DNA of 59,623 nt from Fimbriimonadaceae bacterium (GTDB lineage Bacteria > Armatimonadota > UBA10988), in NCBI GenBank assembly GCA_020850355.1, contig JADZEX010000047.1, positions 1 to 59,623 on the forward strand, in the 5' to 3' direction. The translations under genes were made by a program, and so were the position numbers. Of this stretch, positions 1-59,623 are shown piece after piece. How positions within the stretch are numbered: the first letter of the stretch is position 1; each line of letters starts with the position of its first letter. The notes beneath the pieces were generated by a model, which saw only the letters and a program-made list of their open reading frames with translations, was not told the origin of the DNA and did no database searches.

Positions 1-13
1 CCGCCCACCAAAT

Positions 14-45
14 GGTCCTGACCCCTTAAAAAAGGGGTCAGGACC
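14..45. repeat. Palindrome A (REP-like hairpin)
   Basis: Perfect 14-bp inverted repeat, GGTCCTGACCCCTT at 14-27 and its complement at 32-45, with a 4-nt A loop. It closely resembles palindrome B at 164-201; both share the core TGACCCCTT. Palindromes of this type are scattered in many environmental genomes, where they behave as REP-like or RAYT-mobilised elements. No RAYT transposase gene lies in this window, so that link is inference. Confidence 0.75.
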
Positions 46-163
46 CAATACCGCACCCCTGGGCTCGGTGGCGATGCTCGGACGTCGTCCTGCAGCGGCG
101 ATCTTGGCGGTAGCCGGCGCGCGAACGCGACTATCGATGAGCCGTCCCACATGCCACCGAAAT

Positions 164-201
164 CGGGTCTGACCCCTTTTCTGAAAAAGGGGTCAGACCC
201 G
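164..201. repeat. Palindrome B (REP-like hairpin) upstream of ftsH
   Basis: Perfect 17-bp inverted repeat, CGGGTCTGACCCCTTTT at 164-180 and its complement at 185-201, with loop CTGA. It ends 10 bp before the predicted -35 box of the ftsH promoter. On RNA it would form a strong hairpin, so it could also terminate transcription entering from upstream. The 118 bp between palindromes A and B hold no gene that I can support. Confidence 0.75.
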
Positions 202-210
202 TTTGTTGCG

Positions 211-239
211 TTGCGGGGGAGCAGGGCGGATGGTATACT
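211..239 (+). promoter_or_regulatory. Putative ftsH promoter
   Basis: TTGCGG at 211-216, a 17-bp spacer, then TATACT at 234-239 with an extended TG at 231-232. The predicted start near 246 gives a leader of about 25 nt before the GGAGGT-GTG start of ftsH. The same TTGCGG-N17 arrangement occurs in front of the trp leader. Confidence 0.6.
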
Positions 240-270
240 GGAGGTGGGTTGGCGACGGCTGGAGGTGGTG

Positions 271-2165
<1,895 letters not shown>

Positions 2166-2169
<4 letters not shown>

Positions 2170-3119
2170 CCCGCTCACCGCTGCTGGCGACGGCCGCGCT
2201 GTTGTTGCGGCAGGGCTCGCTGGAGCAGGCCGCCGCGGTGCTGCAGGAGGCCCTCGCGAGCGGCGCCGACCCGGCCGCGACGCAGCAGTTGCTGGGGGAG
2301 CTGTACCTCGAACAGCAACAGCCCGAGCTGGCCCGCCACGCCGCCCTGCAGGCCCTCGCCGCCGAGCCCGGCCACCCCGCCGCGGCGCGTTGTCTGGCGC
2401 TGGCCCACGACCAGCTTGGGCAGCGGCAGGAAGCCCTGAGCACGCTGCTCGGTGTGATCGACCGCGACCCGGCCGCCACCGTCTGTTACCTCGATGCGGC
2501 CCGCCTGCTGCGCGAACTGGGGCAGGTCGAACAAGCCGTGGCGCTGCTACAGCGGGGCCGCCAGGCCGTGCCGACCGCGGCCTGGGAGCTCGACCAGGCG
2601 GTGCTGGAGTTGTTGGCCGCCGAAGGGCTGCACGGGCCGTTGCTGGCCGCTGCCGAAGCCCTCCTGGCCGAGCTGCCCGACGACCTGCGGGCGTTGGAAC
2701 ACCTCGCCGCCGCCGCCGCCGAGCGGGGGCAGTACGGCCTGGCGCGTCAGACGCTGGAGCGGCTGATGACCCTGGCACCGCAAATGGCGGTCTACCACCT
2801 GCGCCTGGCCGGGCTGTTCCGTGAGACGGGCCTGCTGGACCGCGCCGTGCTGGCCTTCGAGCATCTCGCCGAGCTGGCGCCCGACGCGGCCGTGCGGCGC
2901 GAGGCGCGGGAGGCACTCCACCACAACGACGCGGCGCAGGTGCCGGTGGTGCTGCTGCTGGCGCGGGAGTCTGCGGTCTTCCGGCGCGAGTTGCGTCACG
3001 ACGCGGCCACCGCCCTGGCCGCCCGGGGGTTCGGCCTTTCACGGGAGGCCCTGGGACAGCTCCGCGGCATTCTCGGTGAGCTTGACACGCGGCCCGGCGA
3101 GCGGGCCCGGTACCACTGA
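2166..3119 (+). CDS. TPR-repeat protein, possible FtsH partner
   Basis: 317-residue Ala/Leu-rich protein made almost wholly of helical tetratricopeptide-like repeats (for example motifs LRQGSLEQAAAVLQEAL and LRELGQVEQAVALLQ). There is no signal peptide, so it should be cytoplasmic. The GTG start overlaps the ftsH stop by 4 nt. TPR proteins are scaffolds for protein contacts; an adaptor role for FtsH is inference from position alone. The C-terminal quarter (about 250-317) loses the repeat pattern. No enzyme motif is visible. Confidence 0.8.
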
Positions 3120-3121
3120 TC

Positions 3122-3952
3122 ATGATCCTCGCCGGTCAGCCGGTGCAGTTCGGGCAACGCACCCTGGTGATGGGGATCCTCAACCTGACGCCCGACAGTT
3201 TCGCCGGCGATGGGCTGGCCGGCGACGTCACGGCGGCCGTCGCGCAGGCCCGGCAGTTCGTCGCTGACGGGGCCGATCTGCTGGATCTGGGCGGCGAATC
3301 GACCCGGCCCGGGGCGGCCGAGGTGACGGTCGATCAGGAACTCGCCCGCGTCGTCCCGGTGCTGCGCGCCGTGCGGCAGGCCGTCGACGTGCCGCTGTCG
3401 GTCGATACGCGCCGCGCGGCGGTGGCGGCCGCGGCGCTGCAGGCTGGGGCCGATCTGGTCAATGACGTGACCGGCCTGACCGGCGACCCGGCGATGGCGG
3501 GCGTGGTCGCGGCGGCCGGGGTGCCGGTGGTGCTGCAACACATCCAGGGCACGCCCCAGACGATGCAGGCCGACCCGCGCTACGAGGACGTCGTCGAGGA
3601 TGTGCGGCGCGGACTGGCGGAGCGGCTGGCCCTGGCGGCGGCCGCCGGCATCGCGCGGGAGCAATGCTTACTCGATCCCGGCATCGGCTTCGGCAAGCGG
3701 CTGGAGCACAACCTGCGACTGCTGCGCCGGCTCGGCGAGCTGCAGACGCTGGGCTGTCCGCTGCTGGTGGGGCCCTCGCGCAAGAGCTTCCTGGGCCAGA
3801 TCCTCGACCTGCCGGTGCACGAGCGCCTGGAGGGCACCGCCGCGGCCGTGGCTTGGTGCGTCGCGCAGGGCGTGGCCGTGGTGCGGGTGCACGATGTGCG
3901 GGCGATGGTGCGGGTGGTGCGGGTCTGCGACGCGATTCGAGTTGGGGCCTGA
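3122..3952 (+). CDS. folP: Dihydropteroate synthase
   Basis: Condenses p-aminobenzoate with 6-hydroxymethyl-dihydropterin pyrophosphate in folate synthesis. The 276-residue TIM barrel shows the pterin-binding signatures MGILNLTPDSF (17-27) and GGESTRPGA, then a D(x)NDVTG strand, DPGIGFGK and the GPSRKSF loop. The usual MHMQGTP segment reads LQHIQGTPQTMQ. The start is ATG 2 nt after the TPR stop; no strong Shine-Dalgarno is seen, so it is probably coupled. It is followed by folK, the enzyme of the preceding pathway step, which supports the call. Confidence 0.97.
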   Translation: MILAGQPVQFGQRTLVMGILNLTPDSFAGDGLAGDVTAAVAQARQFVADGADLLDLGGESTRPGAAEVTVDQELARVVPVLRAVRQAVDVPLSVDTRRAAVAAAALQAGADLVNDVTGLTGDPAMAGVVAAAGVPVVLQHIQGTPQTMQADPRYEDVVEDVRRGLAERLALAAAAGIAREQCLLDPGIGFGKRLEHNLRLLRRLGELQTLGCPLLVGPSRKSFLGQILDLPVHERLEGTAAAVAWCVAQGVAVVRVHDVRAMVRVVRVCDAIRVGA

Positions 3953-3987
3953 CGGTTTACGCCGCGGCCGGACAGGGGTATGCGTTG

Positions 3988-4497
3988 ATGGGAGCCACCA
4001 CGCGCGCCGCGCTGATCGGCCTGGGTTCCAACCTGGGCGACCGGCTGGCCTACCTCCAGCAGGCCGCCCGGGCGCTGGCGACCTGGCCGCAGGTCGGCTG
4101 GCGCGGCGGCAGCAGCATCTACGAGTCGCCGCCGCTGGGACCGGTCGAGCAGGGGCCGTTCCTGAACGCCGCCGCGCTGATCGAAACGGCGCTGGCGCCC
4201 GCGGAGCTGCTGGCGGTGCTGCTGGCGATCGAGCAACGGCTCGGTCGGGTGCGGTTGCAGCGCTGGGGCCCGCGGACGATTGACCTGGACTTGCTCTGGC
4301 TGGATGGCGTCACCGTCGCCGAGCCCGACCTGCAAGTGCCGCATCCGGGTCTGGCCGAGCGCGCGTTTGTGCTCTTGCCAGTGGCGGAACTGCGCCCGGG
4401 GCTGCGGCTGTCCGATGGTCGGACCGCGCGGCAGGCGGCCGAGGAGATGGCTGACGATGCCTGTCTTCGAGTACCAGGCGCGACGCTCGACGGGTGA
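3988..4497 (+). CDS. folK: 2-amino-4-hydroxy-6-hydroxymethyldihydropteridine pyrophosphokinase
   Basis: HPPK transfers pyrophosphate from ATP to hydroxymethyl-dihydropterin, making the FolP substrate. The 169-residue protein shows GLGSNLGDR near the N-terminus, NAAALIET and the diagnostic RWGPRTIDLDLL, then the PHP loop VPHPGLAERAFVL. ATG at 3988 has AGGGGT about 9 nt upstream. The open frame continues upstream, but those codons overlap folP and do not look like HPPK. The last 41 nt overlap the next gene, an unusually long overlap even in this compact run. Confidence 0.95.
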   Translation: MGATTRAALIGLGSNLGDRLAYLQQAARALATWPQVGWRGGSSIYESPPLGPVEQGPFLNAAALIETALAPAELLAVLLAIEQRLGRVRLQRWGPRTIDLDLLWLDGVTVAEPDLQVPHPGLAERAFVLLPVAELRPGLRLSDGRTARQAAEEMADDACLRVPGATLDG

Positions 4498-5650
4498 GCC
4501 GCTGGACGGCACGATCCTCGCCGATGACGAGGCCGAGGCGCGGGAGCTGCTGCGCGCCAAGGGCCTGCAGCCCGACCAGGTCTACCCCCGCGGCCACCGG
4601 CCGGCGCCGGAGCAGGTGGCGGCCCACGCCGTAGTGGCGCGGCCGCTGCGGCGGATCGGCAGCCACGAGCGGCTGCTCTTCTGGCGCCAGGCGGCGCAGG
4701 CGATGACGGCCGGGCTGGGGCTGGCGCGGACCTTTGGCCTGCTGGCCGGCAACCGTGGCGCCCTGGGACGGTTCGCTGCCGAGGTTGCGCCGACCGTCGG
4801 CAGCGGCACGCCGCTGACCGTGCAGTTGCAGGAGCGCCCCGATCTGTTCACGCCGCTCGAGCTGGGCCTGGTGCGCGCCGGCGAGGTTTCGGGACGGCTT
4901 GATCTGACCCTTGCCAAGCTGGCCGAGCATTACGAGCGCGACCTGGCTCTGCGACAGCGCCTGCGTGGTCCGCTGGCGTACCTCGGCTGCGTCGGCACGC
5001 AGTTCCTGATCACGGCCTTCGTGGTGCTGGTGGTGGCGCCGCTGCTGGCGACTCGGGGCAGCGGCGAGGGGGCCTCGTTGGCGGCGCGCGCCTGGGCCTT
5101 CGGCCTGCCGCTGCTGGCGGTCGGCGGCGCGATTTGGCTGGTGCGGGCGGTCCATGCCGGCAGCCCGGCGGTGCGCGCCGGGGTGGACCGCCTGAAGCTC
5201 GGCCTGCCGCTGCTCGGCGGCCTCACCCGCACGCTCTGCCTGGCGCGCTACACGCAGGTCCTGGGACGGCTGGTCGAGGCCGGCCTGCCGCTGGGCGAGG
5301 CCTGCGAGGTGGCCGCCGGCGCGTCTGGCAACCTGCACCTCAGCGACCGCCTCCGACAGGTCGCCCGCGCGGTGCGGGCAGACCAGCCGTTGTCGGTGGC
5401 GCTGCAGGCGACGGGCTGGCTGCCGCCGCAGGCGATTCAGATGGTGATCACCGGCGAAGAGGTCGGATCGACGGACCAAATGCTGTTGAAGTTGTCTGAG
5501 TACTACGAGGGCGAGGCAGCCGCCGGGATCCTCCGCACGGCGACGGTGGGAACCGTGTTGGGGTTCCTGGTGTTGGCCCTGGCCGTGGGCCTGTTCGCGA
5601 TCCGGTTCTTCGCCGGTCTGTACGGCGAGGCCCTGCAGTTGGCCGAGTAG
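4457..5650 (+). CDS. Type II secretion / type IV pilus inner-membrane protein (GspF/PilC family)
   Basis: 397-residue member of the T2SSF family, the inner-membrane platform of secretion and pilus machines. The N-terminus MPVFEYQARRSTGEPLDG is typical. Two T2SSF repeats follow, each with a helical bundle and a membrane segment (about 175-200, 215-235 and a C-terminal helix near 360-385), and the motifs GEVSGRLD and GEEVGSTDQ are in place. ATG at 4457 has GAGGAG about 10 nt upstream and lies inside the end of folK. No pilin, GspE or GspG gene is nearby, so the rest of the machine must be elsewhere. GspF and PilC cannot be told apart by sequence alone. Confidence 0.88.
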   Translation: MPVFEYQARRSTGEPLDGTILADDEAEARELLRAKGLQPDQVYPRGHRPAPEQVAAHAVVARPLRRIGSHERLLFWRQAAQAMTAGLGLARTFGLLAGNRGALGRFAAEVAPTVGSGTPLTVQLQERPDLFTPLELGLVRAGEVSGRLDLTLAKLAEHYERDLALRQRLRGPLAYLGCVGTQFLITAFVVLVVAPLLATRGSGEGASLAARAWAFGLPLLAVGGAIWLVRAVHAGSPAVRAGVDRLKLGLPLLGGLTRTLCLARYTQVLGRLVEAGLPLGEACEVAAGASGNLHLSDRLRQVARAVRADQPLSVALQATGWLPPQAIQMVITGEEVGSTDQMLLKLSEYYEGEAAAGILRTATVGTVLGFLVLALAVGLFAIRFFAGLYGEALQLAE

Positions 5651-5654
5651 CACG

Positions 5655-6752
5655 ATGCGCGGAGCGATGGACTACTACAGCATGCTGGGAGTCTCGCGCC
5701 AGGTCAGTGGCGAGGACCTCAAACGTCGCTACCGCCAACTGGTGCGGACGGCGCATCCCGACCTGGCGGCCGACCCCGAGGGCGCGCACGAGCGGTTCAT
5801 TTTGCTGGTCGAGGCCTACCGCGTGCTCAGCGACCCGGTCCGCCGGCGGGCCTACGACGCGATGCAGGATGTCGAGCCGCCCCGCCGGACGCAGTCGGCG
5901 CAGGTGGTCGAGCAGATCGAGGACTGGTTCCGCCACGCCGTGCACCGGCTGGAAGCCGGCGACCTGGCCGCGGCCAGCGCGCAGTGCCGCAAGATACTGG
6001 CCCTCGACCCGCGCCACGCCGCCACCCATGCGATGATGGGCGACATCCACAGCCGGCGTGAGGAGTGGGACCAGGCGCTGGTCTGCTACAGCTCAGCGGT
6101 CAGCGCCGCCCCGCGGAATCCGACCTACGCCTACAAGCTGCGCGCCGCGGCCGGGGCCGGGCAGCAGCAGCGGGCCGCCGCGGAGCGCCGCGAGCGCGCC
6201 GCCGCGCATCGCCAGCGGGCCCTCGAAGCGCTCAACGCGAAGCACGACTTCGCCGTCTACAGCACCCTGCTGGCCGGTGCCTGGCTGGTGCTGCTGCTGG
6301 TCTGGGTGCTCCGCGACCCGGGTCCGGCGGTGGTCTGGCTGCCGCTCCCGCGCAACGTCGCGCTGGCCGCGCTGGGCTGTGGCCTGGTGCTGGGGTTCGT
6401 GCTGGGCATCAACCGCTGGCCGCGCCCCGGCGACGCCGCCGACCCGCCGCGCCGGGCGCTGCTGGTAACGATTGGCCTGACCCTGGTCAGCGCGCTGCAG
6501 TTCTATCTCGGCCTGGCCGGGTACGTCCTGCTCTCGTTTGTCCGCGAGCGACTGGTGCCGCGCTTCACGGTGGCCTTTGCGGCCTCCCTGGCGCTGGTCC
6601 TGGTCCTGGCCGGCCTGGCCCTGGTGGCCGACCCCGAGAGCCGGCAGACCAGCCTCAGCACCGCGGCCTGGAGTGGCAACCTGGTGCTGCCCGCGGTGCT
6701 CCTGGGCCATGGTCTGGGCCGCCTCGGGCTACGCCCGGCGCGGACCGCCTGA
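5655..6752 (+). CDS. DnaJ-domain, TPR-containing membrane protein
   Basis: 365-residue protein. Residues about 5-75 form a J domain with the HPD motif (RTAHPDLAAD) that stimulates DnaK ATPase. Residues about 95-165 hold TPR-like repeats (LEAGDLAAASAQCRKIL, REEWDQALVCYSSA). From about 200 on there are four to five hydrophobic helices. There is no zinc-finger or C-terminal substrate domain, so this is a J-domain co-chaperone tied to the membrane rather than a true DnaJ. Start is either ATG 5655 or ATG 5667; the second gives the typical MDYYSMLGVS start. It is the last rightward gene of this run. Confidence 0.85.
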   Translation: MRGAMDYYSMLGVSRQVSGEDLKRRYRQLVRTAHPDLAADPEGAHERFILLVEAYRVLSDPVRRRAYDAMQDVEPPRRTQSAQVVEQIEDWFRHAVHRLEAGDLAAASAQCRKILALDPRHAATHAMMGDIHSRREEWDQALVCYSSAVSAAPRNPTYAYKLRAAAGAGQQQRAAAERRERAAAHRQRALEALNAKHDFAVYSTLLAGAWLVLLLVWVLRDPGPAVVWLPLPRNVALAALGCGLVLGFVLGINRWPRPGDAADPPRRALLVTIGLTLVSALQFYLGLAGYVLLSFVRERLVPRFTVAFAASLALVLVLAGLALVADPESRQTSLSTAAWSGNLVLPAVLLGHGLGRLGLRPARTA

Positions 6753-6759
6753 CCCGCGG

Positions 6760-7251
6760 TCAAGTGCTCTGCAGCGCCACGATCACCGCCAGCACCAGGG
6801 CCATCAGCGAGACCAGGCCGACGATGCTGCCGGCGCAGCCCGCCTTCTTGGGTGCGCCGCCGACCAGCCGGGCCCCCGCCGTTTCGGGATCGAAGCCGCT
6901 CGGCCAGACCGTCCGGCCGTTGTAGGTGGTGGCCTTGAGCACCGCGCCGCTCAGCGCCGCCCCGCGCAGCGAGGCGTCCTGCAGCTTGGCTCCGCTGAGG
7001 TCGGCGTTGGCCAGGAAGGCGCCGTCGAGGTTGGCGCCCGTCAGGTCGGCGTCGCTCAGGTCGGCGTCCTGCAGCGCCGCGCCCTGCAGGTCGGAGCCCG
7101 CCAGGTTGCAGCGCGCCAGGTTGCAGGTGCTGAGGTCGAAGCCCCGCAGGTTGGCTTGCGGCAGTTGCCGCCCGGACAGGTCCTTGCCGCTGAAGGAGCT
7201 GCCCTTCATGTTGACCAGCGAGGTGCCGTCGAGAGCGCAGATTTCTGGCAT
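6760..7251 (-). CDS. Pentapeptide-repeat protein with C-terminal membrane anchor
   Basis: 163-residue protein. Residues about 20-110 are A(D/N)LxX pentapeptide repeats (for example ANLRGFDLSTCNLARCNLAGS and ADLSDADLTGANLDGA) that should fold as a right-handed quadrilateral beta helix. A single hydrophobic helix at the extreme C-terminus (SIVGLVSLMALVLAVIVAL) gives a tail-anchored topology. The family has no single function; some members mimic DNA or protect gyrase, but nothing here shows that. It lies 100 bp downstream of trpG on the same strand. It converges with the DnaJ-like gene, leaving a 7-bp gap. Confidence 0.85.
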   Translation of the reverse strand: MPEICALDGTSLVNMKGSSFSGKDLSGRQLPQANLRGFDLSTCNLARCNLAGSDLQGAALQDADLSDADLTGANLDGAFLANADLSGAKLQDASLRGAALSGAVLKATTYNGRTVWPSGFDPETAGARLVGGAPKKAGCAGSIVGLVSLMALVLAVIVALQST

Positions 7252-7351
7252 CGCCGTGACCTTCCCCCTGTTGGGCTCGTTACCCGTTGGCTCCGACGAC
7301 CAAACCCGCGCCGCGGTTCGGACCAGCCGCAGAATCCGCGGCGGCCGGCCG

Positions 7352-7915
<564 letters not shown>

Positions 7916-7918
7916 GGC

Positions 7919-9394
7919 TTACTCCAGGCCGCTCTCGGCCAGCTCCAGAGCGCGCCGGATCGCCAGCGCTTTGCTGCAGGACTCCTCGTACTCGGCGCTC
8001 GGGTCGCTGTCGGCCACCACCCCGCCGCCGGCCTGCCAGTAGCAGACGCCGTCCCGCAGCACCGCGGTGCGGATGGTGATGGCGGTGTCCATGCTGCCGC
8101 TGTAGCTGAAGTAGCCGATCGCCCCGCCGTAGGGCCCGCGGCGGGTGGGCTCGAGTTCGTCGATGATCTGCATCGCCCGGATCTTCGGCGCCCCGGTCAG
8201 GGTGCCGGCCGGGAAGGCGGCCCGCAGCACGTCGAACTTGTCGCAGTCGGCGCGCAGCCGGCCGGTGACGTTGCTGACGATGTGCATCACGTGCGAGTAG
8301 CGCTCGATCACCATCAACTCGTCGACGCTGACGCTGCCGTACTCGGAGACCCGCCCCAAGTCGTTACGGCCGAGGTCGACCAGCATGATGTGCTCGGCCA
8401 GCTCCTTCTCATCGGCCAGCAGTTCGGTGGCCAGGGCCTCGTCCTCGGCGCTGGTCCGGCCCCGCCGCCGGGTGCCGGCGATCGGCCGGGTCCGCACCAG
8501 GCCGTCCTGCTCGGTCACCAGGATCTCCGGCGAGGCGCCCGCGAGGTGGATGTCGCCGAGCCGCAGGTAGAACATGTAGGGCGACGGATTGATGCTGCGC
8601 AGCGCCCGGTAGACATCGAACGGTGCCGCGCTGGTAGCCGCGCTGAAGCGCTGCGAGGGGACCACCTGGATGATGTCGCCGGCGGCGATGTACTCCTTGG
8701 CGGCCAGCACCATCTGCTCATACTCGGCCCGCGACAGGTTGCTACCCACCTCCAGGCTGTCCGCGCGCTCTGGCTTGACCCGCGCCGGCAGCGGCGCCCG
8801 GAGCCGCTCCAGGACGCCCTCAATCGCCTCGCAGGCCGCGTCGTAGGCGGCGTCGGGGTCACCGCCGACCCGGGCCATCGCGACCACCTTGGCCCGGTTC
8901 AGGACGCGGTCGAAGACCAGGCAGGTGCCCGTGATCAGGAAGCAGGTGTCGGGCAGTTGCAGGTCGTCGTCGCAGGTGTCGGGGAGCTTCTCGAAGAACC
9001 GCACCAGGTCGTAGCCGAGGTAGCCGACGGCGCCGCCGATGAAGGGGGGCAGGTCGCCGTGCGGTACATAGGTGGCACTCCCCATGGCGGCCTGGATCAC
9101 GTGCAGCGGGTCCTCGTCGGCGGCCAGGTGATGCTCCTCCAAGTGGTCGCCCCGCTGCAGGGTCACCAGGCGGCCCTTCGAGGTCACGACCAACGTCGGC
9201 TCGGCCCCCAGGAACGAATAGCGGCCGATCTGCTCGCCACCGGTGACGCTTTCGAGCAGAAACGCGTAGGGCGCCTCGCCGAGCTTCTGGAATGCCGAGA
9301 CGGGGGTCTCGAGGTCGGCCAGGATCTCGTGGTAGACCGGAATCAGGTCGCCTTGCTGCGCCAACTCCCGGAAGCCGGCGCGGTCGGGTGTCAT
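7919..9394 (-). CDS. trpE: Anthranilate synthase component I
   Basis: Chorismate-using subunit that makes anthranilate, the first committed step to tryptophan. The 491-residue protein has the feedback-inhibition motif LLES near residue 50 (AFLLESVTGGEQIGRYSF). The chorismate-binding domain has PIAGTRRRG, DLGRNDLGRV, SHVMHIVSNVTG, FPAGTLTGAPK and GGGVVADSDP. I place the start at ATG 9394, which has AGGGAG 8 nt upstream; an in-frame ATG 45 bp further up would add a non-homologous tail. It is transcribed from a promoter near 9608-9636 through the trpL attenuator. Confidence 0.96.
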   Translation of the reverse strand: MTPDRAGFRELAQQGDLIPVYHEILADLETPVSAFQKLGEAPYAFLLESVTGGEQIGRYSFLGAEPTLVVTSKGRLVTLQRGDHLEEHHLAADEDPLHVIQAAMGSATYVPHGDLPPFIGGAVGYLGYDLVRFFEKLPDTCDDDLQLPDTCFLITGTCLVFDRVLNRAKVVAMARVGGDPDAAYDAACEAIEGVLERLRAPLPARVKPERADSLEVGSNLSRAEYEQMVLAAKEYIAAGDIIQVVPSQRFSAATSAAPFDVYRALRSINPSPYMFYLRLGDIHLAGASPEILVTEQDGLVRTRPIAGTRRRGRTSAEDEALATELLADEKELAEHIMLVDLGRNDLGRVSEYGSVSVDELMVIERYSHVMHIVSNVTGRLRADCDKFDVLRAAFPAGTLTGAPKIRAMQIIDELEPTRRGPYGGAIGYFSYSGSMDTAITIRTAVLRDGVCYWQAGGGVVADSDPSAEYEESCSKALAIRRALELAESGLE

Positions 9395-9475
9395 CTGCTT
9401 CGCTCCCTTCAAGCCCAGCGCGCCGCGGCGCGCGGCCACCTCACCTGGGGCAGTTCCCGCGCCGCCTGGAAAGCG

Positions 9476-9506
9476 AAAACCACGGGTCCCGCTGTGGTCC
9501 CGTGGT
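9476..9506 (-). terminator. trp attenuator: intrinsic terminator
   Basis: On the minus strand ACCACGGG (9506-9499) pairs with CCCGTGGT (9486-9479) across a 12-nt loop and is followed by TTTT (9479-9476). The competing antiterminator arm GTCCCGTTGT (9543-9534) can pair at 9 of 10 positions with ACCACGGGAC (9506-9497), the left arm of this terminator. That is the classical arrangement of a transcription attenuator, and it lies between the leader peptide and trpE. Confidence 0.85.
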
Positions 9507-9547
9507 CTGTCTTCACGCTCAAGTCAACGCACGACAACGGGACGCAC

Positions 9548-9601
9548 TCAGGAAGTGCGCCACCACCAGCGGCCCTGCAGTGCGGGTCGTGCCGTCGTCA
9601 T
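9548..9601 (-). CDS. trpL: trp operon leader peptide
   Basis: 17-residue ORF MTTARPALQGRWWWRTS with three consecutive Trp codons at positions 12-14, ending 153 nt upstream of trpE. Its stop lies by a small hairpin (CGCACT 9559-9554 with AGTGCG 9548-9543), and the antiterminator and terminator follow. When charged tRNA-Trp is scarce, a ribosome stalled on the Trp codons should favour the antiterminator. The predicted transcription start is at or within one base of the ATG, with no Shine-Dalgarno possible, so the ORF is probably read from a leaderless RNA, as known for rhizobial trpL. Confidence 0.88.
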   Translation of the reverse strand: MTTARPALQGRWWWRTS

Positions 9602-9607
9602 ACAGGC

Positions 9608-9636
9608 GTTATACCACGTGGCGACAGCGACCGCAA
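9608..9636 (-). promoter_or_regulatory. Putative trp operon promoter
   Basis: On the minus strand TTGCGG (9636-9631), a 17-bp spacer and TATAAC (9613-9608). The -10 box ends 6 nt before the trpL ATG at 9601, placing the start at or next to the A of that ATG. This is the basis for calling the leader leaderless. Confidence 0.7.
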
Positions 9637-9661
9637 GGGCAGCCCATGGGATCGCGCGCTG

Positions 9662-9670
9662 TGCTAGACT
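9662..9670 (+). promoter_or_regulatory. Putative extended -10 promoter of the phosphorelay gene
   Basis: TGC-TAGACT at 9662-9670; no convincing -35 box is seen. The predicted start near 9677 falls next to the GGAGG of the gene at 9690, so the leader is very short. The same nonamer TGCTAGACT occurs upstream of the ATPase gene on the other strand at 43061-43069. This promoter faces away from the trp promoter about 30 bp off. Confidence 0.45.
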
Positions 9671-9689
9671 CGTGGCTGGAGGCAGCCTG

Positions 9690-10763
9690 GTGAGCAGCGC
9701 GCCGGATCGTCAACCAGACCACCCCGACGAGACTCTGGGGCGCTTGCTGCGGGCAGCCGGTCATGATCTGAACAACCACCTGCACGTCGTGCTGGCCGCC
9801 ACCGCCGCGCTCGGCACGGTTGAGCTGACGGCCGATGACCAGCAGATGCTGGTCGACGTCAGGCAGGCTGCCCAGAGCGCTGGCGCGGTGGTCGACCGCC
9901 TGTACGCCCTGGGCCGTTGCCTGACCGAGCCCGCCCAGCCGCAGGAGCTGGCGCTCTTGCTGGCCGATGTGGAGTTGCGGCTGGCCGAAGCTGGCCAGCT
10001 GCTGGTCGTCGACGAGCCGCCCGACTGTACCCTGCTGCTGGACAGCCAGCCCGCCACGCGGGTCTTGACCGACCTCTCGCAGGCGGCCGCCAGCGACGAC
10101 GGGCTGGTCGAGCTGGCGGTCAGCGTGAGCTCCGAGATTCGCTTCGGCTGGCCCTGGACGCCGGCTCTGCGGCTGTTGGTCGATCGCGTCCTGGACCCGG
10201 CCGCGGCGCTGCCGGCGCCGCAACTGGTGACGGTGCTGACGCTCCGCAGCCTGGTGCCGCGGCTCGGCGCCACCCTCGACCCGCGGACCACCCGCTTGGA
10301 GCTGGTGCTGCCGGTCGGGCCGCCGGCCGCCAGCGCCGCGGCGGCCCCCCGTGGGCCGGTCGCCGCGACCTCGCGACGTGTGCTGCTGGTCGACGACGAC
10401 CAGCTCGTCGCCGAATACCTCGAACGAGCCCTGCGACGGCGCGGCTGGGAGGTCTGCAGCGCCAGCGATGGCGAGGCGGCCTGGGAGCTGGTGCTGGCGG
10501 ACCCGCGCCCCTTCGCGCTGGTGGTCGCCGATGTGCAAATGCCGCGCCTGCGCGGTGACCAGCTCCTGCAGCGCCTCGCCGCCCATGGCCGCCACTGGCC
10601 GGCGCTGGTGGTGACTGGCTACAGCCACCGCGAAGCCCTCGACAATCTCGCCGCGCTGGGCCACCACGTGGTGCTCGACAAGCCGTTCAGCGACGATCTG
10701 CTGGACGCGGCGCTGGCGCAGGTGCTGGCCGGCCCGCCGCCGCCCGCGCCGCCGCCTCGCTGA
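9690..10763 (+). CDS. Histidine-phosphotransferase-like domain fused to a response-regulator receiver
   Basis: 357-residue protein. The N-terminus carries a DHp-like helix pair with GHDLNNHLHVVLAATAAL (His25), the HDxNN form of the kinase H-box. Residues about 80-215 resemble a kinase ATPase domain in length and order, but I see no N-box and no DxGxG or GxGxG motif. Residues about 230-350 form a full receiver domain: acidic triad D235-D237, phosphoacceptor D281 in VADVQMP, a TGY switch and a DKPF lysine. A DHp followed by a dead ATPase fold recalls ChpT-type phosphotransferases, here joined to a receiver. There is no membrane segment. GTG 9690 has GGAGG 7 nt upstream. The last 77 nt overlap the converging ligase-like gene. 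Confidence 0.8.
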   Translation: MSSAPDRQPDHPDETLGRLLRAAGHDLNNHLHVVLAATAALGTVELTADDQQMLVDVRQAAQSAGAVVDRLYALGRCLTEPAQPQELALLLADVELRLAEAGQLLVVDEPPDCTLLLDSQPATRVLTDLSQAAASDDGLVELAVSVSSEIRFGWPWTPALRLLVDRVLDPAAALPAPQLVTVLTLRSLVPRLGATLDPRTTRLELVLPVGPPAASAAAAPRGPVAATSRRVLLVDDDQLVAEYLERALRRRGWEVCSASDGEAAWELVLADPRPFALVVADVQMPRLRGDQLLQRLAAHGRHWPALVVTGYSHREALDNLAALGHHVVLDKPFSDDLLDAALAQVLAGPPPPAPPPR

Positions 10764-12694
10764 TCCGCAGCCGCCAGCGCGGCAAGATCGCGCCATGGTA
10801 GCGTACCCGCTGGTCGAGCAGCCGCTGCCGCTGGGCCAACGGCACGAAGCCGGCCGGGTCCAGGCGCCCATACGCCATCAGGAAGCGCGCGGGGCGGTCC
10901 CGGGGGTCGGCCGCGGCGGCACCCGCCGCCAACCACGTCGCCGCGCCGGCCGGATCTCCGTGCTGCCAGGCCGTCTCGCCCAGCATCGCCCGCGCGCCGG
11001 TGGCGTCCGGCGTGGCCGCCGCCGCCGCCGTCAGCAGACGCTGGTCGGGGTCGCCGGTCTGGGCCTGCAGCCAGGCCAACTCGGTCCGCAGCGCCGGCTC
11101 GGCCGGGTCCCGCTGCACCGCCGCGGCGAGGGTCCGCAGGCCGTCGGCGCGCGGCAGCAGCCAGGCCAGCCGCGCCGCGTACCAGCTCTCCAACGGCTGC
11201 TCCGCCGCCAAGGCCTGCAACCGGGCCCGCGCCGTCTCGCGCTGACCGGTCCAGAGCAGCAGGTCGCAGGCCACCAGGTGGTAGGCGCGCTGCTGCGGGT
11301 CGAGGCCCTGCGCCGCGGCCAGCTCCCGCGCGGCCGGCTCCCACTGCCCGGCCGCCACGGCGTGCAGGCAGCGCAGGTATGCGGCCTGGCCACGATTCCA
11401 GAGCAGCCACGGCCCCGTCAGCAGCAGCAGCGCCAGCAGCACCGGCCAGCGCCAACGGCCGGGGCGCGGCGCCGCTGGCGGGGTGGCGGCGAGGCCGGCG
11501 AGGAACCACCAGACCACGGCGATGGCCGGCACGCCGACGTTGTAGTCGAGCAGGCCCGCCGCGGCAAAGCCAATCAGACCGGCATGCAGCCCGGCCTCAC
11601 GCCAGCGCGCCGGACCGCTCGTCTGGGCCGCCCGGCTGGCCGCGCCACGCACCGCCTGCAGCAGCAGCAAGAGCAGCAGCAGCAACCCCGGCAGGCCCTG
11701 TTCGGCGGCGACCTGGAGGTACCAGTTGTGGGCGTGGGTGTACATCTCCGACGACGCCGTCGCCGGCCGGTACCAGGCCATCGCGACGCCGAAACAGCCC
11801 GGCCCGACGCCGCTGAGCGGGTCGGCCAGCAGCATCTGCCAGCCCGCCAGCCAGGTGCCGATCCGCTGGAACTTGGCGAGCGTCGGCAGCAGCTCGACGA
11901 ACAGCCGCAATCGCGAGGCCGCCGCGGAGTGCCAGAAGAGCAGGGCCAGAACCACCAGCAGCAGCCCCGCGGCGGCACCCAACAGCGCAGCCCGCCGGGG
12001 CGAGGCCCGCCACCAGGCGCGCCAACCGGCCGGCGGCAGCCAGGCCAGCAACACTGCCACCGCCAGCAGACTGGCCAGTTGCCCGCCCTTGGAGTACGTC
12101 GCCAGGCCGCCGACCGCCAGCGCCACGGCCAGCAGCCCGCTGCACGCCGCCAGGCCGAACCGCCGTTCGCCCGCGCCGGCCAACGCCCAGCCGGCCGCCC
12201 AGGGCAGCAGCAAAGCCACGAACCCGGCGTAGTTGTTGGGGTGATTCAGCGTCGACAGCGCCCGCGGTTGGCCGAACTCGGTGAGGTAGAGTGTCTCGGG
12301 CGCTCGCCAGCCGCCGGCCTCGGCGACCGCCAGGGCGGCCACCGGCCAGGCCGCGACCAGCAGGCCGAGCCCCGCCGCGTCGCGCCAGGTGGGGCGAGCC
12401 AGCAGTTGACCGGCGGCGACCAGCCCGACCGCCAGACCCGCCCAGAGGGCACCCTCCCAGCCGCACCGCGGGTTGACCGCCGTGGCCGCAGCGCCCAGCG
12501 CCCAGCCGAAAGCGGCCGCCGCCAGCGCGGTGTAGGGTGTCGCGCCCCGCCAGCGGATCAGCGCCGCTGCAGCCAACAGCAGCAGCGCGCCGACCGTCAG
12601 CGCGGCCAGGTCGGGATCGATCAGGAAGGTGCGGAAGGTGGCGCCCAGCAGCAGCAGGCCGCTGGCTGCCGCGCCGACGCCGAGGGCGAGTGCC

Positions 12695-13414
<720 letters not shown>

Positions 13415-13434
13415 GGAGGTTCTCCGAAAAGAGC

Positions 13435-13463
13435 AGGTTACCAGAGCCCGGCGGCGCTGTCAA
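13435..13463 (-). promoter_or_regulatory. Putative promoter of the HEAT lipoprotein gene
   Basis: Minus-strand TTGACA (13463-13458), a 17-bp spacer and TAACCT (13440-13435) with an extended TG just upstream. The predicted start is about 15 nt before the ATG at 13414. It lies back to back with the glycosyltransferase operon promoter; the two -35 boxes are only 6 bp apart. Confidence 0.6.
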
Positions 13464-13469
13464 CGCGGC

Positions 13470-13498
13470 TTGCCGCCACCTCGGCGCTGTGCTACCAT
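13470..13498 (+). promoter_or_regulatory. Putative promoter of the surface-sugar operon
   Basis: TTGCCG at 13470-13475, a 17-bp spacer and TACCAT at 13493-13498 with an extended TG at 13490-13491. The start would be near 13505, giving a leader of about 14 nt before ATG 13519. Confidence 0.6.
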
Positions 13499-13518
13499 GC
13501 CGCCGAAAGCTGCCCCGG

Positions 13519-14457
13519 ATGAGCCTCACACCTGAGATCTCGGTCGTTGTGCCGGTCTACAACGAGGTCGACAACCTCCCTGAGCTGCACCGCCAACTGA
13601 CCGCCGCGCTGACGCCACTCGGACGACCGTACGAGTTGCTGCTGGTCGACGACGGCTCGCACGACGGGTCGCGCGAGGTGCTGCAACGGCTGGCGGCCGA
13701 GGACCCGGCGGTGGTGGCGTTGCTGTTCCGCCGCAACTTCGGTCAGACCGCGGCGATGCAGGCCGGCTTCGACCATGCCCGCGGCGCGCTGATCATTCCG
13801 CTCGACGCCGACCTGCAGAACGACCCGGCCGACATCCCGCGGCTCCTGGCGAAGCTCGACGAGGGTTACGACATCGTCTGTGGCTGGCGCGCCAACCGCC
13901 AGGAGGGCGCCCTTCGCAAGGTCCCCTCGCGGCTCGCCAACCGGCTGCTGGTGCGGGTCACCGGCGTCGATATCCACGACACCGGGTGCACCCTGAAGGT
14001 CTTCCGCCGCGAGACGCTGGAACCGGTCCGGCTGTATGGCCAGCTTCACCGCTTCATCCCGGCCATCGCCTCGGCCTACGGCGCCCGCATCACCGAGCTG
14101 CCGGTCACCCACCACCCGCGCCGCTTCGGCGAGAGCAAGTACGGCATCGGGCGGACCACCAAGGTGATCCTTGACCTGATGCTCGTGAAGTTCCTGTTGG
14201 CCTCGCTCTGCCGGCCGATCCACGCCTTTGGGCGATGGGCCCTGCTGAGCTGGGCGTTGAGCCTGGGCAGCGGCCTGGTTGGCCTGTTGGCCGGGTCCGG
14301 CCAGTGGCTGCTGGCGGCGCTGATCTTCCTGACTCTGGGTGCGCAGTTGATCGGCACGGGGATCGTCGCCGAGCTGCTGACGCGGGTCTATCACGAGGGC
14401 ACCGGCCGCCGGACCTACCGGCTGGCCGCGGTGCTCGGCCGGGCGGAGGAGTCCTGA
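13519..14457 (+). CDS. Polyprenyl-phosphate glycosyltransferase, family 2 (DPM1/ArnC-like)
   Basis: 312-residue GT2 enzyme that moves a sugar from an NDP-sugar to a polyprenyl phosphate. It shows VVVPVYNEVDNL, DDGSHDGS, the metal motif DADLQNDP, the segment DTGCTLKVFRRE, and HHPRRFGESKYG before two C-terminal membrane helices (about 235-255 and 265-290). ATG 13519 follows a very short leader. The stop overlaps the next start (TGATG), so this is the first gene of a coupled four-gene operon. The sugar carried is unknown. Confidence 0.92.
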   Translation: MSLTPEISVVVPVYNEVDNLPELHRQLTAALTPLGRPYELLLVDDGSHDGSREVLQRLAAEDPAVVALLFRRNFGQTAAMQAGFDHARGALIIPLDADLQNDPADIPRLLAKLDEGYDIVCGWRANRQEGALRKVPSRLANRLLVRVTGVDIHDTGCTLKVFRRETLEPVRLYGQLHRFIPAIASAYGARITELPVTHHPRRFGESKYGIGRTTKVILDLMLVKFLLASLCRPIHAFGRWALLSWALSLGSGLVGLLAGSGQWLLAALIFLTLGAQLIGTGIVAELLTRVYHEGTGRRTYRLAAVLGRAEES

Positions 14458-15266
14458 TGCGTCTGGGGATCTGCAACGAGATGTTCGGCGACACGCCCTT
14501 CGACGAGGTCTGCCGGGTCGCCGCCGAGGTCGGCTACGAGGGCATCGAGCTGGCGCCGTTCGTGTTCTGCGAGCAGGTCGGCGACCTCACCGCCGACGAC
14601 CGCGCCAGCCTGCGGGCCACCGCCGCGCGGCACGGCCTGAGCATCATCGGCCTGCACTGGCTGCTGATCAAACCGCCCGGCCTGCACATGACCACCCCGG
14701 ACGACGCCCTGCGGGCTCGCACCCGCGACTTCTTCATCGAGCTGGTGCACTGCTGCGCCGACCTGGGCGGCGAGCTGTTGGTCTGCGGCTCGCCGAAGCA
14801 GCGGCAGGTGCTGGACTCGCGGGAGGCCGCCTGGGAGCGGCTGGTCGAGGTCTTTCAGCCGGTCGCCCGGGCCGCTGGCGAGCGCGGGGTGACCTTCTGC
14901 ATCGAGCCGCTCGGCCCGCCCGAAAACGACTTCATCACCTGCGCCGCCGAGGGCCGCGCGATGGTGGCGGCGGTGGACCATCCCAACTTCCAGTTGATCC
15001 TCGACGTGAAGGCCCTCTGCAGCGGCGAGCCGGGCGACCTGCCGACCGCCATCCGCGACAGCGCGGCGCAGTTGCGGCACTTCCACGCCAACGACGCCAA
15101 CCTGCTGGGGCCGGGGATGGGCGAGACCGACCACGGTCCCATCGCTGCCGCGTTGCGTCAGATCGGGTACCAGCACTGGGTCAGCGTCGAGGTCTTCAAG
15201 TTTGAACTGGGCGGGCCGGAACTGGCGCGGCAGAGCTTCGCCGGCCTGCAACGCTGGTATGCCTAG
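14457..15266 (+). CDS. Sugar phosphate isomerase/epimerase (xylose isomerase-like TIM barrel)
   Basis: 269 residues, AP-endonuclease-2/xylose-isomerase-like fold. Metal-binding strands are visible: CIEPLGP with Glu, LILDVKALC with Asp, HFHANDANLLGPG and SVEVFKFE with Glu. Members isomerise or epimerise sugars or inositols, often next to Gfo/Idh/MocA dehydrogenases. The start overlaps the glycosyltransferase stop by one base. In this operon it may prepare the sugar or amino-sugar later attached to a carrier; the exact substrate cannot be read from sequence. Confidence 0.87.
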   Translation: MRLGICNEMFGDTPFDEVCRVAAEVGYEGIELAPFVFCEQVGDLTADDRASLRATAARHGLSIIGLHWLLIKPPGLHMTTPDDALRARTRDFFIELVHCCADLGGELLVCGSPKQRQVLDSREAAWERLVEVFQPVARAAGERGVTFCIEPLGPPENDFITCAAEGRAMVAAVDHPNFQLILDVKALCSGEPGDLPTAIRDSAAQLRHFHANDANLLGPGMGETDHGPIAAALRQIGYQHWVSVEVFKFELGGPELARQSFAGLQRWYA

Positions 15267-15276
15267 GGAGCGGCGC

Positions 15277-16557
15277 ATGGCGGATCGGCTGCAGACTGTG
15301 ATCGAGCAGTACCAGCGGTTCATCAACCCGGGCCTGGCCCGGTTGATCGACTTCATGGGCTTCGGCGTGATCGAAGAGCGCGCCAGCGGCTGCTACATCT
15401 ACGATCACACGGGCCAGGCTTACCTCGACTTCCTGGGCGGTTTCGGGGTCTATGCGCTGGGCCACAATCCGCCGGCGGTGGCCGCCGCCGTGCGGGCGCA
15501 GCTCGACCGCCAGCCGATGTCCTGCCGCGTGATGCTCAATGAGCCGCAGGCCGCCCTGGCGGCGCGCCTGGCGGAGATCACGCCCGGCGCCCTGCAGTAC
15601 AGCTTCTTCGTCTCCAGCGGCACCGAGGCGGTGGAAGGTGCGCTGAAGCTGGCCCGGCTCTACTTCCACGCCGCCGGCCGCCCGCGTCGCGACTTCGTCG
15701 CGGCTCACGGTGCCTACCACGGCAAGACCCTCGGCGCGCTGAGCGTCTCGGGCCGGCCGAAGTACCAGCAACCCTTCGAGCCGCTGCTGCCAGGCTGTCG
15801 GCTGGTGCCGTTTGGCGAGGTCGACGCCCTGGCGGCGGCCGTCGACGCGGACACCGCGGCGGTGATACTGGAGCCGATCCAGGGCGAGGCCGGGGTGATC
15901 GTGCCGCCGGCCGGCTACCTCGCGGCGGCCCGCGAGATCTGCGACCGGCACGGCGCCAAGCTGATCGCCGACGAGGTGCAGACCGGCTTCGGCCGCTGCG
16001 GCACGCTCTTCGCCTGTCAGGCCGAAGGGGTCACGCCCGACGTGATGTGCCTCGCCAAGGCCCTCGGCGGCGGCGTGATGCCGCTGGGCGCGTTCATCGC
16101 GACGGCTGCGATGTGGGAGCCGATGCAGCCCAACCCGCTGCTGCATTCGAGCACCTGGGGCGGCAACCCGTTGGCCTGCGCCGCCGGCCTGGCGGCGATC
16201 GAGGCGATCCTGGAGGGCGACCTGGCTGGTGCCGCGCGCGACCGCGGGACGCAGTTGCTCAGCGGGCTGGCCGACCTGGCCGCGGCGCACCCCAGCATCC
16301 TGCGCGAGGTCCGCGGCCGCGGGCTGCTGGTAGGCGTCGAGTTCACCGACGAGGACATCGCCGGGATGTGCATCGCGAAGCTCGCCTCGCGGCAGATCCT
16401 GGTGGCCTACACACTCAACAACCCGACGGTGATGCGACTGGAGCCGCCGCTGATCGTCAGCACGCAGCAGGTCGAGCAGGTCCTGACCGCGGTGCGCGAG
16501 GCGGTCGCCGAGACCGCGGAGTTGGTGGCGCTGCTGGCTGACGAGGTGGAAGCATGA
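15277..16557 (+). CDS. Class III PLP-dependent aminotransferase
   Basis: 426 residues. The fold signatures are in order: FGVYALGHNPPAV, SSGTEAVEGALKLAR, AYHGKTLGALSVSG, EPIQGEAGVIVPP, LIADEVQTGFGRCG and the PLP lysine segment MCLAKALGGGVMPLGA, then the HSSTWGGNPLACAA loop. The set resembles the acetylornithine/putrescine/4-aminobutyrate group, but substrate assignment is not safe. ATG 15277 has AGGGAG 6 nt upstream. It lies 10 bp after the isomerase and its stop overlaps the cupin gene by 4 nt, so it may add an amino group to an operon-specific sugar or linker. Confidence 0.92.
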   Translation: MADRLQTVIEQYQRFINPGLARLIDFMGFGVIEERASGCYIYDHTGQAYLDFLGGFGVYALGHNPPAVAAAVRAQLDRQPMSCRVMLNEPQAALAARLAEITPGALQYSFFVSSGTEAVEGALKLARLYFHAAGRPRRDFVAAHGAYHGKTLGALSVSGRPKYQQPFEPLLPGCRLVPFGEVDALAAAVDADTAAVILEPIQGEAGVIVPPAGYLAAAREICDRHGAKLIADEVQTGFGRCGTLFACQAEGVTPDVMCLAKALGGGVMPLGAFIATAAMWEPMQPNPLLHSSTWGGNPLACAAGLAAIEAILEGDLAGAARDRGTQLLSGLADLAAAHPSILREVRGRGLLVGVEFTDEDIAGMCIAKLASRQILVAYTLNNPTVMRLEPPLIVSTQQVEQVLTAVREAVAETAELVALLADEVEA

Positions 16558-17045
16558 GCGAGAGCTGCCGCCGGGGCAAGATCGCCGGGGTCTGGCGCAA
16601 AGCGGTCCGCACCTTCACCGACGACCGCGGCCTGTTGGGCGAGTTGCTCCGCACGGACGATCCCTACTACGGGAACGACTTCGCCGGCTGCGCCCAGACC
16701 ACGCTGACGATGAGCTATCCCGGCGTGATCAAGGCCTTCCACTGGCACCGCGCCCAGGACGACGCCTGGTTCTGCGTGCGCGGTATGATCCAGGCGGTGC
16801 TCTACGACCTGCGCTCGGACTCACCGACCCGCGGCGTCACCGAGCAGGTGGCGATGGGCGAATACCAGCCCATTTTGCTGGTCATCCCGCGCGGCGTGGC
16901 GCACGGCTACCGGGTGCTCGGCGAGCAGCCGGCCTGGCTGGTCTACCACACCAGCGCGCTCTATGACCCAACCGCGCCCGACGAAGAGCGGATTGCCTGG
17001 GATGACCCGAGCATCGCCTTCGACTGGTCGACCCGTCCGCGCTGA
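16554..17045 (+). CDS. RmlC-like cupin (dTDP-4-dehydrorhamnose 3,5-epimerase-related)
   Basis: 163 residues with an RmlC-type double-stranded beta helix. GVIKAFHWHRAQDDAWFCVRG takes the place of the catalytic His region, AVLYDLRSDSP follows as in RmlC, and VIPRGVAHGYRVLGE is the second cupin motif. It is shorter than a full RmlC (about 180). Related proteins act as sugar epimerases or isomerases in O-antigen and glycan synthesis. It ends the four-gene operon (4-nt overlap upstream), so a surface-sugar role is likely. Confidence 0.85.
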   Translation: MSESCRRGKIAGVWRKAVRTFTDDRGLLGELLRTDDPYYGNDFAGCAQTTLTMSYPGVIKAFHWHRAQDDAWFCVRGMIQAVLYDLRSDSPTRGVTEQVAMGEYQPILLVIPRGVAHGYRVLGEQPAWLVYHTSALYDPTAPDEERIAWDDPSIAFDWSTRPR

Positions 17046-17098
17046 GCCGCCGCCCGCGGCACGCTCGCTTAAGCGGGCGCACGTAACGGCCGATGTTA

Positions 17099-17124
17099 CC
17101 CTCGGAGCTTGGCCTCCCCGAGGG
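17099..17124 (+). other. Hairpin in the leader of the hybrid kinase gene
   Basis: CCCTCGG (17099-17105) pairs with CCGAGGG (17118-17124) across a 12-nt loop, ending 8 nt before the ATG. There is no T tract, so it may be a terminator for the upstream operon or a translation control element. A TGT-TACCCT sequence at 17094-17102 could be an extended -10 box. Confidence 0.4.
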
Positions 17125-17132
17125 CACCGTCG

Positions 17133-19769
17133 ATGAGTTCTGAGCAGGACGAGCCGCGCGCCGCGGCGGCGATGGGCGATCTGGTGGGCGAACTGCAGGC
17201 CTGTCGCCGACAACTCGGCGGGCTCTACGAGTCGGCCGCCGGGTTCCGTCTGCTGCTGGACCACAGCTTCGAGGCCTGCGCTGTCTACGAGGTCCGCGGG
17301 GCCGGCGATCCCGGTCGGCTGTACCTCTGCAACGACCGCTACGCGGCCCTCACCGGCCATAGCCGCGAGGAACTGCTGGACCCCAACAGCGGCCTGGCTC
17401 CGGGCCTCTGGTGGCATACCGAGCGCGCGCATCGTGAGCTTCACCAGGCCTGGCTGGACGGCGGCCAGCCGGTGACTGGCCAGGCCCAGGCCACCAACGG
17501 CCTGGGACGGACTGCCGAGCTGGAGTACCGCCTGGTGCCCTACCACGTCGCCGGCACCAGCTTCGTGATGGCCGTGCTGCGCGACGTCACCAGCCTCCGC
17601 CGCGCCGAGCAGCAGCTCACCGCCAACGCCACCCAGATGCTGGAGCTGCAGGCCGACATGGAGAACTCCATGCTGCAGTACCAGCAGGCCATTGAGTACG
17701 CCAACCAGATGGCCCTGGCGGCGGAGATCGGCAACACCGCGAAGTCCGAGTTCCTGGCCAACATGAGCCACGAGATCCGGACGCCGATGAACGGCATCAT
17801 CGGCATGACCGACCTGGCTCTGGAGACCGAGCTCAGCGGCGAACAGCGCGAGTACCTCAGCCTGGTGCGCTCCTCGGCCGACGCGCTGCTGACGCTGATC
17901 AACGACATCCTCGACTTCTCGAAGATCGAGGCCGGCAAGATGGTCCTCGACCCCGTCGAGTTCGAGCTGCGCCAGTTGCTCAGCGACACTGTTGGCACGG
18001 TCGGTATCCGCGCCTATGAGAAGGGCTTGGAGCTGATCCTCGACGTCGCCGACGAGGTGCCCGACCAGATCGTCGCCGACAACGTGCGGCTGCGGCAGGT
18101 GATCCTCAACCTGGCGGGCAACGCCCTGAAGTTCACGACGCAGGGCGAAGTGGTGGTGGCCGCCGCGGTGGAGGACGAAGACGAAGAAGGCCTGCTGCTG
18201 CACTTCAGCGTCCGCGACACCGGCATCGGGATCCCGGCCGACAAACTCGCCCTGGTGTTCGAGGCCTTCAGCCAGGCCGACGGGTCGACCACCCGCAAGT
18301 ACGGCGGGACCGGGCTCGGGCTGGCGATCAGCACGCAGCTCACCGAGCTGATGGGCGGTCGGATCTGGGTCGAAAGCGAGGAGGGCGTCGGGAGCGTCTT
18401 CCACTTCACGATGCGCTGCCACCGGGGCACCGCCCGCGCCGCCCGTCAGGCTCTGGCGCTGGTCGGGCTGCCGGTGCTGGTGGTCGAAGACAACGATTCC
18501 CACCGCGCCGTGATCGAACGGATGCTGCGCGGCTGGCAGGCCCTGCCGATGGCGGTGCCGTCGGCGCGCGAGGCGTTGCTGGCAATGGAACGCGCCCGGC
18601 GCGAGCAGGCGCCGTTCGCGCTGGCGCTGGTCGACAGCCAGCTCGAAGACATGGACGGCTTCGTGGTGATCGAGGACGCTCGCGAGCATCCCGGCGCGGT
18701 CCAGCAATGTGTGATGCTGCTGGCCCCGGCCGGCCCTCGCGGCGACGCGGCGCGCTGCCGTGAGCTGGGGGTGGCGACCTACACCACCAAACCGATCACC
18801 GCGAGCGAGCTGCTGGCGGCGATCGAGATGGCCCTGGAGCCCGGCGGCAGCACCGCCAGGCGGCGCCACCGCGAGTCCGCCGCGGCCGAGCAGGCAGTCG
18901 CCTACCGGGTGCTGCTGGCGGAGGACAACCACGTCAACCAAAAGCTGGCCGTGCGGTTGCTGAGCAAGGCCGGGCATACCGTGCAGATCGCCCACAACGG
19001 CCGCGAGGCAGTGGCGCTATTCGACGACCTGGCCGACGAGTTCGACCTGATTCTGATGGACATCCAGATGCCGGAGCTGAACGGCTACGAGGCGACGGCG
19101 GCGATCCGGCAAATGGAAGTCAGCCGCGGCGGCCACAAGCCGATCATCGCGATGACCGCCCACGCCATGAAGGGCGACCGCGAGCGCTGCCTCGAAGCGG
19201 GGATGGACGGCTACGTCTCGAAGCCGATCCAGGCCAAGGACCTGCTCCGCGTGATCGCCGAGCTCGGCCCAGCACGGCCCACGGCGGCGGTCAACGGCGC
19301 CGAGCCAGCAGCGCCGGCCGCCAGCAGCGCCGAGCCGGATCTCCAACCGGCGGAGCCCGGCGTGGAGCCGCCGGGGCTGTCCGAGCCGCCGGTGCCCGCG
19401 GCGGCCGCCGACGATCTGCCAGTGCTGGCGATCAACGAGGCGATGGACCGCTTCGCTGGCGACTGCGAACTGGCCCGCGAACTGCTGGAGCTGTTCCTGG
19501 ACGACCTGCCGCGGCTGCATCGCGAGGTGTCGGCGGCGGCGCAGGCGGGCGATGCGGTGGTGCTCGAACGCGCGGCGCACACGCTCAAGGGCGCCGTCGG
19601 CAACTTCGGCGCCAAGCCGGCCTTCGCCGCGGCGCAGCGGCTGGAGCAGCTCGGCCGCAGCGGCGAGCTGCGCGAGGTCGACGCCGCGCTGGCCGCGCTG
19701 GACGTCGAGCTCGAACGGCTGCGGCCAGCGCTGGTCGCGTTCCATGCCGAGGTGACCGTCGCTGTCTAA
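17133..19769 (+). CDS. Hybrid sensor histidine kinase (PAS-HisKA-HATPase-REC-REC-Hpt)
   Basis: 878 residues. A PAS domain lies at about 30-150 (RLYLCNDRYAALTGHSREELL), then a coiled-coil linker. HisKA has FLANMSHEIRTPMNG with phospho-His213. HATPase_c has the G1 box VRDTGIGIPADK and GGTGLGLAIS. Receiver 1 has D501 in LVDSQLEDMDG and receiver 2 has D643 in LMDIQMPELNG with a TAHAMKGD switch and SKPI lysine. After a Pro/Ala-rich linker comes a C-terminal Hpt domain with His816 (ERAAHTLKGAVGNFG). No membrane segment is seen, so the sensor is cytosolic. It is a full phosphorelay in one chain and needs only an output regulator; none is adjacent. It lies 42 nt before the octaheme cytochrome gene, which could be in the same transcript. 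Confidence 0.94.
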   Translation: MSSEQDEPRAAAAMGDLVGELQACRRQLGGLYESAAGFRLLLDHSFEACAVYEVRGAGDPGRLYLCNDRYAALTGHSREELLDPNSGLAPGLWWHTERAHRELHQAWLDGGQPVTGQAQATNGLGRTAELEYRLVPYHVAGTSFVMAVLRDVTSLRRAEQQLTANATQMLELQADMENSMLQYQQAIEYANQMALAAEIGNTAKSEFLANMSHEIRTPMNGIIGMTDLALETELSGEQREYLSLVRSSADALLTLINDILDFSKIEAGKMVLDPVEFELRQLLSDTVGTVGIRAYEKGLELILDVADEVPDQIVADNVRLRQVILNLAGNALKFTTQGEVVVAAAVEDEDEEGLLLHFSVRDTGIGIPADKLALVFEAFSQADGSTTRKYGGTGLGLAISTQLTELMGGRIWVESEEGVGSVFHFTMRCHRGTARAARQALALVGLPVLVVEDNDSHRAVIERMLRGWQALPMAVPSAREALLAMERARREQAPFALALVDSQLEDMDGFVVIEDAREHPGAVQQCVMLLAPAGPRGDAARCRELGVATYTTKPITASELLAAIEMALEPGGSTARRRHRESAAAEQAVAYRVLLAEDNHVNQKLAVRLLSKAGHTVQIAHNGREAVALFDDLADEFDLILMDIQMPELNGYEATAAIRQMEVSRGGHKPIIAMTAHAMKGDRERCLEAGMDGYVSKPIQAKDLLRVIAELGPARPTAAVNGAEPAAPAASSAEPDLQPAEPGVEPPGLSEPPVPAAAADDLPVLAINEAMDRFAGDCELARELLELFLDDLPRLHREVSAAAQAGDAVVLERAAHTLKGAVGNFGAKPAFAAAQRLEQLGRSGELREVDAALAALDVELERLRPALVAFHAEVTVAV

Positions 19770-19811
19770 CGGTGGCAGCTTGCTTGCATCGCCCACGCGG
19801 TGGAGAAGCCG

Positions 19812-21293
19812 ATGTCTGGGCTCTTGCGGCTGACCATCGTCCTGCTGCTACTGGCCGGCGCCCGCCCCGGTTGGGCCGACCCGCCGCCGCTCAGCGAGGA
19901 GTCGGCGACCTGCGTGGCCTGCCACGAGACCTTTCAGCCCGGGCTGGTGACCGACTGGCAGCGCAGCCGCCACGCCAGCACCACACCGGCCGCGGGGCTC
20001 GCCAAACCCGTGCTGCAGCGACGGATCTCAGCGACCGCCGTGCCGGCAGCGCAGCGTGACGTGGCGGTCGGCTGCTACGAGTGCCACGGCGCGCTGCCGG
20101 ACGCCGGCGCCGACCGCTTCGAGCATTTCGGGACGGTGATCCACACGGTCGTCACCCCGCGCGACTGCGCCGGCTGTCACCCCACCGAGGTCACCGAGTA
20201 CGACGGCTCCAAGAAGGCCCACGCCGTTGGCAACTTGGACCAGAACCCGGTCTACCACGGCCTGGTCAACACGGTGCTGGCACCGCAGACGCTGCGCGAC
20301 GGCGCGCTGCAGAGCACACCACCCTCGGCCGCCACTCGCGCGGCGACCTGCTTCGCCTGTCACGGCACCACCGTCGAGGTGACTGGCAAGCGCACCGTGC
20401 CGCACGAACTCGGCGACTTCGAGCTGCCGGTCCTGAGTGGCTGGCCGAATCAGGGCGTCGGCCGGATCAACCCCGATGGCTCCCGAGGCTCCTGCAGCTC
20501 CTGCCACGCCCGCCACCGCTTCGATCTGGCCGTCGCCCGGTCGCCCGAGACCTGCAGCGAGTGCCACCTGGAGCCCGACACGCCCGCCTGGGAAGTCTAC
20601 CGCGAGAGCAAGCACGGCAACCTCTGGTTCGTCAACCAGGCCTCCCAGGTCCGCGACGCGGTGCCCTGGCGACCCGGCCCGGACTTCCAGTACCCGACCT
20701 GCGCGACCTGCCACAACAGCCTGCTGGTCGGGCCCGACGACACGGTCCTGGCCCCCCGCAGCCACGACTTCGGCGCCCGGCTCTGGGTGCGGCTGTTCGG
20801 GCTGCCCTACGCCCACCCGCAACCCCGGTCGGGCGCCACGCACACCATACGCAACGCCGCGGGCCAGCCGCTGCCAACCACGTTGGACAACCAGCCCGCC
20901 AGCGAGCACCTGATCGATGCCGCCACGGCCGCCTCACGGCAGGCGACGATGACCAAGGTCTGCAGCGCCTGCCACAGCAGCACCTGGTCGCAGGGCCACT
21001 TCGCCAAGCTCGACCAGACCATCGCCGAGACCAACCAACTGACCCTCGCCGCGACGCAGTTGCTGCAACTGGGCTACGCCCGTGGGCGCGCCGATCCAAC
21101 CAATCTGTTCGACGAGAGCATCGAGCGCGCCTGGGTCCGGCAGTGGATGTTCTACGCCAACAGCACGCGCTACGGCGCGGCGATGTGCGGGCAGGACTAT
21201 AGCACGTTCAAGAACGGCTGGTTCCAACTCGGCTCCAACCTGCTGGCGATGCAGGACTGGCTGCGCGACGGCAAGGCCAAGGCCGAGGAGTAG
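19812..21293 (+). CDS. Exported octaheme cytochrome c, hydroxylamine oxidoreductase-like family
   Basis: 493 residues with a Sec signal peptide (cut near AGARPGWA-D). Eight CxxCH heme sites occur in order: CVACH, CYECH, CAGCH, CFACH, CSSCH, CSECH, CATCH, CSACH. The pair CSSCHARHRF and CSECHLEPDTPAWEVYRESKHG, and the C-terminal TRYGAAMCGQDYSTFKNGW, match the HAO/octaheme reductase pattern. HAO-type enzymes oxidise hydroxylamine or hydrazine, while relatives reduce nitrite or hydroxylamine; the direction depends on a Tyr cross-link to heme P460 that I cannot place without an alignment. ATG 19812 follows GGTGGAGAAG. It should act in the periplasm. No ammonia oxidation or other nitrogen genes are nearby. 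Confidence 0.85.
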   Translation: MSGLLRLTIVLLLLAGARPGWADPPPLSEESATCVACHETFQPGLVTDWQRSRHASTTPAAGLAKPVLQRRISATAVPAAQRDVAVGCYECHGALPDAGADRFEHFGTVIHTVVTPRDCAGCHPTEVTEYDGSKKAHAVGNLDQNPVYHGLVNTVLAPQTLRDGALQSTPPSAATRAATCFACHGTTVEVTGKRTVPHELGDFELPVLSGWPNQGVGRINPDGSRGSCSSCHARHRFDLAVARSPETCSECHLEPDTPAWEVYRESKHGNLWFVNQASQVRDAVPWRPGPDFQYPTCATCHNSLLVGPDDTVLAPRSHDFGARLWVRLFGLPYAHPQPRSGATHTIRNAAGQPLPTTLDNQPASEHLIDAATAASRQATMTKVCSACHSSTWSQGHFAKLDQTIAETNQLTLAATQLLQLGYARGRADPTNLFDESIERAWVRQWMFYANSTRYGAAMCGQDYSTFKNGWFQLGSNLLAMQDWLRDGKAKAEE

Positions 21294-21310
21294 CGGGAAG
21301 GATCCACCGC

Positions 21311-21334
21311 CTGCCGCGCCAACCCCCGCGGCAG
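21311..21334 (+). other. Hairpin overlapping the ribosome site of the MttB-like gene
   Basis: CTGCCGCG (21311-21318) pairs with CGCGGCAG (21327-21334); the loop is 8 nt. The right arm includes the first bases of the Shine-Dalgarno CAGGAGAG before ATG 21344. It could attenuate transcription after the cytochrome gene or limit access to the ribosome site. Confidence 0.55.
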
Positions 21335-21343
21335 GAGAGCGCC

Positions 21344-22750
21344 ATGTTTGCGCGCAGCCTGCTGACCGACTCCCAGGCCGAGGCCCTCGGCGCGGGGCTG
21401 CTGCGGGTGCTCGACGAGGTCGGCGTCGTCGTCCAGAACGACGCGCTGCTGGAGTGCCTGGTGTCCTGGGGCGCGCGGGTCGACCGAGCCGCCCAGCGGG
21501 CCACCTTCCCACCAGCGCTGGTGGTGCAGTTCCTCGACCAGCTCCGCGGCCAGCCCCAGTCGGCCGAGGCGGCGCCGCGTTGGGCCACCGGCGGGCAGCC
21601 GGCCCTGGGCACCCAGATCGCGCAACTGCTCTACCAGTGGCCGAGCGGCGAACGAGTCAGCGGCCGGCGCCAGCTGCTGGCCGAGCTGGTCCGCTTCGGC
21701 GAGGCCCTGCACCCGGCGCAGGGCGTCGGCCACTGCCTGCTGTGTACGGACGTGCCGCCGCTCCTGGAACCGCTCGCCGCCGGGCTGGTGCTGGCCGAGT
21801 GGGCCACCCTGCCCCACCCGCCGTTCGCCTGGAACGTCGCCCAGATCGACTGGCTCTGCGAGATGGGCGAGCTGCTCGGGCGACCGCACTGGTACAACTG
21901 GGGCGCCATCTGCATCGCGCACCCGCTCCGTTTCGACCGCGACATCGCCGACAAGTACCTGCGCCGCTGCCGCGAGGGCGTCGCGACCGGCGTCACCGCG
22001 ATGCCGGTGGCTGGCATGACCACCCCGCTGACCACCGCCGGCTTCTGCGCCGTGGCTGGCGCCGAGATCGTCGCCGGCTGGCTGCTGGCCCGCGCGGTCA
22101 ACCCGACGGTCGGCCTGAGCGGCAGCATCTGGGCCGGCAGCCTCGACATGAAGTCCGGCGAGGTCAGCTACAGCAGCTTCGACGCGCTGTTCAACGGCTT
22201 CGTGCTGCACGAGTTCCTGCGCCGCTACACCGGCCGCAATGTGCCGGTGGGCGGTGGCGAGTATTGCGATGCGCGGGAGCCGGGCTACTACGCGGTGTGG
22301 GAGAAGGCGCACAAGGCCCTGCTGATCACCGCCTTCACCGGCCGCGGCGCGGGGCTGGGCGAGGGGCTGCTGGAGAACGGCAAGACGCTCTGCCTGGAGC
22401 AACTGCTGCTGGAGCGCGACGTCAGTGGCGGGCTCGACCGCCTGGCCGCGCCGGTCGACACGGCGCCGACCGAGCTGGACTGGGACGCCGTCCTGCGCGT
22501 CGGCACCGGCGCCGCGCACCACCTCGGCGAGGACACCAGCCTGCTGCGCTTCCGGGAGTTGGCCTGGTGTCCGCCGTTCTACGACCGCAGCGGCTGGCGC
22601 GGCGCGGCGACCGACCAGCAGGTCTTGGCGAAGTGCCACCAGGAGGTGGTTGAGCAGACGGCAGCGGTGACCACGCCGCGCTGCGACGAGGCGACGCTGG
22701 CCGCGCTGCGGGCGGTAGTTGACCGGGCGCGGACGGCGTTGCTGCCGTAG
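21344..22750 (+). CDS. MttB-family methyltransferase (non-pyrrolysine type)
   Basis: 468-residue member of the trimethylamine methyltransferase superfamily: LDEVGVVVQNDALLE near the N-terminus, GVGHCLLCTDVPPLLEPLAAG, a central barrel with EGVATGVTAMPVAGMTTPLT, and the typical AGSLDMKSGEVSYSS segment. There is no in-frame TAG, so no pyrrolysine. Such homologues move methyl groups from glycine betaine, carnitine or other quaternary amines to a corrinoid protein. No corrinoid protein or reductive activase gene is in the window. It starts 50 bp after the octaheme cytochrome, behind a hairpin. Confidence 0.88.
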   Translation: MFARSLLTDSQAEALGAGLLRVLDEVGVVVQNDALLECLVSWGARVDRAAQRATFPPALVVQFLDQLRGQPQSAEAAPRWATGGQPALGTQIAQLLYQWPSGERVSGRRQLLAELVRFGEALHPAQGVGHCLLCTDVPPLLEPLAAGLVLAEWATLPHPPFAWNVAQIDWLCEMGELLGRPHWYNWGAICIAHPLRFDRDIADKYLRRCREGVATGVTAMPVAGMTTPLTTAGFCAVAGAEIVAGWLLARAVNPTVGLSGSIWAGSLDMKSGEVSYSSFDALFNGFVLHEFLRRYTGRNVPVGGGEYCDAREPGYYAVWEKAHKALLITAFTGRGAGLGEGLLENGKTLCLEQLLLERDVSGGLDRLAAPVDTAPTELDWDAVLRVGTGAAHHLGEDTSLLRFRELAWCPPFYDRSGWRGAATDQQVLAKCHQEVVEQTAAVTTPRCDEATLAALRAVVDRARTALLP

Positions 22751-22762
22751 ACCGCCGCCGGC

Positions 22763-23665
22763 TCAGCCTTTGCAGGCCTCGTAGAGGGTGATCAGCCGGC
22801 CGAACAGATCCAGAATGGTCTGCGCGGCGGTGGTCCCGGCGGAGATCGCCTCCTGCGGGGACATGCTGCCCTCAATCGTCAGCACCAGCGGCTGGTCGGT
22901 CGGTGCCTCGTTGAGGCGCTCGATCACGGCGTCGAAGGAGTCGCTCTCGGTGACCGCTCCGCGGTCCAGCAGCAGGCCGTCTTCTTCACCCCGGACGCGC
23001 TGCCGCTCGCTGCGGCCGAAGGTCTCGCTGTACCAGGTCAGCTCGGCCTTTTCGGAGGTCAGCAGGTCCTGCAAGGTGGCCGCGGTATGCTCGTCGTCAG
23101 ACAGCGCGCTGATGAAGCGGTCCCAGGCGGTGGTGCCCTCGGCGGCGTCGGCGGGGCGATGCACTTCGAGACCGTAGACCAGGCCCTCCGGCGAGGTGGT
23201 CACGAAGAACTGCGCGGAGTCGTGGTGCGACTTCGCGGCGGCCTCGGCCGGGGAGGTGACATAGCAGCCGATCATGCGGTCGGCGGCCCAGGAATCGAAC
23301 TCACCGGCGGCGGTGTCGGCCAGCGACTGCGCCAGCCAGCCACCCAGCGAGGTCTTGGTGCGCCAGCCCGAGCCGGCCCCGGAGCCCTGGAAGTCGGTCG
23401 CGTTGAAGCCTTCGAAGTGGGTCCGCTTGCGCTTCGGCCGGGCGGTCTTAGCGGCGGCCGCGGCACGCTCTTCGGGCGCGCTGGCCGCTCGCTCCAGCTC
23501 CCGGCGGAGGTTCCGGACGATCCGCTCCTGCAGCTCCTCGTCGACGTCCTGCAGGCGGCCATTGGCGACATAGCGGATCTTCAGCCGCGGGGTCGCGACC
23601 TCCACCACCTCGTACTCACCAAGCCGATTCGCGTAGTTGCTGCCGACTTCGAAGAAGCCACCCAT
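22763..23665 (-). CDS. Unrecognised 300-residue protein
   Basis: No family recognised. The N-terminal 55 residues (start MGGFFEVGSNYANRLGEYEV) look like a small beta domain followed by a charged helix (LQERIVRNLRRELERA), then a basic patch PKRKRTHFEGFNATDF. The central and C-terminal parts are acidic and soluble, ending in a hydrophobic helix. It has no signal peptide. ATG 23665 has GAGGGA 6 nt upstream; an upstream in-frame start at 23713 has no good site. A possible extended -10 (TGG-TATCCT, minus strand) lies at 23704-23712. It converges on the MttB-like gene with a 12-bp gap. Coding is supported by its low-complexity-free sequence and lack of a better frame. Confidence 0.7.
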   Translation of the reverse strand: MGGFFEVGSNYANRLGEYEVVEVATPRLKIRYVANGRLQDVDEELQERIVRNLRRELERAASAPEERAAAAAKTARPKRKRTHFEGFNATDFQGSGAGSGWRTKTSLGGWLAQSLADTAAGEFDSWAADRMIGCYVTSPAEAAAKSHHDSAQFFVTTSPEGLVYGLEVHRPADAAEGTTAWDRFISALSDDEHTAATLQDLLTSEKAELTWYSETFGRSERQRVRGEEDGLLLDRGAVTESDSFDAVIERLNEAPTDQPLVLTIEGSMSPQEAISAGTTAAQTILDLFGRLITLYEACKG

Positions 23666-23827
23666 TCGCCGTCCCTCGATCCCGTGTGGTGCCAGTTCCG
23701 CACAGGATACCACAGGGCGCCCGAATCGCGGCTGGCAAGGTGGCGGTCATCCTCAGGACAACGGCGACGCTTGACAGGGGGCCCCGTTTGAGCAGAGACT
23801 GGCCTCCAGGATAGGCCATCGACCGCG

Positions 23828-25840
23828 ATGAGTGAAGCCCGTCAGCCGCAACCTGGGAGCGCGCCATCGCTCGCCGCTTCGGCCCCGCCCCCGGCGTCCG
23901 AACTGGATGCCCTGGCGGCGGCCAGCCAGGACGCTGTGCTGACCTTCACCGCCGCCGGCCGGCTGGTCCGCGCCAACGCCGCCGCGACACGACTGCTGCG
24001 GCTGGGCAGCATCGTCGACACCAGTGCCGTCGCCTGTGATCGTTTTGTCGATGCCAGCGGTGCGCCGCTGCCGCCCGCGGATCACCCGCTGTGGTGCTGC
24101 CTCGCCGACGGTCTGCCGCGGACGCAGGTTGAGCTGTATCTGGCCCTGCCGCCCGGCGCCCCGCTGCGGCTGGCCGCCAACTTGGAGCCGGTGCACGGCG
24201 GCCCGGCCGACGGCGCGGCCCTGGTGGCGGTGCTCTGGCGCCCCGAGTCGTTTCGACCCGAGGACCAGCTCAGCGAGCTGCGGAGCCGCGCCGCGCATCA
24301 GGAGCACCTCGTCAACCTGGTCTTCGACAATGTCGACAGCGGCATCGCGGTGACCGACACCGACGACCGCCTGGCGCTCTGGAACGCGCCCTTCGAGCGC
24401 CTCTGCGGGGTCGGGCCGAGCGTCGCCGGGCAGCCTGGACCGACCACCAACGAGTTCCTGCAAGGCCTGCCGTGGCGGCTCAGCCCGGCCCAGCGCAGTC
24501 ACTTCGAGCAACAGGTGGCCGCCGCCCGGGAGAGCATCGAGCCGTATGAGTGCCACGTCGAGACCCGCCGCGAGCTGTTCCATATCTACACCTGCCGGCT
24601 GGCGGGCGGCCGGCGGCTGTGGGCGCTGCGCGACCTCACGGAGCGGCGCCGCATCGCGGCCGAACTGGAAGCCGTGCGGGAGCGCGCCGAGACCCAGCGC
24701 CACCTGCAAGAGCTGGTGTTCGCCAACATTCAGACCGCGCTGCTGGTCACCGACACCCGGCTGCGCGTGGTTGCCAGCAACCCCCGCTTCGGGCGGATGT
24801 GGCACCTCGAACCGGAGTGGCTGGCGGCCCAGCCCGTGCTCAACGACGTCTTCGAGCGGGTCGGCGCCTACTTCACCGCGGCCCGTTTCAACCGCGTCGC
24901 GGCGCACCTTGAGGAGCTGATCCGGGACGAACGCTCGGGCAACCTCGACCTCGAAACCAACGACGGCCGCTTCATCGTGGTCTACACCGCGCCGCTCGAG
25001 AACGGCGGCCGGCTGTTCTCGTTCGGCGACCTGACCGAGCGGCGCGAGCTGGAGCGAAAGCTCAACAACCGCAACCAGGACCTCAACCTGGCCCTGCAGG
25101 AGCAGCGCGAAACGCTCGCCAAGCTGGCCGAGGCCAACCGCAAACTGGAAGAGGCCGACAAGCTGAAGTCGGAGTTCCTGGCCAACACCTCGCACGAGTT
25201 GCGCACCCCGCTGAACAGCATCCTGGGCTACATCGACCTGATCATCAGCGGGCTCTACGCCGACGACGAGGAGCTGATCAAGTTCGGCCGCAACGCCTAC
25301 CGCAGCGCCGAGCATCTGCTGGCCGTGATCAACGACCTCTTGGACATCGCGCGGATCGAGTCGGGCCGGCTCGAGATCGCCCCCGAACCGCTGGTGGTGT
25401 GGCTGGTGATCGAGGAGGTCTGCGAGAGCATTCGCCCGCAGTTGGCGGCCAAGGGGCTGCAACTGGTGCTGCCGCCGATGGACCTGACGCTGACCGTCCG
25501 GGCCGACCCGGCGCGGCTGCGGCAGGTGCTCTTCAACATCCTCGGCAACGCCGTGAAGTTCAGCAATGCCGGCGGAATCACCATTCGGCAGGGCGCCACG
25601 GGGCGCACCGCCTGGGTCACCGTCACCGACACCGGCATCGGCATCCCGCGCGACCGGCAGGAGCACATCTTCGAGAAGTTCGTGCAGGCCGACGGCGCCC
25701 TCAACCGCACCTATGGCGGCACCGGGCTGGGCCTGGCGATCTGCCGTAGCCTGCTGGAGATGATGGGCGGCGGCATCCGCGTGGAGTCCGAGGGCGCCGG
25801 CTGTGGCACGACGGTCCGCGTCGAGCTGCCCCGCACCTGA
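23828..25840 (+). CDS. Cytosolic PAS-domain sensor histidine kinase
   Basis: 670 residues. Two to three PAS-like domains precede the kinase core: about 27-135, about 155-285 (NVDSGIAVTDTDDRLALWN) and about 295-405 (NIQTALLVTDTRLRVVASN). A coiled coil (about 410-450) leads to HisKA with LANTSHELRTPLNS, His456, and HATPase_c with NAVKFSNAG, VTDTGIGIPRD and GGTGLGLAICRSL. No transmembrane segment, receiver or Hpt is present. Upstream, TTGACA at 23771 may be a -35 box. The stop touches the stop of the converging oxidoreductase gene directly. The partner regulator is unknown. Confidence 0.93.
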   Translation: MSEARQPQPGSAPSLAASAPPPASELDALAAASQDAVLTFTAAGRLVRANAAATRLLRLGSIVDTSAVACDRFVDASGAPLPPADHPLWCCLADGLPRTQVELYLALPPGAPLRLAANLEPVHGGPADGAALVAVLWRPESFRPEDQLSELRSRAAHQEHLVNLVFDNVDSGIAVTDTDDRLALWNAPFERLCGVGPSVAGQPGPTTNEFLQGLPWRLSPAQRSHFEQQVAAARESIEPYECHVETRRELFHIYTCRLAGGRRLWALRDLTERRRIAAELEAVRERAETQRHLQELVFANIQTALLVTDTRLRVVASNPRFGRMWHLEPEWLAAQPVLNDVFERVGAYFTAARFNRVAAHLEELIRDERSGNLDLETNDGRFIVVYTAPLENGGRLFSFGDLTERRELERKLNNRNQDLNLALQEQRETLAKLAEANRKLEEADKLKSEFLANTSHELRTPLNSILGYIDLIISGLYADDEELIKFGRNAYRSAEHLLAVINDLLDIARIESGRLEIAPEPLVVWLVIEEVCESIRPQLAAKGLQLVLPPMDLTLTVRADPARLRQVLFNILGNAVKFSNAGGITIRQGATGRTAWVTVTDTGIGIPRDRQEHIFEKFVQADGALNRTYGGTGLGLAICRSLLEMMGGGIRVESEGAGCGTTVRVELPRT

Positions 25841-26911
25841 TCAGCCGGCCAGCGCGACCGTCACGCCGCGCTCCGCAGACTCCCAGGCCGCCTCGATGAT
25901 CTCCCAGGTCCGGAGCATGTCCTCGCCGGTCGCGGGGCCGTCCTCGCCGGCCAAGGCCGCGCGCAGGGCCTGCTGGGCGAACTCCAGACCGGGTCGGTCG
26001 CCGTAGGCCGGCACCACCTCCTCGCGGAAGCTGACCCGCCGTTCCGGGGCGCCGACCCAGTCGGGATGGAACGTCACCAGATCGACCACCTGCGGGTCGT
26101 CGGTCGGCGCAAAGCTGGCCGATCCGAGCGTCCCCTTGAGGCCCAGCCAGGTGTCCTTCGAGGCGAAGCTGTTGCCGCCGGAGCCGCCCGGCATGAGGTA
26201 CCCGAAGCTGGCGGTGGCCAGGCAACCGTTGGCGAACCGCAGCGTCAGCACGGCCATGTCTTCGACGTCGATGGCCTCACCCGAGAGCGTGGCGCAGTGC
26301 GCCGTGACACTGACCACTTCACTGCCCAGGATGTAGCGCAGCAGATCGAGGTAGTGACAGCCCAGCCAGGGCAGGATGCCGCCGCCGCTGAGGGCCTTGT
26401 TGAACAGCCAGTGGCGCGGGTTGCGGAGCCCGACCGTGGTGGTGTGCAGCCGCGTCTCGGCGCTACAGAGGCGGCCCAGCCAGCCCTTGGCGACGGCCTC
26501 GCGCAGCAGGCCGACGGCGGGCTTGAAGCGGTTGGTGTAGAGCACGCTGAGCGACAGCCCGCGCTGGCGGTAGGCGGCCACGACCGGCCGCACCTCGGCG
26601 CTGTTGAGCCCGATCGGCTTCTCGCTGAGCACCGACTTGCCGGCCTCCGCCCAGCGCAACAGCAGCTCCGCGTGGCGGTCGTGCCGCAGCCCGGCAATCG
26701 CCCACGGCACGGCCGCCTCGCTGCGCACGCTGTCGAGGTGCTGATGCACGGCCCGCAGCTTCGGGCCGACCTTCGCCGCGAGGGCCTCGGCGACGGCCGG
26801 GTCGGGATCCCAGAGGTGGATCCCGCTGACCTCGGGCATCGTCTGCAAGGTCGTCAGGTGACTTGCCGCATGGGGATGATCGCAACCCAACAGCGCGGCT
26901 TCGACCTTCAC
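25841..26911 (-). CDS. Gfo/Idh/MocA-family oxidoreductase
   Basis: 356 residues. The N-terminal Rossmann domain has AALLGCDHPHAASHL in place of the usual GxGxxG, and the conserved catalytic-lysine loop SVLSEKPIGLNSAEV. The C-terminal domain starts near residue 130 and carries GGGILPWLGCHYLDLLRYILG, where the DxxxH-like segment reads GCHYLDL. The family oxidises or epimerises sugars, inositols and sialic-acid-like compounds with NAD(P). Its start overlaps the sialidase-like gene by 4 nt (ATGA), so they form an operon in which sialidase products may be the substrate (inference). Confidence 0.92.
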   Translation of the reverse strand: MKVEAALLGCDHPHAASHLTTLQTMPEVSGIHLWDPDPAVAEALAAKVGPKLRAVHQHLDSVRSEAAVPWAIAGLRHDRHAELLLRWAEAGKSVLSEKPIGLNSAEVRPVVAAYRQRGLSLSVLYTNRFKPAVGLLREAVAKGWLGRLCSAETRLHTTTVGLRNPRHWLFNKALSGGGILPWLGCHYLDLLRYILGSEVVSVTAHCATLSGEAIDVEDMAVLTLRFANGCLATASFGYLMPGGSGGNSFASKDTWLGLKGTLGSASFAPTDDPQVVDLVTFHPDWVGAPERRVSFREEVVPAYGDRPGLEFAQQALRAALAGEDGPATGEDMLRTWEIIEAAWESAERGVTVALAG

Positions 26912-28569
26912 TGCGCACCTCCCGCCAGCGCCGCCCGCAGGTCGCTGAGCCGCAGCACGCGGCAGACCGCCTGCTCTGCTTCGTGATCGACCGTGCCGAC
27001 GGCATAGTAGAGCACCGCCAGTTGCCCGTCCGGCAGCGGCTGCACGCTAGGATAGCCGCAGTCGCCATTGAGCGCGTCCCAGGCCAGCAGGGCGCGGCTC
27101 TCCGGGGCAAAAGTGCGGCCAGCGTCGGTCGACAGCCAGGCCACCACACCCTTCGGCTGCAGCCGCAGCCCGCAGACCAGCAGCACCGTCTGGGCATCCA
27201 GCGCCACCACGTCGGCGGGATGCACGCCCGGCTGGGTGACCAGCCGCGGCTGGCTCCAGGTCCGCCCGCCGTCGGCCGACTCCATCGTGCTGACGGCGCC
27301 TTGCCAGTCGCGCAGCGCAGCCAGCACCCGGCCGTCGGGCAGCGCCGCCACGCTGAACTCGTTGAACCCGTCGGCGACGATACTCGGGTCGCCCCAGGTG
27401 CGGCCCTGGTCGCGGGAGCGCAGCAGCACCGCCGGCCGCCCGCCCGGCGCCCGGCTGAGGTTGCCGACCGCCGGCTGCCCGTCGCCGCGAGGCCAGCTAT
27501 AGGCCGGCAGCAGCGCCGTGCCGTCAGCCAGCTCGATGATCCGGCCATAGGGCGACAGTTCGTCAAACCACTCGGTCGCCAGGGGCTGCGGCGCCGACCA
27601 GGTCCGCCCGCCGTCGGTCGAGCGGGTGACCTTGCCCAGGTAGAGCCCGGCCTGGTGATCGAACTTGCCCTCGGCGTTGTAGCTCTGCGCCTCGCTGTAG
27701 GCGCAGACCAGGCTGCCATCGGAGAGGCAGCCGAGCGCCGGGTTGCGGTCGTCCCAGCCGCTGTCGACCAGCACCCGCGTCGGCGACCAGGTGCGGCCGC
27801 CGTCGGTCGAGTGCAGCCAGTCGAGCCGGCCGGCCCGCCCGATGTGCGGTGCCCCACCCCGCACCACGGCCCCCAGGCTGCCGTCGCGCAGGGTCACCAG
27901 CACCGGGAAGAACCCGCCCGGGGTAACCGCCTGGAAGCTGCTGCCAGCGACCCGCGGCAGAGCGCTGTAGTCGTTTGGATCGGACATCAACCGGAACTCC
28001 TGCGCCGTCGCCGGCGCCGCCTCGACTGCGAAATCGTCAAAGCTGACCGTGCCCTGGCCGGCCCGCAGGCCGACGTAGCCGACGGCGAAGGTCGGATCGT
28101 CGCCGCTGGCCACCAGGGCCCCGTTCAGGCGCACCTCGAAATGGCCCCCGCGCGCGGCGACCTCGGCCTGGTGCCAGGCCTCCAGCGGCAGCGCCACCTG
28201 GCGCTGGCGATGCACCTCGTGCCACGACTGGGCGGCGGTCTGGCGCACCAGGATCACCTGCTGGTTGCCGCCGTCAAAGTGCACGTAGTACCCGCTGCGA
28301 CTGTCGACCGCCCGGAAGACGATCCCCGCCGCCCGCACGCCGCGGCCGGCCGCCGCCGCGCGGAAGCGGACCCGCACCAGGCCATCGCCCCAGGCCTGCC
28401 GGGTGTCCCAGGCGTAGGCCCCGGCGGCCGCGCGATCGGTCTGGGTGAGCACGCCGTCGGCGACCTGCCACAACCCGCCGGCAGTGACCCAGCCCGCCGG
28501 CAGGGCGGTCCCGTCGAAGGTCTCCGGCACCGCGGTCACGACGCCCAGCCAAAGCATTGCGCACCACAT
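26908..28569 (-). CDS. Exported sialidase-like Asp-box glycoside hydrolase with N-terminal LamG/KHD-like domain
   Basis: 553 residues with a short signal peptide (MWCAMLWLGVVTA). Residues about 17-175 form a concanavalin-like beta sandwich (ETFDGTALPAGW, IVFRAVDSRSGYYVHFDGG) as in family DUF1080 proteins. The beta propeller that follows has five Asp boxes: STDGGRTWSPT, STDGGRTWSAP, SRDQGRTWGDP, SADGGRTWSQP and STDAGRTFAPE. Such proteins cleave sialic acids or other sugars, but many Asp-box proteins of this type have unproven activity. It is the first gene of an operon with the Gfo/Idh/MocA oxidoreductase and is divergent from the next sialidase-like gene. Confidence 0.87.
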   Translation of the reverse strand: MWCAMLWLGVVTAVPETFDGTALPAGWVTAGGLWQVADGVLTQTDRAAAGAYAWDTRQAWGDGLVRVRFRAAAAGRGVRAAGIVFRAVDSRSGYYVHFDGGNQQVILVRQTAAQSWHEVHRQRQVALPLEAWHQAEVAARGGHFEVRLNGALVASGDDPTFAVGYVGLRAGQGTVSFDDFAVEAAPATAQEFRLMSDPNDYSALPRVAGSSFQAVTPGGFFPVLVTLRDGSLGAVVRGGAPHIGRAGRLDWLHSTDGGRTWSPTRVLVDSGWDDRNPALGCLSDGSLVCAYSEAQSYNAEGKFDHQAGLYLGKVTRSTDGGRTWSAPQPLATEWFDELSPYGRIIELADGTALLPAYSWPRGDGQPAVGNLSRAPGGRPAVLLRSRDQGRTWGDPSIVADGFNEFSVAALPDGRVLAALRDWQGAVSTMESADGGRTWSQPRLVTQPGVHPADVVALDAQTVLLVCGLRLQPKGVVAWLSTDAGRTFAPESRALLAWDALNGDCGYPSVQPLPDGQLAVLYYAVGTVDHEAEQAVCRVLRLSDLRAALAGGAQ

Positions 28570-28667
28570 GATCAGGGCTTCGGCAGGCCCGGCCGGGTTC
28601 CTCTCCGACCGTCCCCGAGTCGCCGACCGCCGAGTTGTGTTACGCTGTCGGCGAGGTGCTGGCTGCC

Positions 28668-31184
28668 ATGGACTTGCCGTTGCTGGGTTACCTCGAGGCG
28701 GTGGAGGTGGCGCGCTCGCCGGAGCCGGAGCGGGTCTACTATTCCAACCCCGACTGGGCGCTCGACGACCAGGGCCCGCTGCTACTGTGGGACCAGTTCG
28801 GCCCGGCGCACAACCTCTTCCTGGCCCGCCCGGCCGCCACCGGCTGGCAGCAGGTCGCGACGCTCCCAGACACGATGCACTCGCATCTGATCCACCTGCC
28901 CGAGCAGGGCCTGAGCCTGATTCTGGGCGTCAACCAGCAGCGCTGCCCGCGCAGCCTGGACCTCTGGTGGAGCTACGGCGCCGACCGCTGGCAAGGCCCG
29001 CTGGAGCTGTTTGGCGCGGCCGACTTCCACGCCGGCAGCACGCCCTGGGCGATCCACCAGGACCGGCTGTTTGTGCCGTTCGAAACGCAGCAGACCGAGC
29101 GCTGGGGTAGCTACGAGTATGGCTGTGTCCACGCCCGCCTCGACAGCGACCTGCGCCGGCCGGCCAACTGGACGCTGGTCCAGAACCGGGTGCCCTGGAG
29201 CGTGCTGCCGAACTGCTTCCACTGCGGCGGCCTGGAAGGCAACCTGATCGTGGCGCCCGACGGGCAGCTCTACAACTTCCTGCGTCTGCCGGCCTACAAC
29301 CGCCTCGGCCGGGCGCGCTGGAACGGCAGCAACTGGGAGTGGCTGGGGCTGGTGCAGGGGGTCCATAACCAGTCGAAGCCAGAGATCTTCAGCACGCCCG
29401 ACGGCCGCTGGTTCCTGCTGGCCAACGGCTGGCCGGCGCGCCGCACGCCGAACCGGCCGCACGACTTCCGCAACACGCTGTGCCTCTGGGAGGCCTGCGA
29501 GCCCGACCTCAGCCGCTGGCGGCTGCTGCGCGTGATCATCAGCGACCGCGAGCCGCGCCACGCCTACAGCTACGTCGCCGCGATGGTCGATCCCAGCGAC
29601 ACCTTCTACCTGGCCGAGCGCGCTGGCGACGACCAGACCCGCAACTTCCACGACACCAACCTGGTGCTGGTGCGGCAGCGCCCGCAGTTCAGCGCCTGGG
29701 TCGAGGAGCCGGCGCTGGTGCCCTACGGCACCGCCGCGGTCGACGCCAGCGGGGTCTGGTCGAAGAGCAACAGCCAGGACGGTCTGCTGCTGTCGCATCT
29801 GGACGGCGCCACCTACCCGCAGGTGCTGCGCGCCACCGTGCGGATCGACGAGCTGCCGAGCGAGGTCGGCGTGCTCGACCTGCTCGGCTTCGCGACCTGC
29901 GATCTGATCAGCATTGCCGGCCTGCAACTGGCCAACGAAGGCAGCGGCACCTACCTGGCGCTGTCGACCGGCGGCCGGCGGATCGCGGTGCGGCCGCAGG
30001 TGCGCGTCGGCGAGGTGCTGCGGCTGCAGGTCACGCTGCGCTCGCCGGTGCAGGTGGTGGTGCAGGTCGACGACGACCAGCCGGTGAAGGGTCGCACCCA
30101 CCTCGCCAGCGATCCGTCGCTGGCCGGCATCCTGCCGCGGGCTGACCGGCCGACCGCCCGGCTGGGGCAAGTCAGCGTCGTGGAGCGGCCCAGCCTGGCC
30201 ACCGGCGACACGGTCTGTGAGGCGCCCGCCCTGCCCGGGGCGCTGATTCTGGTGGACGGCCGCGGCGTCACCGGCCCGCTGGCCGGCGACTTCGCGACCC
30301 CGGCCGAGAACCTGGTGCCCGGCGGGCCGCTGGTCGGCGGTGGTCACCCGGCCTGGTTCGAGCCCTGGGCCGGCGGCGTGCTGTCAGGCCCGAAGTGTGC
30401 CGCGCTGTGGTCGCCGCTGGACCAGCCGCCGGCCGAGTTCACGCTCGGCGGCTTCGGCCGCCTGGGCCGCACCGATCCAGGCTGGAACGTCCTGCTGGCG
30501 GCGTTCGGCGAGCGCTCCGCGACGTATGGCCTGCGCCGCGAGTTGCCCTACCTTGGCCTGCTGCTGCTGAGCGAGGGCGAGGCGCAGCAGAAGCTGGCGG
30601 TGGCCTGGTCGACCTGCGACGACAAAGAGATGACCGTCGCCAACGAGACCGTCGGCTCCTGGTTCTTCTACGCCCTCACCGGCCTGGTCGCCGATGGCGA
30701 ACTGCAACTGCAGCTCTACGCTGGGGAGCCGGGTGGCCGCTGCTGGCCGGTCTGCACGACCACCGCGCCACTCGCCTCGGCCGCCGCGGCGCGGCACTGG
30801 CTGGCGCTGATCGGCAGCGCCGGCAACGAGGTGCGCGGGTTCGGCGGGCTGTTCGTCTGTCAGCAGGCGCTGACCCACGACGAGCTGCAGGGAGTCTGTC
30901 AGGCCGGCTACGCCACCAAGATGGACCGCCACCCGCCGCGCCGGGCGACCTGCGCGGTGCCCTTGCCCAGCGCCCCAGCGCCCGTCGACGTCGCCCCCGC
31001 GCCGCCGGCTGAGCCGGTCGCGCCGGACCTCACGCCGACCACCGTGGAGCCCGCGCCGGAGGCCCCACCCGCGCCGACACCGGTCGAGTCGGCCAGCGCC
31101 CCCGGCCCGATCGATCCAGGCGCCGAGAGCTGGCCCGACCTGCCGCTGCCGCCAGGGGCCGAACCGCCCGCCGCCGAATCGTAA
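28668..31184 (+). CDS. Large sialidase-like beta-propeller protein with two LamG-like domains
   Basis: 838 residues. The first 360 form a propeller-like domain (SNPDWALDDQGPLLLWDQFG, PDGRWFLLANGWPARR, AAMVDPSDTFYLAERAG) akin to GH33/BNR or GH43-like families but without clear Asp boxes. Two concanavalin-like sandwiches follow (about 370-510 and 590-760). The last 75 residues are Pro/Ala/Glu-rich low complexity. No signal peptide is visible, odd for a glycan-acting protein. Start ATG 28668; a TGT-TACGCT at 28638-28646 may be an extended -10 box. The 98-bp region shared with the divergent sialidase gene probably holds both promoters. Confidence 0.8.
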   Translation: MDLPLLGYLEAVEVARSPEPERVYYSNPDWALDDQGPLLLWDQFGPAHNLFLARPAATGWQQVATLPDTMHSHLIHLPEQGLSLILGVNQQRCPRSLDLWWSYGADRWQGPLELFGAADFHAGSTPWAIHQDRLFVPFETQQTERWGSYEYGCVHARLDSDLRRPANWTLVQNRVPWSVLPNCFHCGGLEGNLIVAPDGQLYNFLRLPAYNRLGRARWNGSNWEWLGLVQGVHNQSKPEIFSTPDGRWFLLANGWPARRTPNRPHDFRNTLCLWEACEPDLSRWRLLRVIISDREPRHAYSYVAAMVDPSDTFYLAERAGDDQTRNFHDTNLVLVRQRPQFSAWVEEPALVPYGTAAVDASGVWSKSNSQDGLLLSHLDGATYPQVLRATVRIDELPSEVGVLDLLGFATCDLISIAGLQLANEGSGTYLALSTGGRRIAVRPQVRVGEVLRLQVTLRSPVQVVVQVDDDQPVKGRTHLASDPSLAGILPRADRPTARLGQVSVVERPSLATGDTVCEAPALPGALILVDGRGVTGPLAGDFATPAENLVPGGPLVGGGHPAWFEPWAGGVLSGPKCAALWSPLDQPPAEFTLGGFGRLGRTDPGWNVLLAAFGERSATYGLRRELPYLGLLLLSEGEAQQKLAVAWSTCDDKEMTVANETVGSWFFYALTGLVADGELQLQLYAGEPGGRCWPVCTTTAPLASAAAARHWLALIGSAGNEVRGFGGLFVCQQALTHDELQGVCQAGYATKMDRHPPRRATCAVPLPSAPAPVDVAPAPPAEPVAPDLTPTTVEPAPEAPPAPTPVESASAPGPIDPGAESWPDLPLPPGAEPPAAES

Positions 31185-31194
31185 GTCGCTGGCG

Positions 31195-31223
31195 GCGCGA
31201 CCGGTGCAGTGAGCAGGTCGCGC
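31195..31223 (+). terminator. Hairpin after the large propeller gene
   Basis: GCGCGACC (31195-31202) pairs with GGTCGCGC (31216-31223) across a 13-nt loop, 10 nt after the stop at 31184. Only a weak AT-rich stretch follows (CATATT). Confidence 0.5.
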
Positions 31224-31235
31224 GCCATATTCCCA

Positions 31236-31259
31236 CCTGGTGGTCATTTGGCCACCAGG
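31236..31259 (+). other. Hairpin before the cytochrome c lipoprotein ribosome site
   Basis: CCTGGTGG (31236-31243) pairs with CCACCAGG (31252-31259), loop 8 nt, directly before the purine-rich ribosome site GGAGAGGGAA of ATG 31272. The placement mirrors the hairpin before the MttB-like gene. Confidence 0.5.
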
Positions 31260-31271
31260 GAGAGGGAACTC

Positions 31272-31955
31272 ATGCGGATTGCGCGTCTCGCCGGGCTGCT
31301 GTCCGGCATCGTTTGCTTGGCCGTACTGGGCAGCGGACTGCTGGTCGGCTGCGGCAGTTCGGGCAACCAACCGGTGGCCTTGGGCCTGCCGGCCGGGCCG
31401 GCCACGGCAGGGCAGGTCGCTGCTGGCCGGACGCTGGTAATGGCGGGCGGCTGCGGAGATTGCCACAACCGCGGCAAGGTCGACCCGACCGATGCCAACT
31501 GGCTGGCCGGCTTCATCGGCCCCGCCGGCGGCAGCGGCGGCGGCACCTTCAACATCGGGCCGTTCCAGACCTATGCCGACAACCTCACGCCGCACGCCAC
31601 GGCTGGCCTGGGCGGCGTGAGCGACCGGCAGGTCTTCAACGCCATGCGCTTCGGGCTGGATCCTGAGGACACGCCCGACGTGGTGATCACCTCCACCACC
31701 CCTGGCGTCGGCAACCATCCCGCCACGCCGGTTTACCTGGCGCCGCCGATGCCCTGGCCCGCCTTCCGCCACTTCGCGGATGAGGACCTCTGGGCGATTG
31801 TGGCCTACCTCAAGCACGGCCTGCGGCCGAATGCCAACGTCGTCCCCCCGAGCGCCGCGCCGCCCGACAACTGGGCCAGCTCCTACGAAGTGGCCGACAT
31901 CGGCGTCTGGCCGGCGGCCGGCTTCCCGACCGCCAGCGAGCAGTTCGTGCCGTAA
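31272..31955 (+). CDS. Monoheme cytochrome c lipoprotein
   Basis: 227 residues. The signal peptide ends in the lipobox LLVG-C (SGLLVGCGSSG), so it is membrane-anchored in the envelope. One heme site, GGCGDCHNRG, lies near residue 60, and the axial Met is probably in the late segment LAPPMPWPAFRHFADEDLWAIVAYL, a typical class I cytochrome c tail. It transfers electrons; the partner is not shown. ATG 31272 has GAGAGGGAA upstream. A strong hairpin ends the unit at 31965-32000. Confidence 0.9.
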   Translation: MRIARLAGLLSGIVCLAVLGSGLLVGCGSSGNQPVALGLPAGPATAGQVAAGRTLVMAGGCGDCHNRGKVDPTDANWLAGFIGPAGGSGGGTFNIGPFQTYADNLTPHATAGLGGVSDRQVFNAMRFGLDPEDTPDVVITSTTPGVGNHPATPVYLAPPMPWPAFRHFADEDLWAIVAYLKHGLRPNANVVPPSAAPPDNWASSYEVADIGVWPAAGFPTASEQFVP

Positions 31956-31964
31956 CGACAAGGA

Positions 31965-32000
31965 CGGCCGCCCGGTGGGGCGAACCCTGCCGGGCGGCCG
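31965..32000 (+). terminator. Terminator-like hairpin after the cytochrome c gene
   Basis: CGGCCGCCCGG (31965-31975) pairs perfectly with CCGGGCGGCCG (31990-32000), an 11-bp GC stem with a 14-nt loop, 9 nt after the stop. There is no T tract. Confidence 0.6.
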
Positions 32001-32290
32001 CCGTCGACGCGGCGCGGAGCAGGCCATGGCGCTACTATCGCTGCCGGCGCTGCGCCAGCAGCGGGGGCCGCTGGCGGGAGTAGCGCGCAGCCGGACAGCC
32101 GGACACGGCTCGACAGCAGTGCCAATCTGGCCGTTGCCCCTTGGCGGCCGGCCCTGACGGCGTTGCTGCAACGTCGTAGCGGGAGCACCGTCGACCGGAT
32201 TCCGCTGGCATCGATGCGGATGGCACGCGGCCCGAGCAGACCAACACCAGCCGTCGTCGCCCAACGTGCTGCCCGAGGCCAACATGGGTG
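32001..32290. other. Intergenic region without a supportable gene
   Basis: 290 bases between the terminator-like hairpin and the promoter at 32291. Short open frames occur on both strands (for example 43 codons from ATG 32028), but none has a ribosome site, length or composition that supports coding, and I recognise no RNA or mobile element. It may be the eroded part of a former carbohydrate gene, as the FGGY remnant downstream suggests. Confidence 0.5.
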
Positions 32291-32318
32291 TTGACAGATC
32301 TCGGTAACCTGCTACGAT
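32291..32318 (+). promoter_or_regulatory. Strong putative promoter in the low-GC zone
   Basis: Consensus TTGACA (32291-32296), a 16-bp spacer and TACGAT (32313-32318). Transcription would begin near 32325 and run through about 180 nt of leader into the small ORF at 32506. Confidence 0.55.
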
Positions 32319-32505
32319 GCGCGGTAAGTCGAACGTCCCCGGTATTGGCAGCCGGCGGGACGTCACTAACAGCTTCGACAAAAAGGAACATAGCGGATAC
32401 GAGATTGGCGCCTCATTCAGGTGGAGTAGCCCGTCTCTGGGACTGCAGTTGACCGCGAGCTACAAGCGCGCGTGGAAACTGTCCGGTACCAAGAAAGGAG
32501 ACGAG
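32319..32505 (+). other. Low-GC leader of unknown nature
   Basis: Bases 32341-32520 are about 56% G+C by count, against about 70% elsewhere. The frame of the small ORF stays open through this leader back to the -10 box, with no usable start codon. Translated, it has alternating aromatic and polar residues (GYEIGASFRWSS, LQLTASYKRAWKL), like outer-membrane beta strands. I recognise no known riboswitch or small RNA motif. It could be an untranslated leader or a fragment of a foreign gene. Confidence 0.35.
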
Positions 32506-32634
32506 ATGCCAAACCTGACTTCGAAGGTGAAGGATGGAGCAGCCCTCTCGCCGGTGCCACGAAGACGTGGCGCTCCACCTGATCAGGGGCACGTTCGAGC
32601 AACCGCCATGTCCACCCACGAAGGAAAGGGCTAG
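32506..32634 (+). CDS. Small ORF, 42 residues, unknown
   Basis: Reads MPNLTSKVKDGAALSPVPRRRG and on to EGKG at the C-terminus, a basic protein with no membrane segment. ATG 32506 has a near-perfect ribosome site, AGAAAGGAGA, ending 4 nt upstream, stronger than most sites in this window. A TTGACA promoter lies about 190 bp upstream, and a 7-bp G/C hairpin starts at the last base of the stop codon. Promoter, ribosome site and hairpin support expression, but there is no recognised family and the ORF is short. Confidence 0.4.
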   Translation: MPNLTSKVKDGAALSPVPRRRGAPPDQGHVRATAMSTHEGKG

Positions 32635-32652
32635 GGGGGGTCATTCCCCCCC
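32634..32652 (+). terminator. G7-C7 hairpin after the small ORF
   Basis: Seven G (32634-32640), loop TCATT, seven C (32646-32652). It starts at the last base of the small ORF stop codon and lacks a T tract. It may be a terminator or the mark of an inserted palindrome. Confidence 0.5.
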
Positions 32653-32815
32653 GCCGGCACACTGCACTGAGAACACAGCGCTCTCGGCAGGCCCCAAGAC
32701 CCGTTGCCCTCCCCCGTACACAGCAGGCCGATCGGCGTTGGCTACTCCGCCGCGAGTTTGGCGGCGGCCGCGACCAGCCAGCCCCGCAGCACGCGGGGTC
32801 CTGACGCCGACACCG
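32653..32815. other. Short region without a supportable gene
   Basis: The frame of the FGGY remnant is open here, but the translation (Arg/Pro-rich) no longer resembles a kinase. It is probably the junction between the atypical segment and the kinase remnant. Confidence 0.4.
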
Positions 32816-33136
32816 CAGGTCCTCGACGCACCGCTCGCTACCGCCGAGCCTTGGGCGGTGGTGGGTGGCGGGTCGCGCAGCACACTCTGGGTCAGCCTGC
32901 TGGCCAGCCTGCTCGGGCGGCCGCTCCGACCGCTGCCGGAGGTGGACTCCGCGCTCGGGGCGGCGCTGTGGGCAGCGGCCAGTGTCGGCCTGGCGGTCGA
33001 GCCGAGCGCCGCGGAGTCGGCCGTCTGCCAGCCCGACCCGGAGGCCCAGGCGCAGCTCGCCGCGGCCTTTGAGCGGTACCAGCAGGCCCACGTGGCGCTG
33101 GCCGGGTTCTACGCCAGCCTGGCGACCCGAGCCTAG
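32816..33136 (+). pseudogene. 3' remnant of an FGGY carbohydrate kinase (xylulokinase-like)
   Basis: About 105 codons match the C-terminal end of xylulokinase: WAVVGGGSRSTLWVSLLASLLGRP (nucleotide and sugar-binding GGGxRSxxW motif), then ALGAALWAAASVGLA, a PDPE segment and a FERYQQAHVALAGFY helix. A whole enzyme has about 480-500 residues. The N-terminal three quarters, including the first FGGY domain, are absent, and no other frame supplies them, so it is a truncated, inactive remnant. The stop overlaps the converging aldolase stop. It points to a lost pentose pathway at this site. Confidence 0.75.
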
Positions 33137-34131
33137 CTGGTGCCTTCCAGCATCTGGTCGTAGAACGCGACGATGCTGCCGGGCTCGTCGACTTCCATGT
33201 ACTTCATGGCGTCGCGCGGGTGGCAGTTGAGCTGCCCGGTGATCATGTAGGCCAGGTCGTAGCCCCACTTCATCTGCGTCCGCAGCCGCGGGATGGCGGT
33301 TTCGAGGCACTCCAGCACCGGCCGCAGGTGATACTTCGGGTTCTTCAGGAAACCGAGCAGCAGCTCCAACGGGCAGTTGCCGGCGCCGCGGCCGAGGCCG
33401 GCGACCGTCGCGTCGAGGCGGTTAACACCCAGCACAATCGCCTCGACCGTGTTGGCGTAGGCGAGCTGCAGGTTGTTGTGGGTGTGGATCCCAATCTCGA
33501 TGTTGGTGCCCTCGACCGCGCGCTGGTACTTGCGGGTGAGGTACTGGATCTCTTCGGAGTACATCGCGCCGAAGCTGTCGACCAGGTAGATGGTCCCAAC
33601 CGGCGTCGCCGCGAGGGCTGCCAGGGCGTCGTCGAGGTCGTTTTCCTGGACCGTCGAGGCGGCCATGATGTTGACCGTCGTCTCGTAGCCCTTGTCGGTG
33701 GCGTCCTGGATCATCGCGATGGCGGTCGGGATCTGGTGGACGTAGGTGGCGACTCGCACGACGTCGAAGACGCTGGCCTCGCAGGGCAGGATATCGTGAT
33801 GGTAGTCGGTGCGCTCGGCATCGGCCATCATCGTCAGCTTCAGCTCGGTCGGGTTGTCGCCGACGATGCGCCGCACGTCGTCCTCGACGCAGAACTTCCA
33901 ATCGCCGAACTTGTCGCGGGAGTAGATCTTTTGGTCGGCCTTGTAGCCGAACTCCATGTAGTCGACCCCGGCGGCGACACAGCAGTCGTAGATGGCTTTG
34001 ACGAAGCCGTCTTCGAAGCGGTGGTCGTTCATCAACCCGCCGTCACGGATGGTGCAGTCGAGTACCTTGATCTCAGGACGGTATGTCACCCACGTCCCCT
34101 TGCTGGTCGATTGGCTCTGCGTGTCGCTCAC
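33133..34131 (-). CDS. DRE-TIM family aldolase (HMGL-like)
   Basis: 332-residue metal-dependent aldolase/lyase of the HMG-CoA lyase, homocitrate synthase and 4-hydroxy-2-oxovalerate aldolase group. The catalytic loop reads LDCTIRDGGLMNDHRF (DGG in place of DRE). The metal site IGIHTHNNLQLA holds the HxH pair, followed by NRLDATVAGLGRGAGNCPLELLL. Members of this subgroup are often next to cell-surface sugar genes, but the substrate is unknown. GTG 34131 has GGAG 6 nt upstream. A TTGACG-N17-TAGTTT promoter lies at 34177-34205, divergent from the SUF regulator promoter. Confidence 0.88.
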   Translation of the reverse strand: MSDTQSQSTSKGTWVTYRPEIKVLDCTIRDGGLMNDHRFEDGFVKAIYDCCVAAGVDYMEFGYKADQKIYSRDKFGDWKFCVEDDVRRIVGDNPTELKLTMMADAERTDYHHDILPCEASVFDVVRVATYVHQIPTAIAMIQDATDKGYETTVNIMAASTVQENDLDDALAALAATPVGTIYLVDSFGAMYSEEIQYLTRKYQRAVEGTNIEIGIHTHNNLQLAYANTVEAIVLGVNRLDATVAGLGRGAGNCPLELLLGFLKNPKYHLRPVLECLETAIPRLRTQMKWGYDLAYMITGQLNCHPRDAMKYMEVDEPGSIVAFYDQMLEGTS

Positions 34132-34176
34132 CCGCGGCTCCTACCCCGTGGCTCGTCACCTCGGCGGCAAGCCCCT

Positions 34177-34205
34177 AAACTAACCCGCCGCCGGCCGTTC
34201 GTCAA
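34177..34205 (-). promoter_or_regulatory. Putative aldolase promoter
   Basis: Minus-strand TTGACG (34205-34200), a 17-bp spacer and TAGTTT (34182-34177). The start near 34170 gives a leader of about 40 nt before GTG 34131. Confidence 0.5.
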
Positions 34206-34276
34206 GCCGTGATCGCGCGCGCTGCGGTGGCCGCTGGGGCGGCGCCGGCGACTCGGCGGCCGCGCCGGATTCGCCG

Positions 34277-34305
34277 TTGACAGGTTCTGGACCCGGATAC
34301 ATAGT
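34277..34305 (+). promoter_or_regulatory. Putative SUF operon promoter
   Basis: TTGACA (34277-34282), a 17-bp spacer and CATAGT (34300-34305). The predicted start near 34312 falls inside the palindrome at 34306-34316. The leader would be about 45 nt before the regulator ATG 34357. Confidence 0.6.
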
Positions 34306-34316
34306 TAACCAGGTTA
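34306..34316 (+). promoter_or_regulatory. Putative operator palindrome
   Basis: TAACC-A-GGTTA directly follows the -10 box and covers the predicted transcription start. It is the only clear palindrome in this promoter region and matches the placing of an autorepressor site for the MarR-family protein encoded next. Binding is inferred from position. Confidence 0.5.
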
Positions 34317-34356
34317 CAGATTTGGGCCGGGCGACCGGTGGGGGCGTGGCAACGCG

Positions 34357-34920
34357 ATGGTGGTGACACCGCACGGCATGACGACGGCGAAGCTGCTGGC
34401 GCAGACGGTGCGCCTGGTGACCGAAGGTCTGGTGGAAGAGACCTTCCGCCAGGTCGCCGAGTTGGGCGAGACGCTGACCGCCGCGCAGTTTGAGGTACTG
34501 CGGTTCATCGATCGCCACGAACGCCCCACGATCGGCGAGGTGGCCGAGGCGCTGCATATCTCGAGCGCCGCCGCGACGAAGTCCGTGAGCGGCCTCGAGG
34601 AGCGCGCCCGGCCGCTGGTGCAGCGCTCCCGCGGGGCCGACCGGCGGACGGTTCGGCTGGCTACCACCGCCGCCGGCAATGCCCTGGTGAACACAGTGCG
34701 GGCGACCTTCACGGGACGCCTGGAAGCGGTGCTCGAACGCATGGGCAGCGCTGAGCAGGCGCGGCTGGAAGAGGGTCTGCGGGCCTTTCTGGCGGCAGCG
34801 CTGGTGACCGCGGGCGACTGCGACGCGGCCTGCTTGCGGTGCGGCATCGACCACAGCGAGAGCTGTCTGGTCCACCTCGCCGAGGTCGGGCTGGTCGGCC
34901 CGCGCGAACGACGTTGTTGA
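34357..34920 (+). CDS. MarR-family regulator with C-terminal Cys cluster, likely SUF operon regulator
   Basis: 187 residues. Residues about 10-145 form the MarR winged helix: the recognition region EVAEALHISSAAATKSVSGLEERAR and the wing RSRGADRRTVRLATTAAG. Unlike typical MarR proteins, it adds a Cys-rich C-terminus, with Cys155, Cys159, Cys162 and Cys170 spaced C-x3-C-x2-C-x7-C, and a final Cys187. Such spacing suits an Fe-S cluster or a metal. The gene heads the operon for Fe-S cluster assembly, 14 bp before the DUF59 gene, so it may sense cluster status as SufR or IscR do in other bacteria, from a different fold family. Fe-S binding is inference. A palindrome at 34306-34316 over the predicted start is a candidate operator. 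Confidence 0.85.
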   Translation: MVVTPHGMTTAKLLAQTVRLVTEGLVEETFRQVAELGETLTAAQFEVLRFIDRHERPTIGEVAEALHISSAAATKSVSGLEERARPLVQRSRGADRRTVRLATTAAGNALVNTVRATFTGRLEAVLERMGSAEQARLEEGLRAFLAAALVTAGDCDAACLRCGIDHSESCLVHLAEVGLVGPRERRC

Positions 34921-34934
34921 GTTGAGGGAGCCGT

Positions 34935-35249
34935 ATGGCGACGCAAGAAGAGGTTCTGGAGGCGCTGAAGGACTGCTACGACCCGGAGATCCCGATCAAT
35001 GTCGTGGACCTCGGGCTGGTCTACGGCGTGGCGGTCGACGAAGCGGGCGAGGTCCTGGTGGACCTGACCTTGACCAGCATCGGCTGCCCGATGGCCGGGG
35101 AGCTGGTGGCGCAGGTGTCGGAGGCGGCAAAGGCTGTCGAGGGCGTTGCCGGCGTGCAGGTCAACCTGGTCTGGTCGCCGCCCTGGTCGCCGCAGTTGGC
35201 GACCGACGATGGCAAGCAGCAGTTGGCGATGATGGGGATTCCGGTCTGA
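34935..35249 (+). CDS. DUF59/MIP18-family Fe-S assembly protein (SufT-like)
   Basis: 104 residues. It has the family marks DPEIPINVVDLGLVY (Asp16-Pro-Glu) and TSIGCPMAGELV with the conserved Cys51. Proteins of this family (SufT, PaaD, CIA2) help mature Fe-S proteins, and SufT genes usually lie in suf operons, as here. It is preceded by GAGGGAG and lies 14 bp after the regulator and 25 bp before sufC. Confidence 0.92.
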   Translation: MATQEEVLEALKDCYDPEIPINVVDLGLVYGVAVDEAGEVLVDLTLTSIGCPMAGELVAQVSEAAKAVEGVAGVQVNLVWSPPWSPQLATDDGKQQLAMMGIPV

Positions 35250-35274
35250 GACGGCCGACAGCAAAGGAACGACG

Positions 35275-36045
35275 ATGGCAGACGGAGCAGAGTTGGTGAT
35301 CCGCGACCTGCGGGCGACCGTCGCGGGCAAGGAGATCCTCAAGGGCGTCAACCTGACGCTTGGCGCCGGCGAGCGGCATGTCTTGCTGGGCGCCAACGGC
35401 TCAGGCAAGTCCACCCTGGCCTACGTCCTGATGGGCCACCCCAACTACACCGTGACCGGCGGCAGCGTCGAGTTCGCCGGCCAGGATCTGCTGGCGCTGG
35501 AGCCCGACGAGCGCGCCCGGCTGGGGCTCTTCCTGGCCTTCCAGTACCCCAAAGAGATCACCGGCGTCACGGTCAGCAACTTCTTGCGCACCGCGGTCGA
35601 AGCGACGCGCGGTGAGAAGGTCAGCCTGCGCGAGTTCAGCAAGCTGCTGACCGGCCACATGGCGACCTTGGAGATGCAGCCCGAGTTCGCCCGGCGCTAT
35701 CTCAACGAGGGCTTCTCCGGCGGCGAGCGCAAGCGCAACGAGATGCTGCAACTGCTGGCCCTGCAGCCGAAGCTGGCGATTCTCGACGAGACCGACTCCG
35801 GGCTCGACGTGCAGATGCGCCAACTCGTGGCCAACGTCGTGCGCGAGCTGGCCAGCAGCAACACCGGCTTCCTGGTGGTCACCCATTACGAGGATGTGGT
35901 GCGGCAGATGCAGCCGCAACACGTGCATATCATGCTGGACGGACGGATCGCGATGTCGGGCGGGCTCGAGCTGGTCGAACGGCTCGGCGCCGAGAAGAGC
36001 TTCGACTGGGTCCGCGAGGAGGTCTCCCATGGCGCAGTCAACTGA
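35275..36045 (+). CDS. sufC: Fe-S cluster assembly ATPase SufC
   Basis: 256-residue ABC-type ATPase that powers the SufBCD scaffold in the cytosol. Walker A is GANGSGKST, the signature is [15 protein letters not shown] (the SufC form), Walker B and D-loop are [12 protein letters not shown], and the switch His is in VVTHYEDVV. It is preceded by AAAGGAA. The last 17 nt overlap sufB, so the two are coupled. Confidence 0.98.
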
Positions 36046-37477
36046 CCTCAGTGCTACCGCTGCCGCCGAGCATCAGGAGCTGCGCGACCTGCGTGGCGAC
36101 TACGCTGAGCGGTACGGCTTCCACGATACTCGGGACAGCGTTTTTGAGACCGAGCGCGGCCTCACCGAGCGCGTCGTGCGGACCATTTCGGAGCAGAAGA
36201 ACGAGCCGGCCTGGATGCTCGAGAAGCGCCTGGAGGGCCTGCGCCACTTCCACGAGCGGCCGATGCCGCAGTGGGGCGGCGACCTCACTGGGATCGACTT
36301 CGACTCGATTGTCTACTATGCCCGGCCGTCGGAGCGTAGCGAGACCTCCTGGGACGAGGTGCCCGACGACATCAAGAACACCTTCGACAAGCTGGGGATC
36401 CCCGAGGCCGAGCGCAAGTCGCTGATTGGCGGCGTCGGCGCGCAGTACGACAGCGAGGTGGTCTACCACTCGCTGCGCAAGCAGTGGGAAGACCTCGGCG
36501 TGCTGTTCCTGTCGCCCGAAGAGGCGCTGGCGAACCACCCCGAGCTGGTGCAGGAGCACTTCGGGACCATCATCCCGTACAACGACAACAAGTTTGCGGC
36601 GCTGAACACCGCGGTCTGGTCGGGCGGTTCGTTCATCTACGTCCCGCCGGGCGTCCAGGTGGACATCCCGCTGCAGGCCTACTTCCGGATCAACAGCCAG
36701 AACGTCGGGCAGTTCGAGCGGACCATGATCATCGTCGACGAGGGCGCCTTCGTCCACTACGTCGAGGGCTGCACGGCGCCGATCTACAGCAAGGACAGCC
36801 TGCATTCGGCGGTCGTCGAGATTGTCATCAAGCGCGGCGGGCGCTGCCGTTACACGACCATCCAGAACTGGTCGAACAACGTCTACAACCTGGTCACCAA
36901 GCGCGCCGTAGCCTACGCCGACGCGACGATGGAGTGGGTCGACGGCAACCTCGGGTCGAAGCTGACGATGAAGTACCCCGCGGTCTACCTGGTCGAGCCC
37001 GGCGCCCACGGTGAGATCCTCTCGATCGCCTTTGCCGGACGCGGGCAGCATCAGGACGCTGGCGGCAAGGTGGTCCACGCCGCGCCGCAGACGACCAGCC
37101 GGATCATCAGCAAGTCGATCAGCAAAGACGGCGGACGCAGCAGTTACCGCGGCCTGGTGAAGGTCTACGAGAACTGCCTCGGGGTCCGCTCGAATGTCGT
37201 CTGCGACGCGCTGCTGCTCGATCCGCAGTCGCGGTCGGACACCTACCCCTACATGGAGGTGGCCGAGCAGCAGGTCGATATCGGCCACGAGGCGACCGTC
37301 TCGCGGGTCGGCGAGGAGCAGCTCTTCTACCTGATGAGCCGCGGCCTGACCGAAGACCAGGCGATGGGGATGATCGTCAACGGCTTCATCGAGCCGATCG
37401 TCAAGGAACTGCCGATGGAGTACGCGGTCGAGATGAACCGCCTGATCCAGTTGCAGATGGAAGGCTCGATCGGCTAG
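36029..37477 (+). CDS. sufB: Fe-S cluster assembly protein SufB
   Basis: 482-residue scaffold subunit where the cluster is built. It has the typical beta-helix core: [57 protein letters not shown], the [13 protein letters not shown] segment, and the C-terminal [24 protein letters not shown] 36029 overlaps the end of sufC by 17 nt. Length is normal. It is the largest gene of the operon and is followed 30 bp later by sufD. Confidence 0.98.
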
Positions 37478-37507
37478 CGCGGCGAGCGACCGAGGACGGA
37501 GGACGTG

Positions 37508-38797
37508 ATGAGTGCAGCCACCGGTTTCACGGTGGACCAGGTCCGCGCGCTGGCAGCCCGCCACGACGAGCCCGCCTGGCTGCTGGAGCAGCGGCTGGCG
37601 GCGTTCGAGGCCTGGCAGGCGGCGCCCTACCCGAGCTCGCAGGACGAAGACTGGCGGCGCAGCGACTTCCGCCACCTCGACCTGGAGCGCGGCCTGCCGC
37701 TGGTGACTCCCAACGGCGGTGCCCACCCGCGCCCCGACGCGGCCGACGCGGCCGGCTTCCTGAGCTTCTGCGACGGCCAGCTCGCCGCCCAGCGCCTGGC
37801 GCCGGAGCTCGAGGCGGCGGGCGTCGTGCTCTGTCCGCTGCACACCGCGCTGCGGACCCACGGCGACCTGATCCGCGATAGCCTGATGACGCGCTGCGTG
37901 CCGGTCGACGAAGACCCCTTCACGCGGCTGCACGCCGCGCTCTGGACCGCCGGCACGTTCCTCTACGTCCCCGACGGTGTCACCGTCCCGGCGCCGCTGC
38001 TGTCGGCCGTGCAACTGAGCCACGGGGGTGTCGCGGCGCTGCACCACACGCTGGTGATCGCCGGCAGCGGCGCCCAGGTGGAGGTCGTCGAGGAGTCCAG
38101 CGGCGGCAGCGCCGACCGCACGCTCTCGGTGCCGGTCGTCGAAGTCCTCGCCGGCAGCGGCTCACAGGTCGGCTTCAGTGCCATCCAGACCTGGCACCAC
38201 GGCGTCACCGAAGTGGCCCACCGCCGCGTCTGGACCGGGCGCGATGCGCAGGTGCGGCTGACCGTCGGCAGCCTCGGTTGTCAGATGGTCAAGAGCTTCG
38301 TCGGCGCCGTGCTGGCCGGCGAGGGTGGCAGCGCCAAGCTGGCGGGGATCTACTTCCCCGAGGGCGGGCAGCACCTCGACTACACGACCATGCAGGACCA
38401 CCGCGTGCCGCACTGCACCAGCGAGTTGCTCTTCAAGGGCGCGCTCTACGACCGTGCCCAGGCGATCTTCCGCGGTGTCGTGCGGGTGCGGCCCGAGGCA
38501 CAACAGACCGACGCCTACCAGACCAACAACAACCTGCTGCTGGGCCAGGAAGCACGCGCCGACTCGATGCCGGTCCTCGAGATTGAGGCCGACGACGTCA
38601 AGTGCAGCCACGGCGCGACGCTGGCGCACCTTAACGACGAGGATCTCTTCTACCTGCGCAGCCGCGGCCTCGAGAGTGGGACCGCCCAGCGGATGGTGAT
38701 CGCCGGGTTCTTTGAGCCAGTGCTGACGACCATCCCACTGACCAGCCTGCGCGAGCAGTTGCAGCAAGCCGTGCGCGAACGGATTGCGCAGCACTGA
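37508..38797 (+). CDS. sufD: Fe-S cluster assembly protein SufD
   Basis: 429-residue partner of SufB in the SufBC2D complex. It shares the SufBD fold: SSQDEDWRRSDFRHLD at the N-terminus, TFLYVPDGVTVPAPLL, the DHRVPHCTSELLFKGALYDRA segment, TNNNLLLGQEARADSMPVLEIEADDVKCSHGAT, and DLFYLRSRGL. ATG 37508 has GGAGGA 4 nt upstream. The cysteine desulfurase gene sufS, usually next in suf operons, is not present. Confidence 0.97.
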   Translation: MSAATGFTVDQVRALAARHDEPAWLLEQRLAAFEAWQAAPYPSSQDEDWRRSDFRHLDLERGLPLVTPNGGAHPRPDAADAAGFLSFCDGQLAAQRLAPELEAAGVVLCPLHTALRTHGDLIRDSLMTRCVPVDEDPFTRLHAALWTAGTFLYVPDGVTVPAPLLSAVQLSHGGVAALHHTLVIAGSGAQVEVVEESSGGSADRTLSVPVVEVLAGSGSQVGFSAIQTWHHGVTEVAHRRVWTGRDAQVRLTVGSLGCQMVKSFVGAVLAGEGGSAKLAGIYFPEGGQHLDYTTMQDHRVPHCTSELLFKGALYDRAQAIFRGVVRVRPEAQQTDAYQTNNNLLLGQEARADSMPVLEIEADDVKCSHGATLAHLNDEDLFYLRSRGLESGTAQRMVIAGFFEPVLTTIPLTSLREQLQQAVRERIAQH

Positions 38798-38847
38798 CGG
38801 CAGGGCGGCGGGGGCAGCAGGCGAAACAACGGCCGGGAGAGTCAGCC

Positions 38848-39156
38848 GTGGCGGAGTTGGTGCGAGTCGCCGCGTGGGGCGACATTCCGGAGGGCGGCAC
38901 GCTGCGAGTGCACGCCGACCAGCGCTGGATCTGCCTCTACAAGGTGGCCGGCGAGGTCTACGCGACAGCCGACGAGTGCAGCCACGCGGTGGCCTCGCTG
39001 GCCGACGGGAAGGTCACCGGCCACACCGTGGAGTGTCCGCGGCACGGCGCGAAGTTCGACATTCGGACCGGCAAACAGCTCTGTTTCCCGGCGGTGACCC
39101 CGGTCCGGCGCTACGCAGTGGTCGTGACGGGCGACGAGGTCAGCTTGCAGGTGTGA
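38848..39156 (+). CDS. Rieske-type [2Fe-2S] ferredoxin
   Basis: 102 residues with the Rieske motif C44-x-H46 (DECSHAVAS) and C63-x2-H66 (VECPRHGAKFD), as in dioxygenase-type ferredoxins. It lies 50 bp after sufD, as in other suf operons that end in a Rieske ferredoxin and where it may supply electrons for cluster assembly. GTG 38848 has GGGAGA upstream. The last 17 nt overlap the converging SpoIID-like gene. Confidence 0.92.
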   Translation: MAELVRVAAWGDIPEGGTLRVHADQRWICLYKVAGEVYATADECSHAVASLADGKVTGHTVECPRHGAKFDIRTGKQLCFPAVTPVRRYAVVVTGDEVSLQV

Positions 39157-40324
39157 CCGCGGGAGCCGGGCCGAGCGTCGCGTCGGGGTAGTAGTGGTGC
39201 AGAATCTCGGCCGCGCTGCGCCCCTGCTGCGCCAGGGCGACCGCGCCCATTTGGCAGAGCCCCACCCCATGCCCCCAGCCGCCGCCGCGCACGACGAGGG
39301 TCTCGGCGCTGCTGTCGAGTACGAACAGCGTGCTCTTGAGGCCCTCGCCAAACGGTCCGAAGAGCCACCGGATGCTGTCGCCGCGGACCGTCGCCAGACC
39401 GCTGCTGCCGCGCACCTCCAGCTCGCTGACCCGCCCGGAGGGCCCGCGGCGGGCGACCCGCAGGTCGGTCACCGGACCCACCCGCGCCCGCGGCTGGAGC
39501 GCGGCCAGGCGGCCCTGCACCAACTGCCGGGCGGTCGCCCAGGGCCAGGTGACGGTCCAACGGTGGCTGCTCTCGGCGGCGCACAGCCCGCGGCGGCCGG
39601 CCAGGAGTTGGCGCACGCCAGCCTCGTCGGCCGGGCCCAGCACGCGGCCGGGCTCGTCGAAGCCGACGGCCAGCCCGGCGAGGCGGCCGCCCCAGGCCTC
39701 CGCCGCGTCGGCCGCGACGCCGCCGCAAGAATGGCCGTAGACCGCGTTCAGCGGTTGGCCCGCGCGCAGCAGCACCTGACCGGCCGTGGCTGCGACGGCG
39801 GCGTCCGCAGCGGGCTCCTCGGCGGCCACTCCGCCGTACGCCTGCGTGCCGGGCAGGTCAAAGTCGTAGGGCTGCTGCGGCCGGCGCCGCGCCAGCGCCA
39901 GGCTACGTGCAGCGATCGCCTGCACCTGCCGCACCGTCGGCGAGCCGTCCAACTCCAGCGGCACCACCCCGCGCAGGTAGCTCTCCAGGTCGACCTGGTT
40001 GATCACGACCAGCCGCGAGCCACTCGCTCGGAGCAGCAGGCTGCCGCGCCAGGCCCGCCGACTGACCGCGGCTCGCGGCCGACTGCGCAGTTCGACCTCG
40101 ACGGGCTGCCCCGCCGCACCGTGCACCAGCAACTCGGTGGCCGGTGCCAGCCCGACCGCGCTGACCAGGCCATCGCGGGCCTCCAAGGTCACTGCCGCGG
40201 TGATCGCCGGGCCGTCAGCCAACTGCGCCGGCGGGTGGACCACCAGCTCGGCGGCGCCGCCCTGGAGCAACACCCGCAAGCCGGGCGGCGCCAGGGCCAG
40301 CAGCGCCAGCAGCGCCAGCGTCAC
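39140..40324 (-). CDS. Exported SpoIID/LytB-domain protein
   Basis: 394 residues. The N-terminal hydrophobic segment MTLALLALLALAPPGL acts as a signal peptide. The SpoIID core is present: NQVDLESYLRGVVPLEL, VQAIAARSLALARR, the catalytic-type tract NAVYGHSCGGVAADAAEAWGG, and the end motif GGGWGHGVGLCQMGAVALAQQG. SpoIID proteins are lytic transglycosylases acting on denuded peptidoglycan; homologues occur in many non-sporulating phyla, so sporulation is not implied. It overlaps the DUF1844-like gene by 4 nt and is probably in its operon. Confidence 0.9.
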   Translation of the reverse strand: MTLALLALLALAPPGLRVLLQGGAAELVVHPPAQLADGPAITAAVTLEARDGLVSAVGLAPATELLVHGAAGQPVEVELRSRPRAAVSRRAWRGSLLLRASGSRLVVINQVDLESYLRGVVPLELDGSPTVRQVQAIAARSLALARRRPQQPYDFDLPGTQAYGGVAAEEPAADAAVAATAGQVLLRAGQPLNAVYGHSCGGVAADAAEAWGGRLAGLAVGFDEPGRVLGPADEAGVRQLLAGRRGLCAAESSHRWTVTWPWATARQLVQGRLAALQPRARVGPVTDLRVARRGPSGRVSELEVRGSSGLATVRGDSIRWLFGPFGEGLKSTLFVLDSSAETLVVRGGGWGHGVGLCQMGAVALAQQGRSAAEILHHYYPDATLGPAPAVTPAS

Positions 40325-41109
40325 CCGACGATGCCGCCGCCGCCGGAGGCCTGCACGAAGGCCAGCCGAAGCTGGCTGACGAAGGCGTGCAGCTCGCTGG
40401 CCGCGCCCTGCAGCTCGGCTTCCTCGCTCTCGGCGACTTCGGCGCGGAAGCGCTCGAAGAAGCGCTCGGCAACGTCGATGCAGAACCGCACCTTGCGGAT
40501 CTCGGCCAGCCGCGTCTGCGGCGGCTGTTGCAGCAACTGCGCCGCGACGCTGCCAAACTGCACGATGAAGCTCTGATAGATCGCCAGTACGGTCTGCCCG
40601 TCGACCTTGTCCTCGCTGATCAAGGTGTCGATCAGCGACTGCGCCGCTTCGATGGCGAACTCGGCCTGGGCCATGTCGGTGGTCACCAGCCGCGTCGTCG
40701 GGTGCGCCATCAGCCCCAGGTTGGCGATCGCCCAGACCATCATCTCGGTGGTCAGCGCCTGGCAGTACTCGTAGATGTTCTGCGGCGCGCGCTGCCCGCC
40801 GGCCGCGCCCTCGGCGTCGTCGTCCGCGGCGTCCTCGCCGTCGTCGGCCACCACCTCACGCAGCCGCTGCGCCTGTTGACTGCGCCGCGCCTGGTCGGCC
40901 CCGCCCAGCGCGCCGCCCCCGGCAGCCCGCGTGGTGGTCCGCGGCCGCGGCTTCTCGGCGGCCTGCGGCGGCTCCGGCGGCGGTGGTGGCGGCGGGGGTG
41001 GTGGTGCCGGGGCGTCCTCGACCTCGCGCAGCTCCCCTTCCAGGTTGACTCGACGACGGTCGCGGACCGTGATCTTGAACTCTTCCTCTTCGCGGCGGTC
41101 GTCCGGCAT
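40321..41109 (-). CDS. DUF1844-like protein with acidic and proline-rich N-terminus
   Basis: 262 residues. The N-terminal 110 are disordered and charged, with a ten-Pro run (APPPPPPPPPPEPP). The C-terminal part is helical: ALTTEMMVWAIANLGLMAHPTTRLVTTDMAQAEFAIEAAQSLIDTL resembles the DUF1844 domain, whose function is unknown. There is no signal peptide or membrane helix. It has a clear promoter (TTGCCG-N17-TACTCT) upstream and is coupled to the SpoIID gene. DUF1844 is an assignment from memory of the pattern. Confidence 0.72.
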   Translation of the reverse strand: MPDDRREEEEFKITVRDRRRVNLEGELREVEDAPAPPPPPPPPPPEPPQAAEKPRPRTTTRAAGGGALGGADQARRSQQAQRLREVVADDGEDAADDDAEGAAGGQRAPQNIYEYCQALTTEMMVWAIANLGLMAHPTTRLVTTDMAQAEFAIEAAQSLIDTLISEDKVDGQTVLAIYQSFIVQFGSVAAQLLQQPPQTRLAEIRKVRFCIDVAERFFERFRAEVAESEEAELQGAASELHAFVSQLRLAFVQASGGGGIVG

Positions 41110-41132
41110 CAGGCACTCCTCGCAATACGTTC

Positions 41133-41161
41133 AGAGTAAGGCAGACTGCCGCCGGCGGCAA
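41133..41161 (-). promoter_or_regulatory. Putative promoter of the DUF1844-SpoIID operon
   Basis: Minus-strand TTGCCG (41161-41156), a 17-bp spacer and TACTCT (41138-41133). A perfect 14-bp palindrome TGCCGCCGGCGGCA at 41147-41160 overlaps the -35 box and could be a regulatory site. Confidence 0.55.
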
Positions 41162-41194
41162 GACGGAGGTGGGGGGTCGGCGGCGGGCGATCCG

Positions 41195-41710
41195 TTAGCC
41201 GGACCGTCCGGCGCGGCGTAGCTTGTCCCAGCGGGCACCCAACGTGCGGTGCTGTTCAGGCGGAGCACCCGCGGCGAGCCACTCGATGGCGTGCTCAGAC
41301 GGTTCGGTCGGATTGACCCAGATCAATGCTGCCAGCTCGGGGTTACCATCCACGGCCTGCGACCAGGCGTTCCGGGCTCGCTCGTCACAGGACACGACCC
41401 GCCAGTCGGCGGTGATCGCAGCTTCGACGAGGTGGCGGTCGGGCAGGTCGGCGACGGCTTCGCCAGCGACCACCGCCCGCGACTTGCTGCGGCGCTGCAT
41501 CGCCATCCGCCAAGTGCTCGCATAGAGGCTCGGGCTGCGGTCCCACTCCGCCAGCAAGTCCAGCGTGTAGACCGCGCGGTGACAGATTCGACGTACGGCC
41601 TCGAGGAACTCACGACAGGCGACGGACCGCTCGGCGGTGGTCGCCGCGCCACCCGCCGCCCGCAGCACGTCGGCGTCGATCACCAGCCAGACTCTGTCCT
41701 CAGTCGGCAT
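41195..41710 (-). CDS. PIN-like nuclease domain protein
   Basis: 171 residues with the layout of a PIN domain: a first strand VWLVIDADVL with Asp12 (and Asp14), a helix region with Glu34/Glu37, then DLPDRHLVEAAITADWRVVSCDERA with Asp91 and Asp109 as the later acidic residues. PIN domains are Mg-dependent RNases or flap-type nucleases, common in toxin systems. It overlaps the preceding ATPase gene by 11 nt, so they are translated together. There is no adjacent antitoxin-like small gene, and the partner is the ATPase. A perfect 15-bp palindrome lies at its 3' end. Confidence 0.7.
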   Translation of the reverse strand: MPTEDRVWLVIDADVLRAAGGAATTAERSVACREFLEAVRRICHRAVYTLDLLAEWDRSPSLYASTWRMAMQRRSKSRAVVAGEAVADLPDRHLVEAAITADWRVVSCDERARNAWSQAVDGNPELAALIWVNPTEPSEHAIEWLAAGAPPEQHRTLGARWDKLRRAGRSG

Positions 41711-43040
41711 GGAGCCTGGCCAGTCGCCGGCGCTGCGCGGCGTCCAGGTAGGCGCTCTGGGCGGCCAGGCTGACCTCGCCGAAGTCCTCTGGCGAATCCC
41801 CGAAGCTCCCCGCGTCGTCCACCTCGCGCGACGTCACCGTGCTCAGCCCCGTCGCCGGATCGCGCTGGAACCAGTGTAGGATGGCGTCTTCGGTAGCCAG
41901 CCGGCCCGCGGCCACCGCCGTCAGGAGGCCGGTCAGCAACAGGTCGCTGTGGGTCTCGGCGATCACCCGCACCCCGCGGTTGGCGGCGTCGACCAGCAGG
42001 CTCGCCAGGGCCACCTGCGCCCGCGGATGCAGGTGCAGCTCGGGCTGTTCCAGGTAAACGGTCTGCCCCGGCTCCGCCGCCAGCAGCGCCACCACCACCG
42101 GCAGAACCTGCGAGACGCCGAAGCCGACATCGGCGATGTTCACATCGTCGCCATCGAGACCGTGCAGGGAGGTACGTGCGACCCGCAGCTCGATGGAGGT
42201 CCCTTCGCGTCTCCGGACCGTCAGCCCGGAATGCAGCCCCAGGCTGCGTAGGTTCTCGTCTAGCAAGCGCATCCGTTCGGGGTCATCGCGCCAGGAGTGG
42301 ACCACGCTGCCTGCGTAGTGGTCGTACCTCCCAGGACAGCCGCTGTCGATGGCCAGCAGTGGGTAGGTCCGCTGATCGTGATAGCGAACGGCCGGGATGT
42401 GCATTGGAGCGGTAAGCAGGTCCTCGGTGATGCTGCCGAGGACCCAGTGGCCTTGCGCCTCAGGGTCTTCAACCTCGATTCGGAGCAGAGCCCGCGCTCG
42501 TCGGATGGCGAACCGCCCGCGAACGACTTCAGGGAACCCGGCTGCGTCCACGATCCGAATGCGCTGCAGAGCCTCCGAGAGTTCGCGCGGGTCCATGCCA
42601 GCGCGCAGCACCCAGGACTGCTTGGTCGGGAGCGTGAAACGACTCGAGAGAACCAAGCCACCTTCGGCGCCCGCCTCGTAGAAGTGCTGTAGTGTCGCCG
42701 AGGTGAAACGCAGGATGACAGCGAACTGGCCCGTTCCTCTCGACGACCCTTCCCGGGTTGGCAGTTGCATCGCCGAGCCGACTCTGCAGTTCGGCCCGTC
42801 CAGCAGCAACGGGCCGCCATCGACGCCGGCCTCCTGCGTCTGCTTCAGCAGCAGCAGCGGCTGCATGATGCTCGACTTGCCGGAGCTGTTGGCCCCGGCC
42901 AGGATGGTCAGCGGGCGGACGGCGATCTCGGTCGGGGCCAGGAACGACTTGAAGCCCTCGACCGCGATGCTGGTCAAGGCGTTGAGCGGGCTCGCTTCGT
43001 CGCTTTCACGCGCCGTGGGTGGTGCCTCGGGTTCAGCCAT
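41700..43040 (-). CDS. AAA/ABC-type ATPase, DUF3696-like (OLD/RloA-type)
   Basis: 446 residues. The ATPase core resembles RecF/SMC-type enzymes: Walker A GANSSGKSS (49-57), a signature-like loop VGFGVSQVLPVV (305-316), Walker B TVYLEQPELHLHP (327-339) and the switch His in AETHSD (His364). A large insertion separates Walker A from the rest (about 70-295). The C-terminal tail EVDDAGSFGDSPEDFGE recalls DUF3696. There is no TOPRIM domain, so the nuclease part may be the PIN-like protein encoded next. I placed the start at ATG 43040 (GGAGGGG 3 nt upstream). An extended -10 box TGC-TAGACT lies 20 nt upstream. Confidence 0.85.
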   Translation of the reverse strand: MAEPEAPPTARESDEASPLNALTSIAVEGFKSFLAPTEIAVRPLTILAGANSSGKSSIMQPLLLLKQTQEAGVDGGPLLLDGPNCRVGSAMQLPTREGSSRGTGQFAVILRFTSATLQHFYEAGAEGGLVLSSRFTLPTKQSWVLRAGMDPRELSEALQRIRIVDAAGFPEVVRGRFAIRRARALLRIEVEDPEAQGHWVLGSITEDLLTAPMHIPAVRYHDQRTYPLLAIDSGCPGRYDHYAGSVVHSWRDDPERMRLLDENLRSLGLHSGLTVRRREGTSIELRVARTSLHGLDGDDVNIADVGFGVSQVLPVVVALLAAEPGQTVYLEQPELHLHPRAQVALASLLVDAANRGVRVIAETHSDLLLTGLLTAVAAGRLATEDAILHWFQRDPATGLSTVTSREVDDAGSFGDSPEDFGEVSLAAQSAYLDAAQRRRLARLHAD

Positions 43041-43060
43041 CGGCCCCTCCGTACACCCCC

Positions 43061-43069
43061 AGTCTAGCA
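43061..43069 (-). promoter_or_regulatory. Putative extended -10 promoter of the ATPase-PIN pair
   Basis: Minus-strand TGC-TAGACT (43069-43061); the -35 region is weak. Transcription would start near 43054, giving a leader of about 14 nt. The same nonamer serves the phosphorelay gene at 9662-9670. Confidence 0.45.
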
Positions 43070-43134
43070 CATCGCCCCAGCGCCCGGCAGGCGGGCCAGG
43101 CGGCGCGCCGAAGTGCGTCTGCGGAGTACTGCCG

Positions 43135-44703
43135 ATGCTGACCCTGCCCCTCGCCGCCCTGGCGCTGACGGCCGCGGGTGCTGACTTGGAGGCCCTGGTG
43201 CGGACGCCGCCGCCGGTCAACTATGCGCCGGGCGCGGAGTATCGGCCGGAGGCGCGGAAGTACCAGGGCATCGCCAGCCTCGAGCGGGCGCCTGGCGGGC
43301 GGTTGTGGGCCGTCTGGTACGCCGGTCCGGTGCATGAAGACAAAGACAACTACGTCGTCGGCGTCACCAGCGGCGATGGCGGCGCGACCTGGAGCGACCT
43401 GCAGTTCGTGATCGACCCCGACGGCGCGGGGCCGGTGCGAGCCTCGGACCCGTGCCCCTGGCTCGACCCGCAGGGGCGGCTGTGGCTGTTCTTCTTCCAG
43501 AACGCCGCCGGCAGCCTGCCCGCGCTGTTCGCGATGACCTGCGACGACCCCGACAGCGCGCAGCCCCACTGGAGCGCGCCGCGCTACCTCCACGACGGCA
43601 TCCTGATGTGCAAGCCGATCGTCGACCGGCACAGCGACTGGCTGCTGCCGACCGCGATCTGGCACCGCGCCGGGAGCTGCCGGCTGGTCGCCAGCAGCGA
43701 CCAGGGGCAGACCTGGCAGCTCCGCGGCACGGCGACGGTGCCCCGGCCCGCCGACCGCGACTGCGACGAGCCGATGCTGGTCGAGCGCCGCGACGGCTCG
43801 CTCTGGATGCTGGTGCGCACGAAGTACGGCCTCGGTGAGACGATCTCGACCGACCGCGGGCAGACCTGGACGGAGGTCACGCCCACGGCGCTGGCCCATG
43901 CCACCTCGCGGTTCTTCCTGCGGCGGCTGCGCTCGGGCAACCTGCTCTTGGTGAAGCACGGCCCGCTGACCGTGCGGACCGGCCGGACGCACCTCACGGC
44001 CTACCTCAGCCGCGACGACGGCGCGACCTGGGAAGGTGGGCTGCTGCTGGACGAGCGCGCCACGGTGAGTTACCCCGACGGCTGCGAGGCACCCGACGGC
44101 ACGGTGCGGATCATCTACGACTGGAATCGGGCCGACGAGAAGCAGATCCTGCTGGCCACCTGCACCGAGGCCGACGTGCTGGCCGGACGCGACGTCAGTG
44201 GCCGGGTGCGGCTGCGGGGGCTGATCAACCAGGCCACCGGCGTCAACCCGAAGCCCTGGCTGCGCGACGGGCGCTTCCTGGGCCTGCGCCCGAACTCTGC
44301 CGGACAGCCGTTGGCGACCGGGCCCGCGGCCGGTCTGGTTGATGAGACCCGGCCAGTGGTCGCTGGCGAGCGGGTCTTCACCGACCGCGACTACCGTTTC
44401 GAAGCGTTGCCGCCCGCGCTGGGTACCCGCCGCTTCGTCTGCGGCAGCATCGCCGGCAGTCAGGTGGTTTGTCAGACCGCGGGTCTGGCGCTGCTGTTGA
44501 CACCCCAGGCGGACCGCAATGCCGACAGCCTGGCCGGCGAGCTGTTGGCGCAGGGCTGGCAGTTGGTGGCACTGCCCGAGTTCGTCCTGTTCCGCGGCGC
44601 CGACGGCGGCCTGCACGGGGGCAATGTGGTCTCGGTCTACCAGCGGGAGCTCCGGGCTGGCGAGACGGTGACCCTCGGCAAGTGGGGCGTGCTGGTTTAC
44701 TAA
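43135..44703 (+). CDS. Exported sialidase-like Asp-box protein
   Basis: 522 residues with a short signal peptide (MLTLPLAALALTAAGA). A sialidase-like propeller has four Asp boxes: SGDGGATWSDL, SSDQGQTWQLR, STDRGQTWTEV and SRDDGATWEGG. It has the segments RADEKQILLATCTEAD and SYPDGCEAPDGTVRIIYDWN at the propeller end, and a C-terminal domain of about 130 residues of unclear type. It may act on sialylated or similar glycans; a true sialidase Arg triad cannot be confirmed by eye. ATG 43135 has GCGGAG 8 nt upstream. It converges on the heparinase gene with a 4-nt overlap. Confidence 0.83.
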   Translation: MLTLPLAALALTAAGADLEALVRTPPPVNYAPGAEYRPEARKYQGIASLERAPGGRLWAVWYAGPVHEDKDNYVVGVTSGDGGATWSDLQFVIDPDGAGPVRASDPCPWLDPQGRLWLFFFQNAAGSLPALFAMTCDDPDSAQPHWSAPRYLHDGILMCKPIVDRHSDWLLPTAIWHRAGSCRLVASSDQGQTWQLRGTATVPRPADRDCDEPMLVERRDGSLWMLVRTKYGLGETISTDRGQTWTEVTPTALAHATSRFFLRRLRSGNLLLVKHGPLTVRTGRTHLTAYLSRDDGATWEGGLLLDERATVSYPDGCEAPDGTVRIIYDWNRADEKQILLATCTEADVLAGRDVSGRVRLRGLINQATGVNPKPWLRDGRFLGLRPNSAGQPLATGPAAGLVDETRPVVAGERVFTDRDYRFEALPPALGTRRFVCGSIAGSQVVCQTAGLALLLTPQADRNADSLAGELLAQGWQLVALPEFVLFRGADGGLHGGNVVSVYQRELRAGETVTLGKWGVLVY

Positions 44704-47093
44704 CGGCCGGCCTGACCAGGCAGCAGATCCAGGCGGACGGCGGTGACCAGCCGGCCACTGGCCGCCGGGTGGCGCAAGACGATGGTCGTCAACGGTCGAC
44801 GGCCGAGTTGGCGGGGAGGGATCAGCTCGATCGTCGCCCCCGCGGGCGGCGTCAGCAGCGCCCGGCCGCGCCGGCCCTGCAACACGAGCCGGTCGCCGGC
44901 GCGCGAGACGGGCAAGGGCGTGTGCCAGAGGAACTCGACCCCGGCACCGCCGAGCCGTTCATACTCGTCGACGATGCTGAGCTGCTCGGGCGACGGCGAG
45001 TCGAAGCGGCGCTTCCAGGAGCGATAGTGCGCCGGCCAGAGCACCCCGGGGTTGAGACTGGCGCGAAACTGCTGAAGGTCTCCGGTGGCTTCTGGGATGA
45101 CCGCCACCGAAGCCGGGTTGGCGGGCGCCGGGCGGGGTGCTGCGGCAGCCGCCAACGGCACCAGCAGATTGTGGTGCTGGGCGTGCTTCATCGTGTTGGC
45201 AGCGGCGTCGGCGTAGACCAGACCGCCTGGATCGGCCGCGAAGGTGTCGCCAGCGAACTCCAGCACGAAGCTGCCGCGGTCTTCGTGGTTGTGCCCGGCG
45301 CGGGCCGGACCGCCGCAGACCACCAGCTTCACCCACTCGCCGCCAAGCCGCCGGGTCGACGCGGCGAAGCCGCTGCTGGGAAGCCGCACGAACGGCTCGT
45401 AGTGGTCGGGTTCGACGCCGCCCAGGTCCGGCGCCGGCAAGGCCCAGAGGGCCAAGTCAGCGCGCTGCGCCGGCGGCTGCGCGGCGAGCATCCGGGCCGC
45501 CGTGCCGCCTGGCCGGATCTTCGCCAGCACCGCCAGCGTCGCGGCGCTGACACCCGCCCACGGCCCGCCCTGCGCATCGCTGTTGAGGATCAGCGAGAGC
45601 GGCTGCTCGGTGCTGCGGAAGACCTCCAGGTAGTTGTCAGTCGCCGCCAAGAGCGGCGGGAGCAGCTCGCGGAGCGGCTTGCCGCGGGCCGTGCCGTAGA
45701 TGCTCAGGGCTGGCAGGGCGTTGGCCAGCGTGTAGGACAGGTAGCCGGTGCCTTCCGGGAAGCCGCCGTCGGCCGCCAGAATCTGTGCCAGGCTCTCGTT
45801 CAGTTCGGCGCAGGCCAGGTCGGTGTAAGGCGCGACATGGGCCCAGCCGGGCTGCTTCTCGAGCAGGGCGTAGACCGCCAGGCGGCCCATCGAAAAGACC
45901 GCCAACTGGTTGCAGCCGAAGATGTAGGGGTGGCGCCAGGCGACGAAGTTGATGTTGCCCAGCCCATCTTCGGCCAGCCGCCGGACGACCAGGGCCTGGC
46001 CGGCCGGGGTCAGCCAGGCTCCGGCGAGATCGGCCGCGATGGCCACCTCGTAGCACAGCGCGGCTTGGGCGAAGGAGCGCTGCTCCCAGGCGCTGTCAGG
46101 GAAGGCCGTCACGAAGTCGACGTCCCAGTGGGGGATCAGCGCCGCCTGCACCACGGCCTTGGCGACCTCGCGGAGCGACTCCTGATCGGCGGCCAGGGCC
46201 GCGCGTTGGGCGCCGTCCAGCAGGCTCACCAGCCGGCCGTCGGCGTTGCTCAGCGCCACCCGGCCGCGGTTGTCGCGGCGGCCGAAGAGGCCCTCGTTGG
46301 CCAGGCCCAGGTGAGCTGCCAGGACCACCGCACTGCGCAACCCGAGGGGGGCCGGCTGTCCGGCTTGGACCGCCGCCTGCCGCTCGCGGAAGGCCTCCGG
46401 CGGGCACAGCAGGTGGTACAACGGCGCCCCCTCGGCGGGGCTGGGTGCGGCGCGCAGGAAGGCCTCCAGCGGCTGCTCCGCGAAGGACTGCCACTGGGCC
46501 GCTTCGCGGGCCGCCCAGTCGGGATTGCGGAGCCCGAGCCAGAGCAGGTTGGCCGTTTGCGCGCCGGCCGCGCCCGCGCCGAGCCGGATCTGCACCTCCC
46601 GCAGGCGGCTGGCCCGCGGCAAGGGCAGGACGTGCTGATCGGTGTGCGAGACCGTGGCGACGAACTCCTGCTCGACCGGGCCCAGGTCGGTGACCGCCCG
46701 CAGGTGGATCCGACCGCCGCGGGGCACCCCGGCGCTCAGCACGAGGTGCGTGTAGGGACCCAGCGCGACCCCGTCTCCAGCGTAGCGTCGCCGCAACGTC
46801 GGGCCGGCGCCGGGAGCGGCCGCCGTCCAGTCGACGATCACCATGCACCAGTACTGCGCGCAGCTTGCCGGCCCGCTGTCGGGGGCCTGCGTCCAATGCG
46901 ACCAGGCTTCCAGCGCCGGATCCCACCAGGGCTCCAGGATGGCGTCACCGCCACTGACCGGGGTCACGCGAGTGACGTCCGGCGGCGCCGCTGGCGCGCC
47001 ATCCAGGTCGGCCGCGGCAGCCAGCGCGGCGCCCCCCAGCCACGCGCCGGCCGTGATCACGGCGGTGCTGGCAGTCAGCAGCAACAGGTTCAC
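44700..47093 (-). CDS. Heparinase II/III-like polysaccharide lyase
   Basis: 797 residues with an N-terminal hydrophobic segment (LLLLTASTAVITAGAWLGG), so it should be exported. The first 160 residues look like a beta domain. The middle is an alpha/alpha toroid (DGGFPEGTGYLSYTLANALPALSIYG, ILNSDAQGGPWAGVSAA), followed by the beta-sandwich heparinase domain with GPARAGHNHEDRGSFVLEFAGDTFAADPGG. His and Asp/Glu in HNHEDRGSF are the usual catalytic-region residues. The family degrades heparin, heparan, alginate or other acidic glycans. GTG 47093 was chosen for the following signal-like segment and 35-nt distance to the previous gene; an upstream in-frame start at 47159 would overlap that gene. Confidence 0.85.
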   Translation of the reverse strand: MNLLLLTASTAVITAGAWLGGAALAAAADLDGAPAAPPDVTRVTPVSGGDAILEPWWDPALEAWSHWTQAPDSGPASCAQYWCMVIVDWTAAAPGAGPTLRRRYAGDGVALGPYTHLVLSAGVPRGGRIHLRAVTDLGPVEQEFVATVSHTDQHVLPLPRASRLREVQIRLGAGAAGAQTANLLWLGLRNPDWAAREAAQWQSFAEQPLEAFLRAAPSPAEGAPLYHLLCPPEAFRERQAAVQAGQPAPLGLRSAVVLAAHLGLANEGLFGRRDNRGRVALSNADGRLVSLLDGAQRAALAADQESLREVAKAVVQAALIPHWDVDFVTAFPDSAWEQRSFAQAALCYEVAIAADLAGAWLTPAGQALVVRRLAEDGLGNINFVAWRHPYIFGCNQLAVFSMGRLAVYALLEKQPGWAHVAPYTDLACAELNESLAQILAADGGFPEGTGYLSYTLANALPALSIYGTARGKPLRELLPPLLAATDNYLEVFRSTEQPLSLILNSDAQGGPWAGVSAATLAVLAKIRPGGTAARMLAAQPPAQRADLALWALPAPDLGGVEPDHYEPFVRLPSSGFAASTRRLGGEWVKLVVCGGPARAGHNHEDRGSFVLEFAGDTFAADPGGLVYADAAANTMKHAQHHNLLVPLAAAAAPRPAPANPASVAVIPEATGDLQQFRASLNPGVLWPAHYRSWKRRFDSPSPEQLSIVDEYERLGGAGVEFLWHTPLPVSRAGDRLVLQGRRGRALLTPPAGATIELIPPRQLGRRPLTTIVLRHPAASGRLVTAVRLDLLPGQAGR

Positions 47094-47128
47094 GGGCTCT
47101 CTCCCGGCGCTCCCGACAGTCGCCGGCG

Positions 47129-50100
47129 TCAGGCTCCCGGGGCCACCTGCAGCTCCCACAGCCAGCGCTCGCCACCCGGCTGCAGCGGCTCGGGCGGGTT
47201 GTCGAGCAGGTGCTGCAGGGTGGCCGTGACCGTCTGCAGGGCCACCTCACGCTGCGGGTTGAAGCCGCCCAGACGCCACAGGTAGCCCCAGCCACCGAGG
47301 CGGTAGCCACCGGCGTAGTCGTCGCGCACGCCGCGCAGCAGGACCACCTCGGGGCGCACCCCGCGGGCCGCCAGGCCACGGTTGACCGGCGTCTGCAACT
47401 GCGTGATGGCGGCCGCCGCGGCGCCCAGCCAGCGCTGGCCGGCGGGCGTCACGGTGAGCGGCTCCGGCGGCGCCTGCACCTCGCCGCCGCCGACTGGCAG
47501 ACCGAGCCGCTCGGCGCCCGACGGGCCGATCCGATCGTCGCCCTGGGGGCCGGCCGCTGTGTGCAGGCTGTAGCCGCCGGTCTCCCACCAGTTGCCGCCG
47601 CCGCGGACGTATTGCCGGATGCGCTCCAGCATCGGCACCGCCGGGCCGTCGCTCGGGAAGGTCTCGCCGTACGGGTTGACGATCCCCAGCCACCGCCGCG
47701 CGCCGGCCTCGAGGGCCGCCAGCAGCGCCTCGCGGGTGGTGATCGCCTCGACCGGCAGCCCGGCCGCGCGGAGCGTCGTCAACCACTCGGTCGGCGTGAC
47801 GGTGACCCAGCTTGGGTTGATGCCCGCGATCTGCAGGACGCCGATCCGCGGGGCGCCACCCGGCCACTGGCGCGGCGGCAAGGCGGCCAGTTCGGCCGGC
47901 GGGGCGGCCTGCGGCGCTTCGGCGCGGGCCGGCAGCGTGACCTTCAAGACGGCGCCGGTGGCCGTGGCGGTCAGCGGCTGCCCGGCCAGCGTCACCCGCG
48001 GCGCCGGCACCGCCTGGGGCAACTCCACGGCGACGGTCTGCAGGGCCTGCGCGCGAACCCAGACGGTGGCGCCGCGGCCGTTGCTTTGAGCCACGAAGCT
48101 GTGCCCCTCGTCGCCCCCGTCGACGCCGCCCAACGACCGCAGGTTGGCCGCCAGCAGCCCAGGCGCGGTGGCCCGGAAGCCGTAGCCGGCCAGTTCCTGA
48201 CCGGCGTCGGCGAGCGGCTCCGGATCGAGGTTGGCGACCACCCGCAGCTCGCCGTGTTGCGAACGGATCAGCCCGTCGCGGTCGCGCCGGTCGTTGGCGC
48301 GGTCGTGGCTCCAGGCCAGCAGCGGCTGGCCGACCCCGCGGGCGAGGACCGACTTCTGCAGGCGGTCCAGCCAGGCCAGCCACTGCGCGATCCGCGGCTG
48401 GGTCAGCCCGCCAGCGCCGCAGGAGAAGTTCATGTTGAAGCCCAGGCCGACGGTCCAGGCGACGAGCTGCCGATTGGTCACGAACTGGCCCAGATCGTGG
48501 TAGTTCAGCAGCGCCTTGTCGTGGGCCAGGGCGTTCGCCAACGGGTAGATCCGCCAGTGCCGCGGCGAGACCTCGGTGCGCAGCAGGCGCCGCCAGTCCG
48601 GCCCGCCCTCGGTCGGGACGATCTTCCACGACAGCCCACAGAACTGCGTCTCGGCGTTCAGGATGCCGTCCCAGCCCGACTCCGTCGACAGCGGCACCAG
48701 CGCGCTGTCTTCGTCGACCATGCTGATCATGCCGGCGGCGTAGGCGTACGGCGTCGGCGAGGCGGGGTTGGTGTCGTAGACCCAGCTCCGCGCGCCACAC
48801 TGGTCTTGAAACAGCACGTCGACCGGAAAGTCGCTGGTGAACTGCGTGCGCACCAGACGATTCGCCGCCTGCACCACGGGATGCCAAAGCGTCGTCGTGA
48901 ACCCGCTGTTGGTGCCATAGCGCTCCGGTGAGAGCTTGCCGTCCAGCCGCCGCAGCAGCCCCACGTCGCCGTGGCGTTCGAAGGTCGGGCCCTTCGGGCC
49001 GTCGCACCACCAGGTCGGGTTGGTGTAGGGCATGAACAAGCTGCCGGCGGCGCGGATCTGGTCGATCAACTGGCGGAGCTCGGCGGAGCCGCTGAAGGTC
49101 GGACCGGGCGGCAGGTGGTCGGGATACTGCTTGTCGAACCCGCCCTTCAGGTAGTCGGCGAAGTGGACCAGCGTGCCAGCCGGGACTCGCGGCAGATGCT
49201 CAATCTTCTCACGCCCCGGGCCGGCGTAGTAAAGCAACACCGCGCTCCGGAGCCTGGCCAGCGTGGCCGGCTGGACTTTCGCGGCGAGGGGCCTGGTGAA
49301 GCCGTTCACCGCGGCGTAGTCGCGGAGGTTGGTGAGCACGTCGCCGCCCAGCGTCAGCCGGGCGGTGGGCGTGGTCCAGGTGGCGCCAGCGACGAGGTGC
49401 GTCCCGAAGCTGCGCTCGCACCACCCACTCTGCTCGTCGCCACCGCAGGCCAGGCGGCCGGGTACGAAGAGCTGCTGGCGGTCCCACGGCGCGCCGGCCG
49501 GCTGGGCCCGCTGCACGGCCAGGCTGCCGGCGCTGGTTTCGAGCTGCTGAAAGTCCGCGAAGGCGGCGGGATAGGCCAGCGCCATCGAGAGGTAGGGCGT
49601 CGGCCGCAATGCGGCGTAGAAGCTGTAGCCGCCGACCTCGAACCAGTTGCCACCGCTCCGGACGTAGCTGCCAATCAGCGGCACGACATCGCTGACCTGC
49701 TGCCCGGTCGGGGTCGGCAGCCACTCGCCGTAAGGGTTCAGAATCGCGGTCAGCTCGCCGCTCCGCAGCGCGGCCAGCAGCGCCGCCGGGCTGGTCAGGT
49801 CGACCAGCGTGACCCCCGGCAGAGCCGCCAGGCGGGCCCGCCAGTCGGCGACCGGAACTAGCTGCCAGCCGCCGCTGACCGGTCCGCTGGTGAGGTTGAG
49901 CAATCCGATCGAGCGCCCCGGCGCCGCCGCCGCCAGTTTGGCGATGGTGTCGCCGACCACTGCCAGGGCGGGCCCGCCCTCTGGCTCCCAGACGCCGCCA
50001 CCGATCCGCCAGAGCGCGCCACGGCCGCCCAGGCGGCTGGCCCCAAACCACGGGCCATCGGGCGAATCGACCACCACTTCGTCGACCTGCGCCCGCGTGC

Positions 50101-50797
50101 ATGGCCGGTTGACCGTCACCTTGAGCTGCGGCAACTGCGCCAGCGTCGCCGGCCGCAACCAGCGCGGCGCCGCCGGGCCGGCCACCGGGGTCGTCGCCGG
50201 GTGGCCGTCGGGCTTCATGTCGAGCCCGCCGCCGAACAGCAACTCGTAGCCCCGCGGCCCGCTGCCCTGCGGTTGCCAGGAGGCCGGGTCGTCGTCGCTC
50301 TGGCGCTGGAAGTAGCTCGGCAGGAAAGCCCACCCGACCCCTTGGCTGCCGTCGGCCGGGAAGATGTGCTGCTTGACGCGCGCCGGATCGAACCGCAGCC
50401 GGCCGGGCAGCACCACGTCGAGCACCGTGCCGGCGGTCGGCGCAACGGTCGCGCGGAGGTCGACGCCGCGCTCCCAGGGCGTCAAGGTCACCGTCACCAC
50501 CGCCGTCGGGTGGCCGTAGCGCAGCACCAGGTCGCGGTCGCGGCGTTCGGCGGTGACCGTCACGCCCTGGTCCCCGGCGGCCCGCACGGCACGGTCAGCA
50601 AGCTGCAGTTGCCACAGCCCGCCAGCCCCGGTCTGCGCCAGCGGCTCGCCCGCCGGGCTGGCAAGTTGCAGCCCGCCGGCCCGGTCGACACTCACCCGGC
50701 CGGCCGGCAGAGCCAGTTGCCAACCGCCGGCGGCAGCCGTCCACTCCGCCCCGCTGACCAGCGTCCCAGAGACCAGTAGCAGCACTGACCAACGCAT
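47129..50797 (-). CDS. Large exported protein with GH-like barrel and duplicated domain, 1222 residues
   Basis: Signal peptide MRWSVLLLVSGTLVSG. A beta-rich N-terminal domain is followed by copy 1 of a GATase-like module (about 295-400; NPYGEWLPTPTGQQV and SGGNWFEVGGYSFYA). A TIM-barrel-like section (about 530-800) has KGGFDKQYPDHLPPGP, MPYTNPTWWCDGPKGP and VDVLFQDQCGARSW. A beta sandwich and then copy 2 (about 985-1080; NPYGETFPSDGPAVP and GGGNWWETGGYSLHT) end the chain. The barrel recalls DUF6259/GH-type hydrolases, but I cannot fix the family. It lies 35 bp before the heparinase gene on the same strand, so they probably form an operon that attacks one glycan. ATG 50797 has AGAGGA upstream. 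Confidence 0.75.
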   Translation of the reverse strand: MRWSVLLLVSGTLVSGAEWTAAAGGWQLALPAGRVSVDRAGGLQLASPAGEPLAQTGAGGLWQLQLADRAVRAAGDQGVTVTAERRDRDLVLRYGHPTAVVTVTLTPWERGVDLRATVAPTAGTVLDVVLPGRLRFDPARVKQHIFPADGSQGVGWAFLPSYFQRQSDDDPASWQPQGSGPRGYELLFGGGLDMKPDGHPATTPVAGPAAPRWLRPATLAQLPQLKVTVNRPCTRAQVDEVVVDSPDGPWFGASRLGGRGALWRIGGGVWEPEGGPALAVVGDTIAKLAAAAPGRSIGLLNLTSGPVSGGWQLVPVADWRARLAALPGVTLVDLTSPAALLAALRSGELTAILNPYGEWLPTPTGQQVSDVVPLIGSYVRSGGNWFEVGGYSFYAALRPTPYLSMALAYPAAFADFQQLETSAGSLAVQRAQPAGAPWDRQQLFVPGRLACGGDEQSGWCERSFGTHLVAGATWTTPTARLTLGGDVLTNLRDYAAVNGFTRPLAAKVQPATLARLRSAVLLYYAGPGREKIEHLPRVPAGTLVHFADYLKGGFDKQYPDHLPPGPTFSGSAELRQLIDQIRAAGSLFMPYTNPTWWCDGPKGPTFERHGDVGLLRRLDGKLSPERYGTNSGFTTTLWHPVVQAANRLVRTQFTSDFPVDVLFQDQCGARSWVYDTNPASPTPYAYAAGMISMVDEDSALVPLSTESGWDGILNAETQFCGLSWKIVPTEGGPDWRRLLRTEVSPRHWRIYPLANALAHDKALLNYHDLGQFVTNRQLVAWTVGLGFNMNFSCGAGGLTQPRIAQWLAWLDRLQKSVLARGVGQPLLAWSHDRANDRRDRDGLIRSQHGELRVVANLDPEPLADAGQELAGYGFRATAPGLLAANLRSLGGVDGGDEGHSFVAQSNGRGATVWVRAQALQTVAVELPQAVPAPRVTLAGQPLTATATGAVLKVTLPARAEAPQAAPPAELAALPPRQWPGGAPRIGVLQIAGINPSWVTVTPTEWLTTLRAAGLPVEAITTREALLAALEAGARRWLGIVNPYGETFPSDGPAVPMLERIRQYVRGGGNWWETGGYSLHTAAGPQGDDRIGPSGAERLGLPVGGGEVQAPPEPLTVTPAGQRWLGAAAAAITQLQTPVNRGLAARGVRPEVVLLRGVRDDYAGGYRLGGWGYLWRLGGFNPQREVALQTVTATLQHLLDNPPEPLQPGGERWLWELQVAPGA

Positions 50798-50946
50798 CGA
50801 CTCGTCCTCTCGCTCGCCCGGCGGCCGGTTCTCGTGACGGCCACCACCGTGCAGTTGTTCCGACACTGTAACAGACCTCCAGGTACGGCGGTGACGACGC
50901 CGCGCGGCGGGGCCACACTGCACGGCGGAGCATGGAGGGAAGACGC

Positions 50947-52035
50947 ATGAAGAGCATCTGGCAGCGCGGCGGGCTGCTGGCAGCCGGCGTGGCGGTGCTG
51001 GCCTGGAGCGCGCCGGCGCAGGCCGAGGACGGCCAACCGGGCATCGTGCGACGGAGCCTGCTGGTGACGTTGCACCGTTTCCAGCGCTACTGGAAGAACC
51101 CGGCCGCGGCGGAGCCGGTCTACAACACCTGGAGCTGGCTGCCGCGGGTCGACTTGACCGTGCAGGGGCCCCTGCCCGACGGCAGCTCGATGTTCGTGGA
51201 GTTCACCAAGCCGGACGGCAAGACCTGGTGCACCAAGCAGGTCGAGGTCGAGAGCCTCGCCGACGCCAGCAGTTTCCACACCACCAACACCAACTGGCTG
51301 ACCGGCGACCCGGCGGTCGAGAAGCTGGCGATCACCGAAGTCGGTACCTGCGGGATCCAGATTCGCTGGAAGAACGCCCTGCAGGGCACCGACGAGGTGC
51401 TCTTCAAGGGCAAGTTCAAGGTGGTCAAGACGGCCAAGGACCAGAACATCCCGGAGTTCAAGGGCAAGCAGGACTTCGCGGTCGACCACGACTGGGAGCT
51501 GCCCTTCAGTTGGCTCAGCTTCGACTACACCCAGGACAGCGACCTCGAGGAGCAGTACCTCACCTGCAGCACCTGGTTCAAGGGCGAAAGCGGGGAGGAC
51601 GATCTGCAGGGCTTTCTGTTCTACAAGGGTAAGCAGGTGGACAAAGCCGGTGCCGTGAGCCAACTGTTGGCGACCACGCCGGGGATGGACAAGGGTGATC
51701 CGGTCTGGCACTCCTACGAGTTCATCTTCCTGAAGACCCGCTGGATCTCCGAAGGTGGCAGCAGCGAGGGGTACACCTGGCACCTGCTGGACAAGAACCC
51801 TGGCGACTACGAGATCAAGATCCTCCGCAAGGGCGAACTGGCCCGCAGCATCAAGTTCGCGGTCGATGCCCAGGGCGTGGTCGACAACGGCTGGGTCAAG
51901 CAGTTCAACCTGTTTGGCTACCGCAAGGTCGTCCCGACCAAGGTCCTCGGTGACCTCGACGGCAAGTGGAACCACGACGCCTGGAAGACCGACGCCTTCT
52001 ACGGCAACCCGCCGGCGGGGATCGAGCTGCCCTAG
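50947..52035 (+). CDS. Exported protein of unknown function
   Basis: 362 residues. A Sec signal peptide ends at SAPAQA-ED. The mature part is aromatic- and Lys-rich and beta-like (LPRVDLTVQGPLPDGSSMFV, DHDWELPFSWLSFDY), suggesting a secreted beta-sandwich protein. No family is recognised and no catalytic motif is visible. ATG 50947 has GGAGGGAAG upstream; a strong hairpin at 52062-52089 ends the transcript. Its Lys and aromatic content is higher than in neighbouring genes. It is divergent from the large exported gene; the 149-bp gap probably holds both promoters (minus-strand TGT-TACAGT near 50864-50873 is one candidate). Confidence 0.75.
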   Translation: MKSIWQRGGLLAAGVAVLAWSAPAQAEDGQPGIVRRSLLVTLHRFQRYWKNPAAAEPVYNTWSWLPRVDLTVQGPLPDGSSMFVEFTKPDGKTWCTKQVEVESLADASSFHTTNTNWLTGDPAVEKLAITEVGTCGIQIRWKNALQGTDEVLFKGKFKVVKTAKDQNIPEFKGKQDFAVDHDWELPFSWLSFDYTQDSDLEEQYLTCSTWFKGESGEDDLQGFLFYKGKQVDKAGAVSQLLATTPGMDKGDPVWHSYEFIFLKTRWISEGGSSEGYTWHLLDKNPGDYEIKILRKGELARSIKFAVDAQGVVDNGWVKQFNLFGYRKVVPTKVLGDLDGKWNHDAWKTDAFYGNPPAGIELP

Positions 52036-52061
52036 TTGCAGCCGGCTGCTGGAGGTCTTGA

Positions 52062-52089
52062 CGCCCCCGGGGCCGTGGCCCTGGGGGCG
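52062..52089 (+). terminator. Terminator-like hairpin after the exported unknown gene
   Basis: A GC stem of about 12 bp: CGCCCCCGGGGC (52062-52073) against GCCCTGGGGGCG, with one G-T pair and a 4-nt loop, 27 nt after the stop. There is no T tract. Confidence 0.6.
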
Positions 52090-52143
52090 CCGTCGTTGGG
52101 AGGACCGCCGGCGCTCGGGGCGAAGCCCACCGCGGAGCCCGCG

Positions 52144-55100
52144 ATGTTCCGCGCCACCTGGCTGCTGCTTTGTCTCGCCCCAGCGCTCGCCCAAACCGAC
52201 CTCGGCCGCGAGCTGGTGACCAACGGCACCTTCGCGGCCGACGCCAACCGGGACGGCTTCCCGGATGGCTTTGGCGGTGACCGCGCAACCTTGCGACTGG
52301 TCAGCGAGGACGGCAATCCGTTCATCCGGCTGGGGCGCGCTGGCCAGCGCAGCAGCGGCGGCGTCGGCGCCACGCTGAAACTGCAGCCAGCCTGGTTCAA
52401 GCTGTCCGTCAGCGTGCGGGTGCGCGCCCGGGACATCGTGCCGGGGCCCGAGAGCTGGCACAACGCCCGGATCGCGATGAGCTTCCACGACGCCGCCGGC
52501 ACGCAGGTTGGCGGCTGGCCCAACGTGCTCAACTGGCAGGGCAGCACGACCGGCTGGGTGACCGCGCAACGCGACTACCGGATTCCCGACGGCGCCACCG
52601 AACTGCGCCTCAGTGCCTCGCTGTTCGAGGCCACCGGCGAGGTCGATTACGACGACCTGAGCGTCCAGGTCAGCGCCCTGCGGCCGACCCTGCAGGACGC
52701 CGCCGCACCCGCCGGGCTGGCCTGGGGCGTGCCGGCCGACGCGGGCCAGCGCTACCTCCTGAACGGCTGGTGGCGCTTCCGACCGCTCTGGGAGTCGCCC
52801 TTGCCGACCGCCGTGCCGGCCACGGGCCAGGGCTGGGGCTACCTCAAGGTGCCCGCCGCCTGGCCGGGCTACGGCAACGAGTCGACCCGCCCCCGCGGGC
52901 CCGACATCTGGGAACTGCAGTTCACCTGGCCCCAGATCCACAGCGCCTGGTACGAACGTCCGGTGACGGTGCCAGCGGCCTGGGCTGGACGGCGCTGGTT
53001 CCTGGACCTCGATCTGCCGCAGACCGCGGCCGAGGTCTGGGTCGGCGGCCAGCGGCTGGGCGAGCTGCGCTGGCCGGGCGGCCGGATCGAACTGACCACC
53101 GCCGTACCGGCCGGGCAGACGGCGACGCTGCGGCTGCGGGTCACCACCGACCCGCTGGCCGCCGACAAACTCGTCCGGATGCGCGAGGACCTGGTGCAGC
53201 AGCTCAAAGCCGAGGTCCGCGTGCGTGGCCTGGTCGGCGATGTCGCCCTGGTCAGCGAGCCGCGTGGCCCGCGGTTGGGCACGCTGCAGGTCCGGCCCTC
53301 GGTCCGCCGCAAGCTGCTCGGCCTGGCGCTGCGCCCGCAGGAACTGCTACCGGGCGCGGCCTACCGCGTCACCGCCAGCGCGACCCCCACCGGGGCCAGT
53401 AAGCCCACCTGGACGGCCCGCTCCGGCCAACTCGGCACGGCGCAAGTCCGCGATGGCTCGCTGCTGGTCGAGCTGCCCTGGCCCAACCCGCAGCTCTGGG
53501 ACTTCGAGCAACCGCGGCTCTACGATCTGACCGTGCAGTTGCAGGACGCCGCCGGCCAGGTGCTCGATACCCAGACCACCCGCTGCGGCTTCCGCGAGTT
53601 CTGGCTGCGCGGCCGCGACCTGATCCTCAACGGCACCCCGGTCCGCTGGCGGGCGCTGTTCTTCGCCGGTCCCACGGGGTCCGAAGCGCTGATGTCACCG
53701 AGCGGCGTGCGCCTGTTCATCCGCCGCGCCCGCGCCCTCGGCTTCAACTTCGCCATCCTCAGCAACTACAGCTTCGATCCCGGCGAGACCCACGCCTTCG
53801 GCAGCCTGCTGCGCACCTGCGACGAGGAGGGGTTTGCCATCAGCTTCTCGCTGCCCCACCCTCTGCGCACGCCCGGCGCGACCGGCAGCGGGCTGGAAGA
53901 GCTCTGGCTGGCCGGCGCGGACTATGCGGTCCGCACCGCCGGCAATCACCCTTGCGTGCTGGCCTACGCGATGACCCACAACGCGCTGGGCTACCACGGC
54001 GACCAGAACCCGGCCAAGATGGATGGCGTGCACCAGCAGCGGCCGTCGGACGATCCGAACCACTACTTCAACCGCAGCCGCCAGCGCGCCGCCGCGGCCG
54101 AGGCCTACGTCCGGGCCGCCGACCCGACGCGGGAGCTGTACCACCACCAGTCGGGCAACATGGGCTCCTGGCATACCGTCAATATCTACCTCAACTGGTC
54201 GCCGCCGGCCGAGCGCAGCGAGTGGCTGAGTCACTGGGCCAGCGCCGGTACGAAGCCGCTGTTCTTCGTCGAGTGGGGTGCCCCACACCAGGCCAGTTGG
54301 GGCGGCCACCGCCAGGGGCCGTTCATCTGGCGCAACAACGTCAACAGCGAGCCGTTGGGGATCGACTACGGCGCGATGCACTTCGGCGACGCCGCCTACC
54401 GCCCAGACCCCACCATGGAAAAGTACGTCGATGCCTACGAGCGGGTCTACGCCCGGCAGCAACCGTTCCACATCAGCAGTGTGCTGGGCACGTTGTGGGA
54501 CACCCGCAACGAACTCAACAACATCGACCTGAAGACCTTCTATACCGACCTCTGCTGGCCGCGCTTGCGCACCTGGGGGCTCAGCGCCGTGTTGCCCTGG
54601 GACCAGGGCATGATGGCCTACGCCGCCAGCAGCGCACCCGAACCGCTGCCGGCGCCGGCCGCGTCCGGCGGGCCGGGCGTGCAGCCCGACCTGCTCAACA
54701 TCAGCGGCGACCACTGGTCGTCGTTCCTGCCGACCTGGGAATACAGCTCCTGGGGCCGCAGCCTGCAGCGCTGGAACCAGCCGCTGGTCGCCTACCTCGC
54801 CGGCGACCCCAACAACTTCTGCGAGCGCGGCCACAACGTCACCGCCGGCGAGACGCTCACGAAGCAGGTGGTGCTGCTGAACGACAGCCGCGCCGCGGTC
54901 AGCGGGACCTTCTCCTGGCGCCTCTCCGGCGGCCGCGCGCCGCTGGCCGAGGGCCAGGGCCGGCTCAGCGCAGCCGTCGGCGGCCAGGCCCGGGTGCCCT
55001 TCCAGGTCGCCATCCCGCGCGCCGCCAGCGGCCTGCTGACGCTCTCGATCCGCGCCCGGCTGGGAGCCGTCGAGCAGACCGACCAGCTCGACCTGCATGT

Positions 55101-56889
55101 CGTCGCCGCCGCCACCGCGTCTGCCGGCCGACTGGCGGTGTTCGACCCGGCCGGTCAGACCAGCCACCAACTGGCCGCCGCCAAGATCCCCGTGACGGCG
55201 CTCAGCGCGGCGCAGCCCGTGCCATCCACTGGCGGGCTGCTGATCGGCCGCGAGGCGGTCAGCGCCAGCGCTGCCCTGCCCGACCTGCGGCCGCTGCTGG
55301 CCCGCGGCGGGCGGGTCGTGGTCTTCGAGCAGACCGCGGCCGCGCTGACGCACCGCCTCGGCTTCCGCTGCAACGACCCCTCGCTGCGCGAGGTCTTCGT
55401 GCGGGTCGCCGCGCACCCCGTCCTGGCTGGTCTCGACACCGCCCGCCTGCGTGACTGGCGCGGCGAGGCGACCCTGCTGCCTCGCCAACTGGACCTCCCG
55501 GCGGCCGAACTGCGCGACCCGCCCCACGACTGGCTGGGCTTCGACAACACCCGCGTCTGGAAGTGGGGCAACACCGGGCAGGTCGCCTCGGTCGTGATCG
55601 AAACCCCGCAGCGCGGCGACTTCCTGCCCTTGGTGCAGGGCGGCTTCGACCTGCAGTACGCCCCGCTGCTGCTGCAACGGGTCGGCGGCGGCGAGATCCT
55701 GTGGTGCCAACTGGATGTCACCGGCCGCCGCGGCAGCGATCCCGCCGCCAACCGGTTGTGGCGGCAAATCGTCGCCTGGGCCGCAACGTCCAGCGCCGCG
55801 ACACAGCGCCCCACCCGCTACCTCGGCGACGCCGCCGGGGCTGCCCTGCTGGCCAGCCTGGGGGTCGACGCCCCGAGCGTGGCGCCCGCACAGGCCGCCG
55901 GACCGGGGCTGCTGATCGTCGGTCCGGCCGCCGGGGAGCGCCTCACCGCAGTCCGTGATGCCCTGGCCACGGCCGTCGCGGGCGGCGCTACCGTGCTGGC
56001 GCTGGCCCAGACCGCCGAGTCGCTGCGCGGCTGGTTGCCCTTCGAGGTCGCCACCCGCAGCGCGGCCCGGACCGTCTCGCCGCTGCCGACCGGCCCCTGG
56101 TTCGAGGGCCTCGGGCCGGGTGACCTGCGCTGGCGCGGTCGCCGCGAGGTGCTGCTGGTCGGCGGGCCGGGCCGCGAGCCGAACGTGCTGCAGGCCGTCC
56201 CGCACGGCGCCGGCGCCTACCTCTTCTGCCAAACGCTGCCGACCGACTGGGACTACGCCGACCCCTATCGGGTCTACCTGAAGCCCACCGCCCGGCGCAG
56301 CGCCGTGATGCTCAGCCGCCTGCTGGCCAACCTCGGTGCCGCCGCGCAGGTCGCCACGCTGCAGCAGTGGCAGCAGCCGGCGCCGCCGACCGTCGACCTG
56401 AGCGGCGCCTGGCAGGCCGCCCAGGACCCGGCTGGCAGCGCCACGCCCACGGCGCTGCCAGCCGCCTGGCAACCGCTCCAGGTGCCGGCCACCTTCGAGT
56501 CCCAGGTCTCCGCCTGGGCCGCCTACGACGGCGTCGTCTGGTACCGCCGCAGCTTCACCTGGACCGGCCCGCTCGACCAGCCGGTCGAGCTGCTGCTCGG
56601 CGCCATCGACGACGAGGACTGGACCTGGGTCAATGGTCGAGCCGTGGGGCACATTGGGCAGGACACCCATCCCGCCGACTACTGGAGCGTCCCGCGCCGC
56701 TACACCGTGCCGCCCGGTGCCCTCCGCGCCGGCCCCAACGAGCTGCTGGTGAAGGTCCGCGACCTGCGACAGTCCGGCGGTCTGGTCGGCGGCGCGCCTC
56801 AACTGCGGCTGCCGGCCCGCTGGCTGGCCAGCTACTACCTCGACACCCCGGCGCAGCTCGACGACCCGTACCGCTACAACCGCTGGTAG
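52144..56889 (+). CDS. Large exported GH2-like multidomain glycoside hydrolase
   Basis: 1581 residues. Signal peptide MFRATWLLLCLAPALA. Residues about 20-180 are a CBM-type beta sandwich (LVTNGTFAADANRDGFPDGF). A GH2 sugar-binding jelly roll follows (about 200-350; WPQIHSAWYERPVTVPAAW), then an Ig-like domain and a TIM barrel (about 470-850) with FVEWGAPHQASW at the nucleophile-like position. The usual GNE acid/base motif is replaced by MTHNALGYHGD in HPCVLAYAMTHNAL. Later come a GATase-like region (about 1000-1200) and a second GH2-type jelly roll (about 1415-1565; WYRRSFTWTGPLDQPVEL). It is probably secreted or surface-attached. ATG 52144 has GGAG 6 nt upstream. It runs into the YkgJ-like gene 9 bp later. 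Confidence 0.8.
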   Translation: MFRATWLLLCLAPALAQTDLGRELVTNGTFAADANRDGFPDGFGGDRATLRLVSEDGNPFIRLGRAGQRSSGGVGATLKLQPAWFKLSVSVRVRARDIVPGPESWHNARIAMSFHDAAGTQVGGWPNVLNWQGSTTGWVTAQRDYRIPDGATELRLSASLFEATGEVDYDDLSVQVSALRPTLQDAAAPAGLAWGVPADAGQRYLLNGWWRFRPLWESPLPTAVPATGQGWGYLKVPAAWPGYGNESTRPRGPDIWELQFTWPQIHSAWYERPVTVPAAWAGRRWFLDLDLPQTAAEVWVGGQRLGELRWPGGRIELTTAVPAGQTATLRLRVTTDPLAADKLVRMREDLVQQLKAEVRVRGLVGDVALVSEPRGPRLGTLQVRPSVRRKLLGLALRPQELLPGAAYRVTASATPTGASKPTWTARSGQLGTAQVRDGSLLVELPWPNPQLWDFEQPRLYDLTVQLQDAAGQVLDTQTTRCGFREFWLRGRDLILNGTPVRWRALFFAGPTGSEALMSPSGVRLFIRRARALGFNFAILSNYSFDPGETHAFGSLLRTCDEEGFAISFSLPHPLRTPGATGSGLEELWLAGADYAVRTAGNHPCVLAYAMTHNALGYHGDQNPAKMDGVHQQRPSDDPNHYFNRSRQRAAAAEAYVRAADPTRELYHHQSGNMGSWHTVNIYLNWSPPAERSEWLSHWASAGTKPLFFVEWGAPHQASWGGHRQGPFIWRNNVNSEPLGIDYGAMHFGDAAYRPDPTMEKYVDAYERVYARQQPFHISSVLGTLWDTRNELNNIDLKTFYTDLCWPRLRTWGLSAVLPWDQGMMAYAASSAPEPLPAPAASGGPGVQPDLLNISGDHWSSFLPTWEYSSWGRSLQRWNQPLVAYLAGDPNNFCERGHNVTAGETLTKQVVLLNDSRAAVSGTFSWRLSGGRAPLAEGQGRLSAAVGGQARVPFQVAIPRAASGLLTLSIRARLGAVEQTDQLDLHVVAAATASAGRLAVFDPAGQTSHQLAAAKIPVTALSAAQPVPSTGGLLIGREAVSASAALPDLRPLLARGGRVVVFEQTAAALTHRLGFRCNDPSLREVFVRVAAHPVLAGLDTARLRDWRGEATLLPRQLDLPAAELRDPPHDWLGFDNTRVWKWGNTGQVASVVIETPQRGDFLPLVQGGFDLQYAPLLLQRVGGGEILWCQLDVTGRRGSDPAANRLWRQIVAWAATSSAATQRPTRYLGDAAGAALLASLGVDAPSVAPAQAAGPGLLIVGPAAGERLTAVRDALATAVAGGATVLALAQTAESLRGWLPFEVATRSAARTVSPLPTGPWFEGLGPGDLRWRGRREVLLVGGPGREPNVLQAVPHGAGAYLFCQTLPTDWDYADPYRVYLKPTARRSAVMLSRLLANLGAAAQVATLQQWQQPAPPTVDLSGAWQAAQDPAGSATPTALPAAWQPLQVPATFESQVSAWAAYDGVVWYRRSFTWTGPLDQPVELLLGAIDDEDWTWVNGRAVGHIGQDTHPADYWSVPRRYTVPPGALRAGPNELLVKVRDLRQSGGLVGGAPQLRLPARWLASYYLDTPAQLDDPYRYNRW

Positions 56890-56898
56890 GAGACCACC

Positions 56899-58143
56899 GT
56901 GGCGCGACCGAAGCTGCTGGCCCCGCCCGCCGAGCAGAACTACGACTGCCACGCCACCGGCCGCTGCTGCCGGGGCTACTTCCGGGTGCAGGTCACCCCG
57001 GCCGAACAGGCGCGGATCGCCGCCCAAGGGTGGGAGCAGCAGCCCGACCACGCCGGCCTGCAGCACTTCGTGCCGCTGGGCGCACAGACCGTCCTCGCCA
57101 ATCGCCCCGACGGCGGCTGCGTGTTCCTCAATGAGCAGGGCCTCTGCGGCATCCACGCCCGCTTTGGCGAGGACCAGAAGCCGTTGGCCTGCCGCCTCTA
57201 CCCCTTCGTCTTCGTCCCCGCCGGCGACGAGATCCGGCTCGACCTGCGCTACGACTGCCCCTCGGTCGCCGCCAGCCGGGGCCGCCCGGCGGCCGCTCAC
57301 CGCGACTACCTGGAAGGGCTGCTGAAACTGCAACTGGCCGGTCGCAGCACCAGCCACGAAGCCCCGCCGCTGACCGTCGGCGTGCCTGCCGATTGGGCCA
57401 CCTTCCGGCGGCTCGGGGCCGCGCTGGAGCGCATCGTCAGCGACCTCAGCCTGGATCTCACCCGGCGCATCGTGGCGGCGGTCAACTTCTCGGAGCTGCT
57501 CCGGGTCGCGCCGCTGAGCAGCCTGCGGGGCAGTGAGCAGGAGCGCTACGTCAACGAGCTGGTCCGCGAAGCCGTCGAGAGCGCCCTCGACGACGAGCTG
57601 CCGCGCCAGCCGCTCAACCTCCCCACGCGGCTGATGTTCCGGCAGCTCTGCGCGCTCTACGGCCGCGCCGACCTCGCCAACGAACCCCGCCGCCTGCTGC
57701 GCCGCGCCGTCACCTCGCTGCAGGTCGTGCTCGGCGGGCGCGTGCCGGCGATCCAGGACGACTTCCCCGCCACCCGCTACGCCGCCGCCGCCCGCCTCCC
57801 CGCAACCCTCGGCCAGTCCGCCGCCGAGGCCCTCGCCCGCTACTTCCGCACACGCCTCCACAGCCTCGGCTTCTGCGGCCGCGGGTTCTACGGCACCGCC
57901 TTCCTCGACGGCCTCGACAGCCTGCTGCTGCTGCACCCCATCATGCTCTGGTACGCCCGCTACTTCGCCGCCGGGCGCGGCCTCAACCAGATCGACGACA
58001 CCGCCGTCTGGCGCGCCATCGAGGTCGCCGACCACAACCACGGCAAGGCGCTGATCCTCAACACCGCCAGCGAACGCCGCCGCCGCCAACTGCTCAGCGA
58101 GCCCATCCGCCTGCGGCAACTCGCCATCTGGTTCGGCACCTGA
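56899..58143 (+). CDS. YkgJ/FliB-type cysteine-cluster protein
   Basis: 414 residues. The N-terminal 120 carry the Cys cluster DCHATGRCCRGYF (Cys17, Cys23, Cys24) and CGIHARFGEDQKPLACRLYPF, the pattern of YkgJ proteins that bind Zn or Fe-S and of FliB-type lysine N-methylases. The rest is helical and includes a segment rich in Arg and Leu. GTG 56899 has GGAG 7 nt upstream. The gene is coupled to the GH2-like gene by a 9-bp gap. FliB-like methylation is not supported by any flagellar gene here; the role is open. Confidence 0.82.
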   Translation: MARPKLLAPPAEQNYDCHATGRCCRGYFRVQVTPAEQARIAAQGWEQQPDHAGLQHFVPLGAQTVLANRPDGGCVFLNEQGLCGIHARFGEDQKPLACRLYPFVFVPAGDEIRLDLRYDCPSVAASRGRPAAAHRDYLEGLLKLQLAGRSTSHEAPPLTVGVPADWATFRRLGAALERIVSDLSLDLTRRIVAAVNFSELLRVAPLSSLRGSEQERYVNELVREAVESALDDELPRQPLNLPTRLMFRQLCALYGRADLANEPRRLLRRAVTSLQVVLGGRVPAIQDDFPATRYAAAARLPATLGQSAAEALARYFRTRLHSLGFCGRGFYGTAFLDGLDSLLLLHPIMLWYARYFAAGRGLNQIDDTAVWRAIEVADHNHGKALILNTASERRRRQLLSEPIRLRQLAIWFGT

Positions 58144-58181
58144 CGGCAGGAGCGCGCCTCCCGCCAACGAACCACGCCCCC

Positions 58182-59258
58182 ATGAGCACCTTCTACGACA
58201 ACGCCGCCAACGCCTCGCCCGGGCTGCTCAAGCGCGGGATCGACGACCGTCAGAACCTCCTGCGGCATGAAGCCGAGGACTGGCTGCGCGACGAGATTGC
58301 GGCCATCGACCAGCGCCGCCCGCAGCTCTGGCAGCCCGACTACTCCAGCCCCGCTGCCTTCGCCGCCAGCGTCGCCCCGAACCGCGCCCGCTGGCAAACC
58401 TGCCTCGGCGACGTCGGCCGCGACCACGATCCCGGCGAGGCTCTGATCGAGCCATTCCTGAGCACCGACCGCCTCGAAGCCTGGTGGGTCACCCTGCCCT
58501 GGCGCGGCCAGTACCGCATCCGGGGCATCTTCGGCCTGCCCCGCCAGCGCTCCGGCCCGCTCCCGTTGGTGCTCGCGCAACACGGCATCGGCAGCTCGCC
58601 CGAACATGTCTTCGGCTTCTGCGATGCCTCCGACGCCTACCGCGCCTACGGCCGCCGGCTGGTCGAAGATGGCTACGCCGTGTTCGCGCCGCTGCATGTC
58701 ACCCAGGCGCCGCCCCGCGCCCGGCTCGAACGGCTCTGCCTGCTCCGCGGCTGGAAGCTCTTCGGCGTCGAGATCGCGCCGTACCACACACTGCTCGACT
58801 GGCTCCAGGCCCGGCCCGAAATCGACCCGCAGCGGATCGGCATCTGGGGCCTCAGCCTCGGCGGCTGCTACACCCTGCTCGGGATGCCGCTCGAACCGCG
58901 CCTGAAACTCGGCATCTGCACCGGCTGGTTCAACCACCGCGTCCGCAAAATGGCCTTCGACGACCCGCGCTACAGTTGCTTCCTGTCGGTCGCCGAAGAA
59001 CACGTCTGGATCCCCGGCTGGCTCCGCGAGTTCAGCGACTCCGACCTCTGCGCCTTGATCGCCCCGCGGCCCTTCCTGGTCCAAACCGGCAAAGCCGACG
59101 GCATCGCCTGGTGGCCCTTCGTGACCGACGAGTTCAACGCCGCCCACGACCACTACCAACGCCTCGGCGTCCCCGACCGCATGGCCCTTGACCTCCAAGA
59201 AGGCGGCCACGAAATCCAGTACGACAGCGGCCTGGCCTTCCTGCGGAGCTGGCTCTAG
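58182..59258 (+). CDS. Alpha/beta hydrolase, dienelactone hydrolase/acetyl-xylan-esterase-like
   Basis: 358 residues, no signal peptide. The alpha/beta hydrolase core shows LVLAQHGIGSSPE (oxyanion region), the nucleophile elbow GLSLGG with Ser225, an Asp-bearing strand APRPFLVQTGKADG and the catalytic His in EGGHEI. The N-terminal 110 residues form a lid-like extension, as in family 7 esterases or ABhydrolase_7-type proteins. It may release acetyl or other acyl groups from sugars. It starts 38 bp after the YkgJ-like gene and closes the block of glycan-related genes. Confidence 0.86.
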   Translation: MSTFYDNAANASPGLLKRGIDDRQNLLRHEAEDWLRDEIAAIDQRRPQLWQPDYSSPAAFAASVAPNRARWQTCLGDVGRDHDPGEALIEPFLSTDRLEAWWVTLPWRGQYRIRGIFGLPRQRSGPLPLVLAQHGIGSSPEHVFGFCDASDAYRAYGRRLVEDGYAVFAPLHVTQAPPRARLERLCLLRGWKLFGVEIAPYHTLLDWLQARPEIDPQRIGIWGLSLGGCYTLLGMPLEPRLKLGICTGWFNHRVRKMAFDDPRYSCFLSVAEEHVWIPGWLREFSDSDLCALIAPRPFLVQTGKADGIAWWPFVTDEFNAAHDHYQRLGVPDRMALDLQEGGHEIQYDSGLAFLRSWL

Positions 59259-59299
59259 TCAGCGGATCCCCGCACCGCCAGCCCCGCGCGCAGCGCCCC

Positions 59300-59623
59300 T
59301 CCGACTCCCCGTCTCCGCGGGCGGAGAGGGGGCCGGGGGGTGAGGTTCCGCCGCCTGACGCCCGCCGCCGACGCCCCATCTCCGCAGGCGGAGAGGGGGC
59401 TGGGGGGTGAGGTTCCGCCGCCTGACGCCCGCCGCCGACGCCCCATCTCCGCGGGCGGAGAGGGGGCTGGGGGGTGAGGTTCCGCCGCCTGACGCCCGCC
59501 TCGGACTCCCCATCTCCGCGGGCGGAGCGGGGGCTGGGGGGTGAGGTTCCGCCGCCTGACGCCCGCCGCCGACGCCCCATCTCCGCAGGCGGAGAGGGGG
59601 CTGGGGGGTGAGGTTCCGCCGCC
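59300..59623. repeat. 67-bp tandem palindromic repeat, five copies
   Basis: The unit TCTCCGC recurs at 59312, 59379, 59446, 59513 and 59580, a strict period of 67 bp. Each unit contains a palindrome (CCCC-RTCTCCGC with GCGGAGAGGGGG) followed by a GGGGGG-TGAGGTTCCGCC tail. Copies differ by a few bases (for example GACTCCCC against GACGCCCC, CAGG against CGGG). The last copy runs off the window, so the array is longer. The period is not a multiple of 3, so the open frames here are not coding. The repeat resembles the common CCCTCTCCG-type intergenic palindromes of many genomes. Confidence 0.9.

Follow-up and report, generated by a model that had tools for sequence, protein, structure and literature searches.

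In Escherichia coli, the leader ORF of the trp attenuator, trpL, has a 5′ UTR and a ribosome site, unlike the apparently leaderless trpL described below. In Sinorhizobium meliloti, the trpLE(G) transcript begins at the AUG of trpL and contains consecutive Trp codons and a terminator (PMC7298713, PMC10117765). Further, RNA-seq showed that trpL1 and trpL2 of Streptomyces lividans are leaderless, and leaderless leuL, thrL and metL were described in Streptomyces (PMC8079986). Citing papers also attribute leaderless attenuator leaders to Corynebacterium (Morbach 2000, cited in PMC4046766) and leaderless poly-Cys attenuator ORFs to mycobacteria (Canestrari 2020, cited in PMC13236596). Previous descriptions of leaderless sensor ORFs come from scattered species, chiefly of Actinobacteria and rhizobia. 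The initial annotation of the DNA studied here was right that leaderless trpL is established in rhizobia, but its surprise at such a layout elsewhere was misplaced, given the two S. lividans leaders.

We analyzed a stretch of 59,623 nucleotides (hereafter the window) from a genome of 6.67 Mb, with a G+C content of 71% in the part analyzed. The genome belongs to Armatimonadota, a phylum that has received little study, and the initial annotation had correctly suspected a phylum distant from rhizobia. A promoter, a 17-codon leader ORF, an antiterminator, a terminator and trpE were found on the minus strand (Table 1), base for base where that annotation had placed them. The start codon of the leader lies 207 nt from that of trpE, and segments 2 and 3 pair at nine of ten positions. 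The U-tract of the terminator, TTTTcgcTTT, is short and interrupted. We consider it highly probable that trpEG is controlled here by a ribosome-mediated transcription attenuator with a leaderless leader mRNA.

Table 1. Features of the trp attenuator locus and of the genes that follow it in the window
Feature	Position	Strand	Remarks
-35 box TTGCGG	9631..9636	(-)	3/6 matches to consensus
-10 box TATAAC	9608..9613	(-)	17-nt spacer; ends 6 nt (GCCTGT) 5′ of leader ATG
trpL leader ORF, MTTARPALQGRWWWRTS*	9548..9601	(-)	17 codons + TGA; ATG 9601-9599, TGA 9550-9548
Three consecutive Trp codons (WWW, codons 12-14)	9560..9568	(-)	
1:2 (protector/pause) hairpin, GGCGCACU-uccug-AGUGCGUC	9541..9561	(-)	encloses the stop codon
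Segment 2, antiterminator 5′ arm, GTCCCGTTGT	9534..9543	(-)	
Segment 3, antiterminator 3′ arm and terminator 5′ arm, ACCACGGGAC	9497..9506	(-)	
Intrinsic terminator (segment 3:4)	9476..9507	(-)	hairpin 9507-9478, then TTTT to 9476
Shine-Dalgarno-like AAGGGAG of trpE	9403..9409	(-)	
trpE, anthranilate synthase component I, 491 aa	7919..9394	(-)	PF00425, PF04715; ATG 9394-9392
trpG, glutamine amidotransferase subunit, 187 aa	7352..7915	(-)	PF00117

After trpG, the same strand encodes a pentapeptide-repeat protein whose C-terminus contains a hydrophobic stretch (6760-7251 (-)). In the product of a divergent ORF (9555-10763 (+)), the C-terminal domain is a response regulator, and Pfam assigns no name to the N-terminal part. 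The longest reading of this ORF overlaps trpL on the opposite strand, and its true start is therefore probably near 9690.

When the elements of the window were compared with shuffled sequences, an equally good promoter with its end 6-10 nt 5′ of the ATG was obtained in 0.5% of shuffles (p = 0.005). Against dinucleotide shuffles, the z scores were -4.1 for the terminator, -2.8 for the antiterminator and -2.0 for the 1:2 hairpin (42-nt fold). Further, the 2:3 duplex had an energy of -22.1 kcal/mol, as compared with -11.7 ± 2.1 kcal/mol for the null (p = 0.005). The description of the attenuator as complete was thus upheld, since the 1:2, 2:3 and 3:4 structures all surpassed shuffles and the core is conserved in relatives. 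A strict consensus scan of the window reported neither the promoter nor the terminator, because the -35 box is poor and the U-tract interrupted. For the same two reasons we count the copy in the window as a weak version, and it is the relatives that carry the argument. The minimum-energy fold pairs the 5′ end AUGACGACGG (9592-9601) with CCGUUGUCGU of segment 2 (9531-9540) (-). The start codon would then be hidden in untranslated RNA, which could hinder ribosome loading on the completed leader; no such pairing was seen in the folds of the two same-family relatives described next. The only other TGGTGGTGGCGCAC in the genome (C87) lies within an ordinary open frame that continues through it, and was rejected as a second trp attenuator.

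Five genomes were sampled from the order of the source organism. Two genomes of the same family, whose loci we call L083 and L084, contain full trpE genes, with products 69% and 67% identical to TrpE of the window. Their leader peptides, MQAGSTTNRQWWWRTW and M(M)TRTSIAGTRWWRTD, keep the WW/WWW run. Both promoters (TTGACA and CATACT, 7 nt from the -10 box to the ATG) are stronger than that of the window, and both terminators have TTTTTT at the positions matching the weaker U-tract. When the attenuator core was aligned across the three loci, TGGTGGCGCAC, GTGYGTCCCG, GACCACGGGA and CCCGTGGTTTT were invariant except at one Y, and segment 3 was invariant in the relatives except for its last base in L083. 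As read from the alignment, the 1:2 helix changes from GCACU/AGUGC in the window to GCACC/GGUGU in L083 and L084 with pairing kept, and the change includes a two-sided replacement of U-A by C-G. The promoter spacer and the N-terminal half of the leader diverged among these relatives; the attenuator core alone was conserved.

We examined the sequence upstream of trpE in about 130 genomes of Armatimonadota, which yielded about 128 usable upstream regions. Three features were required: a leader with WW/WxW, a promoter, and a terminator at or below -15 kcal/mol. All three were present in 38 upstream regions. The gap between the -10 box and the ATG was 6-10 nt in 24 of the 38, including both close relatives of the window, 13-14 nt in six and 17-24 nt in eight. 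When the stretch between the -10 box and the Trp codons was shuffled, only 0.57 gaps of 6-10 nt were expected. Note that related sequences are not independent, so that the ten families with such a gap (f1, f11, f15, f18, f23, f26, f29, f30, f35 and f38) are a safer count than 24 of 38. The 2:3 duplex was better than shuffles at p<0.05 in 21 of the 38. When the screen for a promoter and ATG was run with the Trp requirement removed, 24 of 128 trpE upstream regions matched, 23 of them with Trp leaders. The same screen detected no leaderless leader ahead of leuA or ilvB in 60 upstream regions of the phylum. These results suggest, at the level of sequence, that the leaderless form is the common form of trp attenuation across this phylum, which is rich in uncultured members.

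The locus could instead be an ordinary trp attenuator, in which transcription starts further upstream and trpL, behind a short 5′ UTR, is translated by 30S initiation of a non-Shine-Dalgarno type. The poor -35 box of the window is consistent with this explanation, as are the relatives with 13-24 nt between the -10 box and the ATG, a few of which have Shine-Dalgarno sites (AGGAG in L086 and AAGGA in L097). Led versions therefore exist in the phylum, even within a single family: L097, with a 20-nt leader, and L103, of the leaderless type, both belong to f35 and encode homologous peptides (...ITGGKSSWxWR...). Because these two loci share a family and homologous peptides, the 5′ end can evidently switch while the attenuator stays, which would represent a recent switch of initiation mode. 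However, no promoter stronger than that of trpL was detected in the 520-base region scanned, and the spacing of 6-7 nt is common to the window, L083 and L084, the latter two with strong promoters. Further, trpE has a Shine-Dalgarno site, whereas none precedes the trpL ATG in the window, L083 or L084. We therefore regard an upstream start as unlikely. The predicted leaderless start named in the initial annotation agrees with the 6-nt gap, its retention in both relatives, its frequency in the phylum and the missing Shine-Dalgarno sites, and trpL is very probably leaderless, the exact start site and the mode of initiation being predictions.

Alternatively, the terminated leader could act mainly in trans as a source of sRNA and peptide, as do rnTrpL and peTrpL of Sinorhizobium, with attenuation being secondary. 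In two respects the locus recalls S. meliloti (PMC7298713, PMC10117765): termination is predicted to yield a small leaderless mRNA, and trpD is on a different contig from trpE, just as trpDC is apart from trpE(G) in that species. However, the trpD locus did not stand out from 255 genes of the same genome in its complementarity to the leader: the best stretch ranked 21st, in a crude test whose duplex energies span long, unrealistic G+C-rich helices. This test provided no evidence of trans action by the leader RNA or peptide. Moreover, the N-terminal half of the leader is poorly conserved, and conservation is confined to the attenuator core. We regard a chiefly trans-acting leader as quite improbable. 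Chance juxtaposition of a short Trp-rich ORF with a promoter-like string and a terminator, which might be entertained because each element is short on its own and the promoter is of middling quality, is refuted by conservation in the relatives, as well as by the position ahead of trpE and the controls, and has hardly any probability left.

For the leaderless attenuator that we favor, the elements, their order, their spacing and their conservation were read from the DNA and its comparison, and from these we infer the dependence on Trp. RNA polymerase would initiate at the A of the trpL ATG, give or take one or two bases, and a ribosome would enter at the 5′ AUG with no Shine-Dalgarno site to guide it. 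When Trp-tRNA is sufficient, the ribosome would reach the UGA and, because the stop codon ends 4 nt before segment 2, would cover that segment and permit the 3:4 terminator to end transcription, so that the released RNA would be about 126-130 nt long. Under Trp-tRNA shortage, the ribosome would stall at codons 12-14 and mask segment 1, leading to 2:3 pairing and readthrough into trpE; a ribosome with a codon of the Trp run (Table 1) in its A site would cover segment 1 and free segment 2. This stop and stall geometry is that of the classic E. coli trp attenuator. In many relatives segment 2 is inside the leader ORF, and translation through it would yield the same outcome. Untranslated RNA would terminate by default, because the predicted fold has segment 2 engaged with upstream sequence and the 3:4 hairpin in place.

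In 388 kb of the genome, with 260 putative ORFs, -10-like boxes and promoters were not enriched 6-9 nt before starts, in a screen of limited power in which few sigma-70-like promoters score well. Leaderless initiation therefore does not look like a general habit of this genome, whose capacity for it we assume. We tentatively propose, as a possibility that may well prove wrong, that leaderlessness is a selected and recurrent property of the trp attenuator rather than a side effect of an abundance of leaderless genes in the genome. The trait would probably be ancestral in Armatimonadota and would occur also in Deltaproteobacteria-type genomes, Streptomyces and rhizobia, and leaderless and Shine-Dalgarno-led forms of homologous leaders would have replaced each other. 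If so, loading on the 5′ AUG would keep the first ribosome in close step with RNA polymerase. The survey makes it testable whether 5′-AUG initiation is favored for attenuators by this coupling. The suggestion that the trait is older or arose more than once is reasonable and fits these data, but is not a new idea.

The survey supplies about 38 candidate regulatory RNAs, and none of those tested matched the Trp_leader family of Rfam (RF00513). The window likewise had no gathering match to any Rfam family and nothing meaningful at E<=10, where RF00513 again gave no match; sub-threshold matches of the loci to miRNA and sRNA families were loose and were dismissed. Outside Armatimonadota, we screened named loci together with loci surveyed around one genome of Deltaproteobacteria. 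Trp-rich trpE leaders with a gap of 7-10 nt were obtained as screen candidates at L023, L040, L041/L263, L051, L257, L258/L261 and L268, and the remaining loci were led. Deltaproteobacteria-type genomes harbor L023, L040, L051, L257, L258, L261, L263 and L268. Among the best TrpE matches in Actinomycetota and Pseudomonadota, no convincing leaderless trpL was found, in a biased survey that did not recover the known Streptomyces case. The leaderless leader trait spans several phyla, because it is known in S. meliloti, S. lividans, Corynebacterium and mycobacteria and has candidates in Deltaproteobacteria.

What is new here is a known type of attenuator in a new phylum, together with a comparative breadth beyond a single window. 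The mycobacterial poly-Cys ORFs and leuL, thrL and metL of Streptomyces are likewise leaderless sensor ORFs that precede an amino-acid gene, but serve other amino acids, several of them without a clear intrinsic terminator. S. lividans trpL1-trpE resembles the predicted layout of our locus in its leaderless 18-aa leader with WWW and in the hairpins and U-rich stretch before trpE (PMC8079986); it differs in belonging to Actinomycetota and in its monocistronic trpE, in contrast to trpEG in the window. The S. meliloti locus shares the start at the trpL AUG that is predicted here, the Trp codons, the terminator and the position ahead of trpE(G) apart from trpD. However, it belongs to Alphaproteobacteria, trans action is established for its leader, and the peptides share the Trp run only. 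E. coli trpL follows the same logic and ends in the same 18 bases, TGGTGGCGCACTTCCTGA (9548-9565 (-)), as the leader ORF of the window; the flanking sequence differs. Horizontal transfer from enterics is an unlikely source of this identity, as TGGTGGCGCAC is present in the same-family genomes and nothing else aligns; the same string is common to the window, these genomes and L243, from a Deltaproteobacteria-type genome. The identity with the end of E. coli trpL probably reflects the shared constraint of Trp codons and segment 1, and possibly deep homology.

Follow-up and report, generated by a model that had tools for sequence, protein, structure and literature searches.

Iron-sulfur (Fe-S) assembly machineries recruit regulators of the Rrf2 (IscR and RisR) and ArsR-like (SufR) types, these being the types named in the RisR paper (PMC9973013). 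The locus described here raises the question of whether a protein of a different family, MarR, can hold the same position. It lies in a 59,623-nucleotide contig of a Fimbriimonadaceae bacterium (phylum Armatimonadota; JADZEX010000047.1), the whole of which is referred to here as the window. The gene in question (forward strand, 34357 to 34920; 187 aa), identified from its open reading frame, Pfam matches, nearest solved sequences, and predicted fold, stands at the head of a compact cluster on one strand that continues with genes for a SufT-like protein (35249 being the end of a gene that starts at 34935; PF01883; 113.5 bits with TIGR02945, which is below the cut-off of that model), the SufC ATPase (35275 to 36045; ABC_tran match and synteny), SufB (36029 to 37477; start codon uncertain), SufD (37505 to 38797; profile match), and a Rieske-type ferredoxin (38848 to 39156; profile match). 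This gene order and the short gaps bear out the sequence-only reading of the region, in which the regulator headed a suf operon. A gene on the reverse strand (33133 to 34131), which we take from the sight of its sequence to be aldolase-like, is divergent from the regulator gene, and the candidate operator described below sits between the two.

The assignment of the protein to the MarR family, also made in that reading, is upheld by Pfam scores above the cut-offs (MarR_2, 35.2 bits against 27; MarR, 32.0 bits against 24.6), by the nearest solved sequences, and by the predicted structure, which has the MarR topology of a winged helix, a DRR motif in the wing, and long C-terminal helices, and whose core finds MarR proteins as its best Foldseek matches. 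The wing residues D95, R96, and R97 are invariant in a 14-row alignment, and the α5-α6 dimer typical of MarR is the arrangement predicted by the model. The mean pLDDT of the AlphaFold model is 65.6 and that of residues 146 to 187 is below 50, so the structure of the tail is of low confidence. The fold and the helix-turn-helix are held in common with the MarR family proper (MepR, YusO, Rv1404, and MexR), whereas the solved relatives lack the cysteine tail considered below: none of 53 PDB sequences (E values of up to 1e-10) matched beyond position 149 of the 184-position profile.

An initial search (E values of up to 1e-8) recovered relatives in 23 of 61 genomes, and a profile built from 14 sequences was used to find relatives in 291 genomes of the phylum. 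Among the matches listed, the profile scores show a gap from 108 down to 88 bits; above this gap, matches run into or near the cysteine tail, and below it they stop short of the tail. The loci behind the high-scoring matches represent, after reduction, 98 distinct members, for each of which the first recognized same-strand gene within 400 nt downstream was taken as its context. An Fe-S gene is next in 63 of the 98 loci, all from Armatimonadota (IscS, 35; IscU, 18; ApbC/Mrp, 6; SUF, 4); two loci (L113 and L114) were counted as SUF because their "ApbC" match reflects the shared SufT domain. The 35 loci without such a gene by the 400-nt rule comprise 3 with IscS 596 to 1,079 nt away, 17 lone members of family f34 (see below), and 15 with no Fe-S context. 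These last belong to families f10, f11, f27, f30, f41, and f44, have K or T at the helix position discussed below, and mostly lack a matching operator (L071 has one); their sampled neighbors include triosephosphate isomerase, URO-D, and PRA isomerase, among others. With 4 of 98 members adjoining suf genes and IscS and IscU the commonest neighbors, the idea of SUF as the family's general partner is rejected. A scan of contigs with a narrow pattern matched three, all from Armatimonadota, and a plasmid search with one member of family f7 returned none. As a separate observation, the order MarR gene-IscS-RpoD-like sigma factor recurs in 19 of the 98 loci across several families (e.g., L087:8214-9293 and L085:7838-8950).

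At other suf loci in the phylum, sufC is preceded by a gene for an Rrf2 protein (L103, L106, L111, and L112) or a SufR-like protein (L102 and L105); the MarR gene thus fills the slot held by known Fe-S regulators in the suf loci of relatives. The window genome itself encodes four Rrf2 proteins that score over the cut-off, one of them with a C-x5-C-x5-C motif (L117; G000:C52:20679-21065), a possible second Fe-S regulator. Given these four proteins, another regulator may also govern the suf operon, and the MarR protein need not act alone.

The promoter of the window operon is of the sigma-70 type (TTGACA-17-CATAGT; forward strand, 34277 to 34305; 10 of 12 matches, against a mean of 0.0 in shuffles). 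Directly 3' of its −10 hexamer lies the palindrome TAACC-A-GGTTA (34306 to 34316), the core of a candidate operator, TTAACCAGGTTAC (34305 to 34317), that overlaps the expected transcription start and has similar sites in relatives. The palindrome had been placed on the predicted transcription start, and the end of the promoter at 34305 agrees with this; the broader description of it as lying over the gene's own start holds for the transcription start (center at 34311, about 6 bases past the −10 hexamer) but not for the start codon, which comes 40 bases after the palindrome. In the 6,671,784-base window genome, TAACCnGGTTA has a single occurrence, as has a reversed control pattern, and TTAACCnGGTTAA, allowing up to one mismatch, has two sites, one in the suf promoter and one in a sigma-70 gene promoter. 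The latter site (G000:C23:45820-45832) follows a TACAAT hexamer, and a site of this kind stands before the orthologous sigma-70 gene in all four genomes of the window's family, f1 (1, 1, 2, and 1 mismatches, the last three being those of G001, G002, and G003 with 1, 2, and 1). Outside that family, one genome (G020) has two tandem perfect copies of the operator before a MarR-sufC-sufB cluster. Of the 98 upstream regions, 12 have an exact TTAAn5TTAA and 34 have one with no more than a single mismatch, where dinucleotide shuffles give expectations of 0.42 and 9.8; the site often lies right after the −10 hexamer. The window palindrome is more than a chance occurrence. In most other genomes, genome-wide counts of the bare patterns are not above those of the reversed control (e.g., 8 against 11 in G232), so that bare patterns alone define no regulon there.

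Two further candidates at these promoters were rejected. Superoxide dismutase has an exact site upstream of its gene in G003 and none at the orthologs in the window genome and G001 (best, 5 to 6 mismatches). The sigma factor of the MarR-IscS-sigma order is not the f1 target sigma factor: it is nearer a protein encoded on G000:C37 (54 to 59%) than L193 (41 to 43%); the sigma gene with the operator in the window's family is another one.

Family f34 offers a view of a probable regulon in trans. Its regulator gene mostly stands alone, and its promoter and that of sufC share TTTAGCCACGCTA. In 10 genomes that we selected from those f34 genomes that have a member, this 13-mer has 59 sites, against 1 for the reversed control. 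All 59 were examined, and 46 of them precede sufC (8), feoB (8), sufD (8), the regulator gene (6), a cysteine-synthase-like gene (5), a Rieske gene (4), a DUF1028 gene (4), ApbC/Mrp (2, both classified by eye), or an ABM-domain monooxygenase gene (1). The sites lie just past the −10 hexamer or, for feoB, between the hexamers; both placements would suit repression.

The four-cysteine motif emphasized in the sequence-only reading, C155-x3-C159-x2-C162-x7-C170, is present in the window protein, and its conservation among homologs divides it: three of the cysteines are kept and the fourth is not. C-x2-C-x7-C (C159, C162, and C170, candidate cluster ligands; forward strand, 34831 to 34866) is invariant in the 14-row alignment and present in 96 of the 98 members (95 by pattern and L157 by its tail sequence, outside the scan), whereas C155 (codon at 34819 to 34821, forward strand) occurs in 1 of 98, the window protein itself, which rules out a four-cysteine motif as a family feature. 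Two members of family f33 (L153 and L156) are natural variants without the cysteine tail, yet they stand ahead of IscS and a sigma gene. Members with N at helix position 75 have a further cysteine 11 residues past the third in 42 of the 45 with a readable tail (e.g., L032, L133, and L142); in the K and Q types, a fourth cysteine is not conserved, and glycine often takes the corresponding position. A histidine occupies the position of H166 in 43 of the 98 members.

The nature of the targets and the three closely set cysteines make Fe-S sensing the likeliest signal, and we consider it probable that the gene encodes a dimeric MarR-fold protein, presumably an Fe-S-sensing repressor of Fe-S biogenesis, that works like IscR and SufR and belongs to neither of their families. 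For the window protein, we infer binding to the above sites, repression, and an Fe-S cluster in the tail. In the mechanism we propose, the cluster would be held by C159, C162, and C170, with a cysteine as the fourth ligand in one clade; the cluster-bound dimer would occupy TTAACCnGGTTAA over the transcription start and block its own gene together with sufTCBD-Rieske, and probably also the sigma-70 gene elsewhere in the genome. Under cluster shortage or damage, the apo form would release the DNA and the operon would be induced.

The same tail could serve a different chemistry. A CxxC plus a further cysteine is also a zinc motif, and the regulatory role could be right with the tail sensing by zinc binding or thiol oxidation instead of an Fe-S cluster. 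The zinc-dependent MarR proteins AdcR and ZitR are among the weak matches of the window regulator, and the fourth cysteine of the N-type members would suit zinc as well. The targets, however, are genes for Fe-S assembly, iron uptake, and cysteine supply and not zinc genes, the K and Q types lack that fourth cysteine, and a histidine at the H166 position is found in fewer than half of the members. We regard sensing of this kind as a minority possibility.

That the MarR protein itself recognizes the palindromes is suggested by its predicted recognition helix (residues 70 to 81; forward strand, 34564 to 34599), in which residue 75 (K in the window protein; codon at 34579 to 34581) tracks the operator. 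TAAGn3CTTA accompanies Q75 in 19 of 24 rows and any other residue in 0 of 74, TAACCnGGTTA accompanies K75 in 7 of 24 and others in 0 of 74, and TTAGCn3GCTA accompanies N75 in 12 of 46 and others in 0 of 52, with the proviso that the motif classes were defined on the same promoters after inspection and that the rows are related, so that Fisher values overstate the association. None of the three motifs occurs exactly in the R, M, and T rows (n = 4), and 17 of the 24 K and 34 of the 46 N members lack an exact class motif, including the IscS-first N members. In three genomes (G234, G235, and G236), a Q paralog has an AAG site and a K paralog has an AACC site; each copy having its own class, the site goes with the protein and not with the genome. 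On a tree of 96 of the 98 rows (two fragments left out), N requires 2 changes, K requires 6, and Q requires 3. L115, which has K and is placed next to the N clade, and L092, which has Q and is placed next to the window's K clade, each have the operator class that matches their residue, on weak branches that come with a long-branch warning. Residue 75 and the operator in the gene's own promoter thus agree at the level of sequence, also between paralogs.

This agreement bears on the rather unlikely alternative that the palindromes are sites for some other regulator of iron or Fe-S metabolism (Rrf2, DtxR-like, or Fur-like) of which the MarR gene is just one more target. The presence of feoB in the f34 regulon would suit a general iron regulator, and the Rrf2 proteins of the window genome supply candidates; against it, the operator class follows residue 75, it follows the paralog rather than the genome in G234 to G236, and the two displaced members, L115 and L092, carry the operators of their own residues, weak as those branches are. 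Much less probable is an ordinary MarR protein that answers a small organic ligand and stands before suf by accident: the core is plain MarR in fold and in sequence, and 15 of the 98 members have no Fe-S context, but 63 stand ahead of Fe-S genes, 96 keep the tail, and the f34 regulon has the content given above. A diverged SufR, which would share the place, the inferred role, and a winged helix with three cysteines, is barely credible, as the window regulator has no match to TIGR02702 at E values of up to 1, against 105.7 and 90.1 bits for the SufR-like proteins of the phylum, and its tail differs.

Like SufR (an ArsR-like winged-helix protein of cyanobacteria and actinobacteria), the window regulator heads a suf operon and would be autoregulated through three cysteines and an Fe-S switch, but it belongs to a different protein family, and SufR-like proteins exist separately in the same phylum. 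IscR and RisR, like the MarR family described here, head isc, iscS-iscU, or suf operons with Fe-S-dependent control (for the MarR family, a putative one); they differ in fold and in cysteine spacing, and the window regulator has no match to PF02082 (Rrf2/IscR) at E values of up to 0.1. The cysteine spacing of IscR/Rrf2 is C-x5-C-x5-C, which the window regulator lacks; it has C-x2-C-x7-C instead. A further comparison is ArnR of Corynebacterium, for which the source describes a winged helix likened to MarR/ArsR, three conserved cysteines towards the C terminus, a demonstrated [4Fe-4S] cluster, control of nitrate reductase and hmp, and no significant homology to known O2/NO regulators (PMC12343034). 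ArnR shows that a winged-helix protein with three cysteines can hold a [4Fe-4S] cluster, although Cys179, Cys193, and Cys223 of ArnR are far apart and the three of the window regulator are closely set (PMC12343034).

The sequence-only reading had cast a MarR protein with its own operator in the role of SufR or IscR. The phylum-wide context, the recurring promoter palindromes, the f34 regulon, and the helix-operator agreement sustain that proposal, which has been amended in having three cysteines rather than four and IscS and IscU as commoner partners than SUF. On the computed results, namely MarR membership, three conserved cysteines, Fe-S context, recurring palindromes, f34 regulon content, and residue-operator agreement, we lean towards a third, independently evolved class of Fe-S-sensing regulators of Fe-S biogenesis, with a MarR fold and widespread in Armatimonadota, which would control suf/isc and Mrp, the supply of cysteine, the uptake of ferrous iron, and, in some lineages, a sigma factor, and whose DNA code would have changed with one helix residue (K, AACCnGGTT; Q, AAGn3CTT; N, TAGCn3GCTA). 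Literature searches, with a coverage that lay mostly outside subscription journals, found no MarR-fold regulator of Fe-S biogenesis. If the proposal is right, the MarR fold would represent a further independent origin of feedback on Fe-S assembly, and a regulator and its regulon would be named for a phylum in which few experiments have been done; the tie of the operator to a single recognition-helix residue is testable.

The f34 sites also extend beyond the recognized regulon. Of the remaining 13, 1 lies near repeats that we take to resemble DnaA boxes, and 12 lie in a short repeat that carries the regulon palindrome (L279, L281, L286, L297, L238, L258, L288, L289, L298, and L300; genomes G199, G201, and G206), twice and 77 bases apart in L286 and L297; one possibility is that the repeat is a small element, mobile or intergenic, which makes use of the operator. 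In 4 of the 10 f34 genomes (G198:C1:2317036; G199, G203, and G205), the operator stands right after the −10 hexamer of the DUF1028 gene, a hint of function for an uncharacterized family.
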